Below are positions 1-64,000 of a DNA stretch of 64,000 nt, piece after piece. Source of the DNA: Massilibacteroides sp. GTDB lineage: Bacteria > Bacteroidota > Bacteroidia > Bacteroidales > Tannerellaceae. The stretch lies in NCBI RefSeq assembly GCF_028705895.1, contig NZ_JAQWCQ010000007.1:1-64000 (forward strand), read 5' to 3'. Under the pieces are notes generated by a model. It searched no databases. It was not told the origin of the DNA and was given only the letters and a program-made list of their open reading frames with translations. How positions within the stretch are numbered: the first letter of the stretch is position 1; each line of letters starts with the position of its first letter. The position numbers and the translations under genes were made by a program.

Positions 1-395
1 TCCTACTCGTTAAGAATAGGCCAAACTTGTACCAACTAACCCCAAATAGGATAAGACTTGATCCTACTCGAGGCTAGTTATATCAATTTGTAAAGAACTG
101 CAATACGTGGTTTACCGGAGGCTTACGTTTCTACTTGTTTTTTCGTACCTTTGTACCCAGAGTTTCAGGGCAAAAAGGCAACCTCAAAAGCCGAGGTACG
201 AGCGAAAGCTACAAGACGTTGATATTCAACACCATGAACATTCAACTATTTTTGAGAATGAAATAAAATAGCTTGCCGTACCTTTTAAATTGCAAAGTGC
301 TGAAAACTAAGAATGTGAATAGAGTGCATCGGGAAGTAAGCAAAGATAACATCTGTGATTATTTCGCCTTTTATTTCTCCAAGATAGTGTATGAG
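1..395. other. Left-edge non-coding region, possible remnant of a mobile element
   Basis: I see no convincing gene here. The 9-mer TCCTACTCG occurs at 1-9 and again at 62-70. The second copy lies in a small hairpin (TAGGAT/ATCCTA). A good -7 promoter element follows at 146-153. The transcript it would make can fold: CGTACC at 144-149 can pair with GGTACG near 195-200, with an inner CCTC/GAGG hairpin. That suggests an untranslated leader whose downstream gene has been lost, because no open frame with protein-like composition follows on the plus strand. The 90-codon plus-strand frame from 273 looks like chance. Assignment to a mobile element is an inference from repeats and context only. Confidence 0.3.
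146..153 (+). promoter_or_regulatory. Bacteroidota-type -7 promoter element (TAccTTTG)
   Basis: TACCTTTG matches the Bacteroidota sigma-70 -7 consensus TAnnTTTG. No recognisable gene follows on the plus strand for 2.5 kb, so it either drives a non-coding RNA or is left over from a lost gene. Confidence 0.4.
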
Positions 396-629
396 TTAAT
401 TTTCGAGTTCTATTCTTACCTTAAAATTCTTAGAAATGAAATCTTTTATGTTTTTGGCATATATTCGACATTCTATTTCAAACTCATCTGTACTAATATC
501 ATTTATGACAGCTATGCGAAGATCTTCCTTGAAAGAATCAGTTGATAATCCATGTTTTATATCTCCAATATTGCTTTCGATAACATAAACCAATCCTTCT
601 TCTGTAACAGTAGGATAGAATAGATTCAT
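396..629 (-). CDS. Hypothetical protein, 77 aa
   Basis: A short minus-strand frame whose translation (start MNLFYPTVTEEG, end VRIELEN) has protein-like composition with charged and hydrophobic residues alternating. I chose the ATG at 629 over the longer start at 719 because a purine-rich AAAGGAA stretch lies just before it, and because the extra 30 residues of the longer form do not look conserved. I recognise no family. It lies between the left-edge non-coding DNA and the Fic gene, in a region that looks accessory. It could be a spurious frame. Confidence 0.4.
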   Translation of the reverse strand: MNLFYPTVTEEGLVYVIESNIGDIKHGLSTDSFKEDLRIAVINDISTDEFEIECRIYAKNIKDFISKNFKVRIELEN

Positions 630-881
630 ATTTATTTTTCCTTTATCTGAACAGGGCATTATTTTGAATAAAAAGATAAAAGCCAAATGACAGAAACGCC
701 CATTGGAGGTAATCTTCAAAAGTCGTGTTTTCTCGAAAAAAGATTGCTCTAATTAACCAAAACCAAATATAAATATTACCAGCTAAAATATATATTCGCT
801 TAAATAATAAATCTATTTTAGCTCATAATTCGTTTTTTAATTGTCTTTTATCCATAGACTTGATGTTGTAATAATTGATAA

Positions 882-1820
882 TCAATCTTTCATAATCTCC
901 CAATATCCTCCTCTAGCCGAACCATGCCGAACAATAACACCATCCGCTGTCATTTTTTGCAAATGATATTTAACACCATCTGCAGTAATACCCAATATAA
1001 CGGCTAGCTCGTTGCGTGTAATCTTGGTATTATTACGTATTTGTTCTATGATTTTATCACGAGTTGAACGTGGAGTGTTGCTTTCAAGTGCCAATGTTTC
1101 GTCAATTACACCTAAAATAAATTCAATGAATGGAGTACAACCATCTTCGCCTCCGCTAATTGCAATAGCTTTATAATATTCCTTACGATATTTATAAACG
1201 ATATTTTCAATAGGTAGATTCTTGAATACAGGTCGCCAATTGGAGAGAATTAGCGTTTGCCACAATCTGCCTGTTCGTCCGTTGCCATCCGAAAAAGGGT
1301 GTATAAACTCAAATTCATAATGAAATATGCAACTCTTTATCAAAGGGTGTTCGTCTGTCATATTCAACCACTCAAAAAGGTCTTTCATCAATTGAGGTAC
1401 AAGGTGAGCAGGCGGTGCATAATGAATTATCTCTTCACCCGAAGCCACACCAACACCTCCTGATCTAAAATGCCCTGCATCGTCAATTAATCCTGTCTCC
1501 ATAGTAAGATGTGCTTTAAGAAGATCTTCTATGCTATTCGGATTCAATTTATCAAGCAGTTCATATGCTTTGATGGCATTTCGTATCTCTTGTACTTCAT
1601 TGATTGGTGCAATAACAGGTTTACCATCCAATATCGCTGTTATTTGATCTGTCGTCAAACTGTTACCTTCAATAGCTAAAGAACCTTGAATCGTTTTTAT
1701 GCGGTTTATTCGATGTAATCGTAATTCCTCTTGAGCATAGAAACTCCCTACCGCTTCGCTTATCTTGGAAACGAGGTCAATAATCTTTGGGGTGATCTTA
1801 TATGGTGGTTTATATGACAT
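882..1820 (-). CDS. Fic family protein (putative AMPylase) with C-terminal winged helix
   Basis: A 312-residue Fic/DOC protein. The signature HPFSDGNGRTGR is at residues 174-185 and contains the catalytic His and the nucleotide-binding GNGR loop, so it should transfer AMP or another nucleotide moiety to a hydroxyl side chain of a target protein. An N-terminal inhibitory motif of the (S/T)xxxE(G/N) type is visible at residues 47-52 (SLAIEG), placing it among Fic enzymes autoinhibited by their own N-terminal helix. The last ~65 residues (from about KIIEQIRNN) look like a winged helix-turn-helix, common in stand-alone regulatory Fic proteins. The -7 promoter element ends only 5 bases before the ATG, so the mRNA may be leaderless. 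Repeated GGGTAG boxes upstream could be its own operator. The cellular target cannot be read from sequence. Confidence 0.92.
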   Translation of the reverse strand: MSYKPPYKITPKIIDLVSKISEAVGSFYAQEELRLHRINRIKTIQGSLAIEGNSLTTDQITAILDGKPVIAPINEVQEIRNAIKAYELLDKLNPNSIEDLLKAHLTMETGLIDDAGHFRSGGVGVASGEEIIHYAPPAHLVPQLMKDLFEWLNMTDEHPLIKSCIFHYEFEFIHPFSDGNGRTGRLWQTLILSNWRPVFKNLPIENIVYKYRKEYYKAIAISGGEDGCTPFIEFILGVIDETLALESNTPRSTRDKIIEQIRNNTKITRNELAVILGITADGVKYHLQKMTADGVIVRHGSARGGYWEIMKD

Positions 1821-1824
1821 ATAG

Positions 1825-1832
1825 CAAAGATA
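1825..1832 (-). promoter_or_regulatory. -7 element of the Fic gene promoter (TATCTTTG)
   Basis: On the minus strand the sequence reads TATCTTTG, a full TAnnTTTG match. Its last base is only 5 nt from the Fic start codon at 1820, so transcription would begin at or very near the A of the ATG. The next in-frame Met is around residue 107, inside the conserved domain, so a shorter start is unlikely. A leaderless message is the simplest reading. Confidence 0.55.
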
Positions 1833-1849
1833 AGAACAAATTTAATTAA

Positions 1850-1889
1850 GGGTAGCTAATCGGGTAGTTTATTTTAGGTAGTACTACCC
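1850..1889. promoter_or_regulatory. Candidate operator: repeated GGGTAG boxes and palindrome upstream of fic
   Basis: GGGTAG occurs at 1850-1855 and 1862-1867 and AGGTAG at 1876-1881. The last copy belongs to the perfect 12-nt palindrome GGTAGTACTACC (1877-1888). The boxes lie about 30-70 bases upstream of the Fic start, just behind the -7 element. Because the Fic protein ends in a winged helix, autoregulation through these boxes is plausible but is inferred only from spacing and symmetry. Confidence 0.4.
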
Positions 1890-1934
1890 AATAAAAATTC
1901 AATTTTAGCTGTTTGTTTTCCGAAAGTATTTATT

Positions 1935-2547
1935 GGCTTCCAACAAAATCAATCCCGTTCATATTATTGATTTACAACACATTAAAATCAATCGAATAGT
2001 TTTTATTTTTTGTGTTTTATTTTGACAAATAGATACTTTTTTCGTCCTTTTACTTACGCATAAAAAAATGTCCATCCTTGTTTTTTGATTTATAGCATCG
2101 TTTTAGACCAATAAATATTGCATTTAGACTAAAATAGCCCGTTTTTTACCGAAAATATAAAGGTTATTTTCTGAAAAATATCCTTTATATTCAAAAAAAG
2201 AATAGAATCTTTTTCCAAAAAGAATAGGGAGATTTTATCCATTGCCTTTTTTTGTTCAATTTTGATAATTCAAAAAAACGGGCATGCCGTATCGTGCGTT
2301 TTAAGTGTGGTTTTTCGGTGTTTGTTTTTCGGGTACATATATTGTCATTTTATTTAATAAAGCGCGTTAAAACAACGCTGTTGAAGCCGACGACAATTTG
2401 TCTGAAAATGACAAATTTTGCTATTATTTTGTTTTTTATTTCGCTTTTTTACATTTGCTGTCCACGATTTGTTTTAACCTATTGAGGTAATCCCATTAAA
2501 AACGACATAATCCAAGTGTAATAACAACCGGGGTTTCGGACTGATCC
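1935..2547 (+). mobile_element. Dispersed repeat copy A (5'-truncated copy of the 940-bp element)
   Basis: This stretch is nearly identical by eye to 19207-19820, with a few substitutions and small indels. It begins with GGCTTCCAAC and ends with the terminal CTGATCC (2541-2547), so the right terminal inverted repeat is kept. The left 326 bp found in copies B and C, including the left terminal repeat and the fold-back, are missing. It contains the imperfect AAATATAAAGG-type hairpin near 2150-2196. A 77-codon frame inside it has homologous frames in the other copies, but it breaks at an A-run in copy B and looks like chance in AT-rich DNA. No transposase is present. Confidence 0.75.
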
Positions 2548-2667
2548 AAATATTGTCTATCTTCACCGTAATTCTACACAAAGGTGTTTGCACCATAATA
2601 GTGCAAATAATTTTAAAAACCGCACTGCAATAGAACAAAAATACTGTTTTTGTAAAAAACATGAAGT

Positions 2668-2928
2668 ATGGATCACATATTGGGGTATTCAATGGTAATA
2701 CGTGGGGATATTCATTATTTCCATCATATACATCTTTATCCGGAAGGGAATACTCATTTCCACAAACAAGCGTTACCGGAATACAAACAACTATTAACAG
2801 CCAAAGGTCAAAACAGCTTTGTTGAGATTACCTATGAGAAGCTTTTCAGATTAATGCGTGTTTTTTTTACTTCGGATGAACAAATTCGATGGATAGATTA
2901 CTTACAAAACAGGTATATTATTGATTAA
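2668..2928 (+). pseudogene. Fragment (probable C-terminus) of an unidentified protein
   Basis: The 86-codon frame reads like the end of a larger protein (PEYKQLLTAKG, then ITYEKLFRLMRVFF, then WIDYLQNRYIID) and not like a complete small gene. Upstream the frame has no convincing start or N-terminal domain, and the dispersed repeat copy A ends only 120 bases before it, so the 5' part may have been removed by a rearrangement. The ending is reminiscent of PD-(D/E)XK nuclease-like hypothetical proteins of Bacteroidales, but this is a weak resemblance from memory. It is also possible that this is an intact small protein. Confidence 0.35.
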
Positions 2929-2957
2929 TAAATTGCTGATTCGTACTCTTCATCGAT

Positions 2958-2988
2958 TTGTCTATATGGTATTTTATATTACTTTTGT
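2958..2988 (+). promoter_or_regulatory. Full Bacteroidota promoter (TTTG, 19 nt, TActTTTG)
   Basis: TTTG at 2958-2961 is separated by exactly 19 nt from TACTTTTG at 2981-2988, matching the -33/-7 consensus for the Bacteroidota primary sigma factor. It lies about 28 nt upstream of the nuclease gene at 3017 and probably drives the cluster that follows. Confidence 0.75.
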
Positions 2989-3016
2989 CTTCAACTAATC
3001 AGCAATAATTTTAGAT

Positions 3017-3661
3017 GTGGATACAAAAATAAAGCTGCGGGTACAGGGATTGACTAACAGCCAAGTACAGTCGGGTGCATATGCTTTGGTGCTGGCAGAA
3101 GAAAATGGATTAAGACGAATTCCGATTATCGTTGGAACAGCTGAAGCACAATCTATTGCGATAGCCTTAGAACATATTACCCCTCCCCGACCTCTTACTC
3201 ACGATTTGTTTACCAAGTTGATACAAACTATTGATTTAAAGCTGCAGGAAGTTTTTATTTACAAGTTTGAAGATGGGGTTTTCTTTTCTGAACTTATTAT
3301 TGACACAGTTGACAAACAAATACGAATTGATTCACGTACGTCGGATGCGATTGCGATCGCGCTACGTATGTCATGTACTATTTATACCACTCCGGAAATA
3401 ATGGAAGAATGCGGAATTATGCTTGAAGAAGACGGCACGGATTCTGACGATTCAGCGGATGAAAACGAACAGGAACAGGATCAACGGCTTGAGCCGGATG
3501 ATTTAAAGGATGAAGACAAGCTGAAAGAATGGTTGTCCTTGATGTCTTCTGGTGAGTTACAACAGCGGTTGGATGAATCAATAGCTTCGGAAAATTACGA
3601 ATTCGCTAAATTATATAGAGACGAACAAGATAGAAGAGAACGGGAGGATACAACTAAATGA
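3017..3661 (+). CDS. Bifunctional nuclease family protein (DUF151) with UVR motif
   Basis: A 214-residue protein. Residues ~1-125 form a bifunctional nuclease (BFN/DUF151) domain (VQGLTNSQVQSGAYALVLAE, IPIIVGTAEAQSIAIALE, SRTSDAIAIALRM). A strongly acidic linker at ~135-168 follows, then a UvrB/UvrC-type motif near the C-terminus (LQQRLDESIASENYEFAKLYRDE) that usually mediates protein contacts. This two-part arrangement is normal for Bacteroidales. The start is GTG at 3017, 29 nt after a strong promoter. The stop overlaps the next ORF by 4 bases (ATGA), so translation is probably coupled to the nucleoside transporter. The nuclease activity is family knowledge; the physiological substrate is unknown. 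Confidence 0.88.
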   Translation: MDTKIKLRVQGLTNSQVQSGAYALVLAEENGLRRIPIIVGTAEAQSIAIALEHITPPRPLTHDLFTKLIQTIDLKLQEVFIYKFEDGVFFSELIIDTVDKQIRIDSRTSDAIAIALRMSCTIYTTPEIMEECGIMLEEDGTDSDDSADENEQEQDQRLEPDDLKDEDKLKEWLSLMSSGELQQRLDESIASENYEFAKLYRDEQDRREREDTTK

Positions 3662-4974
3662 TTAATGAAACAGCGGGCTTTAGTTTTGATACACTTTGGA
3701 GAGGAATTTTAGGGATTTGCACCATCTTGGTCGTAGCTTATCTGTTAAGTAAGGACAGAAAAAAAATTGACTGGAAATTAGTTGGTGTAGGATTAATACT
3801 TCAATTAGCATTTGCTTTGGCCGTAATATATGTGCCGATTGTAGGTGCTTTTTTTGAATTATTAGGTAAGGTTTTTATTCGGTTAATGGATTTTACGCAG
3901 GCAGGGGTTGATTTTCTACTCGGTCCATATGCCTCAAAAGCAGGAGGGTTTGTGTTCCTGATCCATTCGTTGCCAGTTGTTATTTTCTTTTCAGCATTAG
4001 TCTCTCTGTTTTATCATTGGGAAATCATCCAACGCATCGTGCAGGGACTTTCATGGGCAGTAAGACGAATACTGAACATCTCAGGTGCCGAAGGTCTGGT
4101 TGTGTCGGGTAATCTATTCTTAGGCATGACAGAAGCTCCTGTGTTAATCAAGAATTATATCCCGTCTATGAACCGCTCTGAAATATTTCTGATTATGGTA
4201 GCCGGTATGGCTACAATTGCCGGTTCTTTGATGGGTACTTATATCGGATTATTATCTGGTAATGATCCTGTTCAACGTTTATTTTTTGCAAAACATCTTA
4301 TTTCTGCGACAATGATGGCTATACCGGGAGCGATCGTTATTTCAAAAATGATTTATCCGCAAACGGAAACAGTAATCGACCAAACGGTGGAAACGGATAA
4401 AACAGAGTCTAATTCGACAGCACTTGAATCTATTTCTTCCGGAACGGGTATAGGTATTCGCTTAATGGTGAATATTGCAGCCATGCTGCTTGTTTTCATT
4501 GCGTTAGTAGCAATGGCCAATTATATATTAAATAATCTGATCGGTCACTATACAGGGCTAAATGATTGGATTTATCAAATAACAGAGGGTAAAAGTACAG
4601 GGCTTACTTTTCAGTTTATCTTAGGCGTATTCACCGCTCCGTTCATGTGGCTGATCGGTGTTCCTACAGAAGACATGATGCTTGTAGGTTCGTTACTTGG
4701 GCAGAAAACTATTTTAAATGAATTTGTAGCTTTTGTTCAGTTTCAGGAATGGAAAGAATTGGGACTATTCATGTCTCAGAAATCAATTATAATGTGTACG
4801 TATATACTGTGTGGTTTTGCAAATATATCTTCCATTGGCATTTTGATCGGAGGTATTGGGGTACTTGCTCCGGATAAGAGAGGAATGATTACTCGCTTAG
4901 GGCCGTACGCAATGATAGCGGGAGGTATGGTATCGATCCTGTCGGCCACATTGGTAGGAATGATTTTGGGATAA
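3658..4974 (+). CDS. nupC: Concentrative nucleoside transporter (NupC/CNT family)
   Basis: A 438-residue polytopic membrane protein with the CNT family pattern: an N-terminal helical group, a nucleoside-recognition/gate segment (GNLFLGMTEAPVLIKNYIPSMNRSEIFLIMVAGMATIAGS) and a C-terminal group (GVPTEDMMLVGSLLGQKTILNEFVAF, then CGFANISSIGILIGGIG). These proteins take up nucleosides with Na+ or H+. The gene starts inside the stop of the nuclease gene (4-base ATGA overlap) and ends 4 bases before rsmE, so it is in an operon. The gene symbol reflects the family; substrate range within nucleosides cannot be told. Confidence 0.92.
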   Translation: MINETAGFSFDTLWRGILGICTILVVAYLLSKDRKKIDWKLVGVGLILQLAFALAVIYVPIVGAFFELLGKVFIRLMDFTQAGVDFLLGPYASKAGGFVFLIHSLPVVIFFSALVSLFYHWEIIQRIVQGLSWAVRRILNISGAEGLVVSGNLFLGMTEAPVLIKNYIPSMNRSEIFLIMVAGMATIAGSLMGTYIGLLSGNDPVQRLFFAKHLISATMMAIPGAIVISKMIYPQTETVIDQTVETDKTESNSTALESISSGTGIGIRLMVNIAAMLLVFIALVAMANYILNNLIGHYTGLNDWIYQITEGKSTGLTFQFILGVFTAPFMWLIGVPTEDMMLVGSLLGQKTILNEFVAFVQFQEWKELGLFMSQKSIIMCTYILCGFANISSIGILIGGIGVLAPDKRGMITRLGPYAMIAGGMVSILSATLVGMILG

Positions 4975-4978
4975 AACT

Positions 4979-5677
4979 ATGCAATTATTTTATACACCGG
5001 AGATAATAACGAATCAGGAACTACCCAAAGAAGAAGCTAAACATTGCATTCGCGTACTTCGGCTTGGGGAAGGTTCGGAAATTAATTTAACAGACGGGAA
5101 AGGGAATTTTCACAAGGCTATTATTGAGCAAGCGCATCCGAAGCATTGTTTAGTATCAATCATAGAAACGATTCCTCAGCCATCTCTATGGCCTTTTTAT
5201 TTGCATATTGCTGTTGCCCCAACGAAAAACATGGATCGTATGGAATGGTTTGCAGAAAAAGCAACAGAGATTGGAATTGATGCTATAACCTTTCTGAATT
5301 GTCGTTACTCTGAACGCCGGGAAATAAAAACAGAACGCATAGAAAAGATATTGATTAGCGCAATGAAGCAATCGCTTAAAGCAACGCTACCTTCGCTTAA
5401 CGGAATGACCGACTTTAAGTCGTTCGTAAAGCAATCTTTTGAAGGGAAAAAGTTCATTGCCCACTGTGAACCCGGAGAGAAACGATTACTTAAGCAAGCC
5501 TGCCTACCGGGAGAACAGGCTCTTATACTAATCGGTCCGGAAGGTGATTTCAGTTCCGAAGAAATTGAATTAGCCCAAAAAGAAGGATTCATCCCCATAT
5601 CACTTGGAGAAAGTCGGCTGCGAACAGAAACGGCAGCATTAACGGCTTGTCAAACTGTCCATTTTATCAATCAATAA
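4979..5677 (+). CDS. rsmE: 16S rRNA (uracil(1498)-N(3))-methyltransferase RsmE
   Basis: A 232-residue SPOUT-class methyltransferase. It has an N-terminal PUA-like part (KEEAKHCIRVLRLGEGSEINLTDGKG), then the SAM-binding knot at the C-terminus (LILIGPEGDFSSEEIE and LGESRLRTETAALTACQ). It methylates N3 of U1498 in 16S rRNA. Length and motifs are typical. It sits 4 nt after nupC and 14 nt before an exonuclease gene in the same direction. Confidence 0.95.
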   Translation: MQLFYTPEIITNQELPKEEAKHCIRVLRLGEGSEINLTDGKGNFHKAIIEQAHPKHCLVSIIETIPQPSLWPFYLHIAVAPTKNMDRMEWFAEKATEIGIDAITFLNCRYSERREIKTERIEKILISAMKQSLKATLPSLNGMTDFKSFVKQSFEGKKFIAHCEPGEKRLLKQACLPGEQALILIGPEGDFSSEEIELAQKEGFIPISLGESRLRTETAALTACQTVHFINQ

Positions 5678-5691
5678 ACGAATAAAACGAC

Positions 5692-6186
5692 ATGATAAAA
5701 GATTTTGCCGCCATTGATTTTGAGACAGCAAATCAATATCGTACCAGCATTTGCAGTGTCGGTTTAGTCATCGTCAGAAATGGGGAAATTGTTGATCGTT
5801 TTTATAGTTTGATTCAACCGGAACCTAATTTTTATTCATATTGGAATACGCGCGTTCACGGTATTACGCAAGCCGACACAGAGAACGCCCCTGTTTTTCC
5901 ATTTGTATGGAAAGAAATAGCCATACGCATCGAAGGACTCCCTTTAGTCGCGCATAACAAAGCGTTTGACGAAGGATGCCTTAAAGCTGTCTTCCGCACC
6001 TATTGTATGGACTATCCGGATTACACATTCTTCTGTACCCTCCAGTCTTCACGAAAGAAAATAAAAAACCTCCCGAACTACCAGCTACACACAGTAGCAG
6101 CTTGTTGTGGATATACATTAGAGAATCATCATCATGCCCTTGCTGATGCAGAGGCTTGCGCCTGGATTGCGCGTGAGATTATCTGA
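5692..6186 (+). CDS. DnaQ-like 3'-5' exonuclease (DEDDh family)
   Basis: A 164-residue exonuclease domain protein. Exo I is visible near the start (AAIDFETAN, acidic pair D9/E11), exo II around HNKAFDEGCL, and exo III at HHHALADAEACAWIA with the His and Asp of the DEDDh type. It is short and without other domains, as for stand-alone 3'-5' exonucleases related to the DNA polymerase III epsilon subunit. It is last in the co-directional run from the BFN nuclease. The substrate (DNA or RNA) is not evident. Confidence 0.88.
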   Translation: MIKDFAAIDFETANQYRTSICSVGLVIVRNGEIVDRFYSLIQPEPNFYSYWNTRVHGITQADTENAPVFPFVWKEIAIRIEGLPLVAHNKAFDEGCLKAVFRTYCMDYPDYTFFCTLQSSRKKIKNLPNYQLHTVAACCGYTLENHHHALADAEACAWIAREII

Positions 6187-6216
6187 CTTATATAAAGTAA
6201 ATCGTATATATTTTTT

Positions 6217-6224
6217 TACATTTG
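6217..6224 (+). promoter_or_regulatory. -7 promoter element (TAcaTTTG) upstream of the ECF sigma gene
   Basis: TACATTTG fits TAnnTTTG. Transcription should begin around 6229-6231. That excludes the in-frame GTG at 6226 as a start and favours the GTG at 6253. Confidence 0.55.
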
Positions 6225-6252
6225 TGTGTTAATAAAACACATTTCTGTCACT

Positions 6253-6861
6253 GTGAGCTCATTTTTAGAAAAAAGAATACTTGAAGACTTAAGAAAAGGT
6301 AACCGGGATGCATTTAATGAATTCTTTTGCTTCTTTTATCCTCGATTACTTGCTTATACATCTTCTATTGTAGAAAGCAAAGTGGCCGAAGATATAACTC
6401 AAGATGTCTTTTTATACGTGTGGGAGAATCGTAAAAAACTAAAAATTACGAACGGTTTCTACTCCTACCTGTTCCAGGCCGCTTATACGCGTTGTTTAGA
6501 TTATTTGAAAAAGAATCAATCTGTAGAAAAATACAACTCACATGCAACGATAGAACACGCACGACTTTATGGCAATTTGATCAGTGGAGAGAATAGTGTT
6601 TTAGAAGAACTCTATTCAAAAGATTTTTACAAACTACTTTATTCTCTGCTTGAACAGATACCGGAACAAAGACGTGAGGTATTCATCCTTGCTTACATAC
6701 ACGGCATGAAGACGAAAGAGATTTCGGAGTTGCTAAAGATTCCACAACGGACAGTGGAAAGTCATATTTACCTGACAATAAAACATCTGAAAGATAAAAT
6801 GAAGCCAAAAGATTTTCTCTTCATCTGTCAGATTTTAGCAATTTCTTCCGAGCTTCTCTGA
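6253..6861 (+). CDS. ECF-type RNA polymerase sigma factor
   Basis: An extracytoplasmic-function sigma factor of about 202 aa. Region 2 is recognisable at FYPRLLAYTSSIVESKVAEDITQDVFLYVWENRKKL and region 4 at EQIPEQRREVFILAYIHGMKTKEISELLKIPQRTVESHIYLTIKHLKDK, with the helix-turn-helix at KTKEISELLKIPQRTVESHI. I prefer the GTG at 6253 over GTG 6226 because the -7 element ends at 6224. No FecR-type anti-sigma factor or TonB receptor lies beside it. The next gene is the fluoride channel crcB, 43 nt downstream. It is therefore an orphan ECF whose partner and regulon cannot be inferred. Confidence 0.88.
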   Translation: MSSFLEKRILEDLRKGNRDAFNEFFCFFYPRLLAYTSSIVESKVAEDITQDVFLYVWENRKKLKITNGFYSYLFQAAYTRCLDYLKKNQSVEKYNSHATIEHARLYGNLISGENSVLEELYSKDFYKLLYSLLEQIPEQRREVFILAYIHGMKTKEISELLKIPQRTVESHIYLTIKHLKDKMKPKDFLFICQILAISSELL

Positions 6862-6904
6862 CAATCAAGTAAAGGAGATAATCAAGTACAAAAAACAGAC
6901 AAAA

Positions 6905-7288
6905 ATGATCAAACATTTATTATTAGTGACTTTAGGTGGTGGTATCGGTAGCGGATTGAGATATCTAACTACATATTGGATAATGAAACAACTTCCCAAC
7001 TCTTTTCCACTAAGTACTTTTGTTGTAAATATATTGGGATGTTTTGCTATTGGTTTTTTAATGGGGTTAACTACACGATATGAAATATTCAATAATGAGT
7101 TAAGATTTTTATTAATTGTCGGTTTCTGCGGAGGATACACTACTTTTTCCACCTTTTCGGCGGAAAATATAAAACTAATTGAAATGGGGCATTACGGTAT
7201 GGCAGCTTTGTATATAGCGACAAGCATATTGGGAGGAATTGCCGCTTTATGGGTAGGACATGTCTTATCCAAAATTTTAATTTCTTAA
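6905..7288 (+). CDS. crcB: Fluoride channel CrcB/Fluc
   Basis: A 127-residue, four-helix membrane protein of the Fluc family, which forms dual-topology dimers that export fluoride. Conserved features are GGGIGSGLRYL near the N-terminus, NILGCFAIGF with the pore Asn, and GFCGGYTTFSTFSAE, containing the family Phe-box region. The start ATG at 6905 follows an AAAGGAGA-like stretch 25 nt upstream. I see no crcB-motif fluoride riboswitch in the 43-nt gap behind the sigma factor gene, so it is probably co-transcribed with it or constitutive. Confidence 0.93.
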   Translation: MIKHLLLVTLGGGIGSGLRYLTTYWIMKQLPNSFPLSTFVVNILGCFAIGFLMGLTTRYEIFNNELRFLLIVGFCGGYTTFSTFSAENIKLIEMGHYGMAALYIATSILGGIAALWVGHVLSKILIS

Positions 7289-7293
7289 TACAA

Positions 7294-8433
7294 TCAGCTC
7301 ATCCTATTCTTATAATCTTCATAACCAAACGTTCTATACAAAACAAATTCATCATTTTTGCTCCATAGCGCAAGTGCTGGGTGCGGAATACCGTTAAACA
7401 TACTTGTTTTAACGATGGTGTAGTGAATCATGTCTTCAAAGATGATCTTATCTCCGATTTGCAGCGGTTTTTCGAATGACCAGTCACCCATAAAATCACC
7501 GCTGAGACAACTGTTTCCACCTATTCTATAAGTTGGCTTTCCCTCTATTGCATCTGTTGCATAACGAATAACCGGTTTATAAGGCATTTCCAGACAATCC
7601 GGCATATGGCACGTAAATGAGGCATCTATAATAGCCGTCTTAATTCCTTTGTTTTCCACAATATCAACTACTGTTGTCAACAAAAATCCGGTTTGCCAGG
7701 CAAAGGCACTTCCCGGTTCCATAATAAGTTCCAGATTAGGATATTTAGCTTTAAAGGCTTGCAAGAGCTTGATCAAATGGTCAATATCATATCCCTTACG
7801 CGTCATCAAATGACCTCCTCCCATATTTAACCATTTGATTTTAGAAAGAAGATGCCCAAAACGCAATTCTACTTCTTTCAGAGTTTTCTCCAAATCATAA
7901 GAGGAAGATTCACACAAGGTATGAAAATGTAGCCCTTCTATCCCCTCCGGTAACACATTTCCTAATTCATCGGCAATCACACCCATTCGTGAACCTGGAG
8001 CACAAGGATTATAAAGGTCTGTTTCCACAACCGAATATTCGGGATTTACCCTTATACCACACGAAACCCGATTTCCATCGGCTTGAACCATCGGATAAAA
8101 ACGATTAAACTGAGCAACAGAATTAAATGTTATATGACTACTATATTTCAATATTTCAGGGAAATCAGCTTCTGTATAAGCCGGAGAGTAAGTATGTGCC
8201 GGACTTCCCATTTCCTCATAAGCCAACCGGGCTTCAAAACGAGAACTGGCAGTTGAATAAGGTATATACTCACGTATAATTGGAAAAGATTTCCACATGG
8301 CAAATGCTTTAAAGGCAAGAATTATATTCACCCCGGCATTGTCTTTTACGTGTTTTATCAAAGATAAATTATTTCTTAATAGTTTCTCTTCCATCACATA
8401 ACATGGTGATGGTATTTTATTGAAATCGATCAT
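7294..8433 (-). CDS. nspC: Carboxynorspermidine/carboxyspermidine decarboxylase NspC
   Basis: A 379-residue PLP-dependent decarboxylase of the alanine-racemase-fold group. The PLP lysine is in ILAFKAFA near residue 42. CESSSYDLEKTL, MGGGHLMTRKGYD and the C-terminal catalytic Cys region GGNSCLSGDFMGDW are typical of NspC. It catalyses the last step of the carboxyspermidine route to spermidine, the main polyamine route in Bacteroidales. The partner dehydrogenase is not in the window. It converges with crcB across 5 nt and lies 62 nt downstream of the outer-membrane protein gene on the same strand. Confidence 0.94.
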   Translation of the reverse strand: MIDFNKIPSPCYVMEEKLLRNNLSLIKHVKDNAGVNIILAFKAFAMWKSFPIIREYIPYSTASSRFEARLAYEEMGSPAHTYSPAYTEADFPEILKYSSHITFNSVAQFNRFYPMVQADGNRVSCGIRVNPEYSVVETDLYNPCAPGSRMGVIADELGNVLPEGIEGLHFHTLCESSSYDLEKTLKEVELRFGHLLSKIKWLNMGGGHLMTRKGYDIDHLIKLLQAFKAKYPNLELIMEPGSAFAWQTGFLLTTVVDIVENKGIKTAIIDASFTCHMPDCLEMPYKPVIRYATDAIEGKPTYRIGGNSCLSGDFMGDWSFEKPLQIGDKIIFEDMIHYTIVKTSMFNGIPHPALALWSKNDEFVLYRTFGYEDYKNRMS

Positions 8434-8495
8434 TCTGTTTTATTTTCTATATTTCGAAGCAAAGATAGCTAACTGTTACAGAACGTAAAGAGACA

Positions 8496-9683
8496 TCAAT
8501 ACTTTTTCAACAGGAAGGATGGATTTATACGTAAATATACACCGGCAGAGAAAGAGGTTTTGTTTTGTAACCCAACAGCCTTAGTGCTATAAATATCAAC
8601 ATCTACGCCAAGAGAATAATTATTTCCGAAAGTACGACTGTATTCAAAACCTGCATAAACTGTAGAACGATCTTTATAGACCGTAGTCTGATCCACTGTG
8701 GAAACCGAACCATAATAAGGAATACCAAAAAGAGAAATAAAATTCGTTCCTTTCCAATATCCCGTTTTCAGTCGGAAATCTGAAACATCCGCTGTCAAAG
8801 CGAAATGAAATGCTGTTCCATCATCGACCGGCCAAAGTTTACCTGCTTGCTGATAATATCCGAGCATACTAAACTCGGCCGTTAATTTCTTGAAAACACG
8901 ATATCTTGCATTCCAATCCATTCCAATACCGGCCGCTGCATTCATCAAGGTATTAACAGAATTCGTTTGTATCGTATCTATCTCTCCCCCTCTATGTTGA
9001 GCCAATACTTGTATTGGAGAATAGAAATGAAAGTCTGATTGAGTGCTATTGTATTTGATTTTCGAAGACAGTCCAAAAGTAAATGCTTCCTGATGGATAT
9101 CATTTTTAAAAATAAAGCTTTGCCAATTCACCCAGACATCGGCATCAAAGAAGCGGGATTTATACAATAACTGAGCACCCATCTCAGGATCAGCCGTCAG
9201 GTTTAATTCCGGATTATATAATGGTAGAATTAGCTGATGGTTAGCACCACCATATATATCACCTAAAACCAAGTCTAAGTGTTTCGATAAAGAGACATGT
9301 GCCCGCAGAAAAGGCAATAAACGAATTCCATGTTGGTAGCTATCCGGATTCCAGCTCGAAATATCCATATAGGCGTAAGACGGATAACGTTTTGTTCCAT
9401 AGTAATATAATGTATGAATACCTCCTTCTAATTTTATATTTTCCAAAGGTTGGTAAACGACCTTCCCGTTCAACCAGAAACCGGGGAGTGTATGTCCTTT
9501 TAAAATATCCCCTTCATATTCGTTATTCTTAAAGAAGGTAATATTATCAATTTCAAAAGAGAGCTCTCCCTTCTTTTCCGGCAGAATTGTATTGTCCTCA
9601 ATATATACCCGTTCATTAATCTGAGCCGACAAGGAAGCGACTGTTTCTATACCCAATAAAACAATAAGAAAGAGAAAGCGCAT
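8496..9683 (-). CDS. Probable outer-membrane beta-barrel protein of unknown function
   Basis: A ~395-residue secreted protein. Starting at the ATG at 9683 gives a clean signal peptide (MRFLFLIVLLGIETVASLSAQ). The longer start at 9716 puts 11 polar residues in front of it and is less likely. After the signal peptide the sequence alternates hydrophobic and polar residues with many aromatic girdle residues (ENIKLEGGIHTLYYYG, YSLGVDVDIYSTKAVG) and ends in a basic-aromatic tail (SFLLKKY), as in barrels. I do not recognise a named family. The neighbours, nspC downstream and a clostripain-like lipoprotein upstream, do not explain its role. Confidence 0.7.
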   Translation of the reverse strand: MRFLFLIVLLGIETVASLSAQINERVYIEDNTILPEKKGELSFEIDNITFFKNNEYEGDILKGHTLPGFWLNGKVVYQPLENIKLEGGIHTLYYYGTKRYPSYAYMDISSWNPDSYQHGIRLLPFLRAHVSLSKHLDLVLGDIYGGANHQLILPLYNPELNLTADPEMGAQLLYKSRFFDADVWVNWQSFIFKNDIHQEAFTFGLSSKIKYNSTQSDFHFYSPIQVLAQHRGGEIDTIQTNSVNTLMNAAAGIGMDWNARYRVFKKLTAEFSMLGYYQQAGKLWPVDDGTAFHFALTADVSDFRLKTGYWKGTNFISLFGIPYYGSVSTVDQTTVYKDRSTVYAGFEYSRTFGNNYSLGVDVDIYSTKAVGLQNKTSFSAGVYLRINPSFLLKKY

Positions 9684-9804
9684 TAGTTCTTTTTGGCAAA
9701 ATATAGAGTAGTTCATGAAAATTCTTTTTTGTATTCACCCTATCAATATCTATAGGCGGTACAAATGTGCAAAAAAAAATCGCATAAAACTGAATGTTCT
9801 ACAT

Positions 9805-10908
9805 TCATTGCGCAATCGCTTGCGCCCATTTTGTCCTTTTATATTCTCCATTCAAATAAGGAAAACGTTCTTGCGCGATATACGTCGTCAGTCCTGAATA
9901 ATGTTCAATTTTGAAACCGCCATAATTTAGGAGAAACGTGGGTGAAGCTTTTTTGTTGATAACACATTTTTCTAACAAAAGGGCTAATTCTAACTTAGCA
10001 TATTCTGTTTTTGTCAAACGCGCGAAATGTTGTTCAAAGTCGAAAAAGAGATGGTTGCTACTTCTGTCAAATACCTGTATGCCATCTATAGAAGGGAATT
10101 CCTCGTCTTTCGTATTTCTTCTCACCCACTCAGCCAGCTTTTCTAATTCTGATGTCCGGATAAGATTTAAAGTCACAGATTTAAAGGAACTTTCTTCTCC
10201 TAAATAGTCATATACATCCGTAAAAAAAGAAGACAAATCCGCCTCTGCCAGAAATAAACTATTAATTGAAGTCTTGTACACTTCCTTAAAGCCGGGCGAC
10301 AAGATCTCTGCAGGTGAAGATAGAACATATTCTGTTTTATCTTTCAATTCATAGGCTACTTCAATTCCTCCCATATAACAAGCCTCAAAAACAATAAAGT
10401 CAAACAATGCATCAGGAATAGCATCTGCAAAATCAGGCAGATTCATCCATGTATTGTTATCTTTAATAATGGAACGGGGTGAATTAAGAGTTGCATCCGG
10501 TAACCACCCTGATGCGTGAGAGAAAACAACCAAACCATAAGAATCGGCCGGGCATTCTTCGACGGTTCGTTCGATTACTTTTGCCAAAACCTTGGCATCA
10601 GCAGAGTTTTCACTCGGAACTTCATAGATTATCCGCGATTTATTTTGTTTTTTATTTCTGTAGATAACTTCTAATTTTGCTCCATCCGGCAAATCTTGAT
10701 AAATTACCAAATTGCCTCCTTCGCCGTTCCATCCTTCAACAATTGCATCCCGTTTATCTTCATAGGCTTGATTCAGGTCATTGTCCCGACCGATATAAAC
10801 AAGGAGCGTTCGTTTTAAAGGATCAACTTCACAGTCATCTTCTACACAAGAAGTTAGAGACAACAATATAGCAAACAACAAACTTGACAAAACAATAGAA
10901 ATGCGCAT
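9805..10908 (-). CDS. Clostripain-related (C11) cysteine peptidase-like lipoprotein
   Basis: A 367-residue lipoprotein: signal peptide with lipobox LLSLTSC at residues ~15-21, so it is probably anchored in the periplasm or outer membrane. The C11/clostripain (caspase-like clan CD) core is seen in LLVYIGRDNDLN, the catalytic His in YGLVVFSHASGW and the catalytic Cys in FDFIVFEACYMGGIEVAYEL. Such secreted peptidases are common in gut Bacteroidales. Their substrates are mostly unknown. It is transcribed away from the M23 peptidase gene. The activation loop basic site typical of Arg-specific members is not obvious. Confidence 0.88.
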   Translation of the reverse strand: MRISIVLSSLLFAILLSLTSCVEDDCEVDPLKRTLLVYIGRDNDLNQAYEDKRDAIVEGWNGEGGNLVIYQDLPDGAKLEVIYRNKKQNKSRIIYEVPSENSADAKVLAKVIERTVEECPADSYGLVVFSHASGWLPDATLNSPRSIIKDNNTWMNLPDFADAIPDALFDFIVFEACYMGGIEVAYELKDKTEYVLSSPAEILSPGFKEVYKTSINSLFLAEADLSSFFTDVYDYLGEESSFKSVTLNLIRTSELEKLAEWVRRNTKDEEFPSIDGIQVFDRSSNHLFFDFEQHFARLTKTEYAKLELALLLEKCVINKKASPTFLLNYGGFKIEHYSGLTTYIAQERFPYLNGEYKRTKWAQAIAQ

Positions 10909-11111
10909 TTTTGACTAATTTTTCTTAGTAATAGAAATAAGTACACAAAAATAGTCTTTTTATCAATATATTCTGTTTTTTAAGATAATAATACGATATA
11001 AGAGAAAAACATCATCAAGAATCAAGACATATCTATCTTTTTTCATTATTTTTGAAGCTTTTAGTTGCCTACAGGTAATTATAAACTCGTTTCGTATTAT
11101 AATTTCAGAAA

Positions 11112-11921
11112 ATGACTGTGATTAAAAAAGTTATATTAATCATATTTTATATAGGAATCCTTGCGGGTATTACGACTTGTTCAACGCGTAAAAATGTTCA
11201 GGTCACTAATAAAACGAATATTTATCCTGTAAAATATCCTTCTTTAGTAATACCAACTCATTCTGCTGAATTAATTGCAGAATTCCCCACGCCTCCTCAA
11301 CCCGCTTTGCAAAAAGCTGAGAGAAGACCGGTAACAACAAAATTCAGTGCTTTTCAGACCAAGCATGTCAAAGCAACAGATCCTTTGCTCTTTAATTCAG
11401 GAAATACCATTATTATAGATTTCTCAACTATTTCAGAGCAGGAATATGCATTTCCTTTGCCGGGCGGAAAAGTTATTTCGGATTACGGAGGGAGAAGAAG
11501 GGGACATTCCGGCATAGATATTAAAACTTGCGCAAAAGATACTATAGTTTCCGCTTTTGATGGTATTGTACGAATGGCAGCTCCTTACGCCGCCTATGGA
11601 AATGTTATTGTAGTCCGTCATTACAATGGATTAGAAACAGTATACAGTCATAATTCCAAGAATCTGGTAAAACCGGGTGATCCTGTAAAGGCCGGAGAAC
11701 CGATTGCACTTACAGGACGTACGGGAAGGGCGACAACAGAACATCTGCATTTCGAAATAAGAATAAACGGAGAACATGTTAACCCCAATATCTTTTTCGA
11801 TTTTAGTCAGCGGATACTCCGAAAAGAATCATACCTATGCGTCCGTAATGGGCAGAAAATTACGGTAAACAAGATTGATCCATTCCCATATCAGGAACAA
11901 TATCTTTCAAGCTATCATTGA
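11112..11921 (+). CDS. M23 family metallopeptidase (peptidoglycan endopeptidase-like) lipoprotein
   Basis: A 269-residue lipoprotein with signal and lipobox (GILAGITTC, Cys at about residue 23). The zinc peptidase domain at residues ~115-235 contains the HxxxD motif (RGHSGIDIK) and the HxH motif (TEHLHFEIR), with all three zinc ligands present, so it should be an active LytM-type peptidoglycan hydrolase in the periplasm. A proline-rich linker separates lipobox and catalytic domain. The stop is followed 1 nt later by the SDR start, so the two are co-transcribed. Confidence 0.92.
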   Translation: MTVIKKVILIIFYIGILAGITTCSTRKNVQVTNKTNIYPVKYPSLVIPTHSAELIAEFPTPPQPALQKAERRPVTTKFSAFQTKHVKATDPLLFNSGNTIIIDFSTISEQEYAFPLPGGKVISDYGGRRRGHSGIDIKTCAKDTIVSAFDGIVRMAAPYAAYGNVIVVRHYNGLETVYSHNSKNLVKPGDPVKAGEPIALTGRTGRATTEHLHFEIRINGEHVNPNIFFDFSQRILRKESYLCVRNGQKITVNKIDPFPYQEQYLSSYH

Positions 11922-11922
11922 C

Positions 11923-12645
11923 ATGAAGCGTATATTAATCATAGGAGCGACTTCGGGAATAGGATTGGAAACAACACGTTGTTATATCCAAAAAGGTTGG
12001 CGTGTCGGTATTGCAGGAAGAAGGATCAATGCCCTGCAGGAACTGCAGAATCAGTTTCCCGATCAGGTTGCATATGAAGCATTCGACATTACCTCTCCGG
12101 ATGCCGCAGAACATCTGAACTCGTTGATACAAAAGACGGGGGGGATGGATATTTTCCTGCTTAGCTCGGGCATCGGCAGTCAGAACAAAGAGTTAAATCC
12201 GGAGATAGAGCTGAATACCGTTCGTACGAATGTGGAAGGTTTTACGCGAATGGTTACAGTTGCATTTGATTTCTTTAAAAGACAAGGTTTTGGTCATATT
12301 GCTGTTATCAGTTCCATTGCAGGAACAAAAGGAATTGGGGTTGCTCCCTCCTATTCTGCAACCAAACGTTTTCAGAACAATTACATACAGGCCTTAGCCC
12401 AATTAGCACATCTTAAAAAATTAAACATCCAGTTTACGGATATACGTCCCGGATTTGTTGAAACGGATTTATTGAAAGACAGAGCATATCCTCTTTTGAT
12501 GAAAGCAGATCAGGTAGCTGTTAAAATAACGCAAGCTATCGAGCGCAAGAAAAGAATTGTCGTAATTGATTATAAATACAAAATCCTCGTATTCTTCTGG
12601 AAGTTAATTCCCGGATGGATATGGGAGCGGTTATCAATAAAATAA
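11923..12645 (+). CDS. SDR family NAD(P)-dependent oxidoreductase
   Basis: A 240-residue classical short-chain dehydrogenase. The nucleotide-binding motif is at the N-terminus (ILIIGATSGIGLE), the NAG-like segment is LLSSGIG, the catalytic Ser is in AVISSIAGTKG and YxxxK is in SYSATKRF. I chose ATG 11923, which places the Rossmann motif immediately after MKR. The upstream ATG at 11875 would overlap the M23 gene by 47 nt and add a non-conserved tail. The C-terminus is hydrophobic (ILVFFWKLIPGWIWERL), suggesting membrane association. Substrate unknown. It is followed closely by a patatin gene. Confidence 0.9.
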   Translation: MKRILIIGATSGIGLETTRCYIQKGWRVGIAGRRINALQELQNQFPDQVAYEAFDITSPDAAEHLNSLIQKTGGMDIFLLSSGIGSQNKELNPEIELNTVRTNVEGFTRMVTVAFDFFKRQGFGHIAVISSIAGTKGIGVAPSYSATKRFQNNYIQALAQLAHLKKLNIQFTDIRPGFVETDLLKDRAYPLLMKADQVAVKITQAIERKKRIVVIDYKYKILVFFWKLIPGWIWERLSIK

Positions 12646-12650
12646 CAATC

Positions 12651-13511
12651 ATGCCAGATAAAGAAGCGAAAGCACCTTACAAATTAGGCCTGGCTTTGGC
12701 AGGTGGTGGAGCACGTGGATTTGCTCATCTTGGAGCCTTTGAGGCCATTGAAGAACTTGGATTAAAACCTGATATTATTTCAGGAACAAGCGCAGGCTCT
12801 TTAGCCGGTGTTTTTTATGCTGATGGTTATACACCGCAAGAGACCTTGAAACTTTTTAAAAATGTCAAATTCACCGAATTGGCAACGACTTCTTTACCGC
12901 GAAATAGTTTTTTTAAGATGAACGGACTAAGGACTTTTCTTAAAGAAAACATTCGTGCAAAGACATTTGAAGAATTACGCATCCCTCTACGGGTTATGAC
13001 TTCCAACATTGAAACCGGCGAAAGTATCCTCTTTGATAAAGGTGAACTTATTGAACCGATTCTGGCTTCTTGTGCTGTTCCTATTGTCTTTGAACCAATA
13101 GAAATCGGAGGAAAATACTTGGTTGACGGCGGTCTTTTTGTGAACCTTCCGGCTTCAGTAATCCGCGATGATTGCGAGAAACTGATTGGTATAAACATAA
13201 GCCCTCTTTGTCCGCAAAAATATAACAGATCATTCAAATATATTATTGAGCGGTCTTTACATTATCTTATGGTAGCTAATGCCTTACCGGACAGAGATAT
13301 TTGTGATTACTTAATCGAATCGACGGAGATTGGGAAATTTCCGCTTTTTGATCTGAATAAAGCTGCGGAAATTTACAAGACCGGATATATAGTTGCGAAA
13401 CAAACGTTAGAGAAAAACAAGGAGCGCATTAAGCAAGACTTTTTCAGCCCGATCAAACAAGAACCAGCTCTTTCTTTCCTACAGCGATTAGCTAACGCCT
13501 TTAGAAAGTAA
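12651..13511 (+). CDS. Patatin-like phospholipase family protein
   Basis: A ~286-residue patatin-domain hydrolase. The oxyanion hole is LALAGGGARGFAHLG, the nucleophile elbow is SGTSAGSLAG (GxSxG) and the catalytic Asp is in VDGGLFVNLP. These proteins hydrolyse acyl chains of phospholipids or related esters with a Ser-Asp dyad, and all three elements are intact. ATG 12651 is preferred to ATG 12615 because the latter overlaps the SDR gene and adds an unrelated leader. It is the third gene of the M23-SDR-patatin run, suggesting a cell-envelope function, although this is inference. Confidence 0.92.
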   Translation: MPDKEAKAPYKLGLALAGGGARGFAHLGAFEAIEELGLKPDIISGTSAGSLAGVFYADGYTPQETLKLFKNVKFTELATTSLPRNSFFKMNGLRTFLKENIRAKTFEELRIPLRVMTSNIETGESILFDKGELIEPILASCAVPIVFEPIEIGGKYLVDGGLFVNLPASVIRDDCEKLIGINISPLCPQKYNRSFKYIIERSLHYLMVANALPDRDICDYLIESTEIGKFPLFDLNKAAEIYKTGYIVAKQTLEKNKERIKQDFFSPIKQEPALSFLQRLANAFRK

Positions 13512-13525
13512 AGAAATCGGACTGT

Positions 13526-13682
13526 TCAACGATTTTGTTGCTTCACGAAATTATCCAGAAAATTATCTCTATAGGCATTACCGATAGAAACAATATGACT
13601 TTTTATATAAATCTCATTATTGTCGTACGAATCGATATGCTTCGTATTTACGATATATGATTTGCTAACACGAATAAAAGTT
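13526..13682 (-). pseudogene. Remnant of a LytTR-domain response regulator (C-terminal end only)
   Basis: Read on the minus strand this gives about 50 residues: TFIRVSKSYIVNTKHID, then NEIYIKSHIVSIGNAYRDNF, ending VKQQNR and a stop. This is the recognisable end of a LytTR DNA-binding domain, which typically reads FxRxHKSYIVN...I.IG..Y...F. No start, receiver domain or first half of LytTR is present. Instead the LA_2272-type gene runs into it in another frame. The region therefore looks like a deletion that joined two neighbouring genes. Confidence 0.75.
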
Positions 13683-14217
13683 TGCTTGGGTAATCACTTT
13701 CTTCAGCAATATTTAATAGGGCCGCTATCTGAACACCTTTTACGCGTTTGGCAACATTTATTACGCCGGCCAACTGAGTTCCATCCAGATTACCGGCCAC
13801 ATTCATGACTCCTGCAATCTGCGTTCCGCTATATGCTCTGGATGAATTGGCCACACCTGCCATCAGAATACCGTTACCCTCTCCGCCAATTCCGTTATAA
13901 ACACCGGCTAATTGAAATCCGGAGCTACTGTTTCCTACATAATTGGTTACACCGGCTAATTGGAATCCGGAAGCATTTTCTTTAACAAGATTGGCGACTC
14001 CTCCTAATGTGAAGACATTTTCATTCTTTGAAATCCCCGCGATTATATTTAAAGAAACTTGATTCGTGTACTGTGAAGCAAATATTCCCTGTGTACCTAA
14101 CGGCGGCACAAACGTAAGTTGAAAAGAAGATTTTCGTTCTTCTGATGATTGAGCGTACAATAGTCCGGCGCTAAATAAGATAAGCCCCATTGATAAAAAC
14201 ATTTTCTTAGCATTCAT
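13648..14217 (-). pseudogene. Truncated LA_2272-type surface protein with GFQLAGV repeats
   Basis: A ~189-codon frame starting at ATG 14217 (MNAKKMFLSMGLILFSAGLLYAQ, a clear signal peptide). It then has at least six degenerate repeats of the pattern GxQxAGVxN (GFQLAGVTN, GFQLAGVYN, GILMAGVAN, GTQIAGVMN, GTQLAGVIN, GVQIAALLN). Members of this family continue for another ~200 residues after the motif LNIAEESDYP. Here the frame stops 13 codons later, after it has run into DNA that encodes a LytTR domain in a different frame. It is most likely a 3'-truncated gene. A functional short form cannot be excluded. Confidence 0.75.
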
Positions 14218-14335
14218 ACTGATAATCTTTATAAAATTTGTTGTGGGCAAATATAGACGAACAAACAGATGCATAAAAATATAATATACAACAGGGCGTT
14301 TATGATAGACAAAAACAAAATTAAGTCTCGTTCTA

Positions 14336-16246
14336 TCAGAATTTCTTGCCTAAACCACGGACTGAATTCAGTATGGCAAGTAGAGCAACCCCTACGTCTG
14401 CAAACACAGCTCCCCACATTGAAGCGATTCCCAAAGCTCCAAGTAGCAAAACAAGAAGCTTGATAGAAATAGCCAGAACAATATTTTGAAGGACTATACT
14501 TCGTGTATATTTCGCGATCCGTATAGCCGTTGCAATCTTAGACGGTTGATCGGTCTGAATAATGACATCAGCCACTTCAATTGCCGCATCGCTCCCCATT
14601 CCACCCATAGCAATACCCACATCGCTCAAGGCTAATGCCGGGGCATCATTAATACCATCACCTACAAAGGCAATGCAATTTGTTTTATCTGCCTTGAGTT
14701 CTTCTATATGGCTTACTTTCTCTTCCGGTAATAAATCCCCATAGGCTGCGGTCAGTCCTAATTTACTTGCCAACTTTTGCGTTATAGTTGATTTATCACC
14801 ACTAAGCATAATCGTGTTTCGTATGCCTAATTCTTTCATCTGTGTAATTGCATCAGCGGCATCTTCTTTTTCCTTATCCGCAATAGTTATATAGCCAATA
14901 TATTCATTATTATAGGCAACAACAACATTCGTATCGACAACCTCATCAACCGCAGAATCATAGGATATACCATATTTCTTTAGAAGCTTAACGTTACCGG
15001 CCAAAACTGTTTTACCGTCTAATTCACCTTCGAGTCCATGTCCCGGTATTTCTTTTACATTGATGACTTCTAACTTCTGTCCTGAATCTTTTGTGTACGC
15101 AGTTATTGCTTTTGCTATCGGATGATTCGAGAATGACTCAATAGCAGCAGCTAAAGCAAGTAATTGCTTGTCGTCACCTGTCGCAGAATGTATCTCTTGT
15201 ACATCAAAAACACCATGAGTCAACGTTCCAGTCTTATCCATCACAACGGTATTAACGTGCGTCATCAGATCAAGATAGTTCGCTCCTTTAAAAAGAACCC
15301 CATGTTTTGATGCAGCTCCGATTCCACCGAAATACCCCAGCGGCACGGATATAACCAAAGCGCAAGGGCAGGAAATAACCAAGAATACCAACGCTCTGTA
15401 AAGCCATTCGCTAAACACATAATCTGCGACAAAAAAGTAGGGTAATAAAGTCAGCGCAACAGCCAAAAAGAAAACAGCCGGAGTATAGATACGGGCAAAG
15501 CGACGTATTAATAGTTCTGTCTTTGCTTTTCGGGAAGAAGCATGTTGAACCAGTTCCAGAATTTTAGCAAGAGAACTATCAGAATACGTCTTGGTAACTT
15601 CTATTTCAACAACATTATCTAAATTAATCATACCGGCTAAGGCTGTTTCACCATCGCTGATTCGTTTAGGTTTACTTTCACCGGTAAGGGCAGACGTATT
15701 AAAACTACCTTGAGACAAAACAAGTATTCCGTCAAGAGGAACCCGTTCTCCCGGTTTGACACGTATCTTTTCGCCAATCTTCACTTCTTCCGGTTTAACA
15801 GTCACAAAGGCTCCATTTCTTAGCACAGATGCAGAATCCGGTCGTATATCTAATAATGCTTTTATGTTTTTCTGAGCTTTACTTACTGCAGAATCCTGAA
15901 ACAATTCACCGACACTGTAAAACAGCATAACAGCAACTCCTTCCGGATATTCCCCGATTGCAAATGCGCCAATTGTGGCGATCGACATCAATGTAAATTC
16001 ATTGAAAAAATCTTTTTGCAGAATAAACTCAGCAGATTCTTTAAGTACCGGAAAACCAACAGGTAAATAAGCAATTATATACCATATTAACCTAACATAA
16101 CCTTTAAAAAACGAATCCGGCAAAAAATGGTCTAACGCAAGACCTGTTAAAAGTAAAATAAAACTAATACTTGCAGGAAGATATTTTTTCCAATGCTTTT
16201 CTCTTTCCTGTCCATGTTCATGTTCATGTGAATGTCCCATAATCAT
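14336..16246 (-). CDS. Heavy-metal-translocating P1B-type ATPase (Zn/Cd/Pb type)
   Basis: A 636-residue P-type ATPase. In order: a His-rich N-terminus (MGHSHEHEHGQE), transmembrane helices, actuator TGESKP, metal-site helix with SCPCALV (CPC, typical of Zn/Cd/Pb and Cu pumps), phosphorylation site DKTGTLT, HP motif SNHPIAKAI, hinge GDGINDAPALALSDVGIAMG, and a final helix pair. There is no N-terminal HMA ferredoxin-like domain; the His-rich tail may serve instead. Export of Zn2+ or Cd2+ is likely because the upstream gene is a Fur/Zur-family repressor in the same direction, 44 nt away. ATG 16240 is an alternative start two codons in. Confidence 0.93.
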   Translation of the reverse strand: MIMGHSHEHEHGQEREKHWKKYLPASISFILLLTGLALDHFLPDSFFKGYVRLIWYIIAYLPVGFPVLKESAEFILQKDFFNEFTLMSIATIGAFAIGEYPEGVAVMLFYSVGELFQDSAVSKAQKNIKALLDIRPDSASVLRNGAFVTVKPEEVKIGEKIRVKPGERVPLDGILVLSQGSFNTSALTGESKPKRISDGETALAGMINLDNVVEIEVTKTYSDSSLAKILELVQHASSRKAKTELLIRRFARIYTPAVFFLAVALTLLPYFFVADYVFSEWLYRALVFLVISCPCALVISVPLGYFGGIGAASKHGVLFKGANYLDLMTHVNTVVMDKTGTLTHGVFDVQEIHSATGDDKQLLALAAAIESFSNHPIAKAITAYTKDSGQKLEVINVKEIPGHGLEGELDGKTVLAGNVKLLKKYGISYDSAVDEVVDTNVVVAYNNEYIGYITIADKEKEDAADAITQMKELGIRNTIMLSGDKSTITQKLASKLGLTAAYGDLLPEEKVSHIEELKADKTNCIAFVGDGINDAPALALSDVGIAMGGMGSDAAIEVADVIIQTDQPSKIATAIRIAKYTRSIVLQNIVLAISIKLLVLLLGALGIASMWGAVFADVGVALLAILNSVRGLGKKF

Positions 16247-16290
16247 TGTCTTTAATCATCAAAAGCAAAAGTAAGGATGTTTTTGTGCAA

Positions 16291-16710
16291 CTAAGTTGCA
16301 AACTTTGAACAGGCATCACACAATCCTTTCAAAACAAAGTTTACATTTTCCAATCGGAAACCCTTGGGTAATTGAACAGTCGGAATAGAGATACTCTCAA
16401 AGCAAAATGTTTTTTCGCATCTGCGACAGGTAAAATGCACATGAAGGTCTTTTAAAGAACACATACAGTCAGGACTACAAACAGAATATTTCATTGTTCC
16501 CGAACCATCATCTATACTATGAATAAGCAAATGATCATGAAACAACGTTATCGTGCGGGAAAGTGTTGACTTATCTACAGTATCTAAAGCTTCTTCTAAG
16601 CTACCCAAACTAAAAGCCTGTTTTGAAGCAAGCATTTCTTTTAACACCAATAACCGAACCGAAGTAGGCTTAATGCTTCTTTCTTCAAGCCGTTTTATTA
16701 ATGACTCCAT
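16291..16710 (-). CDS. Fur-family metalloregulator
   Basis: A 139-residue Fur/Zur-type regulator. A winged helix at ~1-80 (SIKPTSVRLLVLKEML, recognition helix KSTLSRTITLFHDHLLI) is followed by a dimerisation domain with regulatory His and Cys residues (DLHVHFTCRRCEKTFCFES and the C-terminal CDACSKF pair). The two CxxC pairs fit the structural zinc site. It precedes the metal ATPase in the same direction and most likely controls it in response to metal. Which metal is sensed cannot be read off. Its own promoter is at 16733-16740. Confidence 0.9.
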   Translation of the reverse strand: MESLIKRLEERSIKPTSVRLLVLKEMLASKQAFSLGSLEEALDTVDKSTLSRTITLFHDHLLIHSIDDGSGTMKYSVCSPDCMCSLKDLHVHFTCRRCEKTFCFESISIPTVQLPKGFRLENVNFVLKGLCDACSKFAT

Positions 16711-16732
16711 AATAATCAGTAATTTGTTCTTT

Positions 16733-16780
16733 CAAAGGTACAACCTTCTCTTTATTTCTCCACCTCTTCTTCTATCTTTG
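16733..16780. promoter_or_regulatory. Divergent promoters: fur-ATPase (minus) and NlpC/P60 lipoprotein (plus)
   Basis: On the minus strand TACCTTTG occupies 16733-16740, 22 nt upstream of the fur start. On the plus strand TATCTTTG occupies 16773-16780, 30 nt upstream of the NlpC/P60 gene. The two -7 boxes are only 32 nt apart, so a repressor bound between them could affect both transcripts. The stretch TTACGTTCTTACGTAA just after the plus-strand box has partial dyad symmetry. Confidence 0.6.
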
Positions 16781-16810
16781 TACTTACGTTCTTACGTAAA
16801 TTAACAGTCT

Positions 16811-17344
16811 ATGTTTGAAAAACGTTTCTTATTTTCAGGTCTATTTTTCTTTTTTGTCGCTCTGTTTCTGTCCTCCTGTAGCAGTAAGCAGCAAGTTACT
16901 CTTCCTCCTAATTTTAAGGGTCCGAAAGAGTTAGGAAGAATATATGGCATGCGGATCACTCCGGATGACAATATCTACCTCTACAATGCGGGCGCTCACT
17001 GGATAGGAACACCTCATCGTTTGGGTGGCATGAACAGACGTGGGGTGGATTGTTCTGGGTTCGTAAATATTCTCTATCAGGATATTTATGGAATAAAATT
17101 AGCCCGCTCGTCGGCCGAAATGCTGAAAAAGAATTGTCGGAAAGTGAGCCGGGGAAAACTCAGGGAGGGAGATCTGGTTTTCTTCCAGACCGGAAGAGGT
17201 AAGAAGAAAACACCGAATCATGTGGGTATCTATCTGAAGAATGGACGATTCATTCATGTAAGCACTTCCCGAGGTGTTATGGTAAGTAGTCTGAGCGAAC
17301 CTTATTATATGCGGACATGGATCACCGGAGGGCGCGTTAAGTAG
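16811..17344 (+). CDS. NlpC/P60 family (C40) cell-wall peptidase lipoprotein
   Basis: A 177-residue lipoprotein. The signal peptide ends in a lipobox (FLSSC). The NlpC/P60 domain covers ~55-175: catalytic Cys in RGVDCSGFVNILYQ, catalytic His in TPNHVGIYLKNGRFIHVS and a further polar residue downstream. It should cut peptidoglycan stem peptides between D-Glu and the diamino acid, as in the Spr/NlpC group. It has its own promoter and stands alone between the divergent fur gene and serS. Confidence 0.92.
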   Translation: MFEKRFLFSGLFFFFVALFLSSCSSKQQVTLPPNFKGPKELGRIYGMRITPDDNIYLYNAGAHWIGTPHRLGGMNRRGVDCSGFVNILYQDIYGIKLARSSAEMLKKNCRKVSRGKLREGDLVFFQTGRGKKKTPNHVGIYLKNGRFIHVSTSRGVMVSSLSEPYYMRTWITGGRVK

Positions 17345-17384
17345 TTTTTCTTCCTGTATTACTATACAACACTTCCTTTTTACG

Positions 17385-17392
17385 TATCTTTG
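17385..17392 (+). promoter_or_regulatory. -7 promoter element of serS (TAtcTTTG)
   Basis: TATCTTTG is a full match to TAnnTTTG, 36 nt before the serS ATG at 17429. I see no T-box-like leader in the short 5' region. Confidence 0.6.
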
Positions 17393-17428
17393 CTTCACTT
17401 AATGAACAATAAATAGAGAAGTTAACGT

Positions 17429-18700
17429 ATGCTGACGCTTAAAGTAATTACGGAAAATCCCGATGCAGTAATCGAGGGATTAGCAAGAAAGCATTTTGAT
17501 GCGAAAGAATTAATAACGAAAGTTATTGAGTTAGATAAAACAAGACGAAACACGCAGGTTGTGTTAGATGCGAATCTGGCAGAACTTAATTCCATATCGA
17601 AAACCATCGGGCAGTTGATGAAAGAAGGTAAAAAAGAGGAAGCAGAGGCAGCCCGTGCCAAGGTAAACGAAATGAAGGAGGGCAATAAAGTCCTTGAAGA
17701 AACGAAATCCAACGCAGAACAGGAAATTCAGAACATATTAGTATTGATCCCCAATCTTCCGCACTCATCTGTTCCAGAGGGCAGAACGGCTGAAGAAAAT
17801 CTGGTGGAAAGAAGCGGAGGTGTTATACCCGAACTGGGTGAAGAAGCTTTACCACACTGGGATCTGGCAAAAAAGTACGATCTGATCGACTTTGAATTAG
17901 GTGTAAAAATCACAGGGGCAGGTTTCCCTGTATATAAGGGATATGGTTGCCGTCTGCAACGGGCATTAATCAATTTCTTCTTGGATAATGCGCGTGAAGC
18001 AGGTTACTTAGAAATACAACCTCCTTATGTAGTAAATGCGGATTCGGGATACGGAACAGGGCAGTTACCGGATAAAGAAGGACAGATGTATCATGCAACA
18101 GCTGATGATCTTTATCTTATTCCGACGGCAGAAGTTCCTGTTACCAATATATACAGAGATGTGATCCTGAATGAATCGGATCTTCCGGTTAAAAACACAG
18201 CTTATTCAGCTTGTTTCCGCCGTGAAGCAGGTTCATACGGAAAAGATGTACGCGGGTTGAATCGTTTACATCAGTTCGATAAAGTTGAAATCGTTCGTAT
18301 TGACAAACCGGAACATTCTTACGACTCTTTGACTGAAATGGTCAACTACGTTCAAACATTGGTGGAAAAGTTAGAACTTCCCTGGCGTATTCTTCGTTTG
18401 TGTGGAGGTGATATTAGTTTTACTTCTGCATTAACGTTTGACTTTGAGGTGTATTCTGCAGCTCAGAAACGTTGGTTGGAAGTTAGTTCGGTCTCTAATT
18501 TCGAAAGTTATCAGGCTAACCGACTGAAATGTCGTTATCGCGACGAAAATAAGAAAACGCAATTATGCCATACATTAAATGGTAGTGCGTTAGCATTACC
18601 CCGTATAGTTGCCGCTTTACTTGAAAATAATCAAACCCCGGAAGGAATCCGCATACCAAAGGCATTAGTTCCCTATACAGGATTTAAGTTGATCAAATAA
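17429..18700 (+). CDS. serS: Seryl-tRNA synthetase
   Basis: A 423-residue class II aminoacyl-tRNA synthetase that charges tRNA-Ser. The N-terminal long coiled-coil arm, which contacts the tRNA variable loop, is at ~30-110 (ELDKTRRNTQVVLDANLAELN to LEETKSNAEQEIQNIL). Class II motif 2 is visible at ACFRREAGSYGKDVRGLNRLHQF and motif 3 at NGSALALPRIVAALLENNQ. Length is normal. It is transcribed alone; the following 1.3 kb is non-coding and holds a palindrome and dispersed repeat copy B. Confidence 0.97.
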   Translation: MLTLKVITENPDAVIEGLARKHFDAKELITKVIELDKTRRNTQVVLDANLAELNSISKTIGQLMKEGKKEEAEAARAKVNEMKEGNKVLEETKSNAEQEIQNILVLIPNLPHSSVPEGRTAEENLVERSGGVIPELGEEALPHWDLAKKYDLIDFELGVKITGAGFPVYKGYGCRLQRALINFFLDNAREAGYLEIQPPYVVNADSGYGTGQLPDKEGQMYHATADDLYLIPTAEVPVTNIYRDVILNESDLPVKNTAYSACFRREAGSYGKDVRGLNRLHQFDKVEIVRIDKPEHSYDSLTEMVNYVQTLVEKLELPWRILRLCGGDISFTSALTFDFEVYSAAQKRWLEVSSVSNFESYQANRLKCRYRDENKKTQLCHTLNGSALALPRIVAALLENNQTPEGIRIPKALVPYTGFKLIK

Positions 18701-18812
18701 CGACGATTCATTCCGGAAATTTAAGGGCGTTTCCGCGTATAAAAAAGGAGACAAAAACACCGGTTTTACGCCTAAAAATTTAGTGCTGAAAATCAACGGA
18801 TGTATTACACTG

Positions 18813-18856
18813 AAAAATATAAAGGATATAATTGCAATTATATCCTTTATATTTTT
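18813..18856. repeat. Perfect 44-nt palindrome with TGCA centre
   Basis: Positions 18813-18834 and 18835-18856 are exact reverse complements (22 bp each) with no loop and the centre TTGCAA. Each arm contains ATATAAAGGATAT. The same arm in a 40-nt perfect palindrome with the same TGCA centre recurs at 63741-63780. Imperfect versions (AAAGGTTATTTT against ATATCCTTTATAT) are found inside the dispersed repeat copies. Next to it, GTGCTGAAAATCAACGGA (18782-18799) has a close inverse counterpart near 63795-63815. This looks like an interspersed palindromic (REP-like) repeat of this genome. Confidence 0.8.
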
Positions 18857-18880
18857 TTCTATATTACTATGCCTTTTTTT

Positions 18881-19820
18881 GGATCAGGCAAAATATCCGG
18901 TTGTTATGGTAATCACCCATCGTGATACGTCTATACTGCAAACTGGCATTTTAGAGGCCAATGTCATCAACTCAAACTTCTTGCTCCACTTTAGTCTTAC
19001 TATTCATCGAATAATTCCGGCTGAAAGCCGAGTATATATCAGCCCAACACAACGTGTTGGGTAATAGGACACCCTTCCTTTGCGGCCTGAAAGGACAGTA
19101 TAAACCTACCCTAACAGTTGGGCTATAATATAGCAGGCTTTCAGCCTTAAAGCCAAACTGTATAGCTTAAGTTGATGACATTGGTTTAGAGACTACGCTG
19201 AGCAGAGGCTTCCAACAAAATCAATCCCGTTCATATTCTTAATTTACAATACCTTAAAATCAATCGAATAGTTTTTATTTTTTGTGTTTTATTTTGACAA
19301 ATAGATACTTTTTTCGCCCTTTTACTTACGCGTAAAAAAATGTCCATCCTTGTTTTTTGATTTATAGCATCGTTTCAGACCAATAAATATTGTATTTAGA
19401 CTAAAATAGCCCGTTTTTTACCGAAAATATAAAGGTTATTTTCTGAAAAATATCCTTTATATTCAAAAAAAGAATAGAATCTTTTTCCAAAAAGAATAGG
19501 GAGATTTTATCCATTGCCTTTTTTTGTTCAATTTTGATAATTCAAAAAAAACGGGCATGCCGTATCGTGCGTTTTAAGTGTGGTTTTTCGGTGTTTGTTT
19601 TTCAGGGACATATATTGTCATTTTATTTAATAAAGCGCGTTAAAACAACGCTGTTGAAGCCGACGACAATTTGTCTGAAAATGACAAATTTTGCTATTAT
19701 TTTGTTTTTCATTTCACTCTTTTATATTTGCTGTCCACGATTTGTTTTAACCTATCGAGGTAATCCCATTAAAAACGACATAATCCAAGTGTAATAACAA
19801 CCGGGATTTCGGACTGATCC
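18881..19820 (+). mobile_element. Dispersed repeat copy B: complete 940-bp non-coding element with terminal inverted repeats
   Basis: The element starts with GGATCAGGC (18881) and ends with GGACTGATCC (19820). The two ends are imperfect terminal inverted repeats of 27 bp: the outer 7 bp GGATCAG and an inner 11-bp core CCGGTTGTTAT are identical, and about 21 of 27 positions match. An 8-bp CTTTTTTT lies directly outside both ends (18873-18880 and 19821-19828), compatible with a target duplication but low in complexity. The left third contains a nested fold-back (18958-19184). The rest is AT-rich with no convincing gene. It is a non-autonomous, MITE-like element. Copy A (1935-2547) and inverted copy C (34612-35519) belong to the same family. 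Confidence 0.8.
18958..19184. repeat. Nested fold-back inside repeat copy B
   Basis: Three inverted repeats are nested. The outer is CCAATGTCATCAACT at 18958-18972 against its exact complement at 19170-19184. The middle is GGCTGAAAGCC at 19019-19029 against GGCTTTCAGCC at 19136-19146. The inner is AGCCCAAC at 19041-19048 against GTTGGGCT at 19117-19124. The inner arm can alternatively pair locally (CCCAACAC/GTGTTGGG, 19043-19061). The same structure is present in copy C. Similar CTGAAAGCC / CCCAAC-GTTGGG modules occur, from memory, in other Bacteroidota genomes; I could not check this. Confidence 0.75.
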
Positions 19821-19899
19821 CTTTTTTTTGAGTCAGAATCACTCCCATTTTTACAAGTTTTTATGTCAAATATTAAATACGAAGCGGAAAAGCATTTCC

Positions 19900-19907
19900 T
19901 AAATTTG
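19900..19907 (+). promoter_or_regulatory. Candidate -7 promoter element of the aldA-lutABC operon (TAaaTTTG)
   Basis: TAAATTTG fits TAnnTTTG, 73 nt upstream of aldA. Just after it lies a short dyad (CGGAT...ATCCG, about 19916-19935) that could be a regulator site. No -33 TTTG is evident. Confidence 0.4.
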
Positions 19908-19980
19908 TAGATGACCGGATTTGTACCGATCCGATATAAGCGATTAATTTGTTTTCCTACTATACTTAATTTATATAATT

Positions 19981-21417
19981 ATGAGAAATCTGAAAATGTT
20001 CATTGATGGCAAGTTCATTGAGAACAAAGCCGAAAAATGGATCGATGTTTTGAATCCTTCCACTGAAGAAGTTATTGCCGTCCAACCGGATGGAACTGTT
20101 GAAGATGTACGTTCGGCAATCGATGCTGCCGACAAAGCGCAACCGGCATGGGAAAAGCTTCCCGCTATTCAACGTGCAGGTTATCTGATGCGTATTGCTG
20201 AAGGAATACGGAAAAGAGAAAAAGAATTGACGGATATTATCGTAGCAGAGGGCGGTAAGACACAAGGGTTGGCTAATGTTGAAGTACTTTTCACTGCCGA
20301 TTATATTGAATACATGGCCGGATGGGCACGTCGTTACGAAGGTGAAATAATTCAAAGCGACCGTCCTCATGAAAACATATTCTTGTTTAAGAAACCTATT
20401 GGGGTGACTACAGGTATTTTACCCTGGAACTTTCCGTTCTTTTTAATTGCCCGAAAAGCGGCTCCCGCCTTGGTAACGGGAAATACGATTGTAATTAAAC
20501 CAAGCCAGATAACCCCGATCAATGCCTACGTTTTTGCGGAAATCGTTGAAGAGGTTGGCTTGCCGGCAGGAGTATTCAATCTGGTTAACGGACGAGGCTC
20601 CGTGTTAGGTCGTGAACTGGCTTCAAACCCGAAAGTAGGTATGGTCAGCCTTACGGGAAGCGTAGAAGCAGGACAACAAACAATGGCGGCAGCTGCACCT
20701 AATATCACGAAAGTGTCGCTTGAATTAGGAGGAAAAGCTCCTGCTATCGTTATGGACGATGCCGATTTAGATTTAGCGGTTAAGTCTATCATCGCATCAC
20801 GTGTAATTAATACCGGACAAGTATGCAACTGTGCTGAAAGGGTGTATGTACACAGTAAGGTAAAAGACTTGTTTATTGACAAATTAGTTGCCGGTATGAA
20901 ACAGGTGAAAGCAGGAAATCCGGCGAAAATAGCTGATCTTGACATGGGACCGCTTGTTGAAGAGAAAGCATTAAAGACAGTTCAGGCAAAAGTAGAAAAA
21001 GCAATCAGTCAAGGTGCAAAATTGGTCTGCGGAGGTAATAGAATCGGAAATAAAGGTTACTTTTACGAGCCGACAGTATTGATCAATGCTACACAGAAAA
21101 TGGACATCATTCAGGAAGAAACGTTCGGTCCTGTTCTGCCCGTTGTCGAGTTTACCGACATTGAAGATGCAATCGCCTGGGCAAATGATTGTGAATACGG
21201 ATTAACTTCTTCGGTTTACACACAGAACTTAGACACTGCATTCAAACTGGTTCGTGCACTTAAATTTGGCGAGACATATATTAATAGAGAAAACTTTGAG
21301 GCAATGCAGGGATTCCATGCGGGCTGGCGCAAGTCCGGCATCGGAGGAGCAGACGGCAAACATGGTTTAGAAGAATACCTGCAAACACATGTAGTGTACC
21401 TCGAAACAAAAGCTTAG
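19981..21417 (+). CDS. aldA: Aldehyde dehydrogenase AldA (lactaldehyde/glycolaldehyde dehydrogenase type)
   Basis: A 478-residue NAD-dependent aldehyde dehydrogenase with strong resemblance along its whole length to E. coli AldA (ADYIEYMAGWARRYEGEIIQSDRP, GVTTGILPWNFPFFLIARK, NREN FEAMQGFHAGWRKSG). Catalytic elements are the Glu in LELGGKAPA and the nucleophilic Cys in NTGQVCNCAERVYV. It oxidises L-lactaldehyde, from fucose and rhamnose breakdown, to L-lactate. The gene starts 160 nt after repeat copy B. It is followed 5 nt later by lutA, so the product lactate would be passed to the LutABC lactate oxidation complex. Confidence 0.95.
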   Translation: MRNLKMFIDGKFIENKAEKWIDVLNPSTEEVIAVQPDGTVEDVRSAIDAADKAQPAWEKLPAIQRAGYLMRIAEGIRKREKELTDIIVAEGGKTQGLANVEVLFTADYIEYMAGWARRYEGEIIQSDRPHENIFLFKKPIGVTTGILPWNFPFFLIARKAAPALVTGNTIVIKPSQITPINAYVFAEIVEEVGLPAGVFNLVNGRGSVLGRELASNPKVGMVSLTGSVEAGQQTMAAAAPNITKVSLELGGKAPAIVMDDADLDLAVKSIIASRVINTGQVCNCAERVYVHSKVKDLFIDKLVAGMKQVKAGNPAKIADLDMGPLVEEKALKTVQAKVEKAISQGAKLVCGGNRIGNKGYFYEPTVLINATQKMDIIQEETFGPVLPVVEFTDIEDAIAWANDCEYGLTSSVYTQNLDTAFKLVRALKFGETYINRENFEAMQGFHAGWRKSGIGGADGKHGLEEYLQTHVVYLETKA

Positions 21418-21422
21418 TGTAA

Positions 21423-22163
21423 ATGAAAATAGGGTTATTTATCCCTTGTTATGTAAACGCAGTCTATCCTGAGGTGGGTGTTGCCACTTATAAATTATTG
21501 GATTACCTTGGTTTAGACGTAGATTATCCTTTGGAACAAACCTGCTGCGGCCAGCCTATGGCCAATGCAGGCTTTGAGGACAAAGCGATTCATTTGGCCG
21601 AACAGTTCGACCATATCTTTGACGCTTACGATTATGTGGTGGGGCCATCCGCCAGTTGTGTTGCTTTCGTCCGGGAGCATCACCCCGATTTATTGAAGAA
21701 AGAAGGACATGTATGCCGTACAAGCAGTAAGACTTACGATATCTGTGAGTTTTTGCATGACATTGTAAAAGTGGACAAACTTCCGGGACGATTTCCGCAC
21801 AAGGTGAGCGTTCATAACAGTTGTCACGGAGTGCGTGAACTTCATCTCTCTTCTGCCAGTGAATTAAACATTCCTCCGTTTTCAAAAGTGAAGGATTTAC
21901 TTTCGCTAATGGAAGGCATCGAATTATTCGAGCCGGCTTATGTGGACGAATGTTGCGGTTTCGGGGGTATGTTCTCTGTCGAAGAACCTTCCGTTTCAGT
22001 CTGTATGGGACAGGACAAACTACGTAACCATATTCAGACAGGGGCAGAATATATTACGGGAGCAGATAGTTCTTGTCTGATGCATATGCAGGGAGTAGCT
22101 AAACGTGAAAATCTGCCGATCAAATTTATTCACGTAACGCAAATATTGGCATCAGGGTTATGA
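21423..22163 (+). CDS. lutA: L-lactate utilisation protein LutA (CCG-domain Fe-S protein)
   Basis: A 246-residue cytoplasmic protein of the heterodisulfide-reductase/glycolate-oxidase iron-sulfur type. It has two cysteine-rich CCG domains: EQTCCGQPMANAG near the N-terminus and DECCGFGGMFSVEEP near the C-terminus, with additional conserved Cys (HNSCHGVRELHL, SSCLMHMQG). Together with LutB and LutC it oxidises L-lactate to pyruvate. It lies 5 nt behind aldA, and its stop overlaps the lutB start by 4 bases (ATGA). Confidence 0.95.
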   Translation: MKIGLFIPCYVNAVYPEVGVATYKLLDYLGLDVDYPLEQTCCGQPMANAGFEDKAIHLAEQFDHIFDAYDYVVGPSASCVAFVREHHPDLLKKEGHVCRTSSKTYDICEFLHDIVKVDKLPGRFPHKVSVHNSCHGVRELHLSSASELNIPPFSKVKDLLSLMEGIELFEPAYVDECCGFGGMFSVEEPSVSVCMGQDKLRNHIQTGAEYITGADSSCLMHMQGVAKRENLPIKFIHVTQILASGL

Positions 22164-23560
22164 GTACGAAACATACAAAAGCCGCTGATCTGTTTATAGA
22201 GAATAAAGAACAGCAGGTGTGGCACAATAAAACTTTGCATTTTGTACGGGATAAACGAGACAAAATGGCCATGCAACTTCCGGAATGGGAAGTCTTACGG
22301 GAAACGGCGCATAAGATTAAAATGCATACGATAACGCATCTCGACCACTATCTGGATTTATTTTCAACCCGTGCGGAAGCCAACGGCATACAAGTACATT
22401 GGGCTAAAGACGCGGAAGAACATAATCAGATTGTGTACGAGATTCTGCAAAGTCATAAGGTGAGAAAATTAGTAAAAAGCAAGTCCATGCTTGCCGAAGA
22501 ATGTCATCTCAATCCGTACCTTATAGACAAAGGGATCAACGTTGTAGAAAGTGATTTGGGTGAACGTATTCTGCAATTACTGAATGAGCCACCCAGTCAT
22601 ATTGTTATGCCGGCGATCCACCTGAAACGACAAGAAGTAGGCAAACTTTTTGAGGAAAAACTGCATACTGAAAAGGACAATAGCGACCCGACCTATTTAA
22701 CTCGTGCTGCAAGGGCGCATCTGCGTGAAGAATTTCTAACAGCCGATGCCGCCATGACAGGCGCAAACTTTGGAGTTGCCGAAACAGGAGATATCGTGGT
22801 CTGCACGAACGAAGGTAATGCCGATATGGGCACTGCTCTCCCACCCCTGCATATTGTGACGATGGGTATGGAAAAAGTTATCCCCAATCTGCAATCACTT
22901 TCGGTTTTTATCCGCTTATTGGCTCGTTCTGCGACCGGACAGCCGGTCACAGCCTATACGTCTCACTATCGCAAACCTCGTGAAGGGTGTGAAATGCACT
23001 TGGTTATTGTGGACAACGGAAGAAGTGAAGCTTTATCGAATGAAGACCATATACAGACACTTAAATGTATCCGCTGTGGTGCTTGTATGAATACATGTCC
23101 GGTCTATCGTAGAAGCGGTGGTTATTCTTATACTTATTTTATTCCGGGCCCGATCGGTATAAATCTGGGCATGCTTCATGCTCCGAAAGAATATTACGAC
23201 AACCTCTCTGCTTGTTCACTCTGCTATTCGTGTAATAATGTTTGTCCTGTCAAAATCGATCTGGCAGATCAGATCTATAAGTGGCGGCAAAATCTTGATT
23301 CGTTTGGCAAGGCAGATCCGATGAAAAAGGTCATGTCTGAAGGGATGAAATTCATGTTTGAGAGACCCGCTTTATTCCGGACAGGACTAAAAATGGCGCC
23401 GATCGTCAACCACATGCCTCGTCCGCTTATTTACAACGGACTGAATGATTGGGGAAAAGGACGTGAACTTCCGCAATTTGCTTCCGAATCGTTTGCCGCG
23501 TTATGGAAAAAGGGAAAAGTAAGTGCAGCCAATCAAAAAAGAAGTAATCATGAGCAATAA
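22160..23560 (+). CDS. lutB: L-lactate utilisation protein LutB (Fe-S, LUD domain)
   Basis: A 466-residue LutB protein. An N-terminal LUD domain at ~65-300 (LTADAAMTGANFGVAETGDIVV, IRLLARSATGQPVTAYTSHY) is followed by two 4Fe-4S ferredoxin clusters, CIRCGACMNTCPVYRR and CSLCYSCNNVCPVKID, then a short C-terminal region. It transfers electrons in the LutABC lactate dehydrogenase. The start overlaps lutA by 4 nt and the end overlaps lutC by 11 nt, indicating translational coupling. Confidence 0.95.
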   Translation: MSTKHTKAADLFIENKEQQVWHNKTLHFVRDKRDKMAMQLPEWEVLRETAHKIKMHTITHLDHYLDLFSTRAEANGIQVHWAKDAEEHNQIVYEILQSHKVRKLVKSKSMLAEECHLNPYLIDKGINVVESDLGERILQLLNEPPSHIVMPAIHLKRQEVGKLFEEKLHTEKDNSDPTYLTRAARAHLREEFLTADAAMTGANFGVAETGDIVVCTNEGNADMGTALPPLHIVTMGMEKVIPNLQSLSVFIRLLARSATGQPVTAYTSHYRKPREGCEMHLVIVDNGRSEALSNEDHIQTLKCIRCGACMNTCPVYRRSGGYSYTYFIPGPIGINLGMLHAPKEYYDNLSACSLCYSCNNVCPVKIDLADQIYKWRQNLDSFGKADPMKKVMSEGMKFMFERPALFRTGLKMAPIVNHMPRPLIYNGLNDWGKGRELPQFASESFAALWKKGKVSAANQKRSNHEQ

Positions 23561-24128
23561 AGCAGCTATAATCAATCGCGTAAAACAACAGATCCGCACC
23601 CAATACGATATGCCGGTGCTTCCGATTAAAGGTATCGAATATGCCGACAAAATCGCACAGTTTAAGGAAACGCTTCGTGCAGTGGGCGGTGAAGCTGTTG
23701 AACTAAAACAAGGAGAAGACCTTGATACTGTGATCAGTTTACATTATCCGGAAGCCAAAACGATTGCATCGAATCTGGAAGACACGACATTAGCAACCAT
23801 AAGCCCGGACAACGTGAACTCTGCTCATGATTTGAAGAACATTGATCTGGCGATTGTTCGCGGAGAAATAGGCGTTGCAGAAAATGCCTGCGTATGGGTT
23901 CCGCAATTAATGAAAGAGCGGGTGATTTGTTTTATCTCCGAATACTTAGTTATTCTATTGGACAAAAACTCTGTTGTGAATAATATGCATGAGGCTTATG
24001 AGCAAATAAATTTTCATGATAGCTGCTTTGGTGTCTTTATTTCAGGCCCTTCGAAGACAGCAGATATAGAACAAGCGCTTGTTGTTGGAGCTCACGGTCC
24101 AAAAGGAGTATTGGTGATACTGCTTTGA
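23550..24128 (+). CDS. lutC: L-lactate utilisation protein LutC (LUD domain)
   Basis: A 192-residue LutC/YkgG protein made of a single LUD domain (LEDTTLATISPDNVNSAHDLKNIDLAIVRGEIGVAENACVWVP, ISGPSKTADIEQALVVGAHGPKGVLVIL). The ATG at 23550 (MSNKAAIINRVKQQI) is the likely start. A GTG at 23523 would extend the protein into lutB coding sequence without conserved residues. It is the last gene of aldA-lutABC and ends 23 nt before the convergent fumarase gene. Confidence 0.94.
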   Translation: MSNKAAIINRVKQQIRTQYDMPVLPIKGIEYADKIAQFKETLRAVGGEAVELKQGEDLDTVISLHYPEAKTIASNLEDTTLATISPDNVNSAHDLKNIDLAIVRGEIGVAENACVWVPQLMKERVICFISEYLVILLDKNSVVNNMHEAYEQINFHDSCFGVFISGPSKTADIEQALVVGAHGPKGVLVILL

Positions 24129-24151
24129 CAACAAACGCCTGTACTAAGAAT

Positions 24152-25546
24152 TTATTTTAAGCCATGTACCATATCTTCCGGACGCACCCAGGCATCGAAC
24201 TCTTCGGCAGTCAGGAATCCGGATTTTACAGCCTCTTCTTTAAGGGTCGTTCCGTTTTTGTGGGCGGCCTTTGCTATTTTAGCCGCTTTCTCGTAACCAA
24301 TATGCGGATTCAGTGCGGTAACAAGCATAAGCGAATTATTTACCAATTCATTAATTCGTGCGGTATTCGCTTCTATTCCTGAAACACAATGATCCGTAAA
24401 GGAAACCGCAGCATCCCCCAACAACTGAGCAGACTGCAAGAAATTTGCCGCAAGAACCGGTTTAAACACATTTAACTCATAATTACCATTGGCTCCGGCA
24501 AAGCTAATGGCTGCGTTATTTCCCATTACCTGCACGCAAACCATCGTTAATGCCTCGTTTTGAGTCGGATTTACTTTGCCGGGCATAATGGATGAACCGG
24601 GTTCATTTTCTGGCAAATGCAACTCCCCTATTCCCGATCTTGGCCCGGATCCAAGCAGACGAATATCCTGAGCTATTTTAAAAAGCGCAACAGCAAGCTG
24701 ATTCAGCGCACCATGCGTACCGACAATAGCATCATTTGAAGCAAGAGCTTCGAATTTATTCGGTGCTGTTACGAAAGGATGCCGGGTAAACGATGAAATA
24801 TATTCAGCGACTTTGACATCATAGCCTTTTGGAGTATTCAGCCCTGTGCCAACAGCTGTACCACCAAGCGCCAACTCAGATAAATGATCCAACGTTTTCT
24901 TTATGGCTTGTAATGCATAACCCACCTGAGCAGCATATCCGGAAAATTCCTGTCCCAAGGTAAGAGGCGTAGCATCCTGCAAATGCGTACGTCCGATCTT
25001 TACGATATTTTTAAAACACTCAGCCTTCTGCAATAAAGCCTGATGAAGTTTTTCTACAGAAGGAATCGTATGCTCTACAATTTTAGTATATGCTGCAATA
25101 TGCAAAGCTGTAGGATAGGTATCGTTAGACGATTGCGATTTATTCACGTCATCATTGGGATGAATCGGACTCTTCTCACCTAATTTTCCGCCGCTCAAGA
25201 CTAATGCACGATTTGAAATTACCTCATTGACATTCATATTCGATTGCGTACCCGAACCAGTCTGCCAGATAACTAAAGGAAACTGATCATCCAATTTCCC
25301 GGCAATTATTTCTTCACAAACAGCCGCAATCAAATCTCGTTTTTCAGGAGATAATACGCCTAATTCCGCATTCGTAAATGCTGCTGCCTTCTTTAAATAC
25401 GCAAAAGCATAGATAATCTCTTTCGGCATAGAAGCTGCCGGCCCGATCTTGAAATTGTTTCTTGATCTTTCGGTTTGTGCACCCCAATATTTATCAGCAG
25501 GCACTTTAACCTCACCCATGGTGTCTTTCTCAATACGATATTCCAT
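24152..25546 (-). CDS. fumC: Class II fumarate hydratase FumC
   Basis: A ~464-residue member of the fumarase/aspartase superfamily. Signatures are [19 protein letters not shown], the catalytic His region [21 protein letters not shown] and the superfamily loop [16 protein letters not shown]. The PTQ continuation of that loop, in place of the PxxPE seen in aspartases, together with [19 protein letters not shown], favours fumarase (fumarate plus water to L-malate). I start at ATG 25546 ([13 protein letters not shown]), the family's usual beginning. ATG 25558 would add four residues. Convergent with lutC; divergent from ferritin. Confidence 0.94.
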
Positions 25547-25577
25547 AATTCCGTTCATTAATTTAAAATGATAAAGT

Positions 25578-25650
25578 TCCCTATTTATATATAAACAGAC
25601 AATCCCTATTTATAGTTAGTCTGATGAAAATTTCTAACTATAAATAGGGA
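25578..25650. promoter_or_regulatory. TCCCTATTTATA repeats and 17-bp inverted repeat between fumC and ferritin
   Basis: TCCCTATTTATA occurs at 25578-25589 and 25603-25614. The second copy extends to a 17-nt arm (25603-25619) whose exact complement is at 25634-25650, with a 14-nt loop. So three copies of the motif, two direct and one inverted, sit in the 180-bp divergent region, upstream of both fumC and the ferritin promoter. No T-tract follows the stem, so a terminator is unlikely. A regulator binding site is more plausible. Confidence 0.55.
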
Positions 25651-25682
25651 GAAGATTGTTATTTTAGGCAACAAAAAAAACG

Positions 25683-25690
25683 TACATTTG
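25683..25690 (+). promoter_or_regulatory. -7 promoter element of the ferritin gene (TAcaTTTG)
   Basis: TACATTTG, 36 nt before the ATG at 25727. A TTG codon overlapping it at 25688 is in frame with ferritin but would lie inside the promoter, so it is not the start. Confidence 0.6.
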
Positions 25691-25726
25691 TTAGATAAAT
25701 ATATAGCATTAAAAAATAATAGAGTT

Positions 25727-26209
25727 ATGAATTTAAGTAAAAAATTATCTGATGCCCTGAATCAGCAAATCAATGAAGAAATGTGGTCTTCAAATCTGTA
25801 TTTATCCATGTCTGTATATTTTGACAAAATGGGTCTCACAGGGTTTGCCCATTGGATGAAAAAACAATCTCAGGAAGAGTTGGAACATGCGTATGAAATG
25901 ATCGACTGGAGTGTAAAGAGAGGTGGCAATCCTGAAATAGGACAAGTAAATGTTGTTCCAACAGGTTGGGGATCTCCTTTAGAAGTAATAGAGCATGTTT
26001 ATAAACACGAAGTACACGTTTCTGAAGCTATCGATAAATTAGTTGACATCGCATCTGCTGAAAAAGACAAGGCTACACAAGATTTCCTTTGGGGATTTGT
26101 GCGTGAGCAAGTAGAAGAAGAAGAATCTGCTCAAAAAGTAGTCGAAAGATTCAAACTTTTAGGAGAAAAGAATGTCGCTTTCTTAGACATGGAATTAGGA
26201 AAGAGATAA
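25727..26209 (+). CDS. ftnA: Ferritin (non-haem, bacterial FtnA type)
   Basis: A 160-residue four-helix ferritin starting MNLSKKLSDALNQQINEEMWSS. Ferroxidase ligands are visible: Glu in QQINEEMWSSNLYL, the ExxH pair in QEELEHAYEM and Glu in REQVEEEESAQKV. It stores iron in the cytoplasm as a 24-mer and protects against oxidative stress; ferritin is a main iron store of Bacteroidales. Its own promoter and a strong terminator (26233-26275) make it monocistronic. The dyad at 25603-25650 may be involved in regulation. Confidence 0.95.
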   Translation: MNLSKKLSDALNQQINEEMWSSNLYLSMSVYFDKMGLTGFAHWMKKQSQEELEHAYEMIDWSVKRGGNPEIGQVNVVPTGWGSPLEVIEHVYKHEVHVSEAIDKLVDIASAEKDKATQDFLWGFVREQVEEEESAQKVVERFKLLGEKNVAFLDMELGKR

Positions 26210-26232
26210 GTTTATCTTAACGGTTATAAAGT

Positions 26233-26275
26233 AAAGAGGGAATACCTGAATTTGAGGGTATTCCCTTTCTTTTTT
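26233..26275 (+). terminator. Rho-independent terminator of the ferritin gene
   Basis: AAAGAGGGAATACC pairs with GGTATTCCC followed by TTTCTTTTTT, 24 nt after the ferritin stop. Confidence 0.85.
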
Positions 26276-26282
26276 ATATAAG

Positions 26283-26308
26283 ACCGAGCCTATAAACGAT
26301 CGCTCGGT
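26283..26308. terminator. Short hairpin with T-run between ferritin and the betaine operon
   Basis: ACCGAGC (26283-26289) and GCTCGGT (26302-26308) form a 7-bp stem followed by TTTGATTT. It overlaps the -33 TTTG of the next promoter (26309-26312). It could be a weak second terminator or a regulator site at that promoter. Confidence 0.4.
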
Positions 26309-26339
26309 TTTGATTTAACCCTGATTTTTCATACCTTTG
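26309..26339 (+). promoter_or_regulatory. Full Bacteroidota promoter for the porin-opu operon (TTTG, 19 nt, TAccTTTG)
   Basis: TTTG at 26309-26312 and TACCTTTG at 26332-26339 with exactly 19 nt between them, matching the consensus. The first gene starts at 26648, so the transcript has a leader of about 300 nt. Confidence 0.8.
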
Positions 26340-26647
26340 TATCGTTTTAGATGGGGTTCTTACATTTTTTGTAAGATTTTTAGAGTCTGAAGTCGGAAGA
26401 AACGATGTTAAAACTTTGGTCGTTTCTTCGTCTTAAATAACATTGAAAGAGAATCATTGCATGACGAATGCAGGCTCGTAGATTCTCGCCTACAGGACAT
26501 CTCGTCCAAGTTTATATCCCATTTTCATGTTTAGTTGTGCATGAAGTCGATGTTTACAGCGACATCATTGGCTTATCACGTTTTCAAAATTTGAAAGCGT
26601 TACTTGTCGCATGTCAATTAAATAACACACAATAAACAAAATAATAT
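26340..26647 (+). promoter_or_regulatory. Structured ~300-nt 5' leader of the betaine-uptake operon, candidate cis-regulatory RNA
   Basis: Several hairpins can form. TCTTACA/TGTAAGA (26358-26364 with 26370-26376) is followed by TTTTT, terminator-like. AAGAAACGA/TCGTTTCTT (26397-26405 with 26420-26428) is perfect. GACGA/TCGTC (26463-26467 with 26502-26506) encloses an inner stem AGGC/GCCT flanked by TG/CA. The loop of that inner stem holds GATTCTC (26481-26487), the exact complement of GAGAATC (26449-26455) just upstream of the stem, so a pseudoknot or an alternative fold is possible. A further GATGT/ACATC pair lies near 26550-26566. I cannot match it to a named riboswitch class. There is no convincing ORF in the leader. 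Confidence 0.5.
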
Positions 26648-27817
26648 ATGTTTTTTAAAAGATTTTCAGTTGTAGTTCTATTCGTATTTGCTTCTTATCA
26701 CATAGGAGTAGCGCAGGAAAAAGAGTATATTAAAATCGGTGGAGCACTTAGATTTAACACTATCGTAGAAAATTACGAAGAATCCAATAACGATTTAGAT
26801 GTCGGAATGAAACTCGACACTTGGTTTCTGAATGCTGATGCGCATTATTCCGGATTTGATCTTAGTCTTCAATATCGATTTTATTCAGATATAAAAAACA
26901 ATTTTCTACACCACGCATATGTAGGATACAAAATAAACAACCAGTGGTACACAAAATTGGGGGTATTTCAACGTCCTTTCGGGATTGCTGACTTTGCATC
27001 TCATTCATGGTGGTTTCAAATTCCTTATTATATGGGATTGGAAGATACTTATGGTACAGGCATAGGTACATCTTATTCACATAATAAATGGAAGGTGGAT
27101 ATTGCTTATTTCCATCAGGCTCCCCCGAAAGGTTCTGTTGCCGACGATTCGGCAGATAACGCTGTAGGAAACGGGCGTTATTCTTATGCCATAGTCCCCA
27201 CTACCGGTATTGCAGATGGAGTACGGACAGATGCTTCTATTCGCGAATTGAATCAATGGAATGGGCGGGTTCGATATTCCTTGTTGAAAGATCTGGAATT
27301 AGGTCTTTCTCTTCAATTGGGAGGAATATACAACAGCGTATCGGATCATTATAAATGGGGTTTGAACTGGGCTCTGCATGCGGTATATAATCCGGGCAGA
27401 TGGAATATAAAAGCAGAAGCAATAGGATATGATTTTAATGCTGAATCGGACAATGGCAAGACGCTGGATGTAATACAGATGGCAGCATATGGCTCTGCTT
27501 ATGATGTAGCAAGTAAAGGAAATGTATATCTGGCCGGTATTGCTTATACATTCCCTGTCAACAAACGTTTTATTACATCAATACAGCCTTATTTTGACTA
27601 TTCGGTAGTTGTTAAAGCAAAATCAGAATATCACAATTCTGTTCATATCGTTCCGGGAGTATTGATTAAGTCCGGCCCTATTTATACATATATAGATTAT
27701 GCAATAGGGAAGAATCAACCTTGGCTGACTTCTTACTTTGGACAAGGGCTTGGAGAAGGGAAAAGCGATGCACGTTGGAACGGACGGTTAAACATAAATA
27801 TAGGATATTATTTCTAA
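26648..27817 (+). CDS. Outer-membrane porin-like beta-barrel protein
   Basis: A 389-residue protein with signal peptide (MFFKRFSVVVLFVFASYHIGVAQ) and a body of alternating, aromatic-rich strands (LNADAHYSGFDLSLQYRFYSD, YTKLGVFQRPFGIADFASHSWWFQ). It ends in an aromatic C-terminal strand (WNGRLNINIGYYF), as in barrels inserted by the BAM complex. The GVFQRPFG segment is like phosphate-selective (OprP/O-type) porins. It is the first gene of an operon with a glycine-betaine ABC transporter (15-nt gap), suggesting it lets osmolytes such as betaine cross the outer membrane. The substrate is inferred from context only. Confidence 0.8.
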   Translation: MFFKRFSVVVLFVFASYHIGVAQEKEYIKIGGALRFNTIVENYEESNNDLDVGMKLDTWFLNADAHYSGFDLSLQYRFYSDIKNNFLHHAYVGYKINNQWYTKLGVFQRPFGIADFASHSWWFQIPYYMGLEDTYGTGIGTSYSHNKWKVDIAYFHQAPPKGSVADDSADNAVGNGRYSYAIVPTTGIADGVRTDASIRELNQWNGRVRYSLLKDLELGLSLQLGGIYNSVSDHYKWGLNWALHAVYNPGRWNIKAEAIGYDFNAESDNGKTLDVIQMAAYGSAYDVASKGNVYLAGIAYTFPVNKRFITSIQPYFDYSVVVKAKSEYHNSVHIVPGVLIKSGPIYTYIDYAIGKNQPWLTSYFGQGLGEGKSDARWNGRLNINIGYYF

Positions 27818-27832
27818 ATAAAAAGATAAAAT

Positions 27833-29056
27833 ATGGGAAATAAAATTGAAGTAAAAAATTTGCATTTAATTTTTGGTTCGTCAAAAAAGCAAGCCATAAA
27901 AATGCTGAAATCAGGTGCAACAAAGGAACAGATACATAACAAGACAAAATGTACGGTAGCAGTAAACAATGCGAATTTAACAATAAATGAAGGAGAAATT
28001 TTCGTTATAATGGGACTGTCGGGTAGTGGCAAATCATCTTTATTGAGATGCTTTAATATGTTGAATATCCCGACGAGAGGTTCAATCGAGATTGATGGTA
28101 AGGATATTACCCAAATGAATAAAAAAGAGCTTCTTGAGTTCAGACGAAAAAAAGTAGGAATGGTATTCCAGCATTTCGGGTTGCTACCTCACCGTACTAT
28201 TGTTGAAAATGTAGCTTTTGGTCTTGAAATACAGGAAACGACTACGGAAGATCGGTTAAGAAAAGCGCGTGAAGTTATTGACCTGGTCGGACTGAAAGGT
28301 TATGAAGACTCTTATCCGCATCAATTAAGTGGAGGTATGCAACAAAGAGTAGGTATTGCTCGCGCAATTGCTACAGACTCGGATATTCTGCTTATGGACG
28401 AGGCTTTTAGCGCATTAGACCCACTGATACGTGTACAAATGCAGGACGATTTAATCGAATTGCAACAGAGTCTGAAGAAAACAATCATTTTCATTACTCA
28501 CGATCTGGACGAAGCGGTAAAACTTGGAAGCCGGATTGCAATTATGAATGATGGAGTCATTGTTCAACAAGGCGAACCGGAAGAGATATTATTACACCCG
28601 GCTAACGATTATGTAAGAGAGTTTGTTGGAAATGTAGATATGTCAAAAGTTGTAACGGCATCATCTATTATGCGCGTTTTCAGAGAAAAATTAGTATTAG
28701 GGAAAGATGGTCCGGCTTATGCGGCTCGCAAAATGTCACAAAATAATTTCAGATTTATGGCCACTGTAAATAATTCAGGAGTCTTTCAGGGATATATTGT
28801 TGAACGCGATGTACGACGATTACTCGAAAAGAACGAGAAAGATCTGTCAAAGATAGTTATGGATATTCCGCAAGTAAATTCAGGCACTCCCCTGTCCGAC
28901 CTTCTTCCTTTATATATACAACAAAAATATCCTTTAGTGGTCGTTAACGAGAAAGGTATACCGTTGGGTTATGTAGATCACACCGATGTTGTCTCACTTG
29001 TGACAGGATATAACAACGGAGAGGTAAAAGAAATAATAGAAAACGCTTCTAATTAA
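27833..29056 (+). CDS. opuAA: Glycine betaine/proline ABC transporter ATP-binding protein
   Basis: A 407-residue ABC ATPase of the ProV/OpuAA type. It has the characteristic N-terminal extension (LHLIFGSSKKQAIKMLKSGATKEQIHNKT), Walker A GLSGSGKSS, signature LSGGMQQRVGIARA, Walker B ILLMDEAFSALDP, switch His in FITHDLDEA, and two C-terminal CBS domains (~290-400). In OpuA systems the CBS tandem senses ionic strength or c-di-AMP and gates transport. It energises uptake through the permease encoded 17 nt downstream. Confidence 0.94.
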   Translation: MGNKIEVKNLHLIFGSSKKQAIKMLKSGATKEQIHNKTKCTVAVNNANLTINEGEIFVIMGLSGSGKSSLLRCFNMLNIPTRGSIEIDGKDITQMNKKELLEFRRKKVGMVFQHFGLLPHRTIVENVAFGLEIQETTTEDRLRKAREVIDLVGLKGYEDSYPHQLSGGMQQRVGIARAIATDSDILLMDEAFSALDPLIRVQMQDDLIELQQSLKKTIIFITHDLDEAVKLGSRIAIMNDGVIVQQGEPEEILLHPANDYVREFVGNVDMSKVVTASSIMRVFREKLVLGKDGPAYAARKMSQNNFRFMATVNNSGVFQGYIVERDVRRLLEKNEKDLSKIVMDIPQVNSGTPLSDLLPLYIQQKYPLVVVNEKGIPLGYVDHTDVVSLVTGYNNGEVKEIIENASN

Positions 29057-29073
29057 AGAATAAAATAAGAATT

Positions 29074-29943
29074 ATGAATATAGGTAAATATGTAGAACTG
29101 TTTGTAGATTGGTTGTCGGAAGTAGGTCGCCCTGTTTTTAATCAAATTACAATTTTTATAGAAAATACGGTAGATATATTACAGGAAGGATTATTGTCAA
29201 TTCCTTTTTATATTATAATACTGCTTTTTGCAATATTAGCTTTTTATGTAAAAAACAAAAGTTTCAGACAGTACAAAATCAGTAAAAAGAACTGGAAAAA
29301 TTTATTTGGTCTTTCCTTTTTTTGCATTCTCGGTTTAAGTCTGATATATCTGATGGGCTTTTGGACTCAGATGATTGATACGTTTGTATTAGTTTTAGTT
29401 TCCACACTGATTGTACTGATTATTGGTATTCCATTAGGCATCTGGTGTGCACATAATAAACGTATATATATTATTGTTCGTCCGCTTTTAGATTTTATGC
29501 AAACAATGCCGGCATTTGTATATCTTATTCCTGCTATATTGTTTTTCTCTGTAGGAAATGTTCCGGGCGTACTTGCAACAGTAATATTTTCTCTTCCTCC
29601 TGCTGTAAGAATGACTACATTAGGAATTAAAGAAGTCCCAAAAGAAATCGTTGAAGCCTCTGTCGCTTTTGGCTGTACACCAAGGCAGACTCTCTTCAAA
29701 GTACAATTGCCTTTAGCTACTCCAACTATTCTTGCCGGAGTAAATCAGGTGATCATGCTGGCATTGTCAATGGTGGTTATTGCATCTATGGTTGGTGCTG
29801 GTGGATTAGGAGAAAGTGTATATGCCGGAATTCAGCAAGCAGATGTTGCGTTAGGTTTTGAAGCCGGACTTTGCATCGTGATTCTGGCCATAATATTAGA
29901 TAGAATGACTCAGGCATTAGGTGATAAAAAAGAAGAATTATAA
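29074..29943 (+). CDS. opuAB: Glycine betaine/proline ABC transporter permease
   Basis: A 289-residue inner-membrane protein with about six to seven helices of the ProW/OpuAB type. The central permease signature is DFMQTMPAFVYLIPAILFFSVGNVPGVLATVIFSLPPAVRMTTLGI, and the EAA loop (KEVPKEIVEASVAFGCTPRQTLFKVQLPLATPTILAGVNQ) contacts the ATPase. Its stop shares one base with the start of the binding-protein gene (TAATG). Confidence 0.94.
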   Translation: MNIGKYVELFVDWLSEVGRPVFNQITIFIENTVDILQEGLLSIPFYIIILLFAILAFYVKNKSFRQYKISKKNWKNLFGLSFFCILGLSLIYLMGFWTQMIDTFVLVLVSTLIVLIIGIPLGIWCAHNKRIYIIVRPLLDFMQTMPAFVYLIPAILFFSVGNVPGVLATVIFSLPPAVRMTTLGIKEVPKEIVEASVAFGCTPRQTLFKVQLPLATPTILAGVNQVIMLALSMVVIASMVGAGGLGESVYAGIQQADVALGFEAGLCIVILAIILDRMTQALGDKKEEL

Positions 29944-30785
29944 TGAAATTAAGAAATATATTTATACTTGCATTAGCAATACTAACATTAATATCCTGTG
30001 AACGCAGGCGCAAGCAAGATGTAGTAATCCTTTATCCAAACTGGATGGAAGGTATTGCTATGACTCATCTGGCAGACGTTATATTACGCGACAAAGGTTA
30101 CATAACATCATTAAAACGAATAGAACCGGGACCTATTTACGCAGCACTTTCCAGAGGTGATGCCGATGTTTATATGGATGCATGGCTTCCCAACACTCAT
30201 CAGGAATACTGGAGAAGATTCGGGCATCGTTTGGATGTTTTAGGTGTAATATTTGATGATGGAGTAACGGGATTAGTTGTTCCTGATTATGTGGATATCA
30301 ATTCGATAGAAGAGCTTAATAACAATAAAGATAAATTCGGAGGTAAGATATTCGGTATTGCGGCCGGTGCAGGGATACATGCCAATACTGAACGTGCTAT
30401 TACTGAGTACGGGTTGGACTTCCAACAGATTTCGTCTTCTGAGACATCAATGCTCACCGCTCTTCGCCAGGCTGAAAGCCGGAACGAATGGATTATAATC
30501 ACGGGGTGGAAACCTCATTTCATGTGGTTCAGGCATAAATTAAAAACACTCGAAGATCCTAAAGGTATTTATCCGAATGACGAAATACGAATTGTAAGCC
30601 GACTTGGCTTTAGAGATGATCAACCGGAAATAGCTGATTTTTTCAAGAAATTCGTGTTGAGCAATGATATGTTAGGGGAGTTAATAAACGATGTAGAAAG
30701 TGAAAGAGAGCCTGAAATCGGAGCCCGAAAGTTTTACGAAAAATATAAATCCACATTCAATTCCTGGCTAAAAGAAAAAAGTTGA
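29943..30785 (+). CDS. opuAC: Glycine betaine-binding lipoprotein of the OpuA/ProX family
   Basis: A 280-residue lipoprotein: signal and lipobox (LALAILTLISC), then an OpuAC-type substrate-binding domain (LYPNWMEGIAMTHLADVILRDKGY, GPIYAALSRGDADVYMDAWLPNTHQEYWRRFG, WIIITGWKPHFMWFRHKLKTLEDP). Trp and Tyr residues in NWMEG, DAWLPNTH and GWKPHFMW are of the kind forming the aromatic cage for quaternary ammonium in this family. It completes the porin-ATPase-permease-receptor operon for osmoprotectant uptake. Confidence 0.94.
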   Translation: MKLRNIFILALAILTLISCERRRKQDVVILYPNWMEGIAMTHLADVILRDKGYITSLKRIEPGPIYAALSRGDADVYMDAWLPNTHQEYWRRFGHRLDVLGVIFDDGVTGLVVPDYVDINSIEELNNNKDKFGGKIFGIAAGAGIHANTERAITEYGLDFQQISSSETSMLTALRQAESRNEWIIITGWKPHFMWFRHKLKTLEDPKGIYPNDEIRIVSRLGFRDDQPEIADFFKKFVLSNDMLGELINDVESEREPEIGARKFYEKYKSTFNSWLKEKS

Positions 30786-30847
30786 AGCAGGACAAAGAAA
30801 AATCGTAAAACAAATAGATCTTACTATTGATATATTGAATAGCCATT

Positions 30848-31672
30848 TCATATATCAATAGTAAACCCGCTATAAAATGGGATTAATTCATCGCCAAGTA
30901 TTTCTGAAAAGATTCTTTGAACATTCGCTCCCGTACAATGACCTGTAATAAGCTTCATTCCGGGATACAAAGAATTTATTTTACAAGCTATTTGAAGAAG
31001 TTGTTCTTTCGTCTCATAAAGATTTTCAGCATCGGAATCGATAAGATGGGTTCCTCCTATATACGCATAGATATCCTTAGACTGACTGGCAAACAAGGTG
31101 TTTAGTATGCCGAGATGCGTACATGCCGAAAGAACTACGTATCCTTCAGGTGTACTAATACGCAATGCTATTTCATGCATAAACGTATCTCTGGAATCAT
31201 TAACCAATAATGTTCGGTTGGCTACAGGAATATCGAACAAAGCAGGAATATCAGAATACAACAGAATGCTTTCAGAAAGTTTTGTGTTTTTATCCACACG
31301 GACAAAACGTGTTCTATTATTTCTCAGCATAGAATAATCCGGAGAAATATCCCGTTTCGCGCCCCGTCGTGTTGAATAATAAGAATTTTCTGCTGTAATA
31401 TTGGAGGAAAGAAATATCTGTGCTTTCGAATTATTTTTAATAAAATCTTCCAGACCGCCGGTATGGTCACGATGTGCATGCGACAGAATCAAATAATCGA
31501 CATCACGAATATCAATCCCCAAACGCCCGGCATTTTCAATAAATTTGCCTGAAGCGCCAACATCCATCAGCCATTTGTGATTATCGACCTCAAAGTAAAT
31601 GCTTAGCCCATGTTCTGTATTCAAATCCATATAAGGGCAAGGGGAATTATCTATAAGAACAATAAATTTCAT
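30848..31672 (-). CDS. MBL-fold metallo-hydrolase
   Basis: A 274-residue metallo-beta-lactamase-fold protein with the zinc motif HxHxDH in LILSHAHRDHTGGLEDF, an upstream Asp (WLMDVGASG), and later metal ligands in VVLSACTHLGILN and ITGHCTG. The pattern resembles the group annotated as 7,8-dihydropterin-6-methyl-4-(beta-D-ribofuranosyl)aminobenzene 5'-phosphate synthase-like hydrolases. The exact substrate is unknown. It starts 1 nt after the DUF202 gene on the same strand, so the two form an operon, and it converges with opuAC. Confidence 0.88.
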   Translation of the reverse strand: MKFIVLIDNSPCPYMDLNTEHGLSIYFEVDNHKWLMDVGASGKFIENAGRLGIDIRDVDYLILSHAHRDHTGGLEDFIKNNSKAQIFLSSNITAENSYYSTRRGAKRDISPDYSMLRNNRTRFVRVDKNTKLSESILLYSDIPALFDIPVANRTLLVNDSRDTFMHEIALRISTPEGYVVLSACTHLGILNTLFASQSKDIYAYIGGTHLIDSDAENLYETKEQLLQIACKINSLYPGMKLITGHCTGANVQRIFSEILGDELIPFYSGFTIDI

Positions 31673-31673
31673 T

Positions 31674-31955
31674 TTATTTCATTTTAAGCCGCTGTTTGAC
31701 CTGAAAAAATCGATAAACTCCAACCGCAAGAAAACTAAAACTTATTATAAAAGCAAGGTATCCTATAAATTCCAGATGCTTAAATATTTCTATTTCAGTA
31801 AGCCCCAAACCCGCTACTAACAAATACAAAGAAGCTCTAATATAGGACAAAAAGGTTCTCTCATTTGCAAGTTTAGTCCGTTCAATTGCCAAATAGTCTC
31901 TCAATATCAACTCTGACTTATCCTTATAAAATGGTTTTTGTGACTGTGAACACAT
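31674..31955 (-). CDS. DUF202 family small membrane protein
   Basis: A 93-residue membrane protein. The N-terminal amphipathic part has the DUF202 hallmark (LAIERTKLANERTFLSYIRASLYLLVAGLG). This is followed by two helices (IEIFKHLEFIGYLAFIISFSFLAVGVYRFF). Function unknown; relatives include YidH. Co-transcribed with the MBL hydrolase, which begins 1 nt downstream. Confidence 0.85.
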   Translation of the reverse strand: MCSQSQKPFYKDKSELILRDYLAIERTKLANERTFLSYIRASLYLLVAGLGLTEIEIFKHLEFIGYLAFIISFSFLAVGVYRFFQVKQRLKMK

Positions 31956-32014
31956 GATATTCTTTTAAAATTGTACTGTATTTACAAATATATGCATCAT
32001 TTCAGTAGTAGGCA

Positions 32015-32077
32015 CAAAAAAAGTGAACTCTAAATCTTTGGCAAAACTTAATTTTTAAAAGATTTAGAATCCACTCT
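32015..32077 (-). terminator. Rho-independent terminator of the PepSY-like protein gene
   Basis: AGTGAACTCTAAATCTTT (32022-32039) pairs with 32058-32075 with two mismatches in 18. Read on the minus strand the stem is followed by TTTTTTT, 33 nt beyond the stop of the 101-residue protein. Confidence 0.75.
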
Positions 32078-32109
32078 TACTAACAATCAGGTTCTTTTCA
32101 GATCAGAAA

Positions 32110-32415
32110 TCAGGAAAGGAATTCGCCATTTTCGTTCAAAATTAAAGTTACATCCTGTCCTTCTTTATCCGTGATTATAACTTTGAACTTCTTTTCGGCA
32201 TCAACCCCGGCAACATAGGCTTCCTTAATCGTACTGCCTTCATTGGCTTTTAGTACAGCCTCTGTTACAGTCTGGGGCAAATCTTTCACCTCAATCTTTA
32301 CGAATTCATCTTGATTAACTCTCTCAATACCTGAAACCATTGATAATGCAACTACACTCTGAGTCGTAAATGCTACACCGGCAATAATTGCCATCATTAA
32401 CACAATCTTTTTCAT
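32110..32415 (-). CDS. Small secreted PepSY-like protein
   Basis: A 101-residue protein with signal peptide (MKKIVLMMAIIAGVAFTTQSVVA). The mature part of ~75 residues (KIEVKDLPQTVTEAVLKANEGSTIKEAYVAGVDAEKKFKVIITDKEGQDVTLILNENGEFL) fits the PepSY-like (beta-lactamase-inhibitor-like) fold. It has a short helix followed by strands and the typical LPxxV...A spacing. Such periplasmic proteins are abundant in Bacteroidales and of unknown function. It has its own terminator. Confidence 0.75.
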   Translation of the reverse strand: MKKIVLMMAIIAGVAFTTQSVVALSMVSGIERVNQDEFVKIEVKDLPQTVTEAVLKANEGSTIKEAYVAGVDAEKKFKVIITDKEGQDVTLILNENGEFLS

Positions 32416-32733
32416 GACCTTAAAATTTAAAACAGTTAAACTTAAAAACTAATACGCATAAATAATTTCAAAAAGCAGGCCAAAAGCAACAATTGTTTTT
32501 TTCTTTAAACTTTACTTCTGACAATCAACCATTATCCACTGCATTAAAATTTTAATGCCATCTTTTTCATCTGTGGAAAAAGATGTAGATATGTAGAGTT
32601 TTTCAACAGCAAAATCCACATAAAGCATTGAATATTAATACGTTTAAATATTTATTTACATTCTTTCATCAAGTTGACTTAATTAATTACTATATTCGTT
32701 GCATAGTTTTGACCATTTCAAAAGCTCGTTATT
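32416..32733. other. AT-rich intergenic region with an 18-nt perfect palindrome
   Basis: No gene is seen in this divergent region between the PepSY-like gene and the esterase gene. GCATTAAAATTTTAATGC at 32541-32558 is a perfect palindrome and may be a regulator site. A weak -7-like TATATTCG lies at about 32692-32699 upstream of the esterase gene. No further structure is evident. Confidence 0.4.
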
Positions 32734-33615
32734 ATGAGACTAAAATATCTTTTTACTTGTATATTGGTAAGTTTTATTATGAATTCAGCTATGGCGCAGG
32801 ATAGCCCTATACTTTTATTCCCTGACGGTGCTCCGGGAGAGACGACAAGATTAACGGAAAAAGCAGATCGCGAAGGTGGATTTACAGGAGGAGAGCCTGT
32901 ACTTCGTATTACTGGAGTAAGTGAACCCACAATAACGATTTATACTCCTTCCGAAGAGCTTGCTAATGGCTCGGCATTGATTGTGTGTCCGGGGGGAGGC
33001 TATAATATATTAGCGTACGACCTGGAAGGGGATGAAGTGTGTCAATGGTTAAACGAACTGGGAATTACAGCGGTACTCTTAAAATACAGAGTTCCAAGAA
33101 GAGAAGGGTTACAAAAACACGAAGCACCGCTTCAAGATGTACAACGTGCCATCAGTTACATAAGACACAATGCTAAAACATTAAACATTGATGAGAAAAG
33201 TATTGGGGTAATGGGCTTTTCAGCAGGCGCACATCTTGCAGCAACAGTGAGTAATAATTATTTACAGAAAACATATCCTGCAATTGATGCAATTGACAAA
33301 GTAAGTTGTCGCCCGGATTTCTGTCTTTTAGTATATCCCGCCTATTTAGACAGTCAAAACTTTCAGGTTGCGCCAGAGGTAAAACCAACCAAAGACACTC
33401 CGCAAACAATGATTATCCAGACCGAAGACGATAAGTCATATATTAATAGTAGTCTTTTTTATTACTACGCATTAAAAGAAGCAGGCGTTCCTGTTGAGAT
33501 GCATCTATATAGCAAAGGAGGACACGGCTATGGTCTTCGTGACACAGGTGCTTCGGTAAATGAATGGCCTGACAGAGCTGAAGATTGGTTTCGCGAAATA
33601 GGATTATTAGAATAA
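32734..33615 (+). CDS. Secreted alpha/beta hydrolase, acetyl-esterase (xylan esterase-like) type
   Basis: A 293-residue protein with signal peptide (MRLKYLFTCILVSFIMNSAMAQ). The alpha/beta-hydrolase core has the oxyanion strand LIVCPGGGYNILAYD, nucleophile elbow GVMGFSAGAHLAA (GxSxG), catalytic Asp likely in MIIQTEDDKSY and His in YSKGGHGYGLRD. This is the pattern of acetyl xylan esterase/BD-FAE-like esterases acting on carbohydrate esters in the periplasm. It converges with the rhamnose mutarotase-family gene, with 1 nt between their ends. Confidence 0.88.
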   Translation: MRLKYLFTCILVSFIMNSAMAQDSPILLFPDGAPGETTRLTEKADREGGFTGGEPVLRITGVSEPTITIYTPSEELANGSALIVCPGGGYNILAYDLEGDEVCQWLNELGITAVLLKYRVPRREGLQKHEAPLQDVQRAISYIRHNAKTLNIDEKSIGVMGFSAGAHLAATVSNNYLQKTYPAIDAIDKVSCRPDFCLLVYPAYLDSQNFQVAPEVKPTKDTPQTMIIQTEDDKSYINSSLFYYYALKEAGVPVEMHLYSKGGHGYGLRDTGASVNEWPDRAEDWFREIGLLE

Positions 33616-33616
33616 A

Positions 33617-34009
33617 CTATTTTTTCTCATACAGATGAAATATCCGATCCATTAACGTCCATTTTTCCGAAGAAGTGGCTGTTGAATCTGCCTGTTGGAA
33701 TATAGACATATATGTTTCCCATTCACTTTGTCTTGGAAGCTCGGCCAATTTGTTAAAAGCCCTCTCCCACTCAAAATCCAACGGAGTCTCCACAATCATA
33801 AAAAGGGTCGTTCCTAATAAATAAATTTCCATTTCCAAAATACCCACAGAACGAATCCCTTCTACTATTTCCGGCCAGTGATGTAATTCGCTATGACGCT
33901 TTACATACTCCTCTATCAATTGTGGATCATTTTTCAACTCCAACGTTTGACAATATCGTTTCACCGGCACATCACACGCCTTTTGTACATATCCTTTTGA
34001 CTTCTCCAT
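33617..34009 (-). CDS. L-rhamnose mutarotase family protein
   Basis: A 130-residue protein of the RhaM-like dimeric alpha-beta-barrel family (KRYCQTLELKNDPQLIEEYVKRHSELHHWPEIVEGIRSVGILEMEIYLLGTTLFMIVET, then WETYMSIFQQ). It has the conserved His and the paired Trp region in the C-terminal half. Members interconvert alpha and beta anomers of L-rhamnose or related sugars. Its link to aldA-lutABC (deoxy-sugar breakdown via lactaldehyde) 10 kb away is suggestive, but the two are not in one operon. Family members also act on L-fucose, so the sugar is uncertain. Confidence 0.85.
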   Translation of the reverse strand: MEKSKGYVQKACDVPVKRYCQTLELKNDPQLIEEYVKRHSELHHWPEIVEGIRSVGILEMEIYLLGTTLFMIVETPLDFEWERAFNKLAELPRQSEWETYMSIFQQADSTATSSEKWTLMDRIFHLYEKK

Positions 34010-34062
34010 TCATTTACGATTTTAGAATATACAAACATAATGATAATATCATCCAAAATCAT

Positions 34063-34070
34063 TATCTTTG
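34063..34070 (+). promoter_or_regulatory. -7 promoter element of ssrA (TAtcTTTG)
   Basis: TATCTTTG ends 21 nt before the mature 5' end of tmRNA at 34092, leaving room for a short 5' precursor. Confidence 0.65.
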
Positions 34071-34091
34071 CATCCGAATATACAGAATCAT

Positions 34092-34489
34092 GGGGCTGAC
34101 CGGTTTTGACAGCGAGCAGAAGTGGTTTGTAAGCATGTAGTGCGTTGTTGCCTTGCACTTTAATCTCAGACAGCGAACAATTAACTGGCGAAAATAATTA
34201 CGCTTACGCTGCTTAATCGAAGTACAGTAGATTTCAAGCTTAATCCCTGCAATAGTTGCGGGGACGTTACATCACCCGGATGCTGTTGCTCCGAAGCGGT
34301 CCGATCAGGTGGTGCAGCAATATCGGAGATAGTTTAGCGGAAGCCTCGTACGCTAAACGAAACTTTAGAGGATAAGGGATGAGTTGGTAGCTTTGGTCTT
34401 GCTCCTCCCCGACAATTAAAGCAAAGATAAACATGTAGAAAGCAAATTAATTCCTCGTTTGGACGAGAGTTCGAATCTCTCCAGCTCCA
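34092..34489 (+). ncRNA. ssrA: Transfer-messenger RNA (tmRNA)
   Basis: About 398 nt. The 5' end GGGGCTG and the 3' end CAGCTCC form the acceptor stem, and the 3' part contains the T-arm (GTTCGAATCTCTC). The upstream start GGGGCTGACCGGTTTTGACAG is the usual tmRNA beginning. The tag reading frame at 34187-34216 encodes GENNYAYAA followed by TAA. CCA is not fully encoded after position 34489, so it would be added post-transcriptionally. tmRNA with SmpB rescues stalled ribosomes and marks their products for proteolysis. It has its own promoter and a strong terminator. Confidence 0.97.
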
Positions 34490-34526
34490 CAGAAAAAAGT
34501 GCTGAAAAACAACACACAGCAGACAA

Positions 34527-34575
34527 AGAAGGAGTAAATAAGGGACTATATCCCCTATTTAGTCCTTCTTTTTTA
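34527..34575 (+). terminator. Rho-independent terminator of ssrA
   Basis: AAGAAGGAGTAAATAAGGG pairs with CCCCTATTTAGTCCTTCTT, followed by TTTT, 38 nt after the tmRNA 3' end. Confidence 0.88.
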
Positions 34576-34611
34576 CTAAAAACATTTCCTAACATCTCCG
34601 CTACAGATTTC

Positions 34612-35519
34612 GGATTATGTCGTTTTTAATGGGATTACCTCGATAGGTTAAAACAAATCGTGGACAGCAAATATAAAAAAGCGAAATAAAAAAAAACAAA
34701 ATAATAGCAAAATTTGTCATTTTAAGACAAATTATCACCGACTTCAACAGCGTTGTTTTAACGCGCTTTATTAAATAAAATGACAATATATGTACCCGAA
34801 AAACAAACACCGAAAAACCACACTTAAAACGCACGATACGGCATGCCCGTTTTTTTGAATTCTCAAAATTGAACAAAAAAAGGCAATGGATAAAATCTCC
34901 CTATTCTTTTTGGAAAAAGGTTCTATTCTTTTTTTGAATATAAAGGATATTTTTCAGAAAATAACCTTTATATTTTCTGAAAAAAACGGGCTGTTTTAGT
35001 CTAAATATAATATTTATTGGTCTAAAACAATATTATAAATCAAAAAACAAGGATGGACATTTTTTTACGCGTAAGTAAAAGGACGAAAAAAGTATCTATT
35101 TGTCAAAATAAAACACAAAAAACCAAAACTATTCGATTGATTTTAATGTATTGTAAATCAACAACATGAACGGGGTTGATTTTGTTGGAAGCCTCTGCTC
35201 AGCGTAGTCTCTAAACCAATGTCATCAACTTAAGCTATACAGTTTGGTTTTAAGGCTGAAAGCCTGCTATATTATAGCCCAACTATTAGGGTAGGTTTAT
35301 ACTGTCCTTTCAGGCCGCAAAGGAAGGGTGTCCTATTACCCAACACGTTGTGTTGGGCTGATATATACTCGGCTTTCAGCCGGAATTATTCGATGAATAG
35401 TAAGACTAAAGTGGAGCAAGAAGTTTGAGTTGATGACATTGGTCTCTAAAATGCCAGTTTGCAGTATAGACGTATCACGATGGATGATTACCATAACAAC
35501 CGGATATTTTGCCTGATCC
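34612..35519 (-). mobile_element. Dispersed repeat copy C (inverted; lacks one terminal inverted repeat)
   Basis: The reverse complement of 18881 to about 19790 with scattered differences. The left terminal repeat (GGATCAGGC...CCGGTTGTTAT) is intact, ending at 35519. The homology stops at GGATTATGTCG (34612), so about 35 bp with the other terminal repeat are missing next to the ssrA terminator. The nested fold-back module (about 35190-35450) is conserved, with a few substitutions. The intact end cuts directly into a HigA-type antitoxin gene fragment. An internal 91-codon frame is shared with copies A and B but looks non-coding. Confidence 0.8.
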
Positions 35520-35670
35520 GAAAATGTTCTTCCTCGTATGTAACAACTAAGTCAGTAAGAATATCCAACTCAATATAACTTCTGTCTGTCTGGGGTGTAT
35601 CTTCTCTGACAATCTCAACAAGTTCGTCGATCCTTGCCATGATTGCATTATATTCTATTTCATTTTTTAG
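35520..35670 (-). pseudogene. HigA-type antitoxin N-terminal fragment interrupted by repeat copy C
   Basis: The minus-strand translation KNEIEYNAIMARIDELVEIV, then SYIELDILTDLVVTYEEEHF, matches from memory the first ~60 residues of HigA-type XRE antitoxins of Bacteroidales, which continue with a P-rich turn and an XRE helix-turn-helix. Here the frame runs straight into the terminal repeat of copy C (35519) and ends 9 codons later, so the whole DNA-binding half is missing. The upstream side has only a TTG start overlapping another gene fragment. No HigB toxin is adjacent. Confidence 0.65.
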
Positions 35671-36440
35671 ACAAATTGAGTATGATTTATCCTTACGCAA
35701 AGAGAAAGCAAACTTAATACTTGATTTTTCTCTATAGATGTTCCATTTTCAAACATAGATATTGACAAATTATACAATTCGGGATATGGCTTTAAGTAAT
35801 CTATATTTTCTTTGTAATAGTTGTTTATTAAAGCTGAAATATCAGTATTTGTATTGTACCAATACTCCAATGGATTCATATTTTGAGAGGAAGCTATTGG
35901 GGTTGATTTTATTTTCAATTTCCTAAAGATTGAATTTAGTAATTCAGTAATATACATTTCTCTATCTCTAATTTTGAACTTCGGTTCTTTAGTTGTTATT
36001 TTCCGTTTTGTTTTTTTCCAAATGTAATCAGCAGCTTTGGGATGTTTTTCCAAAATCCACCTTTTATATAATTTATGTTTCATTCTAAAAGCAATCGGAA
36101 TAGACAGACAAAATTCCATAAAATCTATATCATAGAAAGGAGAGTATGTTTCTGTATAATGATTAATCATCATTAGACTGCTGTTTGCTCCATTAAATCC
36201 TCTTTGATAGAGCATCTCAATTTCTTTTTTTTCAAATGACTGAGATATTTTATTTATTTGAGTGGCTTTTACGCCTAAGTCGGAATATGCTCCCCCTAAT
36301 TCATTAAGCTCTCCTTTGTCGAAGTTGTTGATGAAAGACCCAATAATAACATCTCCGAGTTGACCGGAATGTAGAAGTATACACAAGTATGTATAAATCC
36401 ATCTGTATTACGCCCAATATTAATGGATAGTATGCGGAAA
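35667..36440 (-). pseudogene. Asparagine synthase fragment (C-terminal half, frameshifted)
   Basis: A 239-codon frame (35667-36386) corresponds to the C-terminal part of the asparagine synthase (PF00733) domain (SGQLGDVIIGSF, then FYDIDFMEFCLSIPIAFRMKHKLYKRWILEK). In front of it, in another frame up to about 36440, the sequence still reads FRILSINIGRNTDGFIHT, which should connect directly to SGQLGD. About 17 extra bases and a frame change separate them. The glutamine amidotransferase domain and the ATP-binding PP-loop are absent. It is therefore a decayed remnant, possibly of a surface-glycan or peptide-modification gene. Confidence 0.75.
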
Positions 36441-36531
36441 ATCATTTATTTTTACCCCCCGAATGTGGCAACCAATTTATAATTTTTGAAAAGGTAAACA
36501 CAGTGCGTTGGAAATGTTCTATTTCAATATT

Positions 36532-37536
36532 ATGTCTGAAATAAAGAAATTACTGATAATGCTTTTGTATTGCTTCACGCTAAGCAATACTGTACTGGCC
36601 GGATACACGCCGGATATATTGGATGGATACGAACAGAGAAGTATTCAGATGAAACCGGATCGTGAAGGAGAAGTTGTGTGTACTTTAGTCCGAAAGCCTT
36701 TAATAGAGAATTCGAAAAAGGCGGTTTTGTATATTCATGGTTACAATGATTATTTTTTTCAATCGGAGTTAGGTGATAGTATCACAAGTTATGGGTACGA
36801 TTTTTATGCTATTGATCTGAGAAAATACGGACGTTCTATTTTACCGAATCAAACGGCTACGTCTTGTAAAAGTATTGACGAATATTTTGCTGATATTGAT
36901 ACGGCTTTGGCCATAATAAAAGAGGAAGGTCATAATCATATTGTATTGATGGGACATTCTACCGGTGGATTAATCTCGTCTCTTTATCTTAATGAAAGAA
37001 AAGGGGATTCTGAGATCAAAAGCCTGATCTTGAATAGCCCGTTTTTAGACATGAACATGAGCTGGTTTATGGAAAGAATAGCGATACCTGTTGTTGCGTT
37101 TATTGGTAAATATTTCCCTGATTGGGTTGTCGAAAAGCAAGGTTTTTCATCGTATGCCAAAAGTCTTTTGGTTGATCATAAAGGAGAATGGACTTTCAAT
37201 ACCGGTTGGAAAAAACCGGAAGGGTATCCTAAAACGGCAGGTTGGATTCGCGCAATTCATCAAGGGCATAAAAAGATAAAAAAGGGACTCTCAATAATTT
37301 GTCCGGTGTTAGTCTTATCGTCAGACAAATCTTTTCCGGAAAGTGAAATCTGGAATGAAGCATACAAAAATTCAGATATTGTTCTGGATGTTAATGATAT
37401 CCAACGGTTGGGGTTAAAATTAGGAGAGAAGGTTATTCGTGATACTATTCCGGGTGGAATACATGACCTTATCCTTTCTGCCTCTCCACAAAGGCAAACA
37501 GTTTATAAGAAATACAAAGATTGGCTGATTAATTAG
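36532..37536 (+). CDS. Secreted alpha/beta hydrolase (serine aminopeptidase S33 / monoacylglycerol lipase-like)
   Basis: A ~334-residue protein. Starting at ATG 36532 gives a signal peptide (MSEIKKLLIMLLYCFTLSNTVLA); TTG 36508 and ATG 36514 are in-frame alternatives. The hydrolase core has the HG oxyanion motif (VLYIHGYNDYF), the nucleophile elbow IVLMGHSTGGLISS, an acid in LVLSSDKSFP and the catalytic His in PGGIHDLILS. This is the serine aminopeptidase/lysophospholipase-like family (Hydrolase_4). It is transcribed towards the TonB-dependent receptor gene. Substrate unknown. Confidence 0.87.
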   Translation: MSEIKKLLIMLLYCFTLSNTVLAGYTPDILDGYEQRSIQMKPDREGEVVCTLVRKPLIENSKKAVLYIHGYNDYFFQSELGDSITSYGYDFYAIDLRKYGRSILPNQTATSCKSIDEYFADIDTALAIIKEEGHNHIVLMGHSTGGLISSLYLNERKGDSEIKSLILNSPFLDMNMSWFMERIAIPVVAFIGKYFPDWVVEKQGFSSYAKSLLVDHKGEWTFNTGWKKPEGYPKTAGWIRAIHQGHKKIKKGLSIICPVLVLSSDKSFPESEIWNEAYKNSDIVLDVNDIQRLGLKLGEKVIRDTIPGGIHDLILSASPQRQTVYKKYKDWLIN

Positions 37537-37661
37537 GAACTCGTCTTATTCCTATGTATTAATAAACAGTATCCATCTCATAAGTAATAAGGAAATAAAA
37601 GAAAATCAGCAAACTAAATTGCTGAGCTGTATTGCTGTATGTTTAGGAGTAGTATGACTTA

Positions 37662-40076
37662 TCAGAAATCAGCAATAATACGAAAGTTTAATTGTCTTCC
37701 TGTCAGATAATTCGGAATGGCATGTTGATATCCATCTACGTCTGTTATCCAGAAATACGAACTCACATTCTTCATATCAAACAAGTTGAAAATATCAACG
37801 CCCAACCAGACATTTTTCAGATGACGTAAGATTCCTCGATCCATTATGTCATCTACGCCACCGGCTAATTGATATGAGAATCCAAGGTCAACACGTTTAT
37901 AGGCTGGCATTTTATAGTACCCCATTTCATAACCCTGACGCGGAGCGGTAAAGGGCATCCCTCCGGATAATACTCCTTTCAAATTAAGTTTCGCCCGTTT
38001 GTAGCCGGGAAAGTAATCCTGAAAGAAAAGGGAAAGATTATACGCATGATCATTCGGCATGGGAACAGTAACCTCATCTCGGATGGTTTGCTCGGATTTC
38101 ATCAACGAGAGGCTGATCCATGAGTCAGTTCCGGGTACAAATTCCCCGAAAAACTTCATATCTAATCCCATCGCATAACCCTTAGCGCAGTTTTCTCCAT
38201 AATACCGAACTTTTACATTATCTACTGTATAGGGAATCAGATCATCTAATTTCTTATAATAAGCATCCGCGCTTAATTTAAAATTCCGATCAATAACACG
38301 GAATGTATAATCACCTCCTACTATAAAATGTATAGACCGCTGGGATTTAATGTCTTTATTTAATTCAATCACACTATTACCAAAAGCATCTTCTGTCGTC
38401 ATTCGCAACTCTTTATAAAAAGGACTCTGGTAGTATAATCCTGTCGCAAATCTAAACGTCAGGTCTTGATTTAAAGCAGGTATAAATCCCAATGAGGCAC
38501 GAGGGCTAAAAAGGAATTCTTTATTGTACGACCAATAGCTTCCCCGAACACCTGCAGTAAGCGTAAACAATCCTTGTTCTATTCTGAATTTAAATACATC
38601 CTGCAAATAAGCTGAAAAGCGTGTACTTTCTAATTCATTATTAGAAAACAAATTGGCTATTAAGCTAACATCAGTTCCCGTATGAGGCAGAGAATATCCT
38701 GCAGAATCACGTTTTTCCCATTCATTGATACGGTCTGTTATTTTTTCCAATTGAGCTTGTACACCCCATTTTAGTGTGTGGTTTTGCATACGGGCTGTCC
38801 CGTAATGTCCGATATTAGCGATATTGGAACGAAGACGGTTACGGGCATGTTCGTGATAACGGCCTAATAAAAGTTCACGAGAGGCATCACTTTCATCTAT
38901 CGCATCGTCTCCGCCCCGCAATAAATACTCCCCGCCAATATCATATCCTTCTTCTTCTTTACTGGTAAAAGCCGAAGCTTGTATGCCAACTTCAGTATGT
39001 TCATTCGGTTTATGTTTTAAGGTAAATGCTCCGAAAAAAGTCTCAAAGCGATCACGTTCATGTCCGCCGTCAAACACAACCTGAAGATTCTTTATGTTTT
39101 GTGTTGTACCGAAGGAGGTTTCCCGACTATGAGGTATAAATTTGTAATTATTCAATGACATATTACCCAGAAAATTAGCCTCCCATTTAGGTGTAAAAGC
39201 GTAGGTCATATAGGTCTGAAGATCGACAAAGTTCGGATCGTATTCGGCATCGGTATCCATTGAAGAAAGTAGAGAACGACCGGTTTTATATCTAAGACCG
39301 GTTACTTGCGTGAATTTTCCGGTTGAACTACCCACATAAGCATTGGCTCCTAAAAGACTAAGTGAGGCCGATCCTTCTAACTTTTCCGGTTTCTTATAGG
39401 CAATATCGAGCACAGAGCTCATTTTATCACCATAGCGGGCTTCAAATCCTCCGGCAGAAAAATTAACAGACTCCGTTAAATCCGGATTCGTAAAACTTAG
39501 GCCTTCTTGTTGGCCGGAACGTATGAGTAAAGGACGAAAAACTTCTATACCGTTTACATAGACTATATTTTCATCATAGCTACCTCCGCGAACAGAGTAT
39601 TGCGAACTTAATTCATTACTGGAAGTCACTCCGGCAAAAGTGACGACTAAGCTTTCAATACTTCCACCGGCAGGATCCGGTAATAAACGAATCTTTTCGG
39701 CATCAACAGATTCTAAAGTACTTGTTTGTTTACGTATAGCAGTAACCGATACTTCGCCTAACTGAAGAGCAGTATAATTCATTTGAACGTTCAGACGCAT
39801 ATCCTGAGTGGCTTTTGGTATGATACGTTCTGCTTTATTATAACCTAAGCAAGAGAAAACTAAAGTCACGGAATCACCAGGAGCCATGGAGAGCGAATAA
39901 GCACCTTTGTCATCCGTCATTGCACCTATCAACGTATTTTTTACCTGAACAATAACCAGCTCCAATGGGTTTCCATCTCCATCACGAACATTACCGGTTA
40001 TTTTTATTCTCCCTTGTCCCAAGACAGTTACGGGAATCAATATAAAAAGCAGTGCAGCTACAGCACGTATCATCAT
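37662..40076 (-). CDS. TonB-dependent receptor with N-terminal carboxypeptidase-regulatory-like domain
   Basis: An 804-residue outer-membrane receptor. A signal peptide (MMIRAVAALLFILIPVTVLG) is followed by a carboxypeptidase D regulatory-like beta-sandwich (~22-105: KITGNVRDGDGNPLELVIVQVKN, GAYSLSMAPGD), a plug domain (~115-225, SVRGGSYDENIVYVNGIEV) and a 22-strand barrel ending in LNFRIIADF. It has no SusD partner and no STN domain, so it is a stand-alone importer for a ligand that cannot be predicted. No iron-box is evident in the 118-nt divergent region to yicC. Confidence 0.9.
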   Translation of the reverse strand: MMIRAVAALLFILIPVTVLGQGRIKITGNVRDGDGNPLELVIVQVKNTLIGAMTDDKGAYSLSMAPGDSVTLVFSCLGYNKAERIIPKATQDMRLNVQMNYTALQLGEVSVTAIRKQTSTLESVDAEKIRLLPDPAGGSIESLVVTFAGVTSSNELSSQYSVRGGSYDENIVYVNGIEVFRPLLIRSGQQEGLSFTNPDLTESVNFSAGGFEARYGDKMSSVLDIAYKKPEKLEGSASLSLLGANAYVGSSTGKFTQVTGLRYKTGRSLLSSMDTDAEYDPNFVDLQTYMTYAFTPKWEANFLGNMSLNNYKFIPHSRETSFGTTQNIKNLQVVFDGGHERDRFETFFGAFTLKHKPNEHTEVGIQASAFTSKEEEGYDIGGEYLLRGGDDAIDESDASRELLLGRYHEHARNRLRSNIANIGHYGTARMQNHTLKWGVQAQLEKITDRINEWEKRDSAGYSLPHTGTDVSLIANLFSNNELESTRFSAYLQDVFKFRIEQGLFTLTAGVRGSYWSYNKEFLFSPRASLGFIPALNQDLTFRFATGLYYQSPFYKELRMTTEDAFGNSVIELNKDIKSQRSIHFIVGGDYTFRVIDRNFKLSADAYYKKLDDLIPYTVDNVKVRYYGENCAKGYAMGLDMKFFGEFVPGTDSWISLSLMKSEQTIRDEVTVPMPNDHAYNLSLFFQDYFPGYKRAKLNLKGVLSGGMPFTAPRQGYEMGYYKMPAYKRVDLGFSYQLAGGVDDIMDRGILRHLKNVWLGVDIFNLFDMKNVSSYFWITDVDGYQHAIPNYLTGRQLNFRIIADF

Positions 40077-40170
40077 AATTTTCTCTTGTTACATTGTTTA
40101 TAACGTAAAAAATGACCTAAGCGTATATAGGTATTCAAAAAAAGAGTTTCTTGGGAAGAAAATAAAAAAG

Positions 40171-40178
40171 TAACTTTG
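40171..40178 (+). promoter_or_regulatory. -7 promoter element of yicC-gmk-nadD (TAacTTTG)
   Basis: TAACTTTG lies 16 nt upstream of the yicC start, with TTTCTTG about 17-20 nt further upstream as a -33 candidate. Confidence 0.6.
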
Positions 40179-40194
40179 CGAAAAAGTTAACAAC

Positions 40195-41067
40195 ATGATA
40201 AAATCAATGACCGGCTTCGGAAAAGTTACAGCCGAATTACCGTCTAAAAAAGTAACAGTTGAAATAAAAGCGCTCAACAGTAAACAATTAGATTTATCCA
40301 CTCGTATTCCTTCTGCCTACAGAGAAAAAGAAATGGAAATACGTAATCTATTGTTGCAAAACTTAGAGAGAGGTAAAATTGAATTTTCTATTTATGTTGA
40401 ATATATCGGAAGAGACACTCCAACACAGATCAATACCGCAGCTATTGAGAATTATTATTTGCAAATAAAGGATGTGTCGGAAAAATTAAATATCGAATTA
40501 CCATCTGATTGGTTTAAGGTACTACTTCGTTTACCGGATGTTGTCCGTACCGAAGTACCTGAGGCTGATGAAACAGAATGGGATATGGTAGAATCGGCTA
40601 TTAAGGAGGCAATTAAGCAATTAGTAGAGTTTCGTATTCAGGAAGGAGCTATGTTGAGCAAATTGTTTCAAGAGAAAATCAGTAATATCGCGACACTTCT
40701 TACCGAAGTAGAAAAATATGAGGGTGAACGTATTGAGAAAGTAAAGACAAGGATACAAGAGAATCTTGAAAAAATAGCCGGTCTTGATTTTGATAAAAAT
40801 CGTTTTGAACAGGAAATGATCTACTACATTGAAAAATTAGATATCAATGAGGAGAAAAACAGATTAGATAATCATTTAAAGTATTTCATCAGCACAATGA
40901 TGGACGATAGCAGCGCAGGGAAAAAATTAGGTTTTATTTCTCAGGAAATCGGCCGGGAGATTAACACGCTCGGATCAAAGAGCAATCACGTAGAGATGCA
41001 ACAAATTGTTGTCCGAATGAAAGATGAATTGGAGCAAATGAAAGAACAGATTTTAAACGTATTATAG
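40195..41067 (+). CDS. yicC: YicC/YloC family endoribonuclease
   Basis: A 290-residue protein with the invariant start MIKSMTGFGKV, the YicC N-terminal domain (VTVEIKALNSKQLDLSTRIP) and the C-terminal DUF1732 part (DINEEKNRLDNHLKYFI, then GKKLGFISQEIGREINTLGSKSNHVEMQQIVVRMKDELEQMKEQILNV). Members are endoribonucleases affecting small RNA and mRNA decay. It is the first gene of yicC-gmk-nadD, a common Bacteroidales order. Confidence 0.95.
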   Translation: MIKSMTGFGKVTAELPSKKVTVEIKALNSKQLDLSTRIPSAYREKEMEIRNLLLQNLERGKIEFSIYVEYIGRDTPTQINTAAIENYYLQIKDVSEKLNIELPSDWFKVLLRLPDVVRTEVPEADETEWDMVESAIKEAIKQLVEFRIQEGAMLSKLFQEKISNIATLLTEVEKYEGERIEKVKTRIQENLEKIAGLDFDKNRFEQEMIYYIEKLDINEEKNRLDNHLKYFISTMMDDSSAGKKLGFISQEIGREINTLGSKSNHVEMQQIVVRMKDELEQMKEQILNVL

Positions 41068-41071
41068 AATT

Positions 41072-41638
41072 ATGCCGGGAAAACTTATCATATTTTCAGC
41101 ACCTTCGGGCTCGGGAAAGTCAACCATCATTAACTATCTGTTAAAACAAAATCTGCGACTGCGGTTTTCTGTATCAGCAACAAGCCGGGCTCCGCGCGGA
41201 GAGGAGAAACACGGCGTGGAATATTATTTTCTGACTCCGGAAGATTTCCGTTCGCGCATTGCGGCTGGAGACTTTCTTGAGTACGAAGAGGTTTATACAG
41301 ATCGGTTTTATGGTACACTAAAAAGTGAAGTTGAGCAAATACTGTCGGCCGGAGATAATGTTGTTTTTGACGTTGATGTGGTTGGGGGCTGTAATATAAA
41401 GAAGTATTACGGCGATCGGGCATTATCAGTTTTTATACAACCTCCAAGTGTGGAAGTTCTTCGTGAACGGCTTGTAAACAGGGGAACAGACAAACCGGAG
41501 GTGATTGAAGATCGCGTAAAGAAAGCTGAATATGAATTGTCTTTTGCTCCTCAATTTGATGTTGTTATTGTAAATGACGTACTTGAAAAGGCACAAAAAG
41601 AGACATTGGAAACAATCAAAAAGTTCCTCGAAAAATGA
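41072..41638 (+). CDS. gmk: Guanylate kinase
   Basis: A 188-residue kinase: P-loop APSGSGKSTI near the N-terminus, GMP-binding region SRAPRGEEKHGVEYYFLTPEDF, then DFLEYEEVYTDRFYGT and lid NRGTDKPEVIEDRVKKAEYEL. It phosphorylates GMP to GDP. It starts 4 nt after yicC and overlaps nadD by 4 nt (ATGA). Confidence 0.97.
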   Translation: MPGKLIIFSAPSGSGKSTIINYLLKQNLRLRFSVSATSRAPRGEEKHGVEYYFLTPEDFRSRIAAGDFLEYEEVYTDRFYGTLKSEVEQILSAGDNVVFDVDVVGGCNIKKYYGDRALSVFIQPPSVEVLRERLVNRGTDKPEVIEDRVKKAEYELSFAPQFDVVIVNDVLEKAQKETLETIKKFLEK

Positions 41639-42210
41639 CAAAAACAGGCATTTTATCCGGTTCCTTTAATCCCATACACATTGGGCATCTCGCATTAGCT
41701 AATTGGATATGCGAATATGGAGGAATGGATGAAGTCTGGTTTTTGGTTACTCCGCAGAACCCCTTAAAAGACAAAAAAGGACTGATAGATGATCATCTAC
41801 GTTTGACATTAGTGCAAAAAGCGATCGGTTCTTATCCTAAATTTAAGGTTTCCGATATAGAATTTTCACTTCCACAGCCATCTTATACAATAGACACATT
41901 AGCTGCACTGACAAAAAGATTTCCACAAAATATGTTTCATCTTATTATGGGTGCAGACAACTGGAATATAATTGATAAATGGAAAGACGCTGATAAACTA
42001 TTAACCACGTATCCCGTCTTAGTTTACCCCCGTATCGGTTATTCAATAAACATACCCCTCTCCTATCCTCTTACACAAAAAATCGATGCTCCGATAATAG
42101 AAATTTCATCGACGTTTATACGAGAAAGTCTGAAATTAAACAAAGATGTTCGTTTTTTTATTCCGGATAATATACATGGCTATCTGGAAGCGATACAAAA
42201 ACAACTATAA
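41635..42210 (+). CDS. nadD: Nicotinate-nucleotide adenylyltransferase
   Basis: A 191-residue nucleotidyltransferase with the (H/T)xGH motif in GSFNPIHIGHLALANW and the C-terminal ISSTFIRESL motif. It makes nicotinic acid adenine dinucleotide from NaMN and ATP in NAD synthesis. Its start lies within the stop of gmk. It is the last gene of the operon; a 157-nt gap follows before the MFS transporter gene. Confidence 0.96.
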   Translation: MTKTGILSGSFNPIHIGHLALANWICEYGGMDEVWFLVTPQNPLKDKKGLIDDHLRLTLVQKAIGSYPKFKVSDIEFSLPQPSYTIDTLAALTKRFPQNMFHLIMGADNWNIIDKWKDADKLLTTYPVLVYPRIGYSINIPLSYPLTQKIDAPIIEISSTFIRESLKLNKDVRFFIPDNIHGYLEAIQKQL

Positions 42211-42367
42211 AATAATTTTACACATAATAATTCAAATATCCGTATGTTTTAAAGCATTCGGATCGGATTTTATCCTCGAATTTATCTACATTTGTCAGAA
42301 CCTTTAGATTCACTTAGAATCCAACGTACTTTGTATCAAACAAAAATTTAATAATAACTTGAAAAAC

Positions 42368-43939
42368 ATGAACAAAACTACAGACAAAATGACAAATTAC
42401 AGATGGGTAATTTGTTCATTGCTCTTCTTCGCGACAACAATTAATTATTTAGATCGTCAGGTGTTATCGCTCACATGGAAGGATTTTATCGCTCCTGAGT
42501 TTTACTGGACGAATGATGATTATGGAAATATCACTTCTTTATTTTCCATTTTTTATGCAATAAGTATGCTTTTTGCCGGAAAGTTTGTGGACTGGATGGA
42601 TACAAAAAAAGGATTTTTGTGGGCTATCGGAGTTTGGTCATTGGGTGCTATTATTCACGCATTCTGTGGAATCGCTACTTCAGGCATAGTAGCCGGTGAA
42701 TGGTTAGTGGGTTTTGAAGGAGCTCGTGAGGCTCTTGCTGCAGTGCAAAACGTAGGTAGAGTAGCCAGTGTTAGTGTTGTTCTCTTTATCTTTGCCCGTC
42801 TGATTCTGGCTATAGGAGAAGCAGGAAACTTTCCCGCAGCAATCAAAGCTACAGCGGAGTATTTTCCTAAAAAAGACAGAGCTTTCTCAACAAGTATTTT
42901 TAATGCCGGAGCAACAATAGGTGCATTGGCAGCTCCCGTAACGATCCCTGTATTAGCGAAACATTTCGGATGGGAAATGGCCTTTATTGTCATCGGTGCG
43001 CTCGGTTTTGTGTGGATGGGATTTTGGGTTTTCATGTATGATAAACCGGAAAAACATCCAAGAGTAAACGCGGCTGAATTAGCTTACATACAATCAGACA
43101 AAGAAGATGTACAAACAGATACAGAATCAGCAAAGGAAGAGAAAAAAATATCTTTTGCCCAAGCGTTCCGTTTTAAACAAACCTGGGCTTTCGCCGTTGG
43201 TAAATTTATGACAGACGGTGTATGGTGGTTCTTCTTATTCTGGGCTCCGGCCTACTTAAGCTCTGTTTATGGCATTAAATCATCCGACACGGCAGGTCAA
43301 TTAGCTATCTTTGTTTTATACCTGATCACACTCCTTTCAATCATCGGAGGATGGCTACCTACATATTTCGTAGAGAAAAAAGGAATGAATCCATATGCAG
43401 GGCGAATGAAAGCCATGTTAATCTTTGCCTTCTTCCCACTATTGGCACTATTGGCACAACCATTCGGACATATATCCTATTGGATTCCCGTAGTCATTAT
43501 CGGTATAGCCGGTGCAGCGCATCAGGCATGGTCTGCCAACATCTTCTCAACCATAGGGGACATGTTCCCAAAGAAAGCCATCGCAACCATTACAGGAATC
43601 GGAGGCATGGCAGGTGGTGTCGGTTCTTATTTAATAAATAAAGGATCAGGTAAATTATTTGACTTTACCCAATTAAATTGGAGTACAGTAAGCGGTCAAC
43701 CTTTATTAGAAAAATTCCCGGAACTTCAAACTACGGAGACAACAGAAGCATTACTCCGTTCACAGAACGTATCAAGTGTTGAAGAACTACTAAAAACATT
43801 AGCCGCCTCAGGAGAAACAGTTGTTGACGGTATCAGTTCCGGCTACATGATTATCTTTTCCATTTGTGCAGTCTCTTACCTTATAGGTTGGATCATCATG
43901 AAAATATTAGTCCCAAAGTACAAACCAATTACGCTATAA
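42368..43939 (+). CDS. MFS transporter, hexuronate/ACS family (ExuT-like)
   Basis: A ~523-residue, 12-helix transporter of the anion:cation symporter group. Typical features are RWVICSLLFFATTINYLDRQVLSLTWKDF in helix 1, LILAIGEAGNFPAAIKATAEYFPKKDRAFSTSIFNAGATIGA between helices 4 and 5, and KFMTDGVWWFFLFWAPAYL at the start of the second half. The family transports hexuronates such as galacturonate and glucuronate with H+. It has an insertion near the helix 3-4 loop (CGIATSGIVAGEWLVGFEGAREALAAVQNVGRVAS). The start is ATG 42368; the TTG at 42359 adds three residues only. It ends in a strong terminator and has no uronate enzymes beside it. Confidence 0.9.
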   Translation: MNKTTDKMTNYRWVICSLLFFATTINYLDRQVLSLTWKDFIAPEFYWTNDDYGNITSLFSIFYAISMLFAGKFVDWMDTKKGFLWAIGVWSLGAIIHAFCGIATSGIVAGEWLVGFEGAREALAAVQNVGRVASVSVVLFIFARLILAIGEAGNFPAAIKATAEYFPKKDRAFSTSIFNAGATIGALAAPVTIPVLAKHFGWEMAFIVIGALGFVWMGFWVFMYDKPEKHPRVNAAELAYIQSDKEDVQTDTESAKEEKKISFAQAFRFKQTWAFAVGKFMTDGVWWFFLFWAPAYLSSVYGIKSSDTAGQLAIFVLYLITLLSIIGGWLPTYFVEKKGMNPYAGRMKAMLIFAFFPLLALLAQPFGHISYWIPVVIIGIAGAAHQAWSANIFSTIGDMFPKKAIATITGIGGMAGGVGSYLINKGSGKLFDFTQLNWSTVSGQPLLEKFPELQTTETTEALLRSQNVSSVEELLKTLAASGETVVDGISSGYMIIFSICAVSYLIGWIIMKILVPKYKPITL

Positions 43940-43964
43940 ACAAAGTAACATTTCATAAACAAAG

Positions 43965-44002
43965 AAGGTGAACATTCGAGATTGAGTGTTCACCTTTTTT
44001 TT
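43965..44002 (+). terminator. Rho-independent terminator after the MFS transporter gene
   Basis: AAGGTGAACATTC pairs with GAGTGTTCACCTT and is followed by a run of T, 25 nt after the stop. It separates the transporter from the FecR-SusCD locus. Confidence 0.85.
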
Positions 44003-44111
44003 GATAAAACTCATCATTCATAAATGCCATTTTAAACAATCCTAAAAAATAAATTCTTATATGTATTAGTATATATCAACGGTCAACTGTATAACATATA
44101 CAAGACGCAAA

Positions 44112-45131
44112 ATGACAACTAATAATAAAGAATTATTCATACGCTACTTTTCAGGTCAAACATCGGAGACTGAAAATGATGCCATAAGCTCATGGATGGA
44201 AGAATCTGTTGAGAATCAGAAACAGATAGAAGACATGTATTTTATCTGGCAAACATCAAAGAGCTTGCATATTATGGCAACAGTTGATTCAGGCAAAGCT
44301 TTATCTTCGTTAAAGACGAGAATAAACAAGAAAAAGGAAAAGAAGCAATTCAACATATTTCTACGTCGAACATCAAAAATTATTGCAGCAGTATTAGTAC
44401 CGGTGCTTTTATTTTCTAATTATCTGTATTATAAAGAAAATGATATGGATATTCAATTTATAGAGATTAAGACGAACCCGGGAGTAATAACGTCTGTCAT
44501 TCTCCCAGATAGTACAAAAGTCTGGATAAATGCATCTAGTTATCTTAAATATCCATCACATTTTAATAATAAAAAACGAGAAGTTTATTTAGATGGAGAA
44601 GGTTATTTTGAGGTCAAAAAAGACAAGAAGACTCCTTTTCTTGTAAAAGTTCACGACAATTATACTGTAAACGTATTGGGAACTAAATTTAATGTAAGAG
44701 CATATTCTGATGACAACAAAATAGAGACCACATTAGTAAATGGGGCTGTAAACCTTAATATTGAAAAGACAAATAAAAGAATAATACAATATGATTTAAA
44801 GCCTAATCAGAAAGCAATATTCGAAGATGAAAGATTATATCTTCAATGGGTAGATCCCATCTACGAAATGGGATGGAAAGAAGGTAAAATGTATTTCAAA
44901 AATCATCCTATAGAAGAAGTAATCAAAAGATTGAGCAGACATTATAATGTAACATTTAATATAAAGAATACGAAAGTGTTTGAATCGTTAATTACTGCAA
45001 AATTTGAATCAGAGCAACTTCTACAAGTTTTAGAATACATAAAACTTGCGTCTGGAATACAATACATTGTTCATGAATCAAATATTGAAGGAGAAAGATT
45101 AAGTCAAATGAAAATTGAGTTAACTAAATAG
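44112..45131 (+). CDS. FecR-family anti-sigma factor
   Basis: A 339-residue single-pass inner-membrane protein. A cytoplasmic N-terminal part (1-80, IRYFSGQTSETENDAISSWM) binds the sigma factor. A transmembrane helix follows at ~88-108 (SKIIAAVLVPVLLFSNYLYY), then a periplasmic FecR domain (NPGVITSVILPDSTKVWINASSYLKYP, VYLDGEGYFEVKKDKKTPF, VNVLGTKFNVRAY) and a C-terminal DUF4974 part (YFKNHPIEEVIKRLSRHYNVTFNI). It should pass a signal from the STN domain of the SusC protein to an ECF sigma factor. Unusually, no sigma gene lies directly upstream. The nearest is at the other end of the locus (53716). Confidence 0.93.
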   Translation: MTTNNKELFIRYFSGQTSETENDAISSWMEESVENQKQIEDMYFIWQTSKSLHIMATVDSGKALSSLKTRINKKKEKKQFNIFLRRTSKIIAAVLVPVLLFSNYLYYKENDMDIQFIEIKTNPGVITSVILPDSTKVWINASSYLKYPSHFNNKKREVYLDGEGYFEVKKDKKTPFLVKVHDNYTVNVLGTKFNVRAYSDDNKIETTLVNGAVNLNIEKTNKRIIQYDLKPNQKAIFEDERLYLQWVDPIYEMGWKEGKMYFKNHPIEEVIKRLSRHYNVTFNIKNTKVFESLITAKFESEQLLQVLEYIKLASGIQYIVHESNIEGERLSQMKIELTK

Positions 45132-45276
45132 AAAATACTAATAAAAAAAAATCAAAAGCCTATGTAAAGATTATCATTAAAAAAATACGGAAGAACGTAC
45201 TACCATCCTTCCGTACTAAAAGCAATTAGCTGTAAAACAGCAAAAAACTAACTAAAAAAAACAAGTAAACAAAAGT

Positions 45277-48200
45277 ATGCAAAAATTTGTAACCTTAGAA
45301 TTAAAGAAAAAGGGGAAATATACCCTATGTCATAAACTATTATTTGTAGTGAGACTCAGCTGTATATTTTTCTTTCTCAATGTAGGAATGGTCTTTGCGA
45401 CAAACACATATGCGCAAAACACAATGATTACACTTAATGCAAAAAACAACAAAGTCAGTTCTATTTTGGAAAGAGTGGAAAAACAAACTGACTTTAGCTT
45501 TGTATATGATGCAAATGTTGTAAACACAAATTGGAAAACATCAATAAAAGTTCAGGATGAAAACATATTTGATGTGCTTAATAAACTGTTTGAAGGTACT
45601 GACATTACATATTCTGTAGTAAACAAGAAAATAATTCTTGGGAAAAATGATCAGACTTCGTCCTCTCAACAAAAAGGGAAGAAAATATCAGGTATAATTA
45701 CAGATCAAGACGGAGAGCCAATTATCGGTGCGAATGTTGTTGTAAAAGGGACAACGAATGGTTCTATTTCCGATTTAGATGGACAGGTGATTCTTCAGGA
45801 TGTATCAGAAAATGCAGTTTTGGTCGTATCATATATCGGATATACCTCTCAAGAGATAAGACTTGGAAACCAAACTGTTTTTAACGTTCAATTAATTGAA
45901 GACGCGCAAGCATTGTCGGAAGTTGTTGTCATCGGTTATGGTTCATTGGATAAGAAACAAGTAACTAGCGCGATCACTTCTTTAAAAGCTGAAGATATGA
46001 TGGTCGGCGTAAGCGGAGCCGATATCACATCTGCTCTACAAGGAAAGATCGGCGGTTTAGTAATGAATAATCTCGGTAGCGCTAACTCAAGTACAACTAT
46101 TCAGTTACGTGGTATGACATCTATTAATGCCGGAAAGTCTCCTTTAATTGTAATTGATGGATTTCCGGGTGGAGATATACGTTCGTTAACACAAGAGGAC
46201 ATTAAGTCTATTGATGTACTAAAAGATGCTTCAGCAGGAGCAATATACGGAACTCGCGCTGCTTCTGGGGTAATCTTGATTACAACAAAGAGCGGATCAG
46301 ACACAAATGGTAAGGTTAAATTAACTTATTCTTCAGAATTCGCTAAAAAACAAAGTTATAACGCTCCTGAAATGCTTTCTGCCAAAGAGTATGTTGAACA
46401 TGGTATAGGAACAGATTATGGCTCAAGCGTAGATTGGTGGGATGAGTTAATCAATCATGATAACTTTTCGCAAAAACATCATGTGGCGTTGGAAATGGGA
46501 ACAGAGAAAGCGCAAGTTTACACCTCTTTCTTCTATGAAGAAAATGAAGGTATTGCTTTATCTGACAGCCGTAAAGATTATGGAGGTAGAGTGAACGCAA
46601 CTTTCAAATTATTTGATAATTGGTTAGAAGTACGTCCAAGTGTAGATTATCGTCAGGCTGCCCGAGATAATAATTTCCCTAATTTTCAGCAAGCATTAAG
46701 AAATAACCCAAGTCGTTCTCCTTATGATTCAGAAAGTGAAACAGGCTATAATGTTTGGACCAACGAATCCTTAGACTACAACGTTGTTGCTGATGCTATG
46801 CTTCGCGATTATTATGGAATCGACAAATGGTTTAAGCCGGAGGTTAACTTCAAACTTAACATTAAGCCTATTTCAGGATTATCCTATCAACAAGTTATAG
46901 GATATGAAAACCGTCAATGGGAACTTCATACTTACAACTCAAGATATCACAGAGATGAATTAGAAAATTCTCGTAATGGTAGTGCTTATCTTGGATTCAG
47001 TAAAACAGAAAACTTAACATCTGAAGGGTACTTTTCTTATATAAAAGATTTTTCAGGAGATCATAATTTAAATGCAACTGCTGGTTATTCGTATTTCGAA
47101 ACTAACGGTGAAAATTTCAGTATGAGCAATTATGATTTTGCTGTTGATGGAATAAAATATTGGGATATAGGTAAAGGTGGATACTTAAGTGATGGAAAAG
47201 CAAGTATGAGTTCGGGCAAAAATATTACTGAACGCTTATTCTCCGTCTTTGCACGTGCTAACTATTCTTATAAAGACAAGTATTTGCTATCTGGATCAAT
47301 TCGGCATGAAGGTTCTTCGAAGTTTGCCTCAGATAAGCGTTGGGCGAACTTCTGGTCACTAAATGCGGGATGGAGAATCTCTAACGAAAGTTTTATGGAG
47401 GATGTAAAATGGGTCAATGATTTGAAGTTACGTTTCGGTTATGGTGTAACCGGTAATAATGATTTTAGTTCTTCTTATTCCGCAAACATGTTAGGATCAG
47501 ATACGTATTGGTTATTACCAGACGGAACATGGGCTTATTCTTATGGAAAAACCCAAAACATTAATAAAAATTTAGGTTGGGAAGAAAAGAAAGAGTGGGA
47601 CTTAGGTCTTGACTATTCACTTTTTGACAATCGTCTTTACGGAAAGTTCGACTATTATCGTCGTAAAATTGACAACTTAATTTATAGTGTTAAGGTTCCT
47701 CAACCTCCATACACACAAGGTTCGCAATGGCAGAACATCGGTAGTATGGAAAGTAAAGGATGGGAATTTGAAGTAGGTGGTGATATTATCCGTTCAAAGA
47801 ATTTCACTTGGAGTTCAAATATAAACTTCTCACATAATGAAGGTAAAATTCTGACATTATGGGGTAATAACACATATTACAACGGAAACGGATTCCCTGC
47901 TCCAGGTTCTCCGGGAGATGCCGCTCGTATGGAAGAAGGCTCAACAATAGGTTCCTTCTATATTTGGAAATTTGCAGGATTTGATGATGATGGAAATTTC
48001 TTGCTTTATAATAAAGACGGAGAAGTAATCCCAGCCTCAGAGAAAACGGAAAATGACAAACAATACATGGGTAACTATATTCCTAAATTAATTGTAGGAT
48101 GGAGCCATACTCTTACTTACAAAAATTGGGATTTAGGAATCAACATGCGTAGTTGGATTGATTTTGATGTGTATAACTCAATCAATATGTATTTTGGTAT

Positions 48201-48549
48201 TCAAGATCAAGGCAATACTAATTTACTTAAAGCTGCTTACGGAAAGTTTAATCACATCAAGGGAGAAAAACAGATTTGTGATTATTATTTGGAAGATGGT
48301 ACATTCCTAAAAATCGATGCAATAACTTTAGGATATACCTTAGGTATGAAAAAATACACAAACAACATGGTTGACCGTATTCGTATTTACGGAACAGTAG
48401 GTAATGTATATACGTTTACCGGATATAGCGGTATGAATCCAGAAGTAAATATCTCAAGTTGGGATCAGGGAACAGAAAAATTTTGGGACACAAACTATTT
48501 CTATCCACAGGTACGTACGTTTACTTTAGGTCTTCAGTTTAACTTCTAA
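45277..48549 (+). CDS. SusC/RagA-family TonB-linked outer-membrane protein with STN domain
   Basis: A 1090-residue outer-membrane importer. In order: signal region (CHKLLFVVRLSCIFFFLNVGMVFATNTYAQ), STN signalling domain (~50-115, ITLNAKNNKVSSILERVEKQTDFSFVYD), CarboxypepD regulatory-like domain (~130-210, ISGIITDQDGEPIIGANVVVKGT), SusC plug (ALSEVVVIGYGSLDKKQVTSAITSL, IQLRGMTSINAGKSPLIVIDGFPG, GTRAASGVILITTKSG) and a beta-barrel ending in RTFTLGLQFNF. With SusD it imports an oligomeric substrate using TonB energy. The STN domain links it to the upstream FecR. No glycoside hydrolases accompany it, so the substrate is open. Confidence 0.95.
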   Translation: MQKFVTLELKKKGKYTLCHKLLFVVRLSCIFFFLNVGMVFATNTYAQNTMITLNAKNNKVSSILERVEKQTDFSFVYDANVVNTNWKTSIKVQDENIFDVLNKLFEGTDITYSVVNKKIILGKNDQTSSSQQKGKKISGIITDQDGEPIIGANVVVKGTTNGSISDLDGQVILQDVSENAVLVVSYIGYTSQEIRLGNQTVFNVQLIEDAQALSEVVVIGYGSLDKKQVTSAITSLKAEDMMVGVSGADITSALQGKIGGLVMNNLGSANSSTTIQLRGMTSINAGKSPLIVIDGFPGGDIRSLTQEDIKSIDVLKDASAGAIYGTRAASGVILITTKSGSDTNGKVKLTYSSEFAKKQSYNAPEMLSAKEYVEHGIGTDYGSSVDWWDELINHDNFSQKHHVALEMGTEKAQVYTSFFYEENEGIALSDSRKDYGGRVNATFKLFDNWLEVRPSVDYRQAARDNNFPNFQQALRNNPSRSPYDSESETGYNVWTNESLDYNVVADAMLRDYYGIDKWFKPEVNFKLNIKPISGLSYQQVIGYENRQWELHTYNSRYHRDELENSRNGSAYLGFSKTENLTSEGYFSYIKDFSGDHNLNATAGYSYFETNGENFSMSNYDFAVDGIKYWDIGKGGYLSDGKASMSSGKNITERLFSVFARANYSYKDKYLLSGSIRHEGSSKFASDKRWANFWSLNAGWRISNESFMEDVKWVNDLKLRFGYGVTGNNDFSSSYSANMLGSDTYWLLPDGTWAYSYGKTQNINKNLGWEEKKEWDLGLDYSLFDNRLYGKFDYYRRKIDNLIYSVKVPQPPYTQGSQWQNIGSMESKGWEFEVGGDIIRSKNFTWSSNINFSHNEGKILTLWGNNTYYNGNGFPAPGSPGDAARMEEGSTIGSFYIWKFAGFDDDGNFLLYNKDGEVIPASEKTENDKQYMGNYIPKLIVGWSHTLTYKNWDLGINMRSWIDFDVYNSINMYFGIQDQGNTNLLKAAYGKFNHIKGEKQICDYYLEDGTFLKIDAITLGYTLGMKKYTNNMVDRIRIYGTVGNVYTFTGYSGMNPEVNISSWDQGTEKFWDTNYFYPQVRTFTLGLQFNF

Positions 48550-48562
48550 TACAGATAATAGT

Positions 48563-50278
48563 ATGATAAAAAAGAATATATTAAAGTTGTTCTTCTCAGG
48601 TGTTGTCGTATTAACAACGAGCACTTCTTGTTCTGTCGAACCGGACTTTTATTCTCAAGTTGTTCCTGAGACATTTTACACATCGCAAGATGCTGTTTGG
48701 GAACGTTTTAACCGTCCATTTACTCATTGGCGTTGGTATATTGGGCACGATGCACCAAGATGGATGCTCCAAGAAGTCGGTACAGATGAATTTTGTTTAC
48801 CAACAAGAGGTAGCGACTGGTATAATGGTGCTGTATATCAGAAAATGCACCATCACGAATATACTGAAGATATGGCCTGGGTTGAAACTGGATGGACAAA
48901 TTTTGCCATGGGAGTCGCTCTTGGTTGGGACGCATTGGAAGATTTAGAAAATGTAGATTTTAATTCTTTAGGCTTTGCTGAAGGAACGAGGGAGTCTATG
49001 CTTAACCAACAAAGAACATTGATCGCGTCTTTATATTTAGATGGATTAGACTTTTTTGGAGGCGTTCCTCTATACACTACTACCCAGAGTGAAGTAAAAG
49101 GTCGTTCAACGGATGTTGAAACATTTAACTTCATTGATTCACTATTGACTATAGCAATCCCAAATCTTCCCATAAAGGAAAATTTAGGTGCGATGGAAGA
49201 TGGAAGCATTCATCGTGCTGTTGGAGCGGCTTTAAAAGCAAAATTATATTTCAATGCAAAATCCTATATCGGTAAAGAAATGTACGCTGAAGCAGCTGTT
49301 ATTTGTCAGGATATTCTGGATGGTAAATATGGTAATTATGCATTAGACTCTGACTGGACGAATATTTTTGGATTTAATAATGAAACTTGTCCGGAAATAA
49401 TTTGGTCTGTTCCAAGTCAAAACGCAAAATTAGAGACAGACGGAACATATTGGAGTTATATGGTACCTTATAACTACAAGAATTATCTTGGAGGTTTAGA
49501 AGGATCCGGTTCAAATAATGGTATAGGTTTGATACCAAGTCTTGATCCGACCGGCAAAAAATACTCGTATAAATTAGGAGGTGCATATGCTAAATTTAAC
49601 GATAAAGATGTTCGTAAGCAGCCTTATGTTTATGAAGGTAGTGGAAAGTACAGAGGCATGTTTATTGTCGGAGAATTAGTAAACCCACTAAATTCAGAGT
49701 GGACTTGTACCGGTAGTCGTGAATATAAAGGGGAAGTTCTTACAGTAGTTGACCAGGTAGCTTATTTTGCCAAGGTAGGAAAAGATTATGCCACAGTAGC
49801 AGATCTTCCTTCTACAATAGCTACAGCTGAAGAAAATTCCTGCGTACGCGTGACGAAACGAAGCCCTCGTCCTAATCAGGATGAAAAAAACCGCAAATTT
49901 GATCCGGATGTACCTGTTATTCGTTTAGCTGAGATTTACTATATGTTGGCTGAATGTAAGATGCGTGCCGGAGATAATGCAACAGCTGCTGAGTTGATTA
50001 ATACTGTACGTAAACGTTATTTCGCTGATGGAATTGATCCGGATCCTGTTACTGCAACTAATCTTGATAAATACCGTATGTTAGATGAATGGCAACAAGA
50101 ATTTCTTGCTGAAGGTCGCAGACGTACAGACTTAGTTCGTTGGGATGCCTACGTAACAGAAGATTGGTGGGATCATAAAGCAACAAACAATACGGACTTG
50201 AATCGTTTCCCTATCCATTATAGTCTAATCGGAGCTAATAATTTATTAGAGCAAAATCCTGGATATGGTACTAAATGA
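48563..50278 (+). CDS. SusD/RagB-family substrate-binding lipoprotein
   Basis: A 571-residue surface lipoprotein: signal and lipobox (FFSGVVVLTTSTSC). The SusD-like TPR-helical fold is recognisable from ETFYTSQDAVWERFNRPF, the helix QRTLIASLYLDGLDFFGGVPLYT and the C-terminal RagB part (IRLAEIYYMLAECKMRAGDNATAAELINTVRKR and MLDEWQQEFLAEGRRRTDLVRWDAY). It lies 13 nt after the SusC gene, as usual. The protein acts as a lid on the SusC barrel. A hairpin after the gene may reduce transcription into the next gene. Confidence 0.94.
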   Translation: MIKKNILKLFFSGVVVLTTSTSCSVEPDFYSQVVPETFYTSQDAVWERFNRPFTHWRWYIGHDAPRWMLQEVGTDEFCLPTRGSDWYNGAVYQKMHHHEYTEDMAWVETGWTNFAMGVALGWDALEDLENVDFNSLGFAEGTRESMLNQQRTLIASLYLDGLDFFGGVPLYTTTQSEVKGRSTDVETFNFIDSLLTIAIPNLPIKENLGAMEDGSIHRAVGAALKAKLYFNAKSYIGKEMYAEAAVICQDILDGKYGNYALDSDWTNIFGFNNETCPEIIWSVPSQNAKLETDGTYWSYMVPYNYKNYLGGLEGSGSNNGIGLIPSLDPTGKKYSYKLGGAYAKFNDKDVRKQPYVYEGSGKYRGMFIVGELVNPLNSEWTCTGSREYKGEVLTVVDQVAYFAKVGKDYATVADLPSTIATAEENSCVRVTKRSPRPNQDEKNRKFDPDVPVIRLAEIYYMLAECKMRAGDNATAAELINTVRKRYFADGIDPDPVTATNLDKYRMLDEWQQEFLAEGRRRTDLVRWDAYVTEDWWDHKATNNTDLNRFPIHYSLIGANNLLEQNPGYGTK

Positions 50279-50319
50279 TAGATTGATGCTATTTTAACTG
50301 GTTTTTAATAGGTACTAAA

Positions 50320-50356
50320 AGAGGGGGAAGCGTTTTTATAAACGCCACCCCTCTTA
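50320..50356 (+). terminator. GC-rich hairpin after susD, possible partial terminator
   Basis: AAGAGGGGGAAGCGTTT pairs with AACGCCACCCCTCTT. The T-tract after it is weak (ATTCATTT), so it may be an mRNA 3' stabiliser or a partial terminator that sets lower expression of the two following genes. Confidence 0.6.
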
Positions 50357-50375
50357 TTCATTTAAATCTAAATTT

Positions 50376-52112
50376 ATGAAATGGCAGGTTAGAATATTCT
50401 GGATAATAGTTTCCCTTGGATTATTAGGTTTCTTTTGTCTATTTAATCCTTTTATATTTAATCAACAAGAAGAGATCCAGCTATTTATCCCCAAATGGAG
50501 TCTCATAGAAAAAGAATTGTTTACTACTGGAGGTTTCTATACTATCTCCGGACAGTTTTTTGTCCAATTCTATTATCATCTATATCTTGCAATCTTCATA
50601 AATGTTATTATTTATAGCTTGATAGGCTTTACTTTTTTTAGGTTGCTACAAAGAATTAAACCTTATAAACACAACTTATTTTTAGCCTTAATACCCCTTA
50701 TTGCTCTACTTAAGATTCAACTAAACCCTTCATTTGTTTTTGATGGAGCTTTAGCTTATTTATTCATTATATTATTTTTATCCCTTTCAACAACGATTAT
50801 AAAATCAAAAAAAAGTTATTTCATTCTATCCGGAATTACAATTATTATCTACTACTTATTAGGACAACTTGTTATTCTCTATGCCGTAATGTTCGTGTTT
50901 TTATGTTGGCTAACAAAAAAGAAGAACTGGTATTATTCTTTTATGATATTAGGCTTAGGCATTCTTTTAAGTTACGGAGGATTACAAAAAAGTCTTTATA
51001 TTCCGTTAACTGATGGTATTTACTCACTTCGATATCAAGAAACACAGTTAGTTCCTGAATCTTTCTTATATTATGCGTTAATAAGACTGACAGTGTTGTC
51101 TTTCATCATATTCTTAGTTGCAAATATATTCAACAGTCTATGCACTAAAAAAAGGCTTCCGAGTTGGGCTTCAACATTGATTTCGGGTATAATAGTTGCA
51201 ATTTGTTGTTATTTATTCAAGCCAGATGAGTTTGACAAACAAAACAAACTATTAGGCGAATTAGCATATAAAGAAAGAAAAGAAGACTGGGATGGACTAA
51301 TCAAGTTATGCCAAAATAGAGAAAAGCCAGGAAATACTACATTGAATTATTTAAATATGGCTTTAGCTCAGAAAGGACAGCTGGGAGAGAAAATGTTTAA
51401 TTACAACCAAAGCGGATTGCAAGGTTTACTATCATCATGGAATGGAACCTATTATATGAGTGCACTTTTGAGTGATATTCATTTTATGATCGGCGATATC
51501 AGCATTTCCGAGAGTTATGCAATGGAAGCCTTAACTTTAGCCAAACGTGGCGGAAGTCCACGAATATTACAAAGACTTGTACATATAAACCTCCAAAAAG
51601 GAGAAATTGAAATCTGCAAAAAGTATCTCAACATTTTAAAACAAATGCCTTATTATCACTCTTGGGCTATACAATTGGAAAAAGACATTCCGAATAAAAT
51701 CTCAGAGAATAAAACCAATAATGACCAATTATTAAGCATGTTAGATGTAGAAACCTTATGGAAAGCCCATTTAAAAAAGCAACCATTTAATACCATTGCT
51801 TTTGAATATTTGGCATGTTCTTTTTTATTGACAAAAGATATTGATAAATTTAGTGTACTACTTAGAGAGGTCAACAAATTATACCCTGAAGAAAAACTAC
51901 CTGCTCATTTCCAAGAAGCTCTTTTGATCAAAGATTTAGAGGAGAAACATACTTATCTGTCAGAAATTCCTATTGAAAATAGTTTTAAGGAACGATTTAA
52001 TTCGTTCCGCAATGATTTTAAACGTGAAGCATCTCATATCAATGGATATGCAAGAATACGACAAAAATATGGCGATACGTATTGGTTTTATTATTATTGT
52101 AAACAAATTTAA
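50376..52112 (+). CDS. Polytopic membrane protein with helical-repeat C-terminus (DUF6057-like)
   Basis: A 578-residue protein. The first ~290 residues contain roughly eight to ten hydrophobic helices (IFWIIVSLGLLGFFCLF, YHLYLAIFINVIIYSLIGFTFF, LFLALIPLIALLKIQ, ILSGITIIIYYLLGQLVILYAVMFVFLCWL). The remaining ~290 residues are soluble and helical with TPR-like periodicity (LGELAYKERKEDWDGLIKLC, YLNMALAQKGQLGEKMFNY, SYAMEALTLAKRGGSPRILQRLVHINLQ). I associate this architecture with the DUF6057 family seen beside SusCD-type loci in Bacteroidetes, but this is from memory. The function is unknown. The stop is 1 nt before the next gene, so they are coupled. Confidence 0.75.
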   Translation: MKWQVRIFWIIVSLGLLGFFCLFNPFIFNQQEEIQLFIPKWSLIEKELFTTGGFYTISGQFFVQFYYHLYLAIFINVIIYSLIGFTFFRLLQRIKPYKHNLFLALIPLIALLKIQLNPSFVFDGALAYLFIILFLSLSTTIIKSKKSYFILSGITIIIYYLLGQLVILYAVMFVFLCWLTKKKNWYYSFMILGLGILLSYGGLQKSLYIPLTDGIYSLRYQETQLVPESFLYYALIRLTVLSFIIFLVANIFNSLCTKKRLPSWASTLISGIIVAICCYLFKPDEFDKQNKLLGELAYKERKEDWDGLIKLCQNREKPGNTTLNYLNMALAQKGQLGEKMFNYNQSGLQGLLSSWNGTYYMSALLSDIHFMIGDISISESYAMEALTLAKRGGSPRILQRLVHINLQKGEIEICKKYLNILKQMPYYHSWAIQLEKDIPNKISENKTNNDQLLSMLDVETLWKAHLKKQPFNTIAFEYLACSFLLTKDIDKFSVLLREVNKLYPEEKLPAHFQEALLIKDLEEKHTYLSEIPIENSFKERFNSFRNDFKREASHINGYARIRQKYGDTYWFYYYCKQI

Positions 52113-52113
52113 A

Positions 52114-53574
52114 ATGAAAGCACTACTTATATTGGTTCTCCTTTTTTTTCTGACAGCTTGTTCAGGAAGTTTACCTTATGCAGAAGTTACAGATAGTCAG
52201 CCAAAGATAATCCCTGATTATCGTGAAGTAACAATACCATATAATATTGCTCCACTCAATTTTAAGTTACCAAATCGCTTAAAATCTATTCTGGTACTTA
52301 AAAGTCCTCAATCGGAAGTTCGTATAAATTCTAAAAATGGACAGTTTGAAATACCCCAAAAGAAATGGAGAAAATTAGTAGAAGAAGCAATTGAGGGAAA
52401 AATCGAATATACAATATATACTTATCAAGATAAGCGTTGGCTAAAAAATCTTCCATTTTCAATTTATATAGCAAAAGAGCCTATTGATACCCATATTGTT
52501 TATCGCAAAATTGCTCCCGGTTATAGAATGTGGGGTGAGATGGGTATTTATCAACGTAATCTCGAAAATTTTAATGAAGAAGCTTTTCTCACCAATAAAC
52601 ACACAAATAATAATTGCATGAATTGTCATTCTTTTTGCATGCAAAATCCTGACAAAATGCTATTTCATCAAAGATCAACTCATGGAGGAACCTACATTAT
52701 AGTTGATGGAGAGATAGAAAAATTAGATACAAAAACGAATAAACTAATTTCCGCTTTAGTTTATCCGGCCTGGCATCCGTCGGGACGTTTTGCTGCGTTC
52801 TCAGTAAATGAGACAAAACAAGATTTTCATTATACAGATCCTAACCGGGTAGAAGTTTATGACATGGCGTCAGACATAGTAATATATGATATAAAAAACC
52901 ATGAAATTAGATCAGACTCTCTCTTATTATCTAAAGAAAACATGGAAACATTCCCAACGTTCTCTCCTGATGGAACACGACTTTTCTTTTGTTCTGCGCC
53001 AACGTACCCTATGCCTGATTCTTATAGAAGTATTAAATATAATTTATTAAGTATCGATTTTGATCCGGACAGATGTGTTTTTGGGCATAGTATTGATACC
53101 CTATACAATGCCGCAAACGAAGGAAGAAGTGCAAAATTCCCCCGTATATCTCCTGATGGAAGATATCTTATGTACACAATATCTGACTATGGAAATTTCT
53201 CCATTTGGCATAAAGATGCAGATCTACAATTATTAGATTTAAAAACGGGAAAGGTAAACACCTTATCGGGGGTTAACAGTTCGGATGTTGAGAGTTATCA
53301 TTCGTGGAGCAGTAATAGCCGGTGGTTTGTTTTCAGTAGCCGCAGAGACGATGGGCTTTATACTCGCCCATATATTTGCTATATTGATCAAAACGGGAAG
53401 TGCGGAAAACCTTTCTTACTACCTCAAAAAAACACAGATTATTATGATAATATTTTAGTATCTTTCAACATCCCTGAACTTATTAAAGGAAAAATAGATA
53501 TAAACATGTACAAACTAACGCAAACAAGTAAATTGAAAAAATCAGATAAGATACAAATGAATACCGTTCATTAA
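52114..53574 (+). CDS. PD40/TolB-like beta-propeller lipoprotein with a CxxCH motif
   Basis: A 486-residue lipoprotein (signal and lipobox FFLTAC, Cys16). An N-terminal domain of ~150 residues (up to KEPIDTHIVYRKIAPGYRMW) precedes a CxxCH motif, C168-M-N-C-H172, followed by another Cys in HSFCM. The rest has PD40-type propeller strands (YPAWHPSGRFAAFSVNET, TFPTFSPDGTRLFFCSAP, KFPRISPDGRYLMYTISD, YHSWSSNSRWFVFSSRRDDGLYTRPYICYID). CxxCH is the covalent c-type haem site, so it may be a secreted cytochrome. Alternatively, the motif may bind a metal. I start at ATG 52114. An upstream in-frame ATG would overlap the membrane-protein gene by 140 nt. Confidence 0.8.
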   Translation: MKALLILVLLFFLTACSGSLPYAEVTDSQPKIIPDYREVTIPYNIAPLNFKLPNRLKSILVLKSPQSEVRINSKNGQFEIPQKKWRKLVEEAIEGKIEYTIYTYQDKRWLKNLPFSIYIAKEPIDTHIVYRKIAPGYRMWGEMGIYQRNLENFNEEAFLTNKHTNNNCMNCHSFCMQNPDKMLFHQRSTHGGTYIIVDGEIEKLDTKTNKLISALVYPAWHPSGRFAAFSVNETKQDFHYTDPNRVEVYDMASDIVIYDIKNHEIRSDSLLLSKENMETFPTFSPDGTRLFFCSAPTYPMPDSYRSIKYNLLSIDFDPDRCVFGHSIDTLYNAANEGRSAKFPRISPDGRYLMYTISDYGNFSIWHKDADLQLLDLKTGKVNTLSGVNSSDVESYHSWSSNSRWFVFSSRRDDGLYTRPYICYIDQNGKCGKPFLLPQKNTDYYDNILVSFNIPELIKGKIDINMYKLTQTSKLKKSDKIQMNTVH

Positions 53575-53715
53575 ATTCTTTCTTAATAGAGAATATGTTA
53601 GAATAAACTCTGAATAGTTTTACATATCAATTTATGTTTTTATTTTTACAAAAAACACCAAAAACAAGTTTTGTCATTTCATTAGTAAAAACAAGGATTC
53701 TCCGAAAAACCCGCA

Positions 53716-54291
53716 GTGAAAAAAATCGACATACATAACAATGAGGCTATTCAGCAGCAGTTAAAGACTGGAGACGAATCGGTTTTTGATGCGGTTTATA
53801 CTTTTTATTATGGACGGCTTTGTGCTTTTGCTGTGCAATATGTGGAGTTGGATGATGCTAAAGAGATTGTTCAAGAGGTTATGTTGTGGCTTTGGGAGAA
53901 TAGAGAGATGCTGATTCCTGAAATGTCTCTTAAATCGTTACTTTTCACAATGGTTAAGAATAAGAGTCTCAACAGTTTGGAACATGTTCAGGTTAAGCGA
54001 AAAGTGCATGAAAAGTTGTATGAAAAGTTTCGTTTGCAATTTGAAGATCCTGATTTCTATGTTTATGGAGAGTTGATGGGACTGGTAGATGAAGCTATAA
54101 AAAAACTTCCTGAAGAATACCGTAAAGCTTTTGAGATGAATCGATTTGATGGTCTTACTTATAATGAAATAGCTGAAATAGGAGGTGTATCCCCTAAGAC
54201 AATAGCTTATCGAATTACTCAAGCTCTAAAAATATTGCGAATCGAACTCAAAGATTATTTACCTCTGTTGATCTGGCTTCTTCATAAGTAG
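53716..54291 (+). CDS. ECF-type RNA polymerase sigma factor (SusCD-locus type)
   Basis: A 191-residue ECF sigma factor starting at GTG 53716. Region 2 is FYYGRLCAFAVQYVELDDAKEIVQEVMLWLWENREML. Region 4 is IKKLPEEYRKAFEMNRFDGLTYNEIAEIGGVSPKTIAYRITQALKILRIEL. The hydrophobic tail (DYLPLLIWLLHK) is typical of the Bacteroidetes sigma-70 subfamily that pairs with FecR. It lies 140 nt after the PD40 lipoprotein gene, at the end of the SusCD locus, whereas a FecR without a neighbouring sigma lies at the beginning. The two are probably partners, an unusual bracket arrangement. It converges with the PHP phosphatase gene. Confidence 0.9.
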   Translation: MKKIDIHNNEAIQQQLKTGDESVFDAVYTFYYGRLCAFAVQYVELDDAKEIVQEVMLWLWENREMLIPEMSLKSLLFTMVKNKSLNSLEHVQVKRKVHEKLYEKFRLQFEDPDFYVYGELMGLVDEAIKKLPEEYRKAFEMNRFDGLTYNEIAEIGGVSPKTIAYRITQALKILRIELKDYLPLLIWLLHK

Positions 54292-54357
54292 CTTATTAAC
54301 TCCTGCTTCACACACAGTATTCAAAATATCCGGGAACTTACGCAGATAACTCTCTGG

Positions 54358-55203
54358 TTAGAATGGAACATCCGTCCAATTACCATTAATAAGTTCACGG
54401 GTGGAAGTAAAACCATGATCTTTCAACAAACGAAAGGCTTCTTCTCTCCCATCATTAACCAAATTAGGAAAATGACAATCTGAATTAACCATTACCGGAA
54501 TATCCAATTCTCTGATCAAAGAGAAGAACTGTTTGTGCGGATACGTATGCTGTTTACGAGTCACATTCTTGGTGTTGATCTCAATCATCAGCCCTTTTTC
54601 GGCAATCAGATGGATATAGTTTTTTACGTGGTTTACGTACCAATCTTCTTCCAAAGAGAAACCATCACAACGATGTCCGTTCATGTAGATTTTATCCATA
54701 TGACCTACAATGTCGATTCCTCCTCTTTCAATCATATCCATAGAAGATTCGTAATAACGTTTCACCAATCGTTTCACATCACCTCCAAAATGGACTTTTA
54801 CAGCACGTTCAAAATCCTCAAACGGACCATCTATACTGACCATATTTACTTCTATCAACTCTTCTGCCACAGGTATAAAATGAACCGAGCCGATACGATA
54901 ATCCAAAGGCATTTCCTGAAAATAGGGTATGGATGGATTATAAGTATTGTCTAAATAATCAATCTCCAAGCTTGTATAAAGTTCAATCCGATCTTTATAC
55001 TTTTCTTTTAGATAAGCGGTATGCTCCAGGTAAACCGGAAGATCAGCAGCCGACATATTCCAGTTTGTTTCAAAAGGCAACGGAGAGTGAGAAGAAAAGC
55101 CAAATGATTTAAAGCCTGCTGACAGCGCAAACTTAACAAAATCTTCCGGCGTGCTTCTTCCATCACAGAAGAGGCTATGACTATGATAATTGCTCAGATA
55201 CAT
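54358..55203 (-). CDS. PHP-domain histidinol-phosphatase (HisK/HisJ type)
   Basis: A 281-residue PHP-family phosphoesterase. Metal-binding motifs are NYHSHSLFCDG near the N-terminus, GFSSHSPLPFE, SLEIDYLD, RIGSVHFIP, DIVGHMDKIYM, and the C-terminal NSDCHFPNLV. These match bacterial PHP-type histidinol-phosphatases, which release histidinol from histidinol phosphate in histidine synthesis. No other his genes are near, so a different phosphoester substrate is possible. A bidirectional-looking hairpin separates it from kbl. Confidence 0.88.
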   Translation of the reverse strand: MYLSNYHSHSLFCDGRSTPEDFVKFALSAGFKSFGFSSHSPLPFETNWNMSAADLPVYLEHTAYLKEKYKDRIELYTSLEIDYLDNTYNPSIPYFQEMPLDYRIGSVHFIPVAEELIEVNMVSIDGPFEDFERAVKVHFGGDVKRLVKRYYESSMDMIERGGIDIVGHMDKIYMNGHRCDGFSLEEDWYVNHVKNYIHLIAEKGLMIEINTKNVTRKQHTYPHKQFFSLIRELDIPVMVNSDCHFPNLVNDGREEAFRLLKDHGFTSTRELINGNWTDVPF

Positions 55204-55230
55204 AATTCATTTTTGATTGTTACATCAATG

Positions 55231-55274
55231 AAAAAGGGCAACCGGTAGAAATGTTCTATCGATTGCCCTTTTTT
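55231..55274 (-). terminator. Rho-independent terminator of kbl
   Basis: AAAAAGGGCAACCGGTAGAA (55231-55250) pairs with 55254-55274. Read on the minus strand, the stem of GGGCAA/TTGCCC follows the kbl stop by about 17 nt and ends in TTTTT. The A/T-rich flanks on both sides would let it work in both directions. Confidence 0.75.
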
Positions 55275-55290
55275 ATGTGTTTTTTAGGGC

Positions 55291-56481
55291 TTATTTTATA
55301 ACATTAAGCTCTTTTCCTACTTTTATGAATGCGGCAATGGCTTTATCCAAATGTTCACGTTCATGTCCGGCAGAAAGCTGTACGCGAATACGTGCTTGTT
55401 CTTTCGGAACAACAGGATAATAAAAACCGGTCACATAGATACCTTCTTCCTGCATACGGGCGGCAAAATCCTGAGATAGTTTTGCATCATACAGCATAAC
55501 CGCACAAATTGCAGACTGAGTTGGCTTAATATCAAATCCCGCAGCAAGCATCTTCTCACGGAAATAGCTTACATTATCTACTAATTTCGTATGAAGGCTG
55601 TCTGATTCATTCAGTATCTTAAACATTTCCAGACTTGCACCCACAATAGCCGGAGCCAAAGAGTTAGAGAACAAATAAGGACGAGAACGTTGACGCAGCA
55701 TAGAAATTATTTCTTTCTTGCCTGTAGTGAAGCCTCCCATCGCACCACCGAAAGCTTTACCAAGCGTACCGGTATAGATATCTATTTTATCATGACAGTT
55801 AAATTGCTCAGCTACACCCCTACCCGTTTTACCGACTACACCGGCAGAATGAGATTCGTCAACCATCACTAAGGCATCATATTTTTCAGCCAAAGCACAA
55901 ATTTTATCCATCGGAGCAACATTTCCATCCATAGAAAAGACTCCATCAGTAGCAATAATACGGAAACGTTGTGCCTGAGCTTCTTTTAGACAACGTTCTA
56001 AGTCGTCCATATCCGCATTAGCATAACGATAACGCTTAGCTTTACAAAGTCTCACGCCATCAATAATAGAAGCATGATTCAAAGCGTCAGAGATTATAGC
56101 ATCTTCTTCACTTAAAAGAGGTTCAAACAAACCACCGTTGGCATCAAAACATGCAGCATAAAGAATGGTGTCTTCTGTTTTAAAATAATCAGAAACGGCA
56201 GCTTCCAATTGTTTGTGTAAATCTTGCGTTCCACAAATAAAGCGCACGGACGACATTCCATAACCATGTGAATCCATGGTAGCCTTGGCAGCCTGAATAA
56301 GACGTTTATTATCCGAAAGCCCCAAGTAATTATTTGCACAAAAATTCAACACTTCAGAAGTGTGATTCACGTTAATGGCAGCTCTTTGCGGCGTAGTAAT
56401 AATACGCTCTTCCTTATATAGGCCTGCCTCTCTGATATTATTCAGTTCTGCCTGAAGGAAGTCTTTCATTTTTCCATACAT
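55291..56481 (-). CDS. kbl: Glycine C-acetyltransferase (2-amino-3-ketobutyrate CoA ligase)
   Basis: A ~396-residue PLP enzyme of the alpha-oxoamine synthase family: NYLGLSDNKRLIQAAKATMDSHGYGMSSVRFICGTQDLHKQLE, DALNHASIIDGVRL, VMVDESHSAGVVGKTGRG, and the PLP lysine in IYTGTLGKAFGGAMGG. It converts 2-amino-3-ketobutyrate plus CoA to glycine plus acetyl-CoA. I start at ATG 56481 (MYGKMKDFLQ). The ATG at 56523 lies upstream of the promoter -7 box and would not be transcribed. The divergent neighbour supplies the substrate. Confidence 0.95.
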   Translation of the reverse strand: MYGKMKDFLQAELNNIREAGLYKEERIITTPQRAAINVNHTSEVLNFCANNYLGLSDNKRLIQAAKATMDSHGYGMSSVRFICGTQDLHKQLEAAVSDYFKTEDTILYAACFDANGGLFEPLLSEEDAIISDALNHASIIDGVRLCKAKRYRYANADMDDLERCLKEAQAQRFRIIATDGVFSMDGNVAPMDKICALAEKYDALVMVDESHSAGVVGKTGRGVAEQFNCHDKIDIYTGTLGKAFGGAMGGFTTGKKEIISMLRQRSRPYLFSNSLAPAIVGASLEMFKILNESDSLHTKLVDNVSYFREKMLAAGFDIKPTQSAICAVMLYDAKLSQDFAARMQEEGIYVTGFYYPVVPKEQARIRVQLSAGHEREHLDKAIAAFIKVGKELNVIK

Positions 56482-56511
56482 ATGCGTGTGTTTTCTGTTT
56501 ATTTTCACATA

Positions 56512-56548
56512 CAAAGGTGACATTTTTTATTTATTCTCCATACCTTTG
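56512..56548. promoter_or_regulatory. Divergent promoters of kbl (minus) and tdh (plus)
   Basis: On the minus strand CACCTTTG (56512-56519) is one base off TAnnTTTG and lies 30 nt before the kbl ATG at 56481. On the plus strand TACCTTTG (56541-56548) is a full match, 38 nt before the tdh ATG at 56587. The two -7 boxes are 21 nt apart, suited to joint control of the threonine-degradation pair. Confidence 0.6.
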
Positions 56549-56586
56549 TTGCAGAAAAAACGTATATTACTTAAACAAAAAACTTA

Positions 56587-57540
56587 ATGAAGAATGTATT
56601 AGTGATCGGTGCCACTGGTCAGATTGGTTCAGAATTAACCATGGAATTGCGCAAACGCTATAATGGGAATATAGTTGCCGGCTATATACCCGGTGCGGAG
56701 CCTAAAGGTGAATTATTGGAGTCCGGACCATCTGCTGTTGTGGATATAACAAACGATCAACAAATCGCCGAAACGGTATCGAAATATAATATCGATACGA
56801 TTTACAATCTTGCCGCCTTATTATCTGCTGTTGCAGAATCAAAGCCACAATTAGCCTGGAAAATTGGAATGGGAGGACTTTTCAACGTATTGGAAGTTGC
56901 CCGTGAAAAGAATTGCGCTGTTTTCACACCAAGTTCAATCGGTGTATTCGGCAATAATACGCCCAAAGACAAAACTCCGCAAGACACTATCCGCAATCCA
57001 CGTACGATGTATGGAGTAACTAAAGTTTCCGGAGAACTTTTAAGCGATTATTATTTCATCCGTTTTGGAGTAGATACCCGCTCAGTTCGTTTCCCCGGGT
57101 TGATTTCTTACGTAACACCTCCGGGTGGAGGTACAACAGACTATGCTGTGGATATTTACTACGAAGCAGTTAAAACAGGACATTTTGTTTGTCCGATTGC
57201 AGCCGGCACATTCATGGATATGATGTATATGCCGGACGGACTTCATGCAGCAATCCAGATTATGGAAGCTGATCCGTCTCGTTTGAAACACCGCAACTCA
57301 TTCAATATCGCAGCGATGAGTTTTGATCCAGAAATTATTGCAGGTAATATCCGCAAATATATACCGGAGTTTACTATGGAATATAAAGTAGATCCGTTAC
57401 GTCAGGCAATTGCAGAATCATGGCCTAATTCACTGGATGACACATGTGCCCGTGAAGAATGGGACTGGCAACCACAATACACATTAGACATGATGACGCA
57501 AGATATGCTTGCTAAACTCAAAGCGCGATTTAACAAATAG
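56587..57540 (+). CDS. tdh: L-threonine 3-dehydrogenase, short-chain (epimerase-like) type
   Basis: A 317-residue extended-SDR protein with the Rossmann motif VLVIGATGQIGSELTMELRK, NLAALLSAVAESKPQLAWKI, catalytic Ser/Thr in FTPSSIGVFG, YxxxK in RTMYGVTKVSGE, and PGLISYVTPPGGGTTDYAVDIYYEAVKTGHF. These motifs identify the UDP-galactose-epimerase-related threonine dehydrogenase, which oxidises L-threonine to 2-amino-3-ketobutyrate with NAD+. Its divergent partner kbl completes the pathway to glycine and acetyl-CoA. A strong terminator follows. Confidence 0.93.
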   Translation: MKNVLVIGATGQIGSELTMELRKRYNGNIVAGYIPGAEPKGELLESGPSAVVDITNDQQIAETVSKYNIDTIYNLAALLSAVAESKPQLAWKIGMGGLFNVLEVAREKNCAVFTPSSIGVFGNNTPKDKTPQDTIRNPRTMYGVTKVSGELLSDYYFIRFGVDTRSVRFPGLISYVTPPGGGTTDYAVDIYYEAVKTGHFVCPIAAGTFMDMMYMPDGLHAAIQIMEADPSRLKHRNSFNIAAMSFDPEIIAGNIRKYIPEFTMEYKVDPLRQAIAESWPNSLDDTCAREEWDWQPQYTLDMMTQDMLAKLKARFNK

Positions 57541-57556
57541 AACTGTAAGAAGAAAT

Positions 57557-57603
57557 AGTAAAGGCATTTTGGTAGGTTTATCAAAATGCCTTTACTGTTT
57601 TTT
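57557..57603 (+). terminator. Rho-independent terminator of tdh
   Basis: AGTAAAGGCATTTTG (57557-57571) pairs exactly with 57582-57596, followed by GTTTTTT, 17 nt after the stop. Confidence 0.9.
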
Positions 57604-57655
57604 ACAAATACTATACGAAATCCGACATTAATAACCGTCAAATGTGTTTTTTGGT

Positions 57656-57663
57656 TACTTTTG
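57656..57663 (+). promoter_or_regulatory. -7 promoter element of the folC operon (TActTTTG)
   Basis: TACTTTTG is a full TAnnTTTG match, 19 nt before the folC ATG at 57683. Confidence 0.6.
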
Positions 57664-57682
57664 TGAAAACAATGTAACACAT

Positions 57683-59002
57683 ATGACTTACGAAGAGACG
57701 CTGCACTACCTTTACACCAGTACACCTGTGTTCCAGCATGTCGGAGCAAATGCCTATAAACCGGGATTAGGAACAAGTATAGCGTTAGACAAGCATTTTA
57801 GTCATCCGCACCGCGCCTATAAAACCATACATGTGGCCGGAACAAACGGGAAGGGTTCAACAAGCCACCTGCTTGCTGCGATCTTACAGGCGAGCGGTTA
57901 CAAAACAGGGCTATATACCTCTCCTCACTTAGTAGATTTCCGCGAGCGTATCCGCGTGAACGGGAAGATGATCCCTCAGGAATATGTGATTCAATTTGTC
58001 GAAAAACACGGTTCTTTCTTTGAAGCTCTGCATCCATCTTTTTTTGAATTAACGTCCACCCTCGCTTTTGATTATTTCAGAACGGAACGGGTGGATTTTG
58101 CTATTATAGAAGTTGGACTTGGCGGCAGATTGGACAGTACAAATATTATCACTCCTGAATTAAGTATTATTACAAATATTAGTCTTGACCATACTCAATT
58201 TCTTGGTAACACGTTAGAAGCAATAGCGTTTGAAAAGGCAGGTATCATTAAATCTGAAGTACCGGTCGTCATCGGAGAAAGAGGAACTGAGGAAGTCAAG
58301 AATGTTTTCCTATCCAAAGCTGCATCCGAAAACGCACCAATCTATCTTGCGGAAGAGGAAGACCTGCTCCAGGAATCCATTCTAAAAGAAAACGGACATT
58401 GGAGCTATCAGTCAACCGATTTTGGTGAAATAGAAGGAGAATTAGGTGGTGCAGTCCAGAGTCACAACACAAAAACTGTTTTATCTGCTGTAAGACAACT
58501 AATCCGTTCTGGATTTAGTATTTCTGATGAAGCAGTAAAAAAAGGTTTTGCAGAAGTAGTTGAGATGACGGGACTAATGGGAAGATGGCAGGTAATGCAA
58601 GAAAACCCTTTGGTTGTCTGTGACACCGGACACAATATTGGAGGATGGGAATATTTATCCCCACAATTACAAGAAAAGCAGAAACAATACAAGCAGCTGC
58701 GTCTGATAGTTGGCATGGTAAATGATAAAGATATAAACGGAGTATTGAGCCTCATGCCTCAAAATGCGATCTATTATTTCACTCAACCCTCTGTTGAACG
58801 GGCAATGCCGGTGGATACATTTGCAGAAACAGCAAAACAACATGGGCTGACCGGCACTTCTTATTCAACAGTAAGAGAGGCTGTAAAAGCAGCCTTTAGC
58901 GATGCTGATTCTGACGATCTTATATTTATCGGAGGCAGTAGTTTTATCGTTGCAGATGCGATTCCTTTATTTGATCATTCAAACAATTTAATAAATAATT
59001 AA
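57683..59002 (+). CDS. folC: Bifunctional folylpolyglutamate/dihydrofolate synthase
   Basis: A ~439-residue Mur-ligase-family enzyme with P-loop HVAGTNGKGSTSHLLAAIL, the omega-loop region YTSPHLVDFRERIRVNG, IIEVGLGGRLDSTNII, and the C-terminal MGRWQVMQENPLVVCDTGHNIGGW. It adds glutamate to dihydropteroate and to folates. The start is ATG 57683 (MTYEETLHYLY). The in-frame ATG at 57644 lies upstream of the promoter box. The MFS gene follows 3 nt after the stop. Confidence 0.95.
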   Translation: MTYEETLHYLYTSTPVFQHVGANAYKPGLGTSIALDKHFSHPHRAYKTIHVAGTNGKGSTSHLLAAILQASGYKTGLYTSPHLVDFRERIRVNGKMIPQEYVIQFVEKHGSFFEALHPSFFELTSTLAFDYFRTERVDFAIIEVGLGGRLDSTNIITPELSIITNISLDHTQFLGNTLEAIAFEKAGIIKSEVPVVIGERGTEEVKNVFLSKAASENAPIYLAEEEDLLQESILKENGHWSYQSTDFGEIEGELGGAVQSHNTKTVLSAVRQLIRSGFSISDEAVKKGFAEVVEMTGLMGRWQVMQENPLVVCDTGHNIGGWEYLSPQLQEKQKQYKQLRLIVGMVNDKDINGVLSLMPQNAIYYFTQPSVERAMPVDTFAETAKQHGLTGTSYSTVREAVKAAFSDADSDDLIFIGGSSFIVADAIPLFDHSNNLINN

Positions 59003-59005
59003 CCT

Positions 59006-60355
59006 ATGGTAGAGAAAGTACACAAGAAACTAAACGATTCTCCGGTAGCACGATGGAGTGTTTTAGCAATCGTTTCATTAACAATGTTATGCGGTTACTT
59101 CCTGACGGATGTAATGGCACCTATGAAATCATTATTAGAAGAAGAACTGGGTTGGGGAAGCGCAGATTACGGCTTCTTTACAAGTGCATACAGTTGGTTT
59201 AACGTTGCTTTGTTTATGCTCATTGTCAGCGGAATAATCTTAGATAAAAAAGGACCACGTTTCACAGGAGTTCTTGCTTGTGTATTGATGCTCATCGGCT
59301 GTAGTTTGAAATATTACGCTATCTCGGACTATTTCACAATGACCGGAGAAATTTTCGGATGGCCTGCCCGGGTTATGGTTGCGGCAATTGGCTATGCGAT
59401 CTTCGGGGTCGGGGTCGAAACGGCAGGGATTACAGTTACAAAAATCATTGCCCGTTGGTTTAAGGGATACGAAATTGCTTTAGCAATGGGATTACAAGTA
59501 GCTGTTGCCCGTATCGGAACAACTATTGCATTATCTGTGACCGTTCCTATTGCAAAATATTTCGATAGCCTGTCTGCTCCTATTCTGTTAGCGTTGGTTC
59601 TACTTTGTATCGGGTTGATTTCTTTCCTTGTATTTACAGTAGCTGATCGCCGATTGGATGCTTCTATAAAGGAAACTGCTTCACCAGAAGACTCCTTCCA
59701 GATGAGAGATATTCTTTCTATTGTCAAAAACAAAGGATTCTGGTTGGTAGCCTTGCTTTGCGTCTTGTTTTATTCAGCCGTTTTCCCATTTTTGAAATAT
59801 GCGACAGACCTGATGGTGAATAAATATGACGTACCGGTTGAGCTTGCCGGTAACATTCCGGCTATGTTGCCATTTGGGACGATGCTGTTAACTCCATTTT
59901 TCGGTGGACTTTATGACCGGAAAGGACGCGGAGCATCCATTATGATTCTTGGAGCAATTCTATTGATCGTAGTTCACCTGCTCTTCGCTATGCCATTCCT
60001 GAATGTATGGTGGTTTGCGGCCTTTATCATGGTAATTTTAGGTATCGCCTTCTCTTTAGTTCCTTCTGCTATGTGGCCATCTGTTCCGAAAATCATACCT
60101 CAACGCCAATTAGGTACAGCTTATGCTTTAATTTTCTGGGTACAGAACATAGGTTTGGGAGGAGTACCTGCTCTAATCGGCTGGGTATTGGAAACGTATT
60201 GTAAAACGGGCGATGCTGCTAAACCATATGACTATACGATTCCGATGCTCATATTCGCGACATTCGGTGTTTTGGCTTTATTTGTTGCTCTTATGTTGAA
60301 AGCTGAAGACAAAAAGAAAGGATACGGTCTCGAATTACCGAATATTAAAGCTTGA
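59006..60355 (+). CDS. MFS transporter of unknown substrate
   Basis: A 449-residue, 12-helix major facilitator protein (RWSVLAIVSLTMLCGYFLTDVMAPMKSLLEEELGWGSADYGFFTSAYSWFNVALFMLI, GIILDKKGPRFTGV, RWFKGYEIALAMGLQVAVARIGTTIAL, GTMLLTPFFGGLYDRKGRGASIMILGAIL). The DKKGPR and DRKGRG loops are the MFS signature. The overall pattern resembles the MFSD1-like group. It lies between folC and ispE with gaps of 3 and 5 nt, so it is co-transcribed, but this does not define a substrate. Confidence 0.88.
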   Translation: MVEKVHKKLNDSPVARWSVLAIVSLTMLCGYFLTDVMAPMKSLLEEELGWGSADYGFFTSAYSWFNVALFMLIVSGIILDKKGPRFTGVLACVLMLIGCSLKYYAISDYFTMTGEIFGWPARVMVAAIGYAIFGVGVETAGITVTKIIARWFKGYEIALAMGLQVAVARIGTTIALSVTVPIAKYFDSLSAPILLALVLLCIGLISFLVFTVADRRLDASIKETASPEDSFQMRDILSIVKNKGFWLVALLCVLFYSAVFPFLKYATDLMVNKYDVPVELAGNIPAMLPFGTMLLTPFFGGLYDRKGRGASIMILGAILLIVVHLLFAMPFLNVWWFAAFIMVILGIAFSLVPSAMWPSVPKIIPQRQLGTAYALIFWVQNIGLGGVPALIGWVLETYCKTGDAAKPYDYTIPMLIFATFGVLALFVALMLKAEDKKKGYGLELPNIKA

Positions 60356-60360
60356 TATAA

Positions 60361-61170
60361 ATGATTTGTTTTCCGAATGCAAAGATCAACCTTGGGCTAA
60401 ACGTTATTGAGAAACGCCCCGATGGCTATCATAACTTAGAGACAATCTTCTATCCGATTCCTATAAAAGATGCGTTAGAAATTGTCCCAGCCCGGGAGTT
60501 CTCTTTTTCTCAAACAGGAATTGAGATCACCGGACCGATTGAGAAGAATCTCGTAATAAAGGCTCTTGATTTGCTAAAGGCTCGTTTCGATATTCCTCCT
60601 ATAGAAATTCATCTTCTAAAAGCCATTCCTTTTGGAGCAGGTTTAGGAGGAGGTTCTTCAGATGCGGCTTTTATGCTGAAACTGTTGAACGATTTCTGCA
60701 CATTCGGGTTGAAAGAGGAAGAGCTGGAAACTCTGGCAGCTTCGATTGGTGCTGATTGCCCGTTTTTCGTACGGAACAAACCTGTCTTTGCATCCGGAAC
60801 TGGAAATATATTTACTCCGGTAGAAGTATCACTGAAGGGTTATCATCTATGTCTGGTAAAGCCGGACATAGCTGTATCTACCCCTGAGGCTTACTCGTCA
60901 ATAACCCCTCTTCGTCCTCAGATAAACATCAAGGATATCATTGTACGCCCTGTCTCAGAATGGAAGGAACTCTTAGTAAACGATTTTGAAAAAAGTATAT
61001 TCCCCCGTTATCCGGAAATAAAAAACATAAAGGAAAAGCTCTATGAAGCAGGCGCTGTTTATGCGGCTATGTCCGGCTCGGGTTCTTCTGTATTCGGACT
61101 TTTTGAGAAAGCCGTTTCGATGAAACAAATTTTTCCAAAGCATTATGTGTGGGAAGGAATATTGGTCTAA
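60361..61170 (+). CDS. ispE: 4-diphosphocytidyl-2-C-methyl-D-erythritol kinase
   Basis: A 269-residue GHMP kinase: FPNAKINLGLNVIEKRPDGYHNLETIFYPI at the N-terminus, ATP-binding loop PFGAGLGGGSSDAAFML and C-terminal motif AAMSGSGSSVFGLF. It phosphorylates CDP-methylerythritol in the non-mevalonate isoprenoid pathway. It follows the MFS gene by 5 nt and is followed 19 nt later by the S9 peptidase gene. Confidence 0.96.
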   Translation: MICFPNAKINLGLNVIEKRPDGYHNLETIFYPIPIKDALEIVPAREFSFSQTGIEITGPIEKNLVIKALDLLKARFDIPPIEIHLLKAIPFGAGLGGGSSDAAFMLKLLNDFCTFGLKEEELETLAASIGADCPFFVRNKPVFASGTGNIFTPVEVSLKGYHLCLVKPDIAVSTPEAYSSITPLRPQINIKDIIVRPVSEWKELLVNDFEKSIFPRYPEIKNIKEKLYEAGAVYAAMSGSGSSVFGLFEKAVSMKQIFPKHYVWEGILV

Positions 61171-61189
61171 CTTAATAAACTCAGAACTA

Positions 61190-63697
61190 ATGAATAGTAA
61201 AATGAAAAGTATAATCGTTCTGTTGTTCGGCGCGCTTTCGTTGCATGCAGCAGAAGATATAGATGTAAAGGTACAACAATACAAGCATGCGGGACCTTTT
61301 ACAGTAAACAAGCCGATTCTGGCTGATACTGTAAACGTAAACGGCAAACCGTTCGAAGCAAAGAACCTACTTAAAGCAACTTTGCCAACTGATATTGCAT
61401 TTAAACAAGCAGATATCCTTGAAGCTGATACGGCAGGAAAAGTAACCTTTACTTCTCCCGAAAAAGGATATGCCTTGCATTTGTTTTCATTTTATCTGAA
61501 CAGCGACCGCTATGTTAAAGGTAATTTAGAAATATCGGGAAGTGGTGATTTCGAAGTATTTGTTGATAATAAATCAGTAGGAAAAACTGCCGAATTAAAA
61601 TTAGAGCCGAGGCGTTATGAGGTGGTAGTCAAATACCTGACAGCGGAGACTGATACTTGTGCGCCGTATTTGAAGTCTGAATTTAAAACGAAAGACACCG
61701 CAGTAATTGTAGCTTCGCTTGATCCGACAAAGCGATATACGTTGAAGGCAATGACTGAAGGCAAGAACTTCAGTGGCGTCAGTGTCTCGTCCGATGGAAA
61801 ATTAGCTCTCGTGAAATATTCTACACAATTAGAAGGAGGAAAGAGTGAGCAGTTCACGCAACTAATAGAAACAGCTACGGGTAAAATAAAACTGCAAGGG
61901 AATGGCTTTCTTAATACAGCCCGCTGGATGCCAAAAAGTAATGCGATGTATTATACCCGAACAGGATATGACGGAACTGAATTAATAAAGGTAGATGCTG
62001 TCACAATGCAGGAAACAGTACTTGCAAGTTCACTGCCGGAGAAAAATCCATATTTTGCTCCGGATGAGCAATCTTTGTTTTTCATGGTTAAGGAAGAAGG
62101 ACCAAAAGAGGGGAAAGAACTCATACGTGTACAGGAGCCAAGCGACAGGCTTCCGGGATTTCGCGATCGGTACTTTATCTGGCGTTACAGTCTGCAAACC
62201 GGATTATACGAACAACTAACCTACGGATTTAATTCAACCTACATAAACGACATCAGCCAGGACAGCCGTTATTTACTCTTCGGTACAAGCGAACGGGTTT
62301 ATACCTCTCTGCCCCACTCCCGTAATTCTCTTTATAAGTTAGATCTGCAGACTCTGGCAGTAGATACCTTATGGGAAAAGGCTCCGTATATTAATCAGGC
62401 TTCTTTTTCACCTGACGGGAAACAATTACTTGTTTCCGGTGCCGGAGCAGCATTCGATAACATAGGACTTAATATTCGTGAAGGACAAATATGTAACACA
62501 TACGACGGGCGACTTTACCTCTACGATCCGGCAACAAAAAAGGCGACTGCTTTAATGAAAGAGTTCAATCCGAATTCAATCAGAGCCGTTTGGAATCAGT
62601 TTGACAATCAGATATATATTCTTACAGAAGATCGTGACTATCAGAATCTATACGTTTGCAATCCTTCCAATGGAAAAATGAAGAAGATAGAAGCAGGTGA
62701 AGATGTTATTCTGAATTTTTCACTTGCTGAAAAAGCTCCGGTATTATATTACTATGGACAAAGCGTTTCGAATGCAAACCGTTTGTATAGCTATAATACG
62801 AAAACAAATAAAAGACTGTTGATAAACGACCTTTCGGCTGAAAGATTAAAGGATATTAAGTTGGGAGAAGCGCATGACTGGAGTTTCACCTCCACAGATG
62901 GTTCTACAATAGACGGCCGCTATTACCTGCCGCCAAATTTCGACCCGGCAAAGAAATATCCGATGATTGTGTATTATTATGGAGGAACGTCTCCTACAAA
63001 CCGTATGCTTGAAATGCGTTATTCAATGCATATGTATGCCGCTCTCGGTTATGTGGTTTATACGCTCAACCCAAGTGGCACTACAGGATACGGGCAGGAA
63101 TTTGCAGCCCGCCACGTAAATGCATGGGGAAAAGTTACAGCCGATGAGATCATACAAGGAACACAGGAATTCTGCAAAGAACATTCTTTTGTAAACAGCA
63201 AAAAGATCGGATGTATCGGAGCCAGCTACGGTGGATTCATGACACAATATTTACAAACCCGTACGGATATTTTTGCTGTCGCCGTAAGTCACGCAGGAAT
63301 TAGTGCCCTCAGCAGTTACTGGGGCGAAGGATATTGGGGATGGGGATATTGTTCTGTAGCAAACACGAACAGCTACCCATGGAACAATCCGGAACTATTC
63401 GTCAAACAAAGTCCGTTATATAATGCAGATAAAATAAACACTCCGCTATTATTACTACATGGCAACGCAGACACGAATGTACCTGTTGGCGAAAGCATTC
63501 AAATGTTCCTTGCCCTCAAGCTATTAGGTAAAACGGTTGAATTTGTAGAAGTGGACGGAGAAAATCACGGCATCGTAGGTTATAACAAACGCATCGGCTG
63601 GCAAAACAGTATCTTCGCCTGGTTTGCCAAATGGCTTAAAGACGAACCGCAATGGTGGGACAATATGTTCCCCCCAGAACCGGGAGAAAAGAAATAA
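61190..63697 (+). CDS. S9 family peptidase (dipeptidyl peptidase IV-like)
   Basis: An ~835-residue secreted serine peptidase. The signal peptide is MKSIIVLLFGALSLHA (ATG 61190 or 61202; the ATG at 61145 lies inside ispE and is unlikely). A long N-terminal region with propeller strands (QASFSPDGKQLLVSGAG, LYDPATKKATALMKEF) precedes the prolyl-oligopeptidase catalytic domain (~580-835). That domain has MIVYYYGGTSPTNR, the nucleophile in IGCIGASYGGFMTQY, Asp in LLHGNADTNVPVGES and His in VEVDGENHGIVGYNKR. It probably removes dipeptides in the periplasm for amino-acid nutrition. Length is normal for the family. Confidence 0.93.
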   Translation: MNSKMKSIIVLLFGALSLHAAEDIDVKVQQYKHAGPFTVNKPILADTVNVNGKPFEAKNLLKATLPTDIAFKQADILEADTAGKVTFTSPEKGYALHLFSFYLNSDRYVKGNLEISGSGDFEVFVDNKSVGKTAELKLEPRRYEVVVKYLTAETDTCAPYLKSEFKTKDTAVIVASLDPTKRYTLKAMTEGKNFSGVSVSSDGKLALVKYSTQLEGGKSEQFTQLIETATGKIKLQGNGFLNTARWMPKSNAMYYTRTGYDGTELIKVDAVTMQETVLASSLPEKNPYFAPDEQSLFFMVKEEGPKEGKELIRVQEPSDRLPGFRDRYFIWRYSLQTGLYEQLTYGFNSTYINDISQDSRYLLFGTSERVYTSLPHSRNSLYKLDLQTLAVDTLWEKAPYINQASFSPDGKQLLVSGAGAAFDNIGLNIREGQICNTYDGRLYLYDPATKKATALMKEFNPNSIRAVWNQFDNQIYILTEDRDYQNLYVCNPSNGKMKKIEAGEDVILNFSLAEKAPVLYYYGQSVSNANRLYSYNTKTNKRLLINDLSAERLKDIKLGEAHDWSFTSTDGSTIDGRYYLPPNFDPAKKYPMIVYYYGGTSPTNRMLEMRYSMHMYAALGYVVYTLNPSGTTGYGQEFAARHVNAWGKVTADEIIQGTQEFCKEHSFVNSKKIGCIGASYGGFMTQYLQTRTDIFAVAVSHAGISALSSYWGEGYWGWGYCSVANTNSYPWNNPELFVKQSPLYNADKINTPLLLLHGNADTNVPVGESIQMFLALKLLGKTVEFVEVDGENHGIVGYNKRIGWQNSIFAWFAKWLKDEPQWWDNMFPPEPGEKK

Positions 63698-63718
63698 AAT
63701 CACATTCTATTGCATAAA

Positions 63719-63780
63719 AAAATATAAAGGTTATTTTTCCAAATATAAAGGATATTTTTGCAAAAATATCCTTTATATTT
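63719..63780. repeat. Direct repeat plus perfect 40-nt palindrome with TGCA centre
   Basis: AAATATAAAGG-TTATTTTT (63719-63738) is followed by a second, altered copy (63741-63760) whose exact reverse complement is 63761-63780, giving a 40-nt perfect palindrome. It shares arm and centre with the palindrome at 18813-18856. The flank at about 63795-63815 (CCGTTGATTTTCAACGCAC) resembles the inverse of 18782-18799. There is no T-run outside the symmetric part, so it is not simply a terminator of the peptidase gene, although it begins only 22 nt after that stop. Confidence 0.75.
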
Positions 63781-64000
63781 TTACGGCTATTTTACCGTTG
63801 ATTTTCAACGCACAAAAAAATGGCCTTTTTTCAGGCAATCAAACCTTATTTTTATCTACTTCTAACCGTTTTTTCAGATGGTCTGGGAAGACAATAAATA
63901 AGATGTTTTTCCTGTTCATCGGTAAAAATTACCGTTTTGTCGATTGTTTGTTATCTAATTGTTCGGAAACAGTATATTTGCTGTTTTCGAACAATCAGAC
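63781..64000. other. AT-rich right-edge intergenic region with a 15-bp hairpin
   Basis: No gene is seen. The arms 63958-63972 and 63981-63995 (ATTGTTCGGAAACAG and CTGTTTTCGAACAAT) form a 15-bp RNA stem with one G-U pair and an 8-nt loop. A smaller CGGTAA/TTACCG hairpin is at 63920-63934. What they serve depends on the sequence beyond the window. Confidence 0.5.

Follow-up and report, generated by a model that had tools for sequence, protein, structure and literature searches.

The closest described systems to the element studied here are the MITEs of Porphyromonas gingivalis (MITE700, MITE464 and BrickBuilt), reported with a MITE size range of 50-1000 bp (PMC4596501), and a MITE of Cardinium derived from IS982 (PMC9769881). 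A further point of reference is the Acido-Lenti-1 motif (RF01687), with Acidobacteria and Lentisphaerae as original taxa and rated 'probably' RNA by Weinberg et al. 2010 (PMC2864571), which according to a 2026 Tannerella paper may regulate the protease genes adjoining it (PMC13298647). None of the papers in the literature searched names ISAon1, the group of insertion sequences (ISs) to which our analysis leads.

We analyzed a 64,000-nucleotide stretch of a Massilibacteroides sp. contig (hereafter the window), in which a 940-bp non-coding element (the outer element) holds a second, smaller one (the inner element). Judged by its sequence features, the outer element is very probably a MITE, that is, a non-autonomous transposon, of the ISAon1 group of the ISL3 family that is moved in trans, because it has dispersed copies, conserved ends, 8-bp target duplications, an empty site and related autonomous ISs with near-identical ends. 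Mobilization in trans had been suggested by an initial annotation made from the window alone, and it emerges as the best-supported reading; what is new here is which group the partner belongs to, that one element sits inside the other, and that RF01687 comes into doubt.

The outer element in the window

The imperfect 27-bp inverted ends are present as first described, with GGATCAG on the outside and CCGGTTGTTAT on the inside common to both, and the 8-bp CTTTTTTT that had been noticed on either side was found at both flanks (Table 1). The initial annotation had also seen no transposase, and our ORF search found no frame of at least 100 aa within positions 18881-19820. The longest ORF lying fully inside (86 aa, TTG start, 19534-19794) covers a stretch with indels and a lost ATG across the aligned copies and is thus not conserved as coding; with small ORFs only and indels between copies, coding potential of the element was rejected.

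Table 1. Positions of the outer element, its parts and its further copies in the window
Feature	Position	Strand	Remarks
Outer element, full-length copy	18881..19820	+	940 bp, both ends and target duplication; from genome DNA search, end scan and copy alignment
Left terminal inverted repeat, outer	18881..18907	+	GGATCAGGCAAAATATCCGGTTGTTAT
Right terminal inverted repeat, outer	19794..19820	-	reads GGATCAGTCCGAAATCCCGGTTGTTAT inward
Target duplication, left copy	18873..18880	.	CTTTTTTT
Target duplication, right copy	19821..19828	.	CTTTTTTT
Inner element	18958..19184	+	227 bp, inverted ends CCAATGTCATCAACT, long fold-back; about 60 bp of the 285-286-bp form missing
Inner duplication, left copy	18950..18957	.	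TTTAGAGG in the window copy, TTTAGAGA in most others
Inner duplication, right copy	19185..19192	.	TTTAGAGA
RF01687 pair, left arm	19017..19061	-	27.0 bits, under the gathering score
RF01687 pair, right arm	19110..19148	+	29.2 bits in the window copy
AT-rich palindrome	19424..19463	.	AATATAAAGG...CCTTTATATT; also a free intergenic repeat at many places in the genus
Second copy of the outer element	1935..2547	+	97% identity; first 326 bp missing; right end intact at 2521-2547
Third copy of the outer element	34612..35519	-	96% identity; last 34 bp missing, right end included; left end intact at 35493-35519; inner element at 35216-35442

Two related copies had been pointed out in the window; their places hold, and each of them proved to be partial, with one end missing. 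Across all copies the outer element falls into three length classes (about 701-708, 939-940 and 997-1000 bp), so that at 700-1000 bp it lies within the published MITE range. The remark that it is large and structured for a MITE is answered on both counts, by this range for the size and, for the structure, by a second MITE that accounts for the structured part.

Dispersed copies, target duplications and an empty site

A DNA search of the element's own genome (G000, a 3.6-Mb draft assembly of 108 contigs) returned copies on dozens of contigs. A genome-wide search for sequences bounded by these ends had been proposed in the initial annotation, and scanning the end pattern with at most three mismatches gave 56 ends (26 + 30), compared with 0 + 0 for a reversed-pattern control, a number far beyond chance. 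The ends have distinct flanks at 26 left and 29 right positions, and about 30 dispersed copies are present in the genome. Many of these are located at contig ends, as expected because repeats break assemblies, and contig breaks of the draft fall within the MITE as well as within the IS. A search of the plasmid collection gave no match, a viral contig match was rejected as a single chance match within a coding region, and end-like matches in G031 (L088) and G002 (L089) are lone single ends without the element. A 395-bp relative in the same genome (L062:222-616 on contig C63) is 80-85% identical to the outer element, and lacks about 290 bp of its middle, which may mean that an additional insertion sits in the longer form.

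Among the 11 copies with two ends, five are bounded by an exact 8-bp duplication (L001, L006, L014, L015 and the 395-bp relative, where it can also be read as 9 bp), the five sequences being CTTTTTTT, GATATTCT, ACAATATT, CTCTTTTT and AGAATAAT, and in two more (L008 and L011) the duplication agrees at 7 of 8 positions. On average, true left and right flanks match at 6.4 of 8 positions, and at least 7 positions match in 7 of 11 pairs; for mispaired flanks the figures are 3.4 and 3 of 110. The initial annotation had named copies without the ends or the duplications as evidence against transposition; a clear duplication is absent from 4 of 11 two-ended copies, an outcome that recombination among the copies or the misjoining of contigs would be expected to produce. 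Terminal inverted repeats, multiple dispersed copies and a target duplication of constant length (8 bp), each a feature by which a MITE is recognized, were all found.

The search for empty sites that had been recommended yielded one: the sequences on the two sides of L006 lie next to each other in the sister species G002, with a different intergenic sequence between them and no element. Of the sites tested, it alone shows clear synteny with a sister genome, and the G002 intergenic DNA is too diverged to give the exact pre-insertion sequence. The flanks of several other copies are not syntenic in the sister genomes and hence gave no empty-site comparison.

We also considered a history without any transposase, in which recombination or conversion spread the copies as passive repeats. 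The copy tree is star-like, forms with and without the inner element are intermixed in it, and some copies lack duplications, all of which would fit such a history. However, the exact 8-bp duplications differ between the copies that have them, and together with sharply defined, identical ends beside about 26-29 different flanks they require cut-and-join insertion, so we regard passive spread as highly improbable. Within the history of a transposed MITE, the star-like tree is compatible both with recombination or excision between copies and with repeated transposition.

ISAon1-group insertion sequences carry near-identical ends

In a scan of 125 genomes of the family, the outer ends occur only in the element's own genome, aside from isolated single matches. 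One of these, in G007, is the end of an IS and led to the ISAon1-group ISs of the ISL3 family. The refined end GGRTCAGTCCGAAANNCCGGTTG was then scanned in 84,980 genomes and found in 94 stretches, nearly all from Bacteroidales. These include complete ISs of 1430-1439 bp (L129:2709-4138 and L157:2561-3999) with GGGTCAGTCCGAAAA(C/G)CCGGTTG at both ends, close to the right end of the window copy, which encode an ISAon1 transposase (NF049917, 404 and 442 bits) and an ISAon1 N-terminal protein. Ends shared with an autonomous IS are thus found in related genomes. Of the autonomous IS with the same ends and 8-bp duplications that the initial annotation had asked after, the same type of end was recovered, whereas no clear duplication was seen around L129 and L157. 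Three short non-coding elements from other Bacteroidales with ISAon1-type ends do have exact 8-bp duplications (L114, 270 bp, GTTACTCC; L132, 173 bp, AAAATAGA; L192, 238 bp, TCTTATAC).

The own genome contains C-terminal fragments of an ISAon1 transposase with ends GGATCAGCGGATTTTCTCGGTGGATAT at two contig ends, and the same end is found by a third contig end, where it adjoins a copy of the outer element (C6, L028). Neither an intact ISAon1 transposase nor an IS whose ends equal those of the outer element is assembled in the 108 draft contigs, and the IS ends that are assembled match the outer ends at only about 17 of 27 letters. A partner IS of the ISAon1 group would be expected to have ends close to GGATCAGTCCGAAACCCCGGTTG. 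The ISAon1 IS of G002 (L095; G002:C1:328750-330500) was set aside as a model on account of an in-frame stop and of end sequences repeated on one side, where the motif GGGTCAAGTGGAAAATCC recurs several times with about 20 bp of repeated flank.

The lack of a matching ISAon1 gene in the own assembly is what might speak for a transposase of some other family that recognizes similar ends by chance. This we consider improbable, since the end sequence is nearly equal to that of complete ISAon1 ISs and ISAon1 remnants are present in the own genome. In addition, an 8-bp target duplication fits the ISL3 family. Assignment to the ISAon1 group agrees with ends that start with GG and match complete ISAon1 ISs, and with the 8-bp duplication. 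An ISAon1-type transposase made elsewhere would recognize the 27-bp ends of the outer element and move it, leaving 8-bp target duplications; we infer both this transposase step and the action of such a partner in the own genome.

A second element nested in the outer one

Short forms of the outer element (L012, L014 and L015) read ...CATTTTAGAGACTACGC..., while in the long forms CCAATGTCATCAACT...AGTTGATGACATTGG is bounded on either side by TTTAGAGA, the mark of an insertion that duplicated 8 bp. Counted by distinct flanks, 21 left ends have the insert and 5 lack it. Absence of the inner element is probably ancestral, because the diverged 395-bp relative also lacks it. Dating the insertion by the copy tree was uninformative given its star-like shape.

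Of the 125 family genomes, 17 contain the inner ends, in as many as 45 places. In G124, ends CCAATGTCRTCAACTTAAG bound a 1453-bp IS (L259) with a 446-aa IS4-family transposase (NF033592, 158.7 bits) and the duplication CGTCTTCG, and the same ends bound non-coding elements of 211-475 bp, with exact duplications in L262 and L265. From this we conclude that the inner element is, by its predicted class, a MITE of IS4 type, its ends and 8-bp duplication being shared with an IS4-family IS. In one copy of the inner element (L058; G000:C10:1-531), another insertion inside it has raised the length to 388 bp.

A second MITE with ends matching an IS4-family IS would accordingly have entered one copy of the outer element, with an 8-bp duplication of its own, and the resulting composite now stands at about 20 places. 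The 21 left ends with different flanks that are accompanied by the inner element argue that the composite was amplified; it was either carried as a unit by transposition through the outer ends, or the insert was spread by recombination between copies, and the star-like tree does not separate the two.

RF01687 hairpins in the inner element

The inner part folds far beyond its shuffles (z -11.3), the long fold-back arising because most of the inner element is a pair of RF01687-matching hairpins in inverted orientation. Scores of 27-29 bits in the window copies lie below the gathering score of 37 bits because of the deletion; the right arm of the undeleted copy L008 (arms at 1342-1386 and 1488-1532) reaches 41.7 bits, and the G124 element L262 38.7 bits. 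No other Rfam family matched the element at its gathering score.

This structure and the match to a family curated as an sRNA are the grounds on which the whole might be taken for a selected structured RNA whose spread is secondary, the alternative that the initial annotation had offered and for which we found no support. The structure lies wholly in the inner element, which is marked as an insertion by its boundaries, by its duplication and by the copies that lack it; the deletion in the window copies takes the RF01687 match under threshold; an inverted pair folds identically on both strands; and RF01687 is multi-copy per genome, mostly in inverted pairs 90-140 bp apart, which fits a repeat and not a single RNA gene. 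We therefore give a selected RNA little chance of being the right explanation, and retain the nested-MITE reading.

Among the matches listed, 15 of 17 RF01687 hits in the own genome fall within the inner element, and the other two form an independent inverted pair outside this MITE family, with 520 bp between the arms (L268; G000:C31:102614-103245). Of 294 genomes sampled from the order Bacteroidales, 76 have RF01687 (for example G124, G090 and G033), with up to about 50 matches per genome and often in inverted pairs about 90-140 bp apart among the matches listed; also among these, one divergent order is shared by 23 of 25 close pairs in a first set and by 17 of 34 in a second, and the remaining pairs are tandem or oppositely ordered. 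RF01687 lies inside IS4-type ends in three genera, namely in the own genome, in L262 (G124; duplication CGAGGACG) and in L274 (G090; no clear duplication). No RAYT-like or HUH-motif ORF was found near 59 RF01687 loci (about 1.5 kb either way, loci of up to about 3 kb), and we claim no RAYT link for the hairpins. The multi-copy inverted pairs and their placement inside IS4-type ends speak for a mobile or REP-like DNA repeat, and we lean towards the view that RF01687, at least in Bacteroidales, is probably a hairpin module of such a repeat and not an RNA gene.

Surroundings of the insertions

Insertions lie mostly in AT-rich intergenic DNA, often beside hairpin repeats. An AT-rich hairpin repeat (TATAAAGGATAT...) occurs within 150 bp outside 12 of 55 ends, compared with 3.2% of random intergenic positions drawn from a 400-kb sample; the binomial p of 1e-7 is overstated, since ends belonging to a single element depend on each other, but the association looks real. 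The AT-rich palindrome AATATAAAGGATATT...AATATCCTTTATATT, which is also found inside the outer element, stands at window positions 18813-18856 and 63741-63782 and at many places in G000 and G002. This palindrome recurs often between genes in the genus, with 52 matches in G002, and might represent a terminator or a further small mobile repeat. On inspection of the sequence, several copies lie downstream of tRNA or tmRNA genes: the third window copy directly behind the tmRNA gene at 34092-34490 (tag GENNYAYAA), L015 behind a tRNA-Asn array and L062 behind a tRNA.

Comparison with known systems

If these readings hold, a large, seemingly structured non-coding repeat can be assigned to a definite transposase group, short elements across Bacteroidales are linked to ISAon1 ISs, and a MITE inside a MITE may be carried as an amplification unit. 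They also give a concrete reason to re-examine Acido-Lenti-1 annotations: were RF01687 a DNA repeat, its annotation as an sRNA, as beside the Tannerella protease genes (PMC13298647), would be misleading. Both arms of the inner element match the Acido-Lenti-1 model, over the gathering score in the undeleted copy, but in place of a single RNA gene we find an inverted pair inside a putative mobile element, in Bacteroidales. Like REP/BIME-type palindromic repeats, RF01687 here has many copies, paired inverted hairpins and intergenic positions; no RAYT-like motif was found within about 1.5 kb of the 59 loci searched.

The inner element resembles the IS4-family ISs of G124 in its ends and 8-bp duplication, and differs from them in having an inverted hairpin pair and no transposase. 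ISAon1-group ISs (ISL3; NF049916/NF049917, PF01610) have near-identical terminal repeats GGGTCAGTCCGAAAACCCGGTTG to those of the outer element, and related short elements have 8-bp duplications as it does; such an IS measures about 1.43 kb and has two ORFs including the transposase, whereas the outer element, at 0.70-1.0 kb, codes for nothing, and the likeness is seen in the ends only. As a non-coding, intergenic element of up to about 1 kb, present in tens of copies and with ends shared with an IS, the outer element is like the P. gingivalis MITE700, MITE464 and BrickBuilt and the Cardinium MITE; unlike them, it would be assigned to the ISAon1/ISL3 family, and most of its copies have another MITE nested inside.
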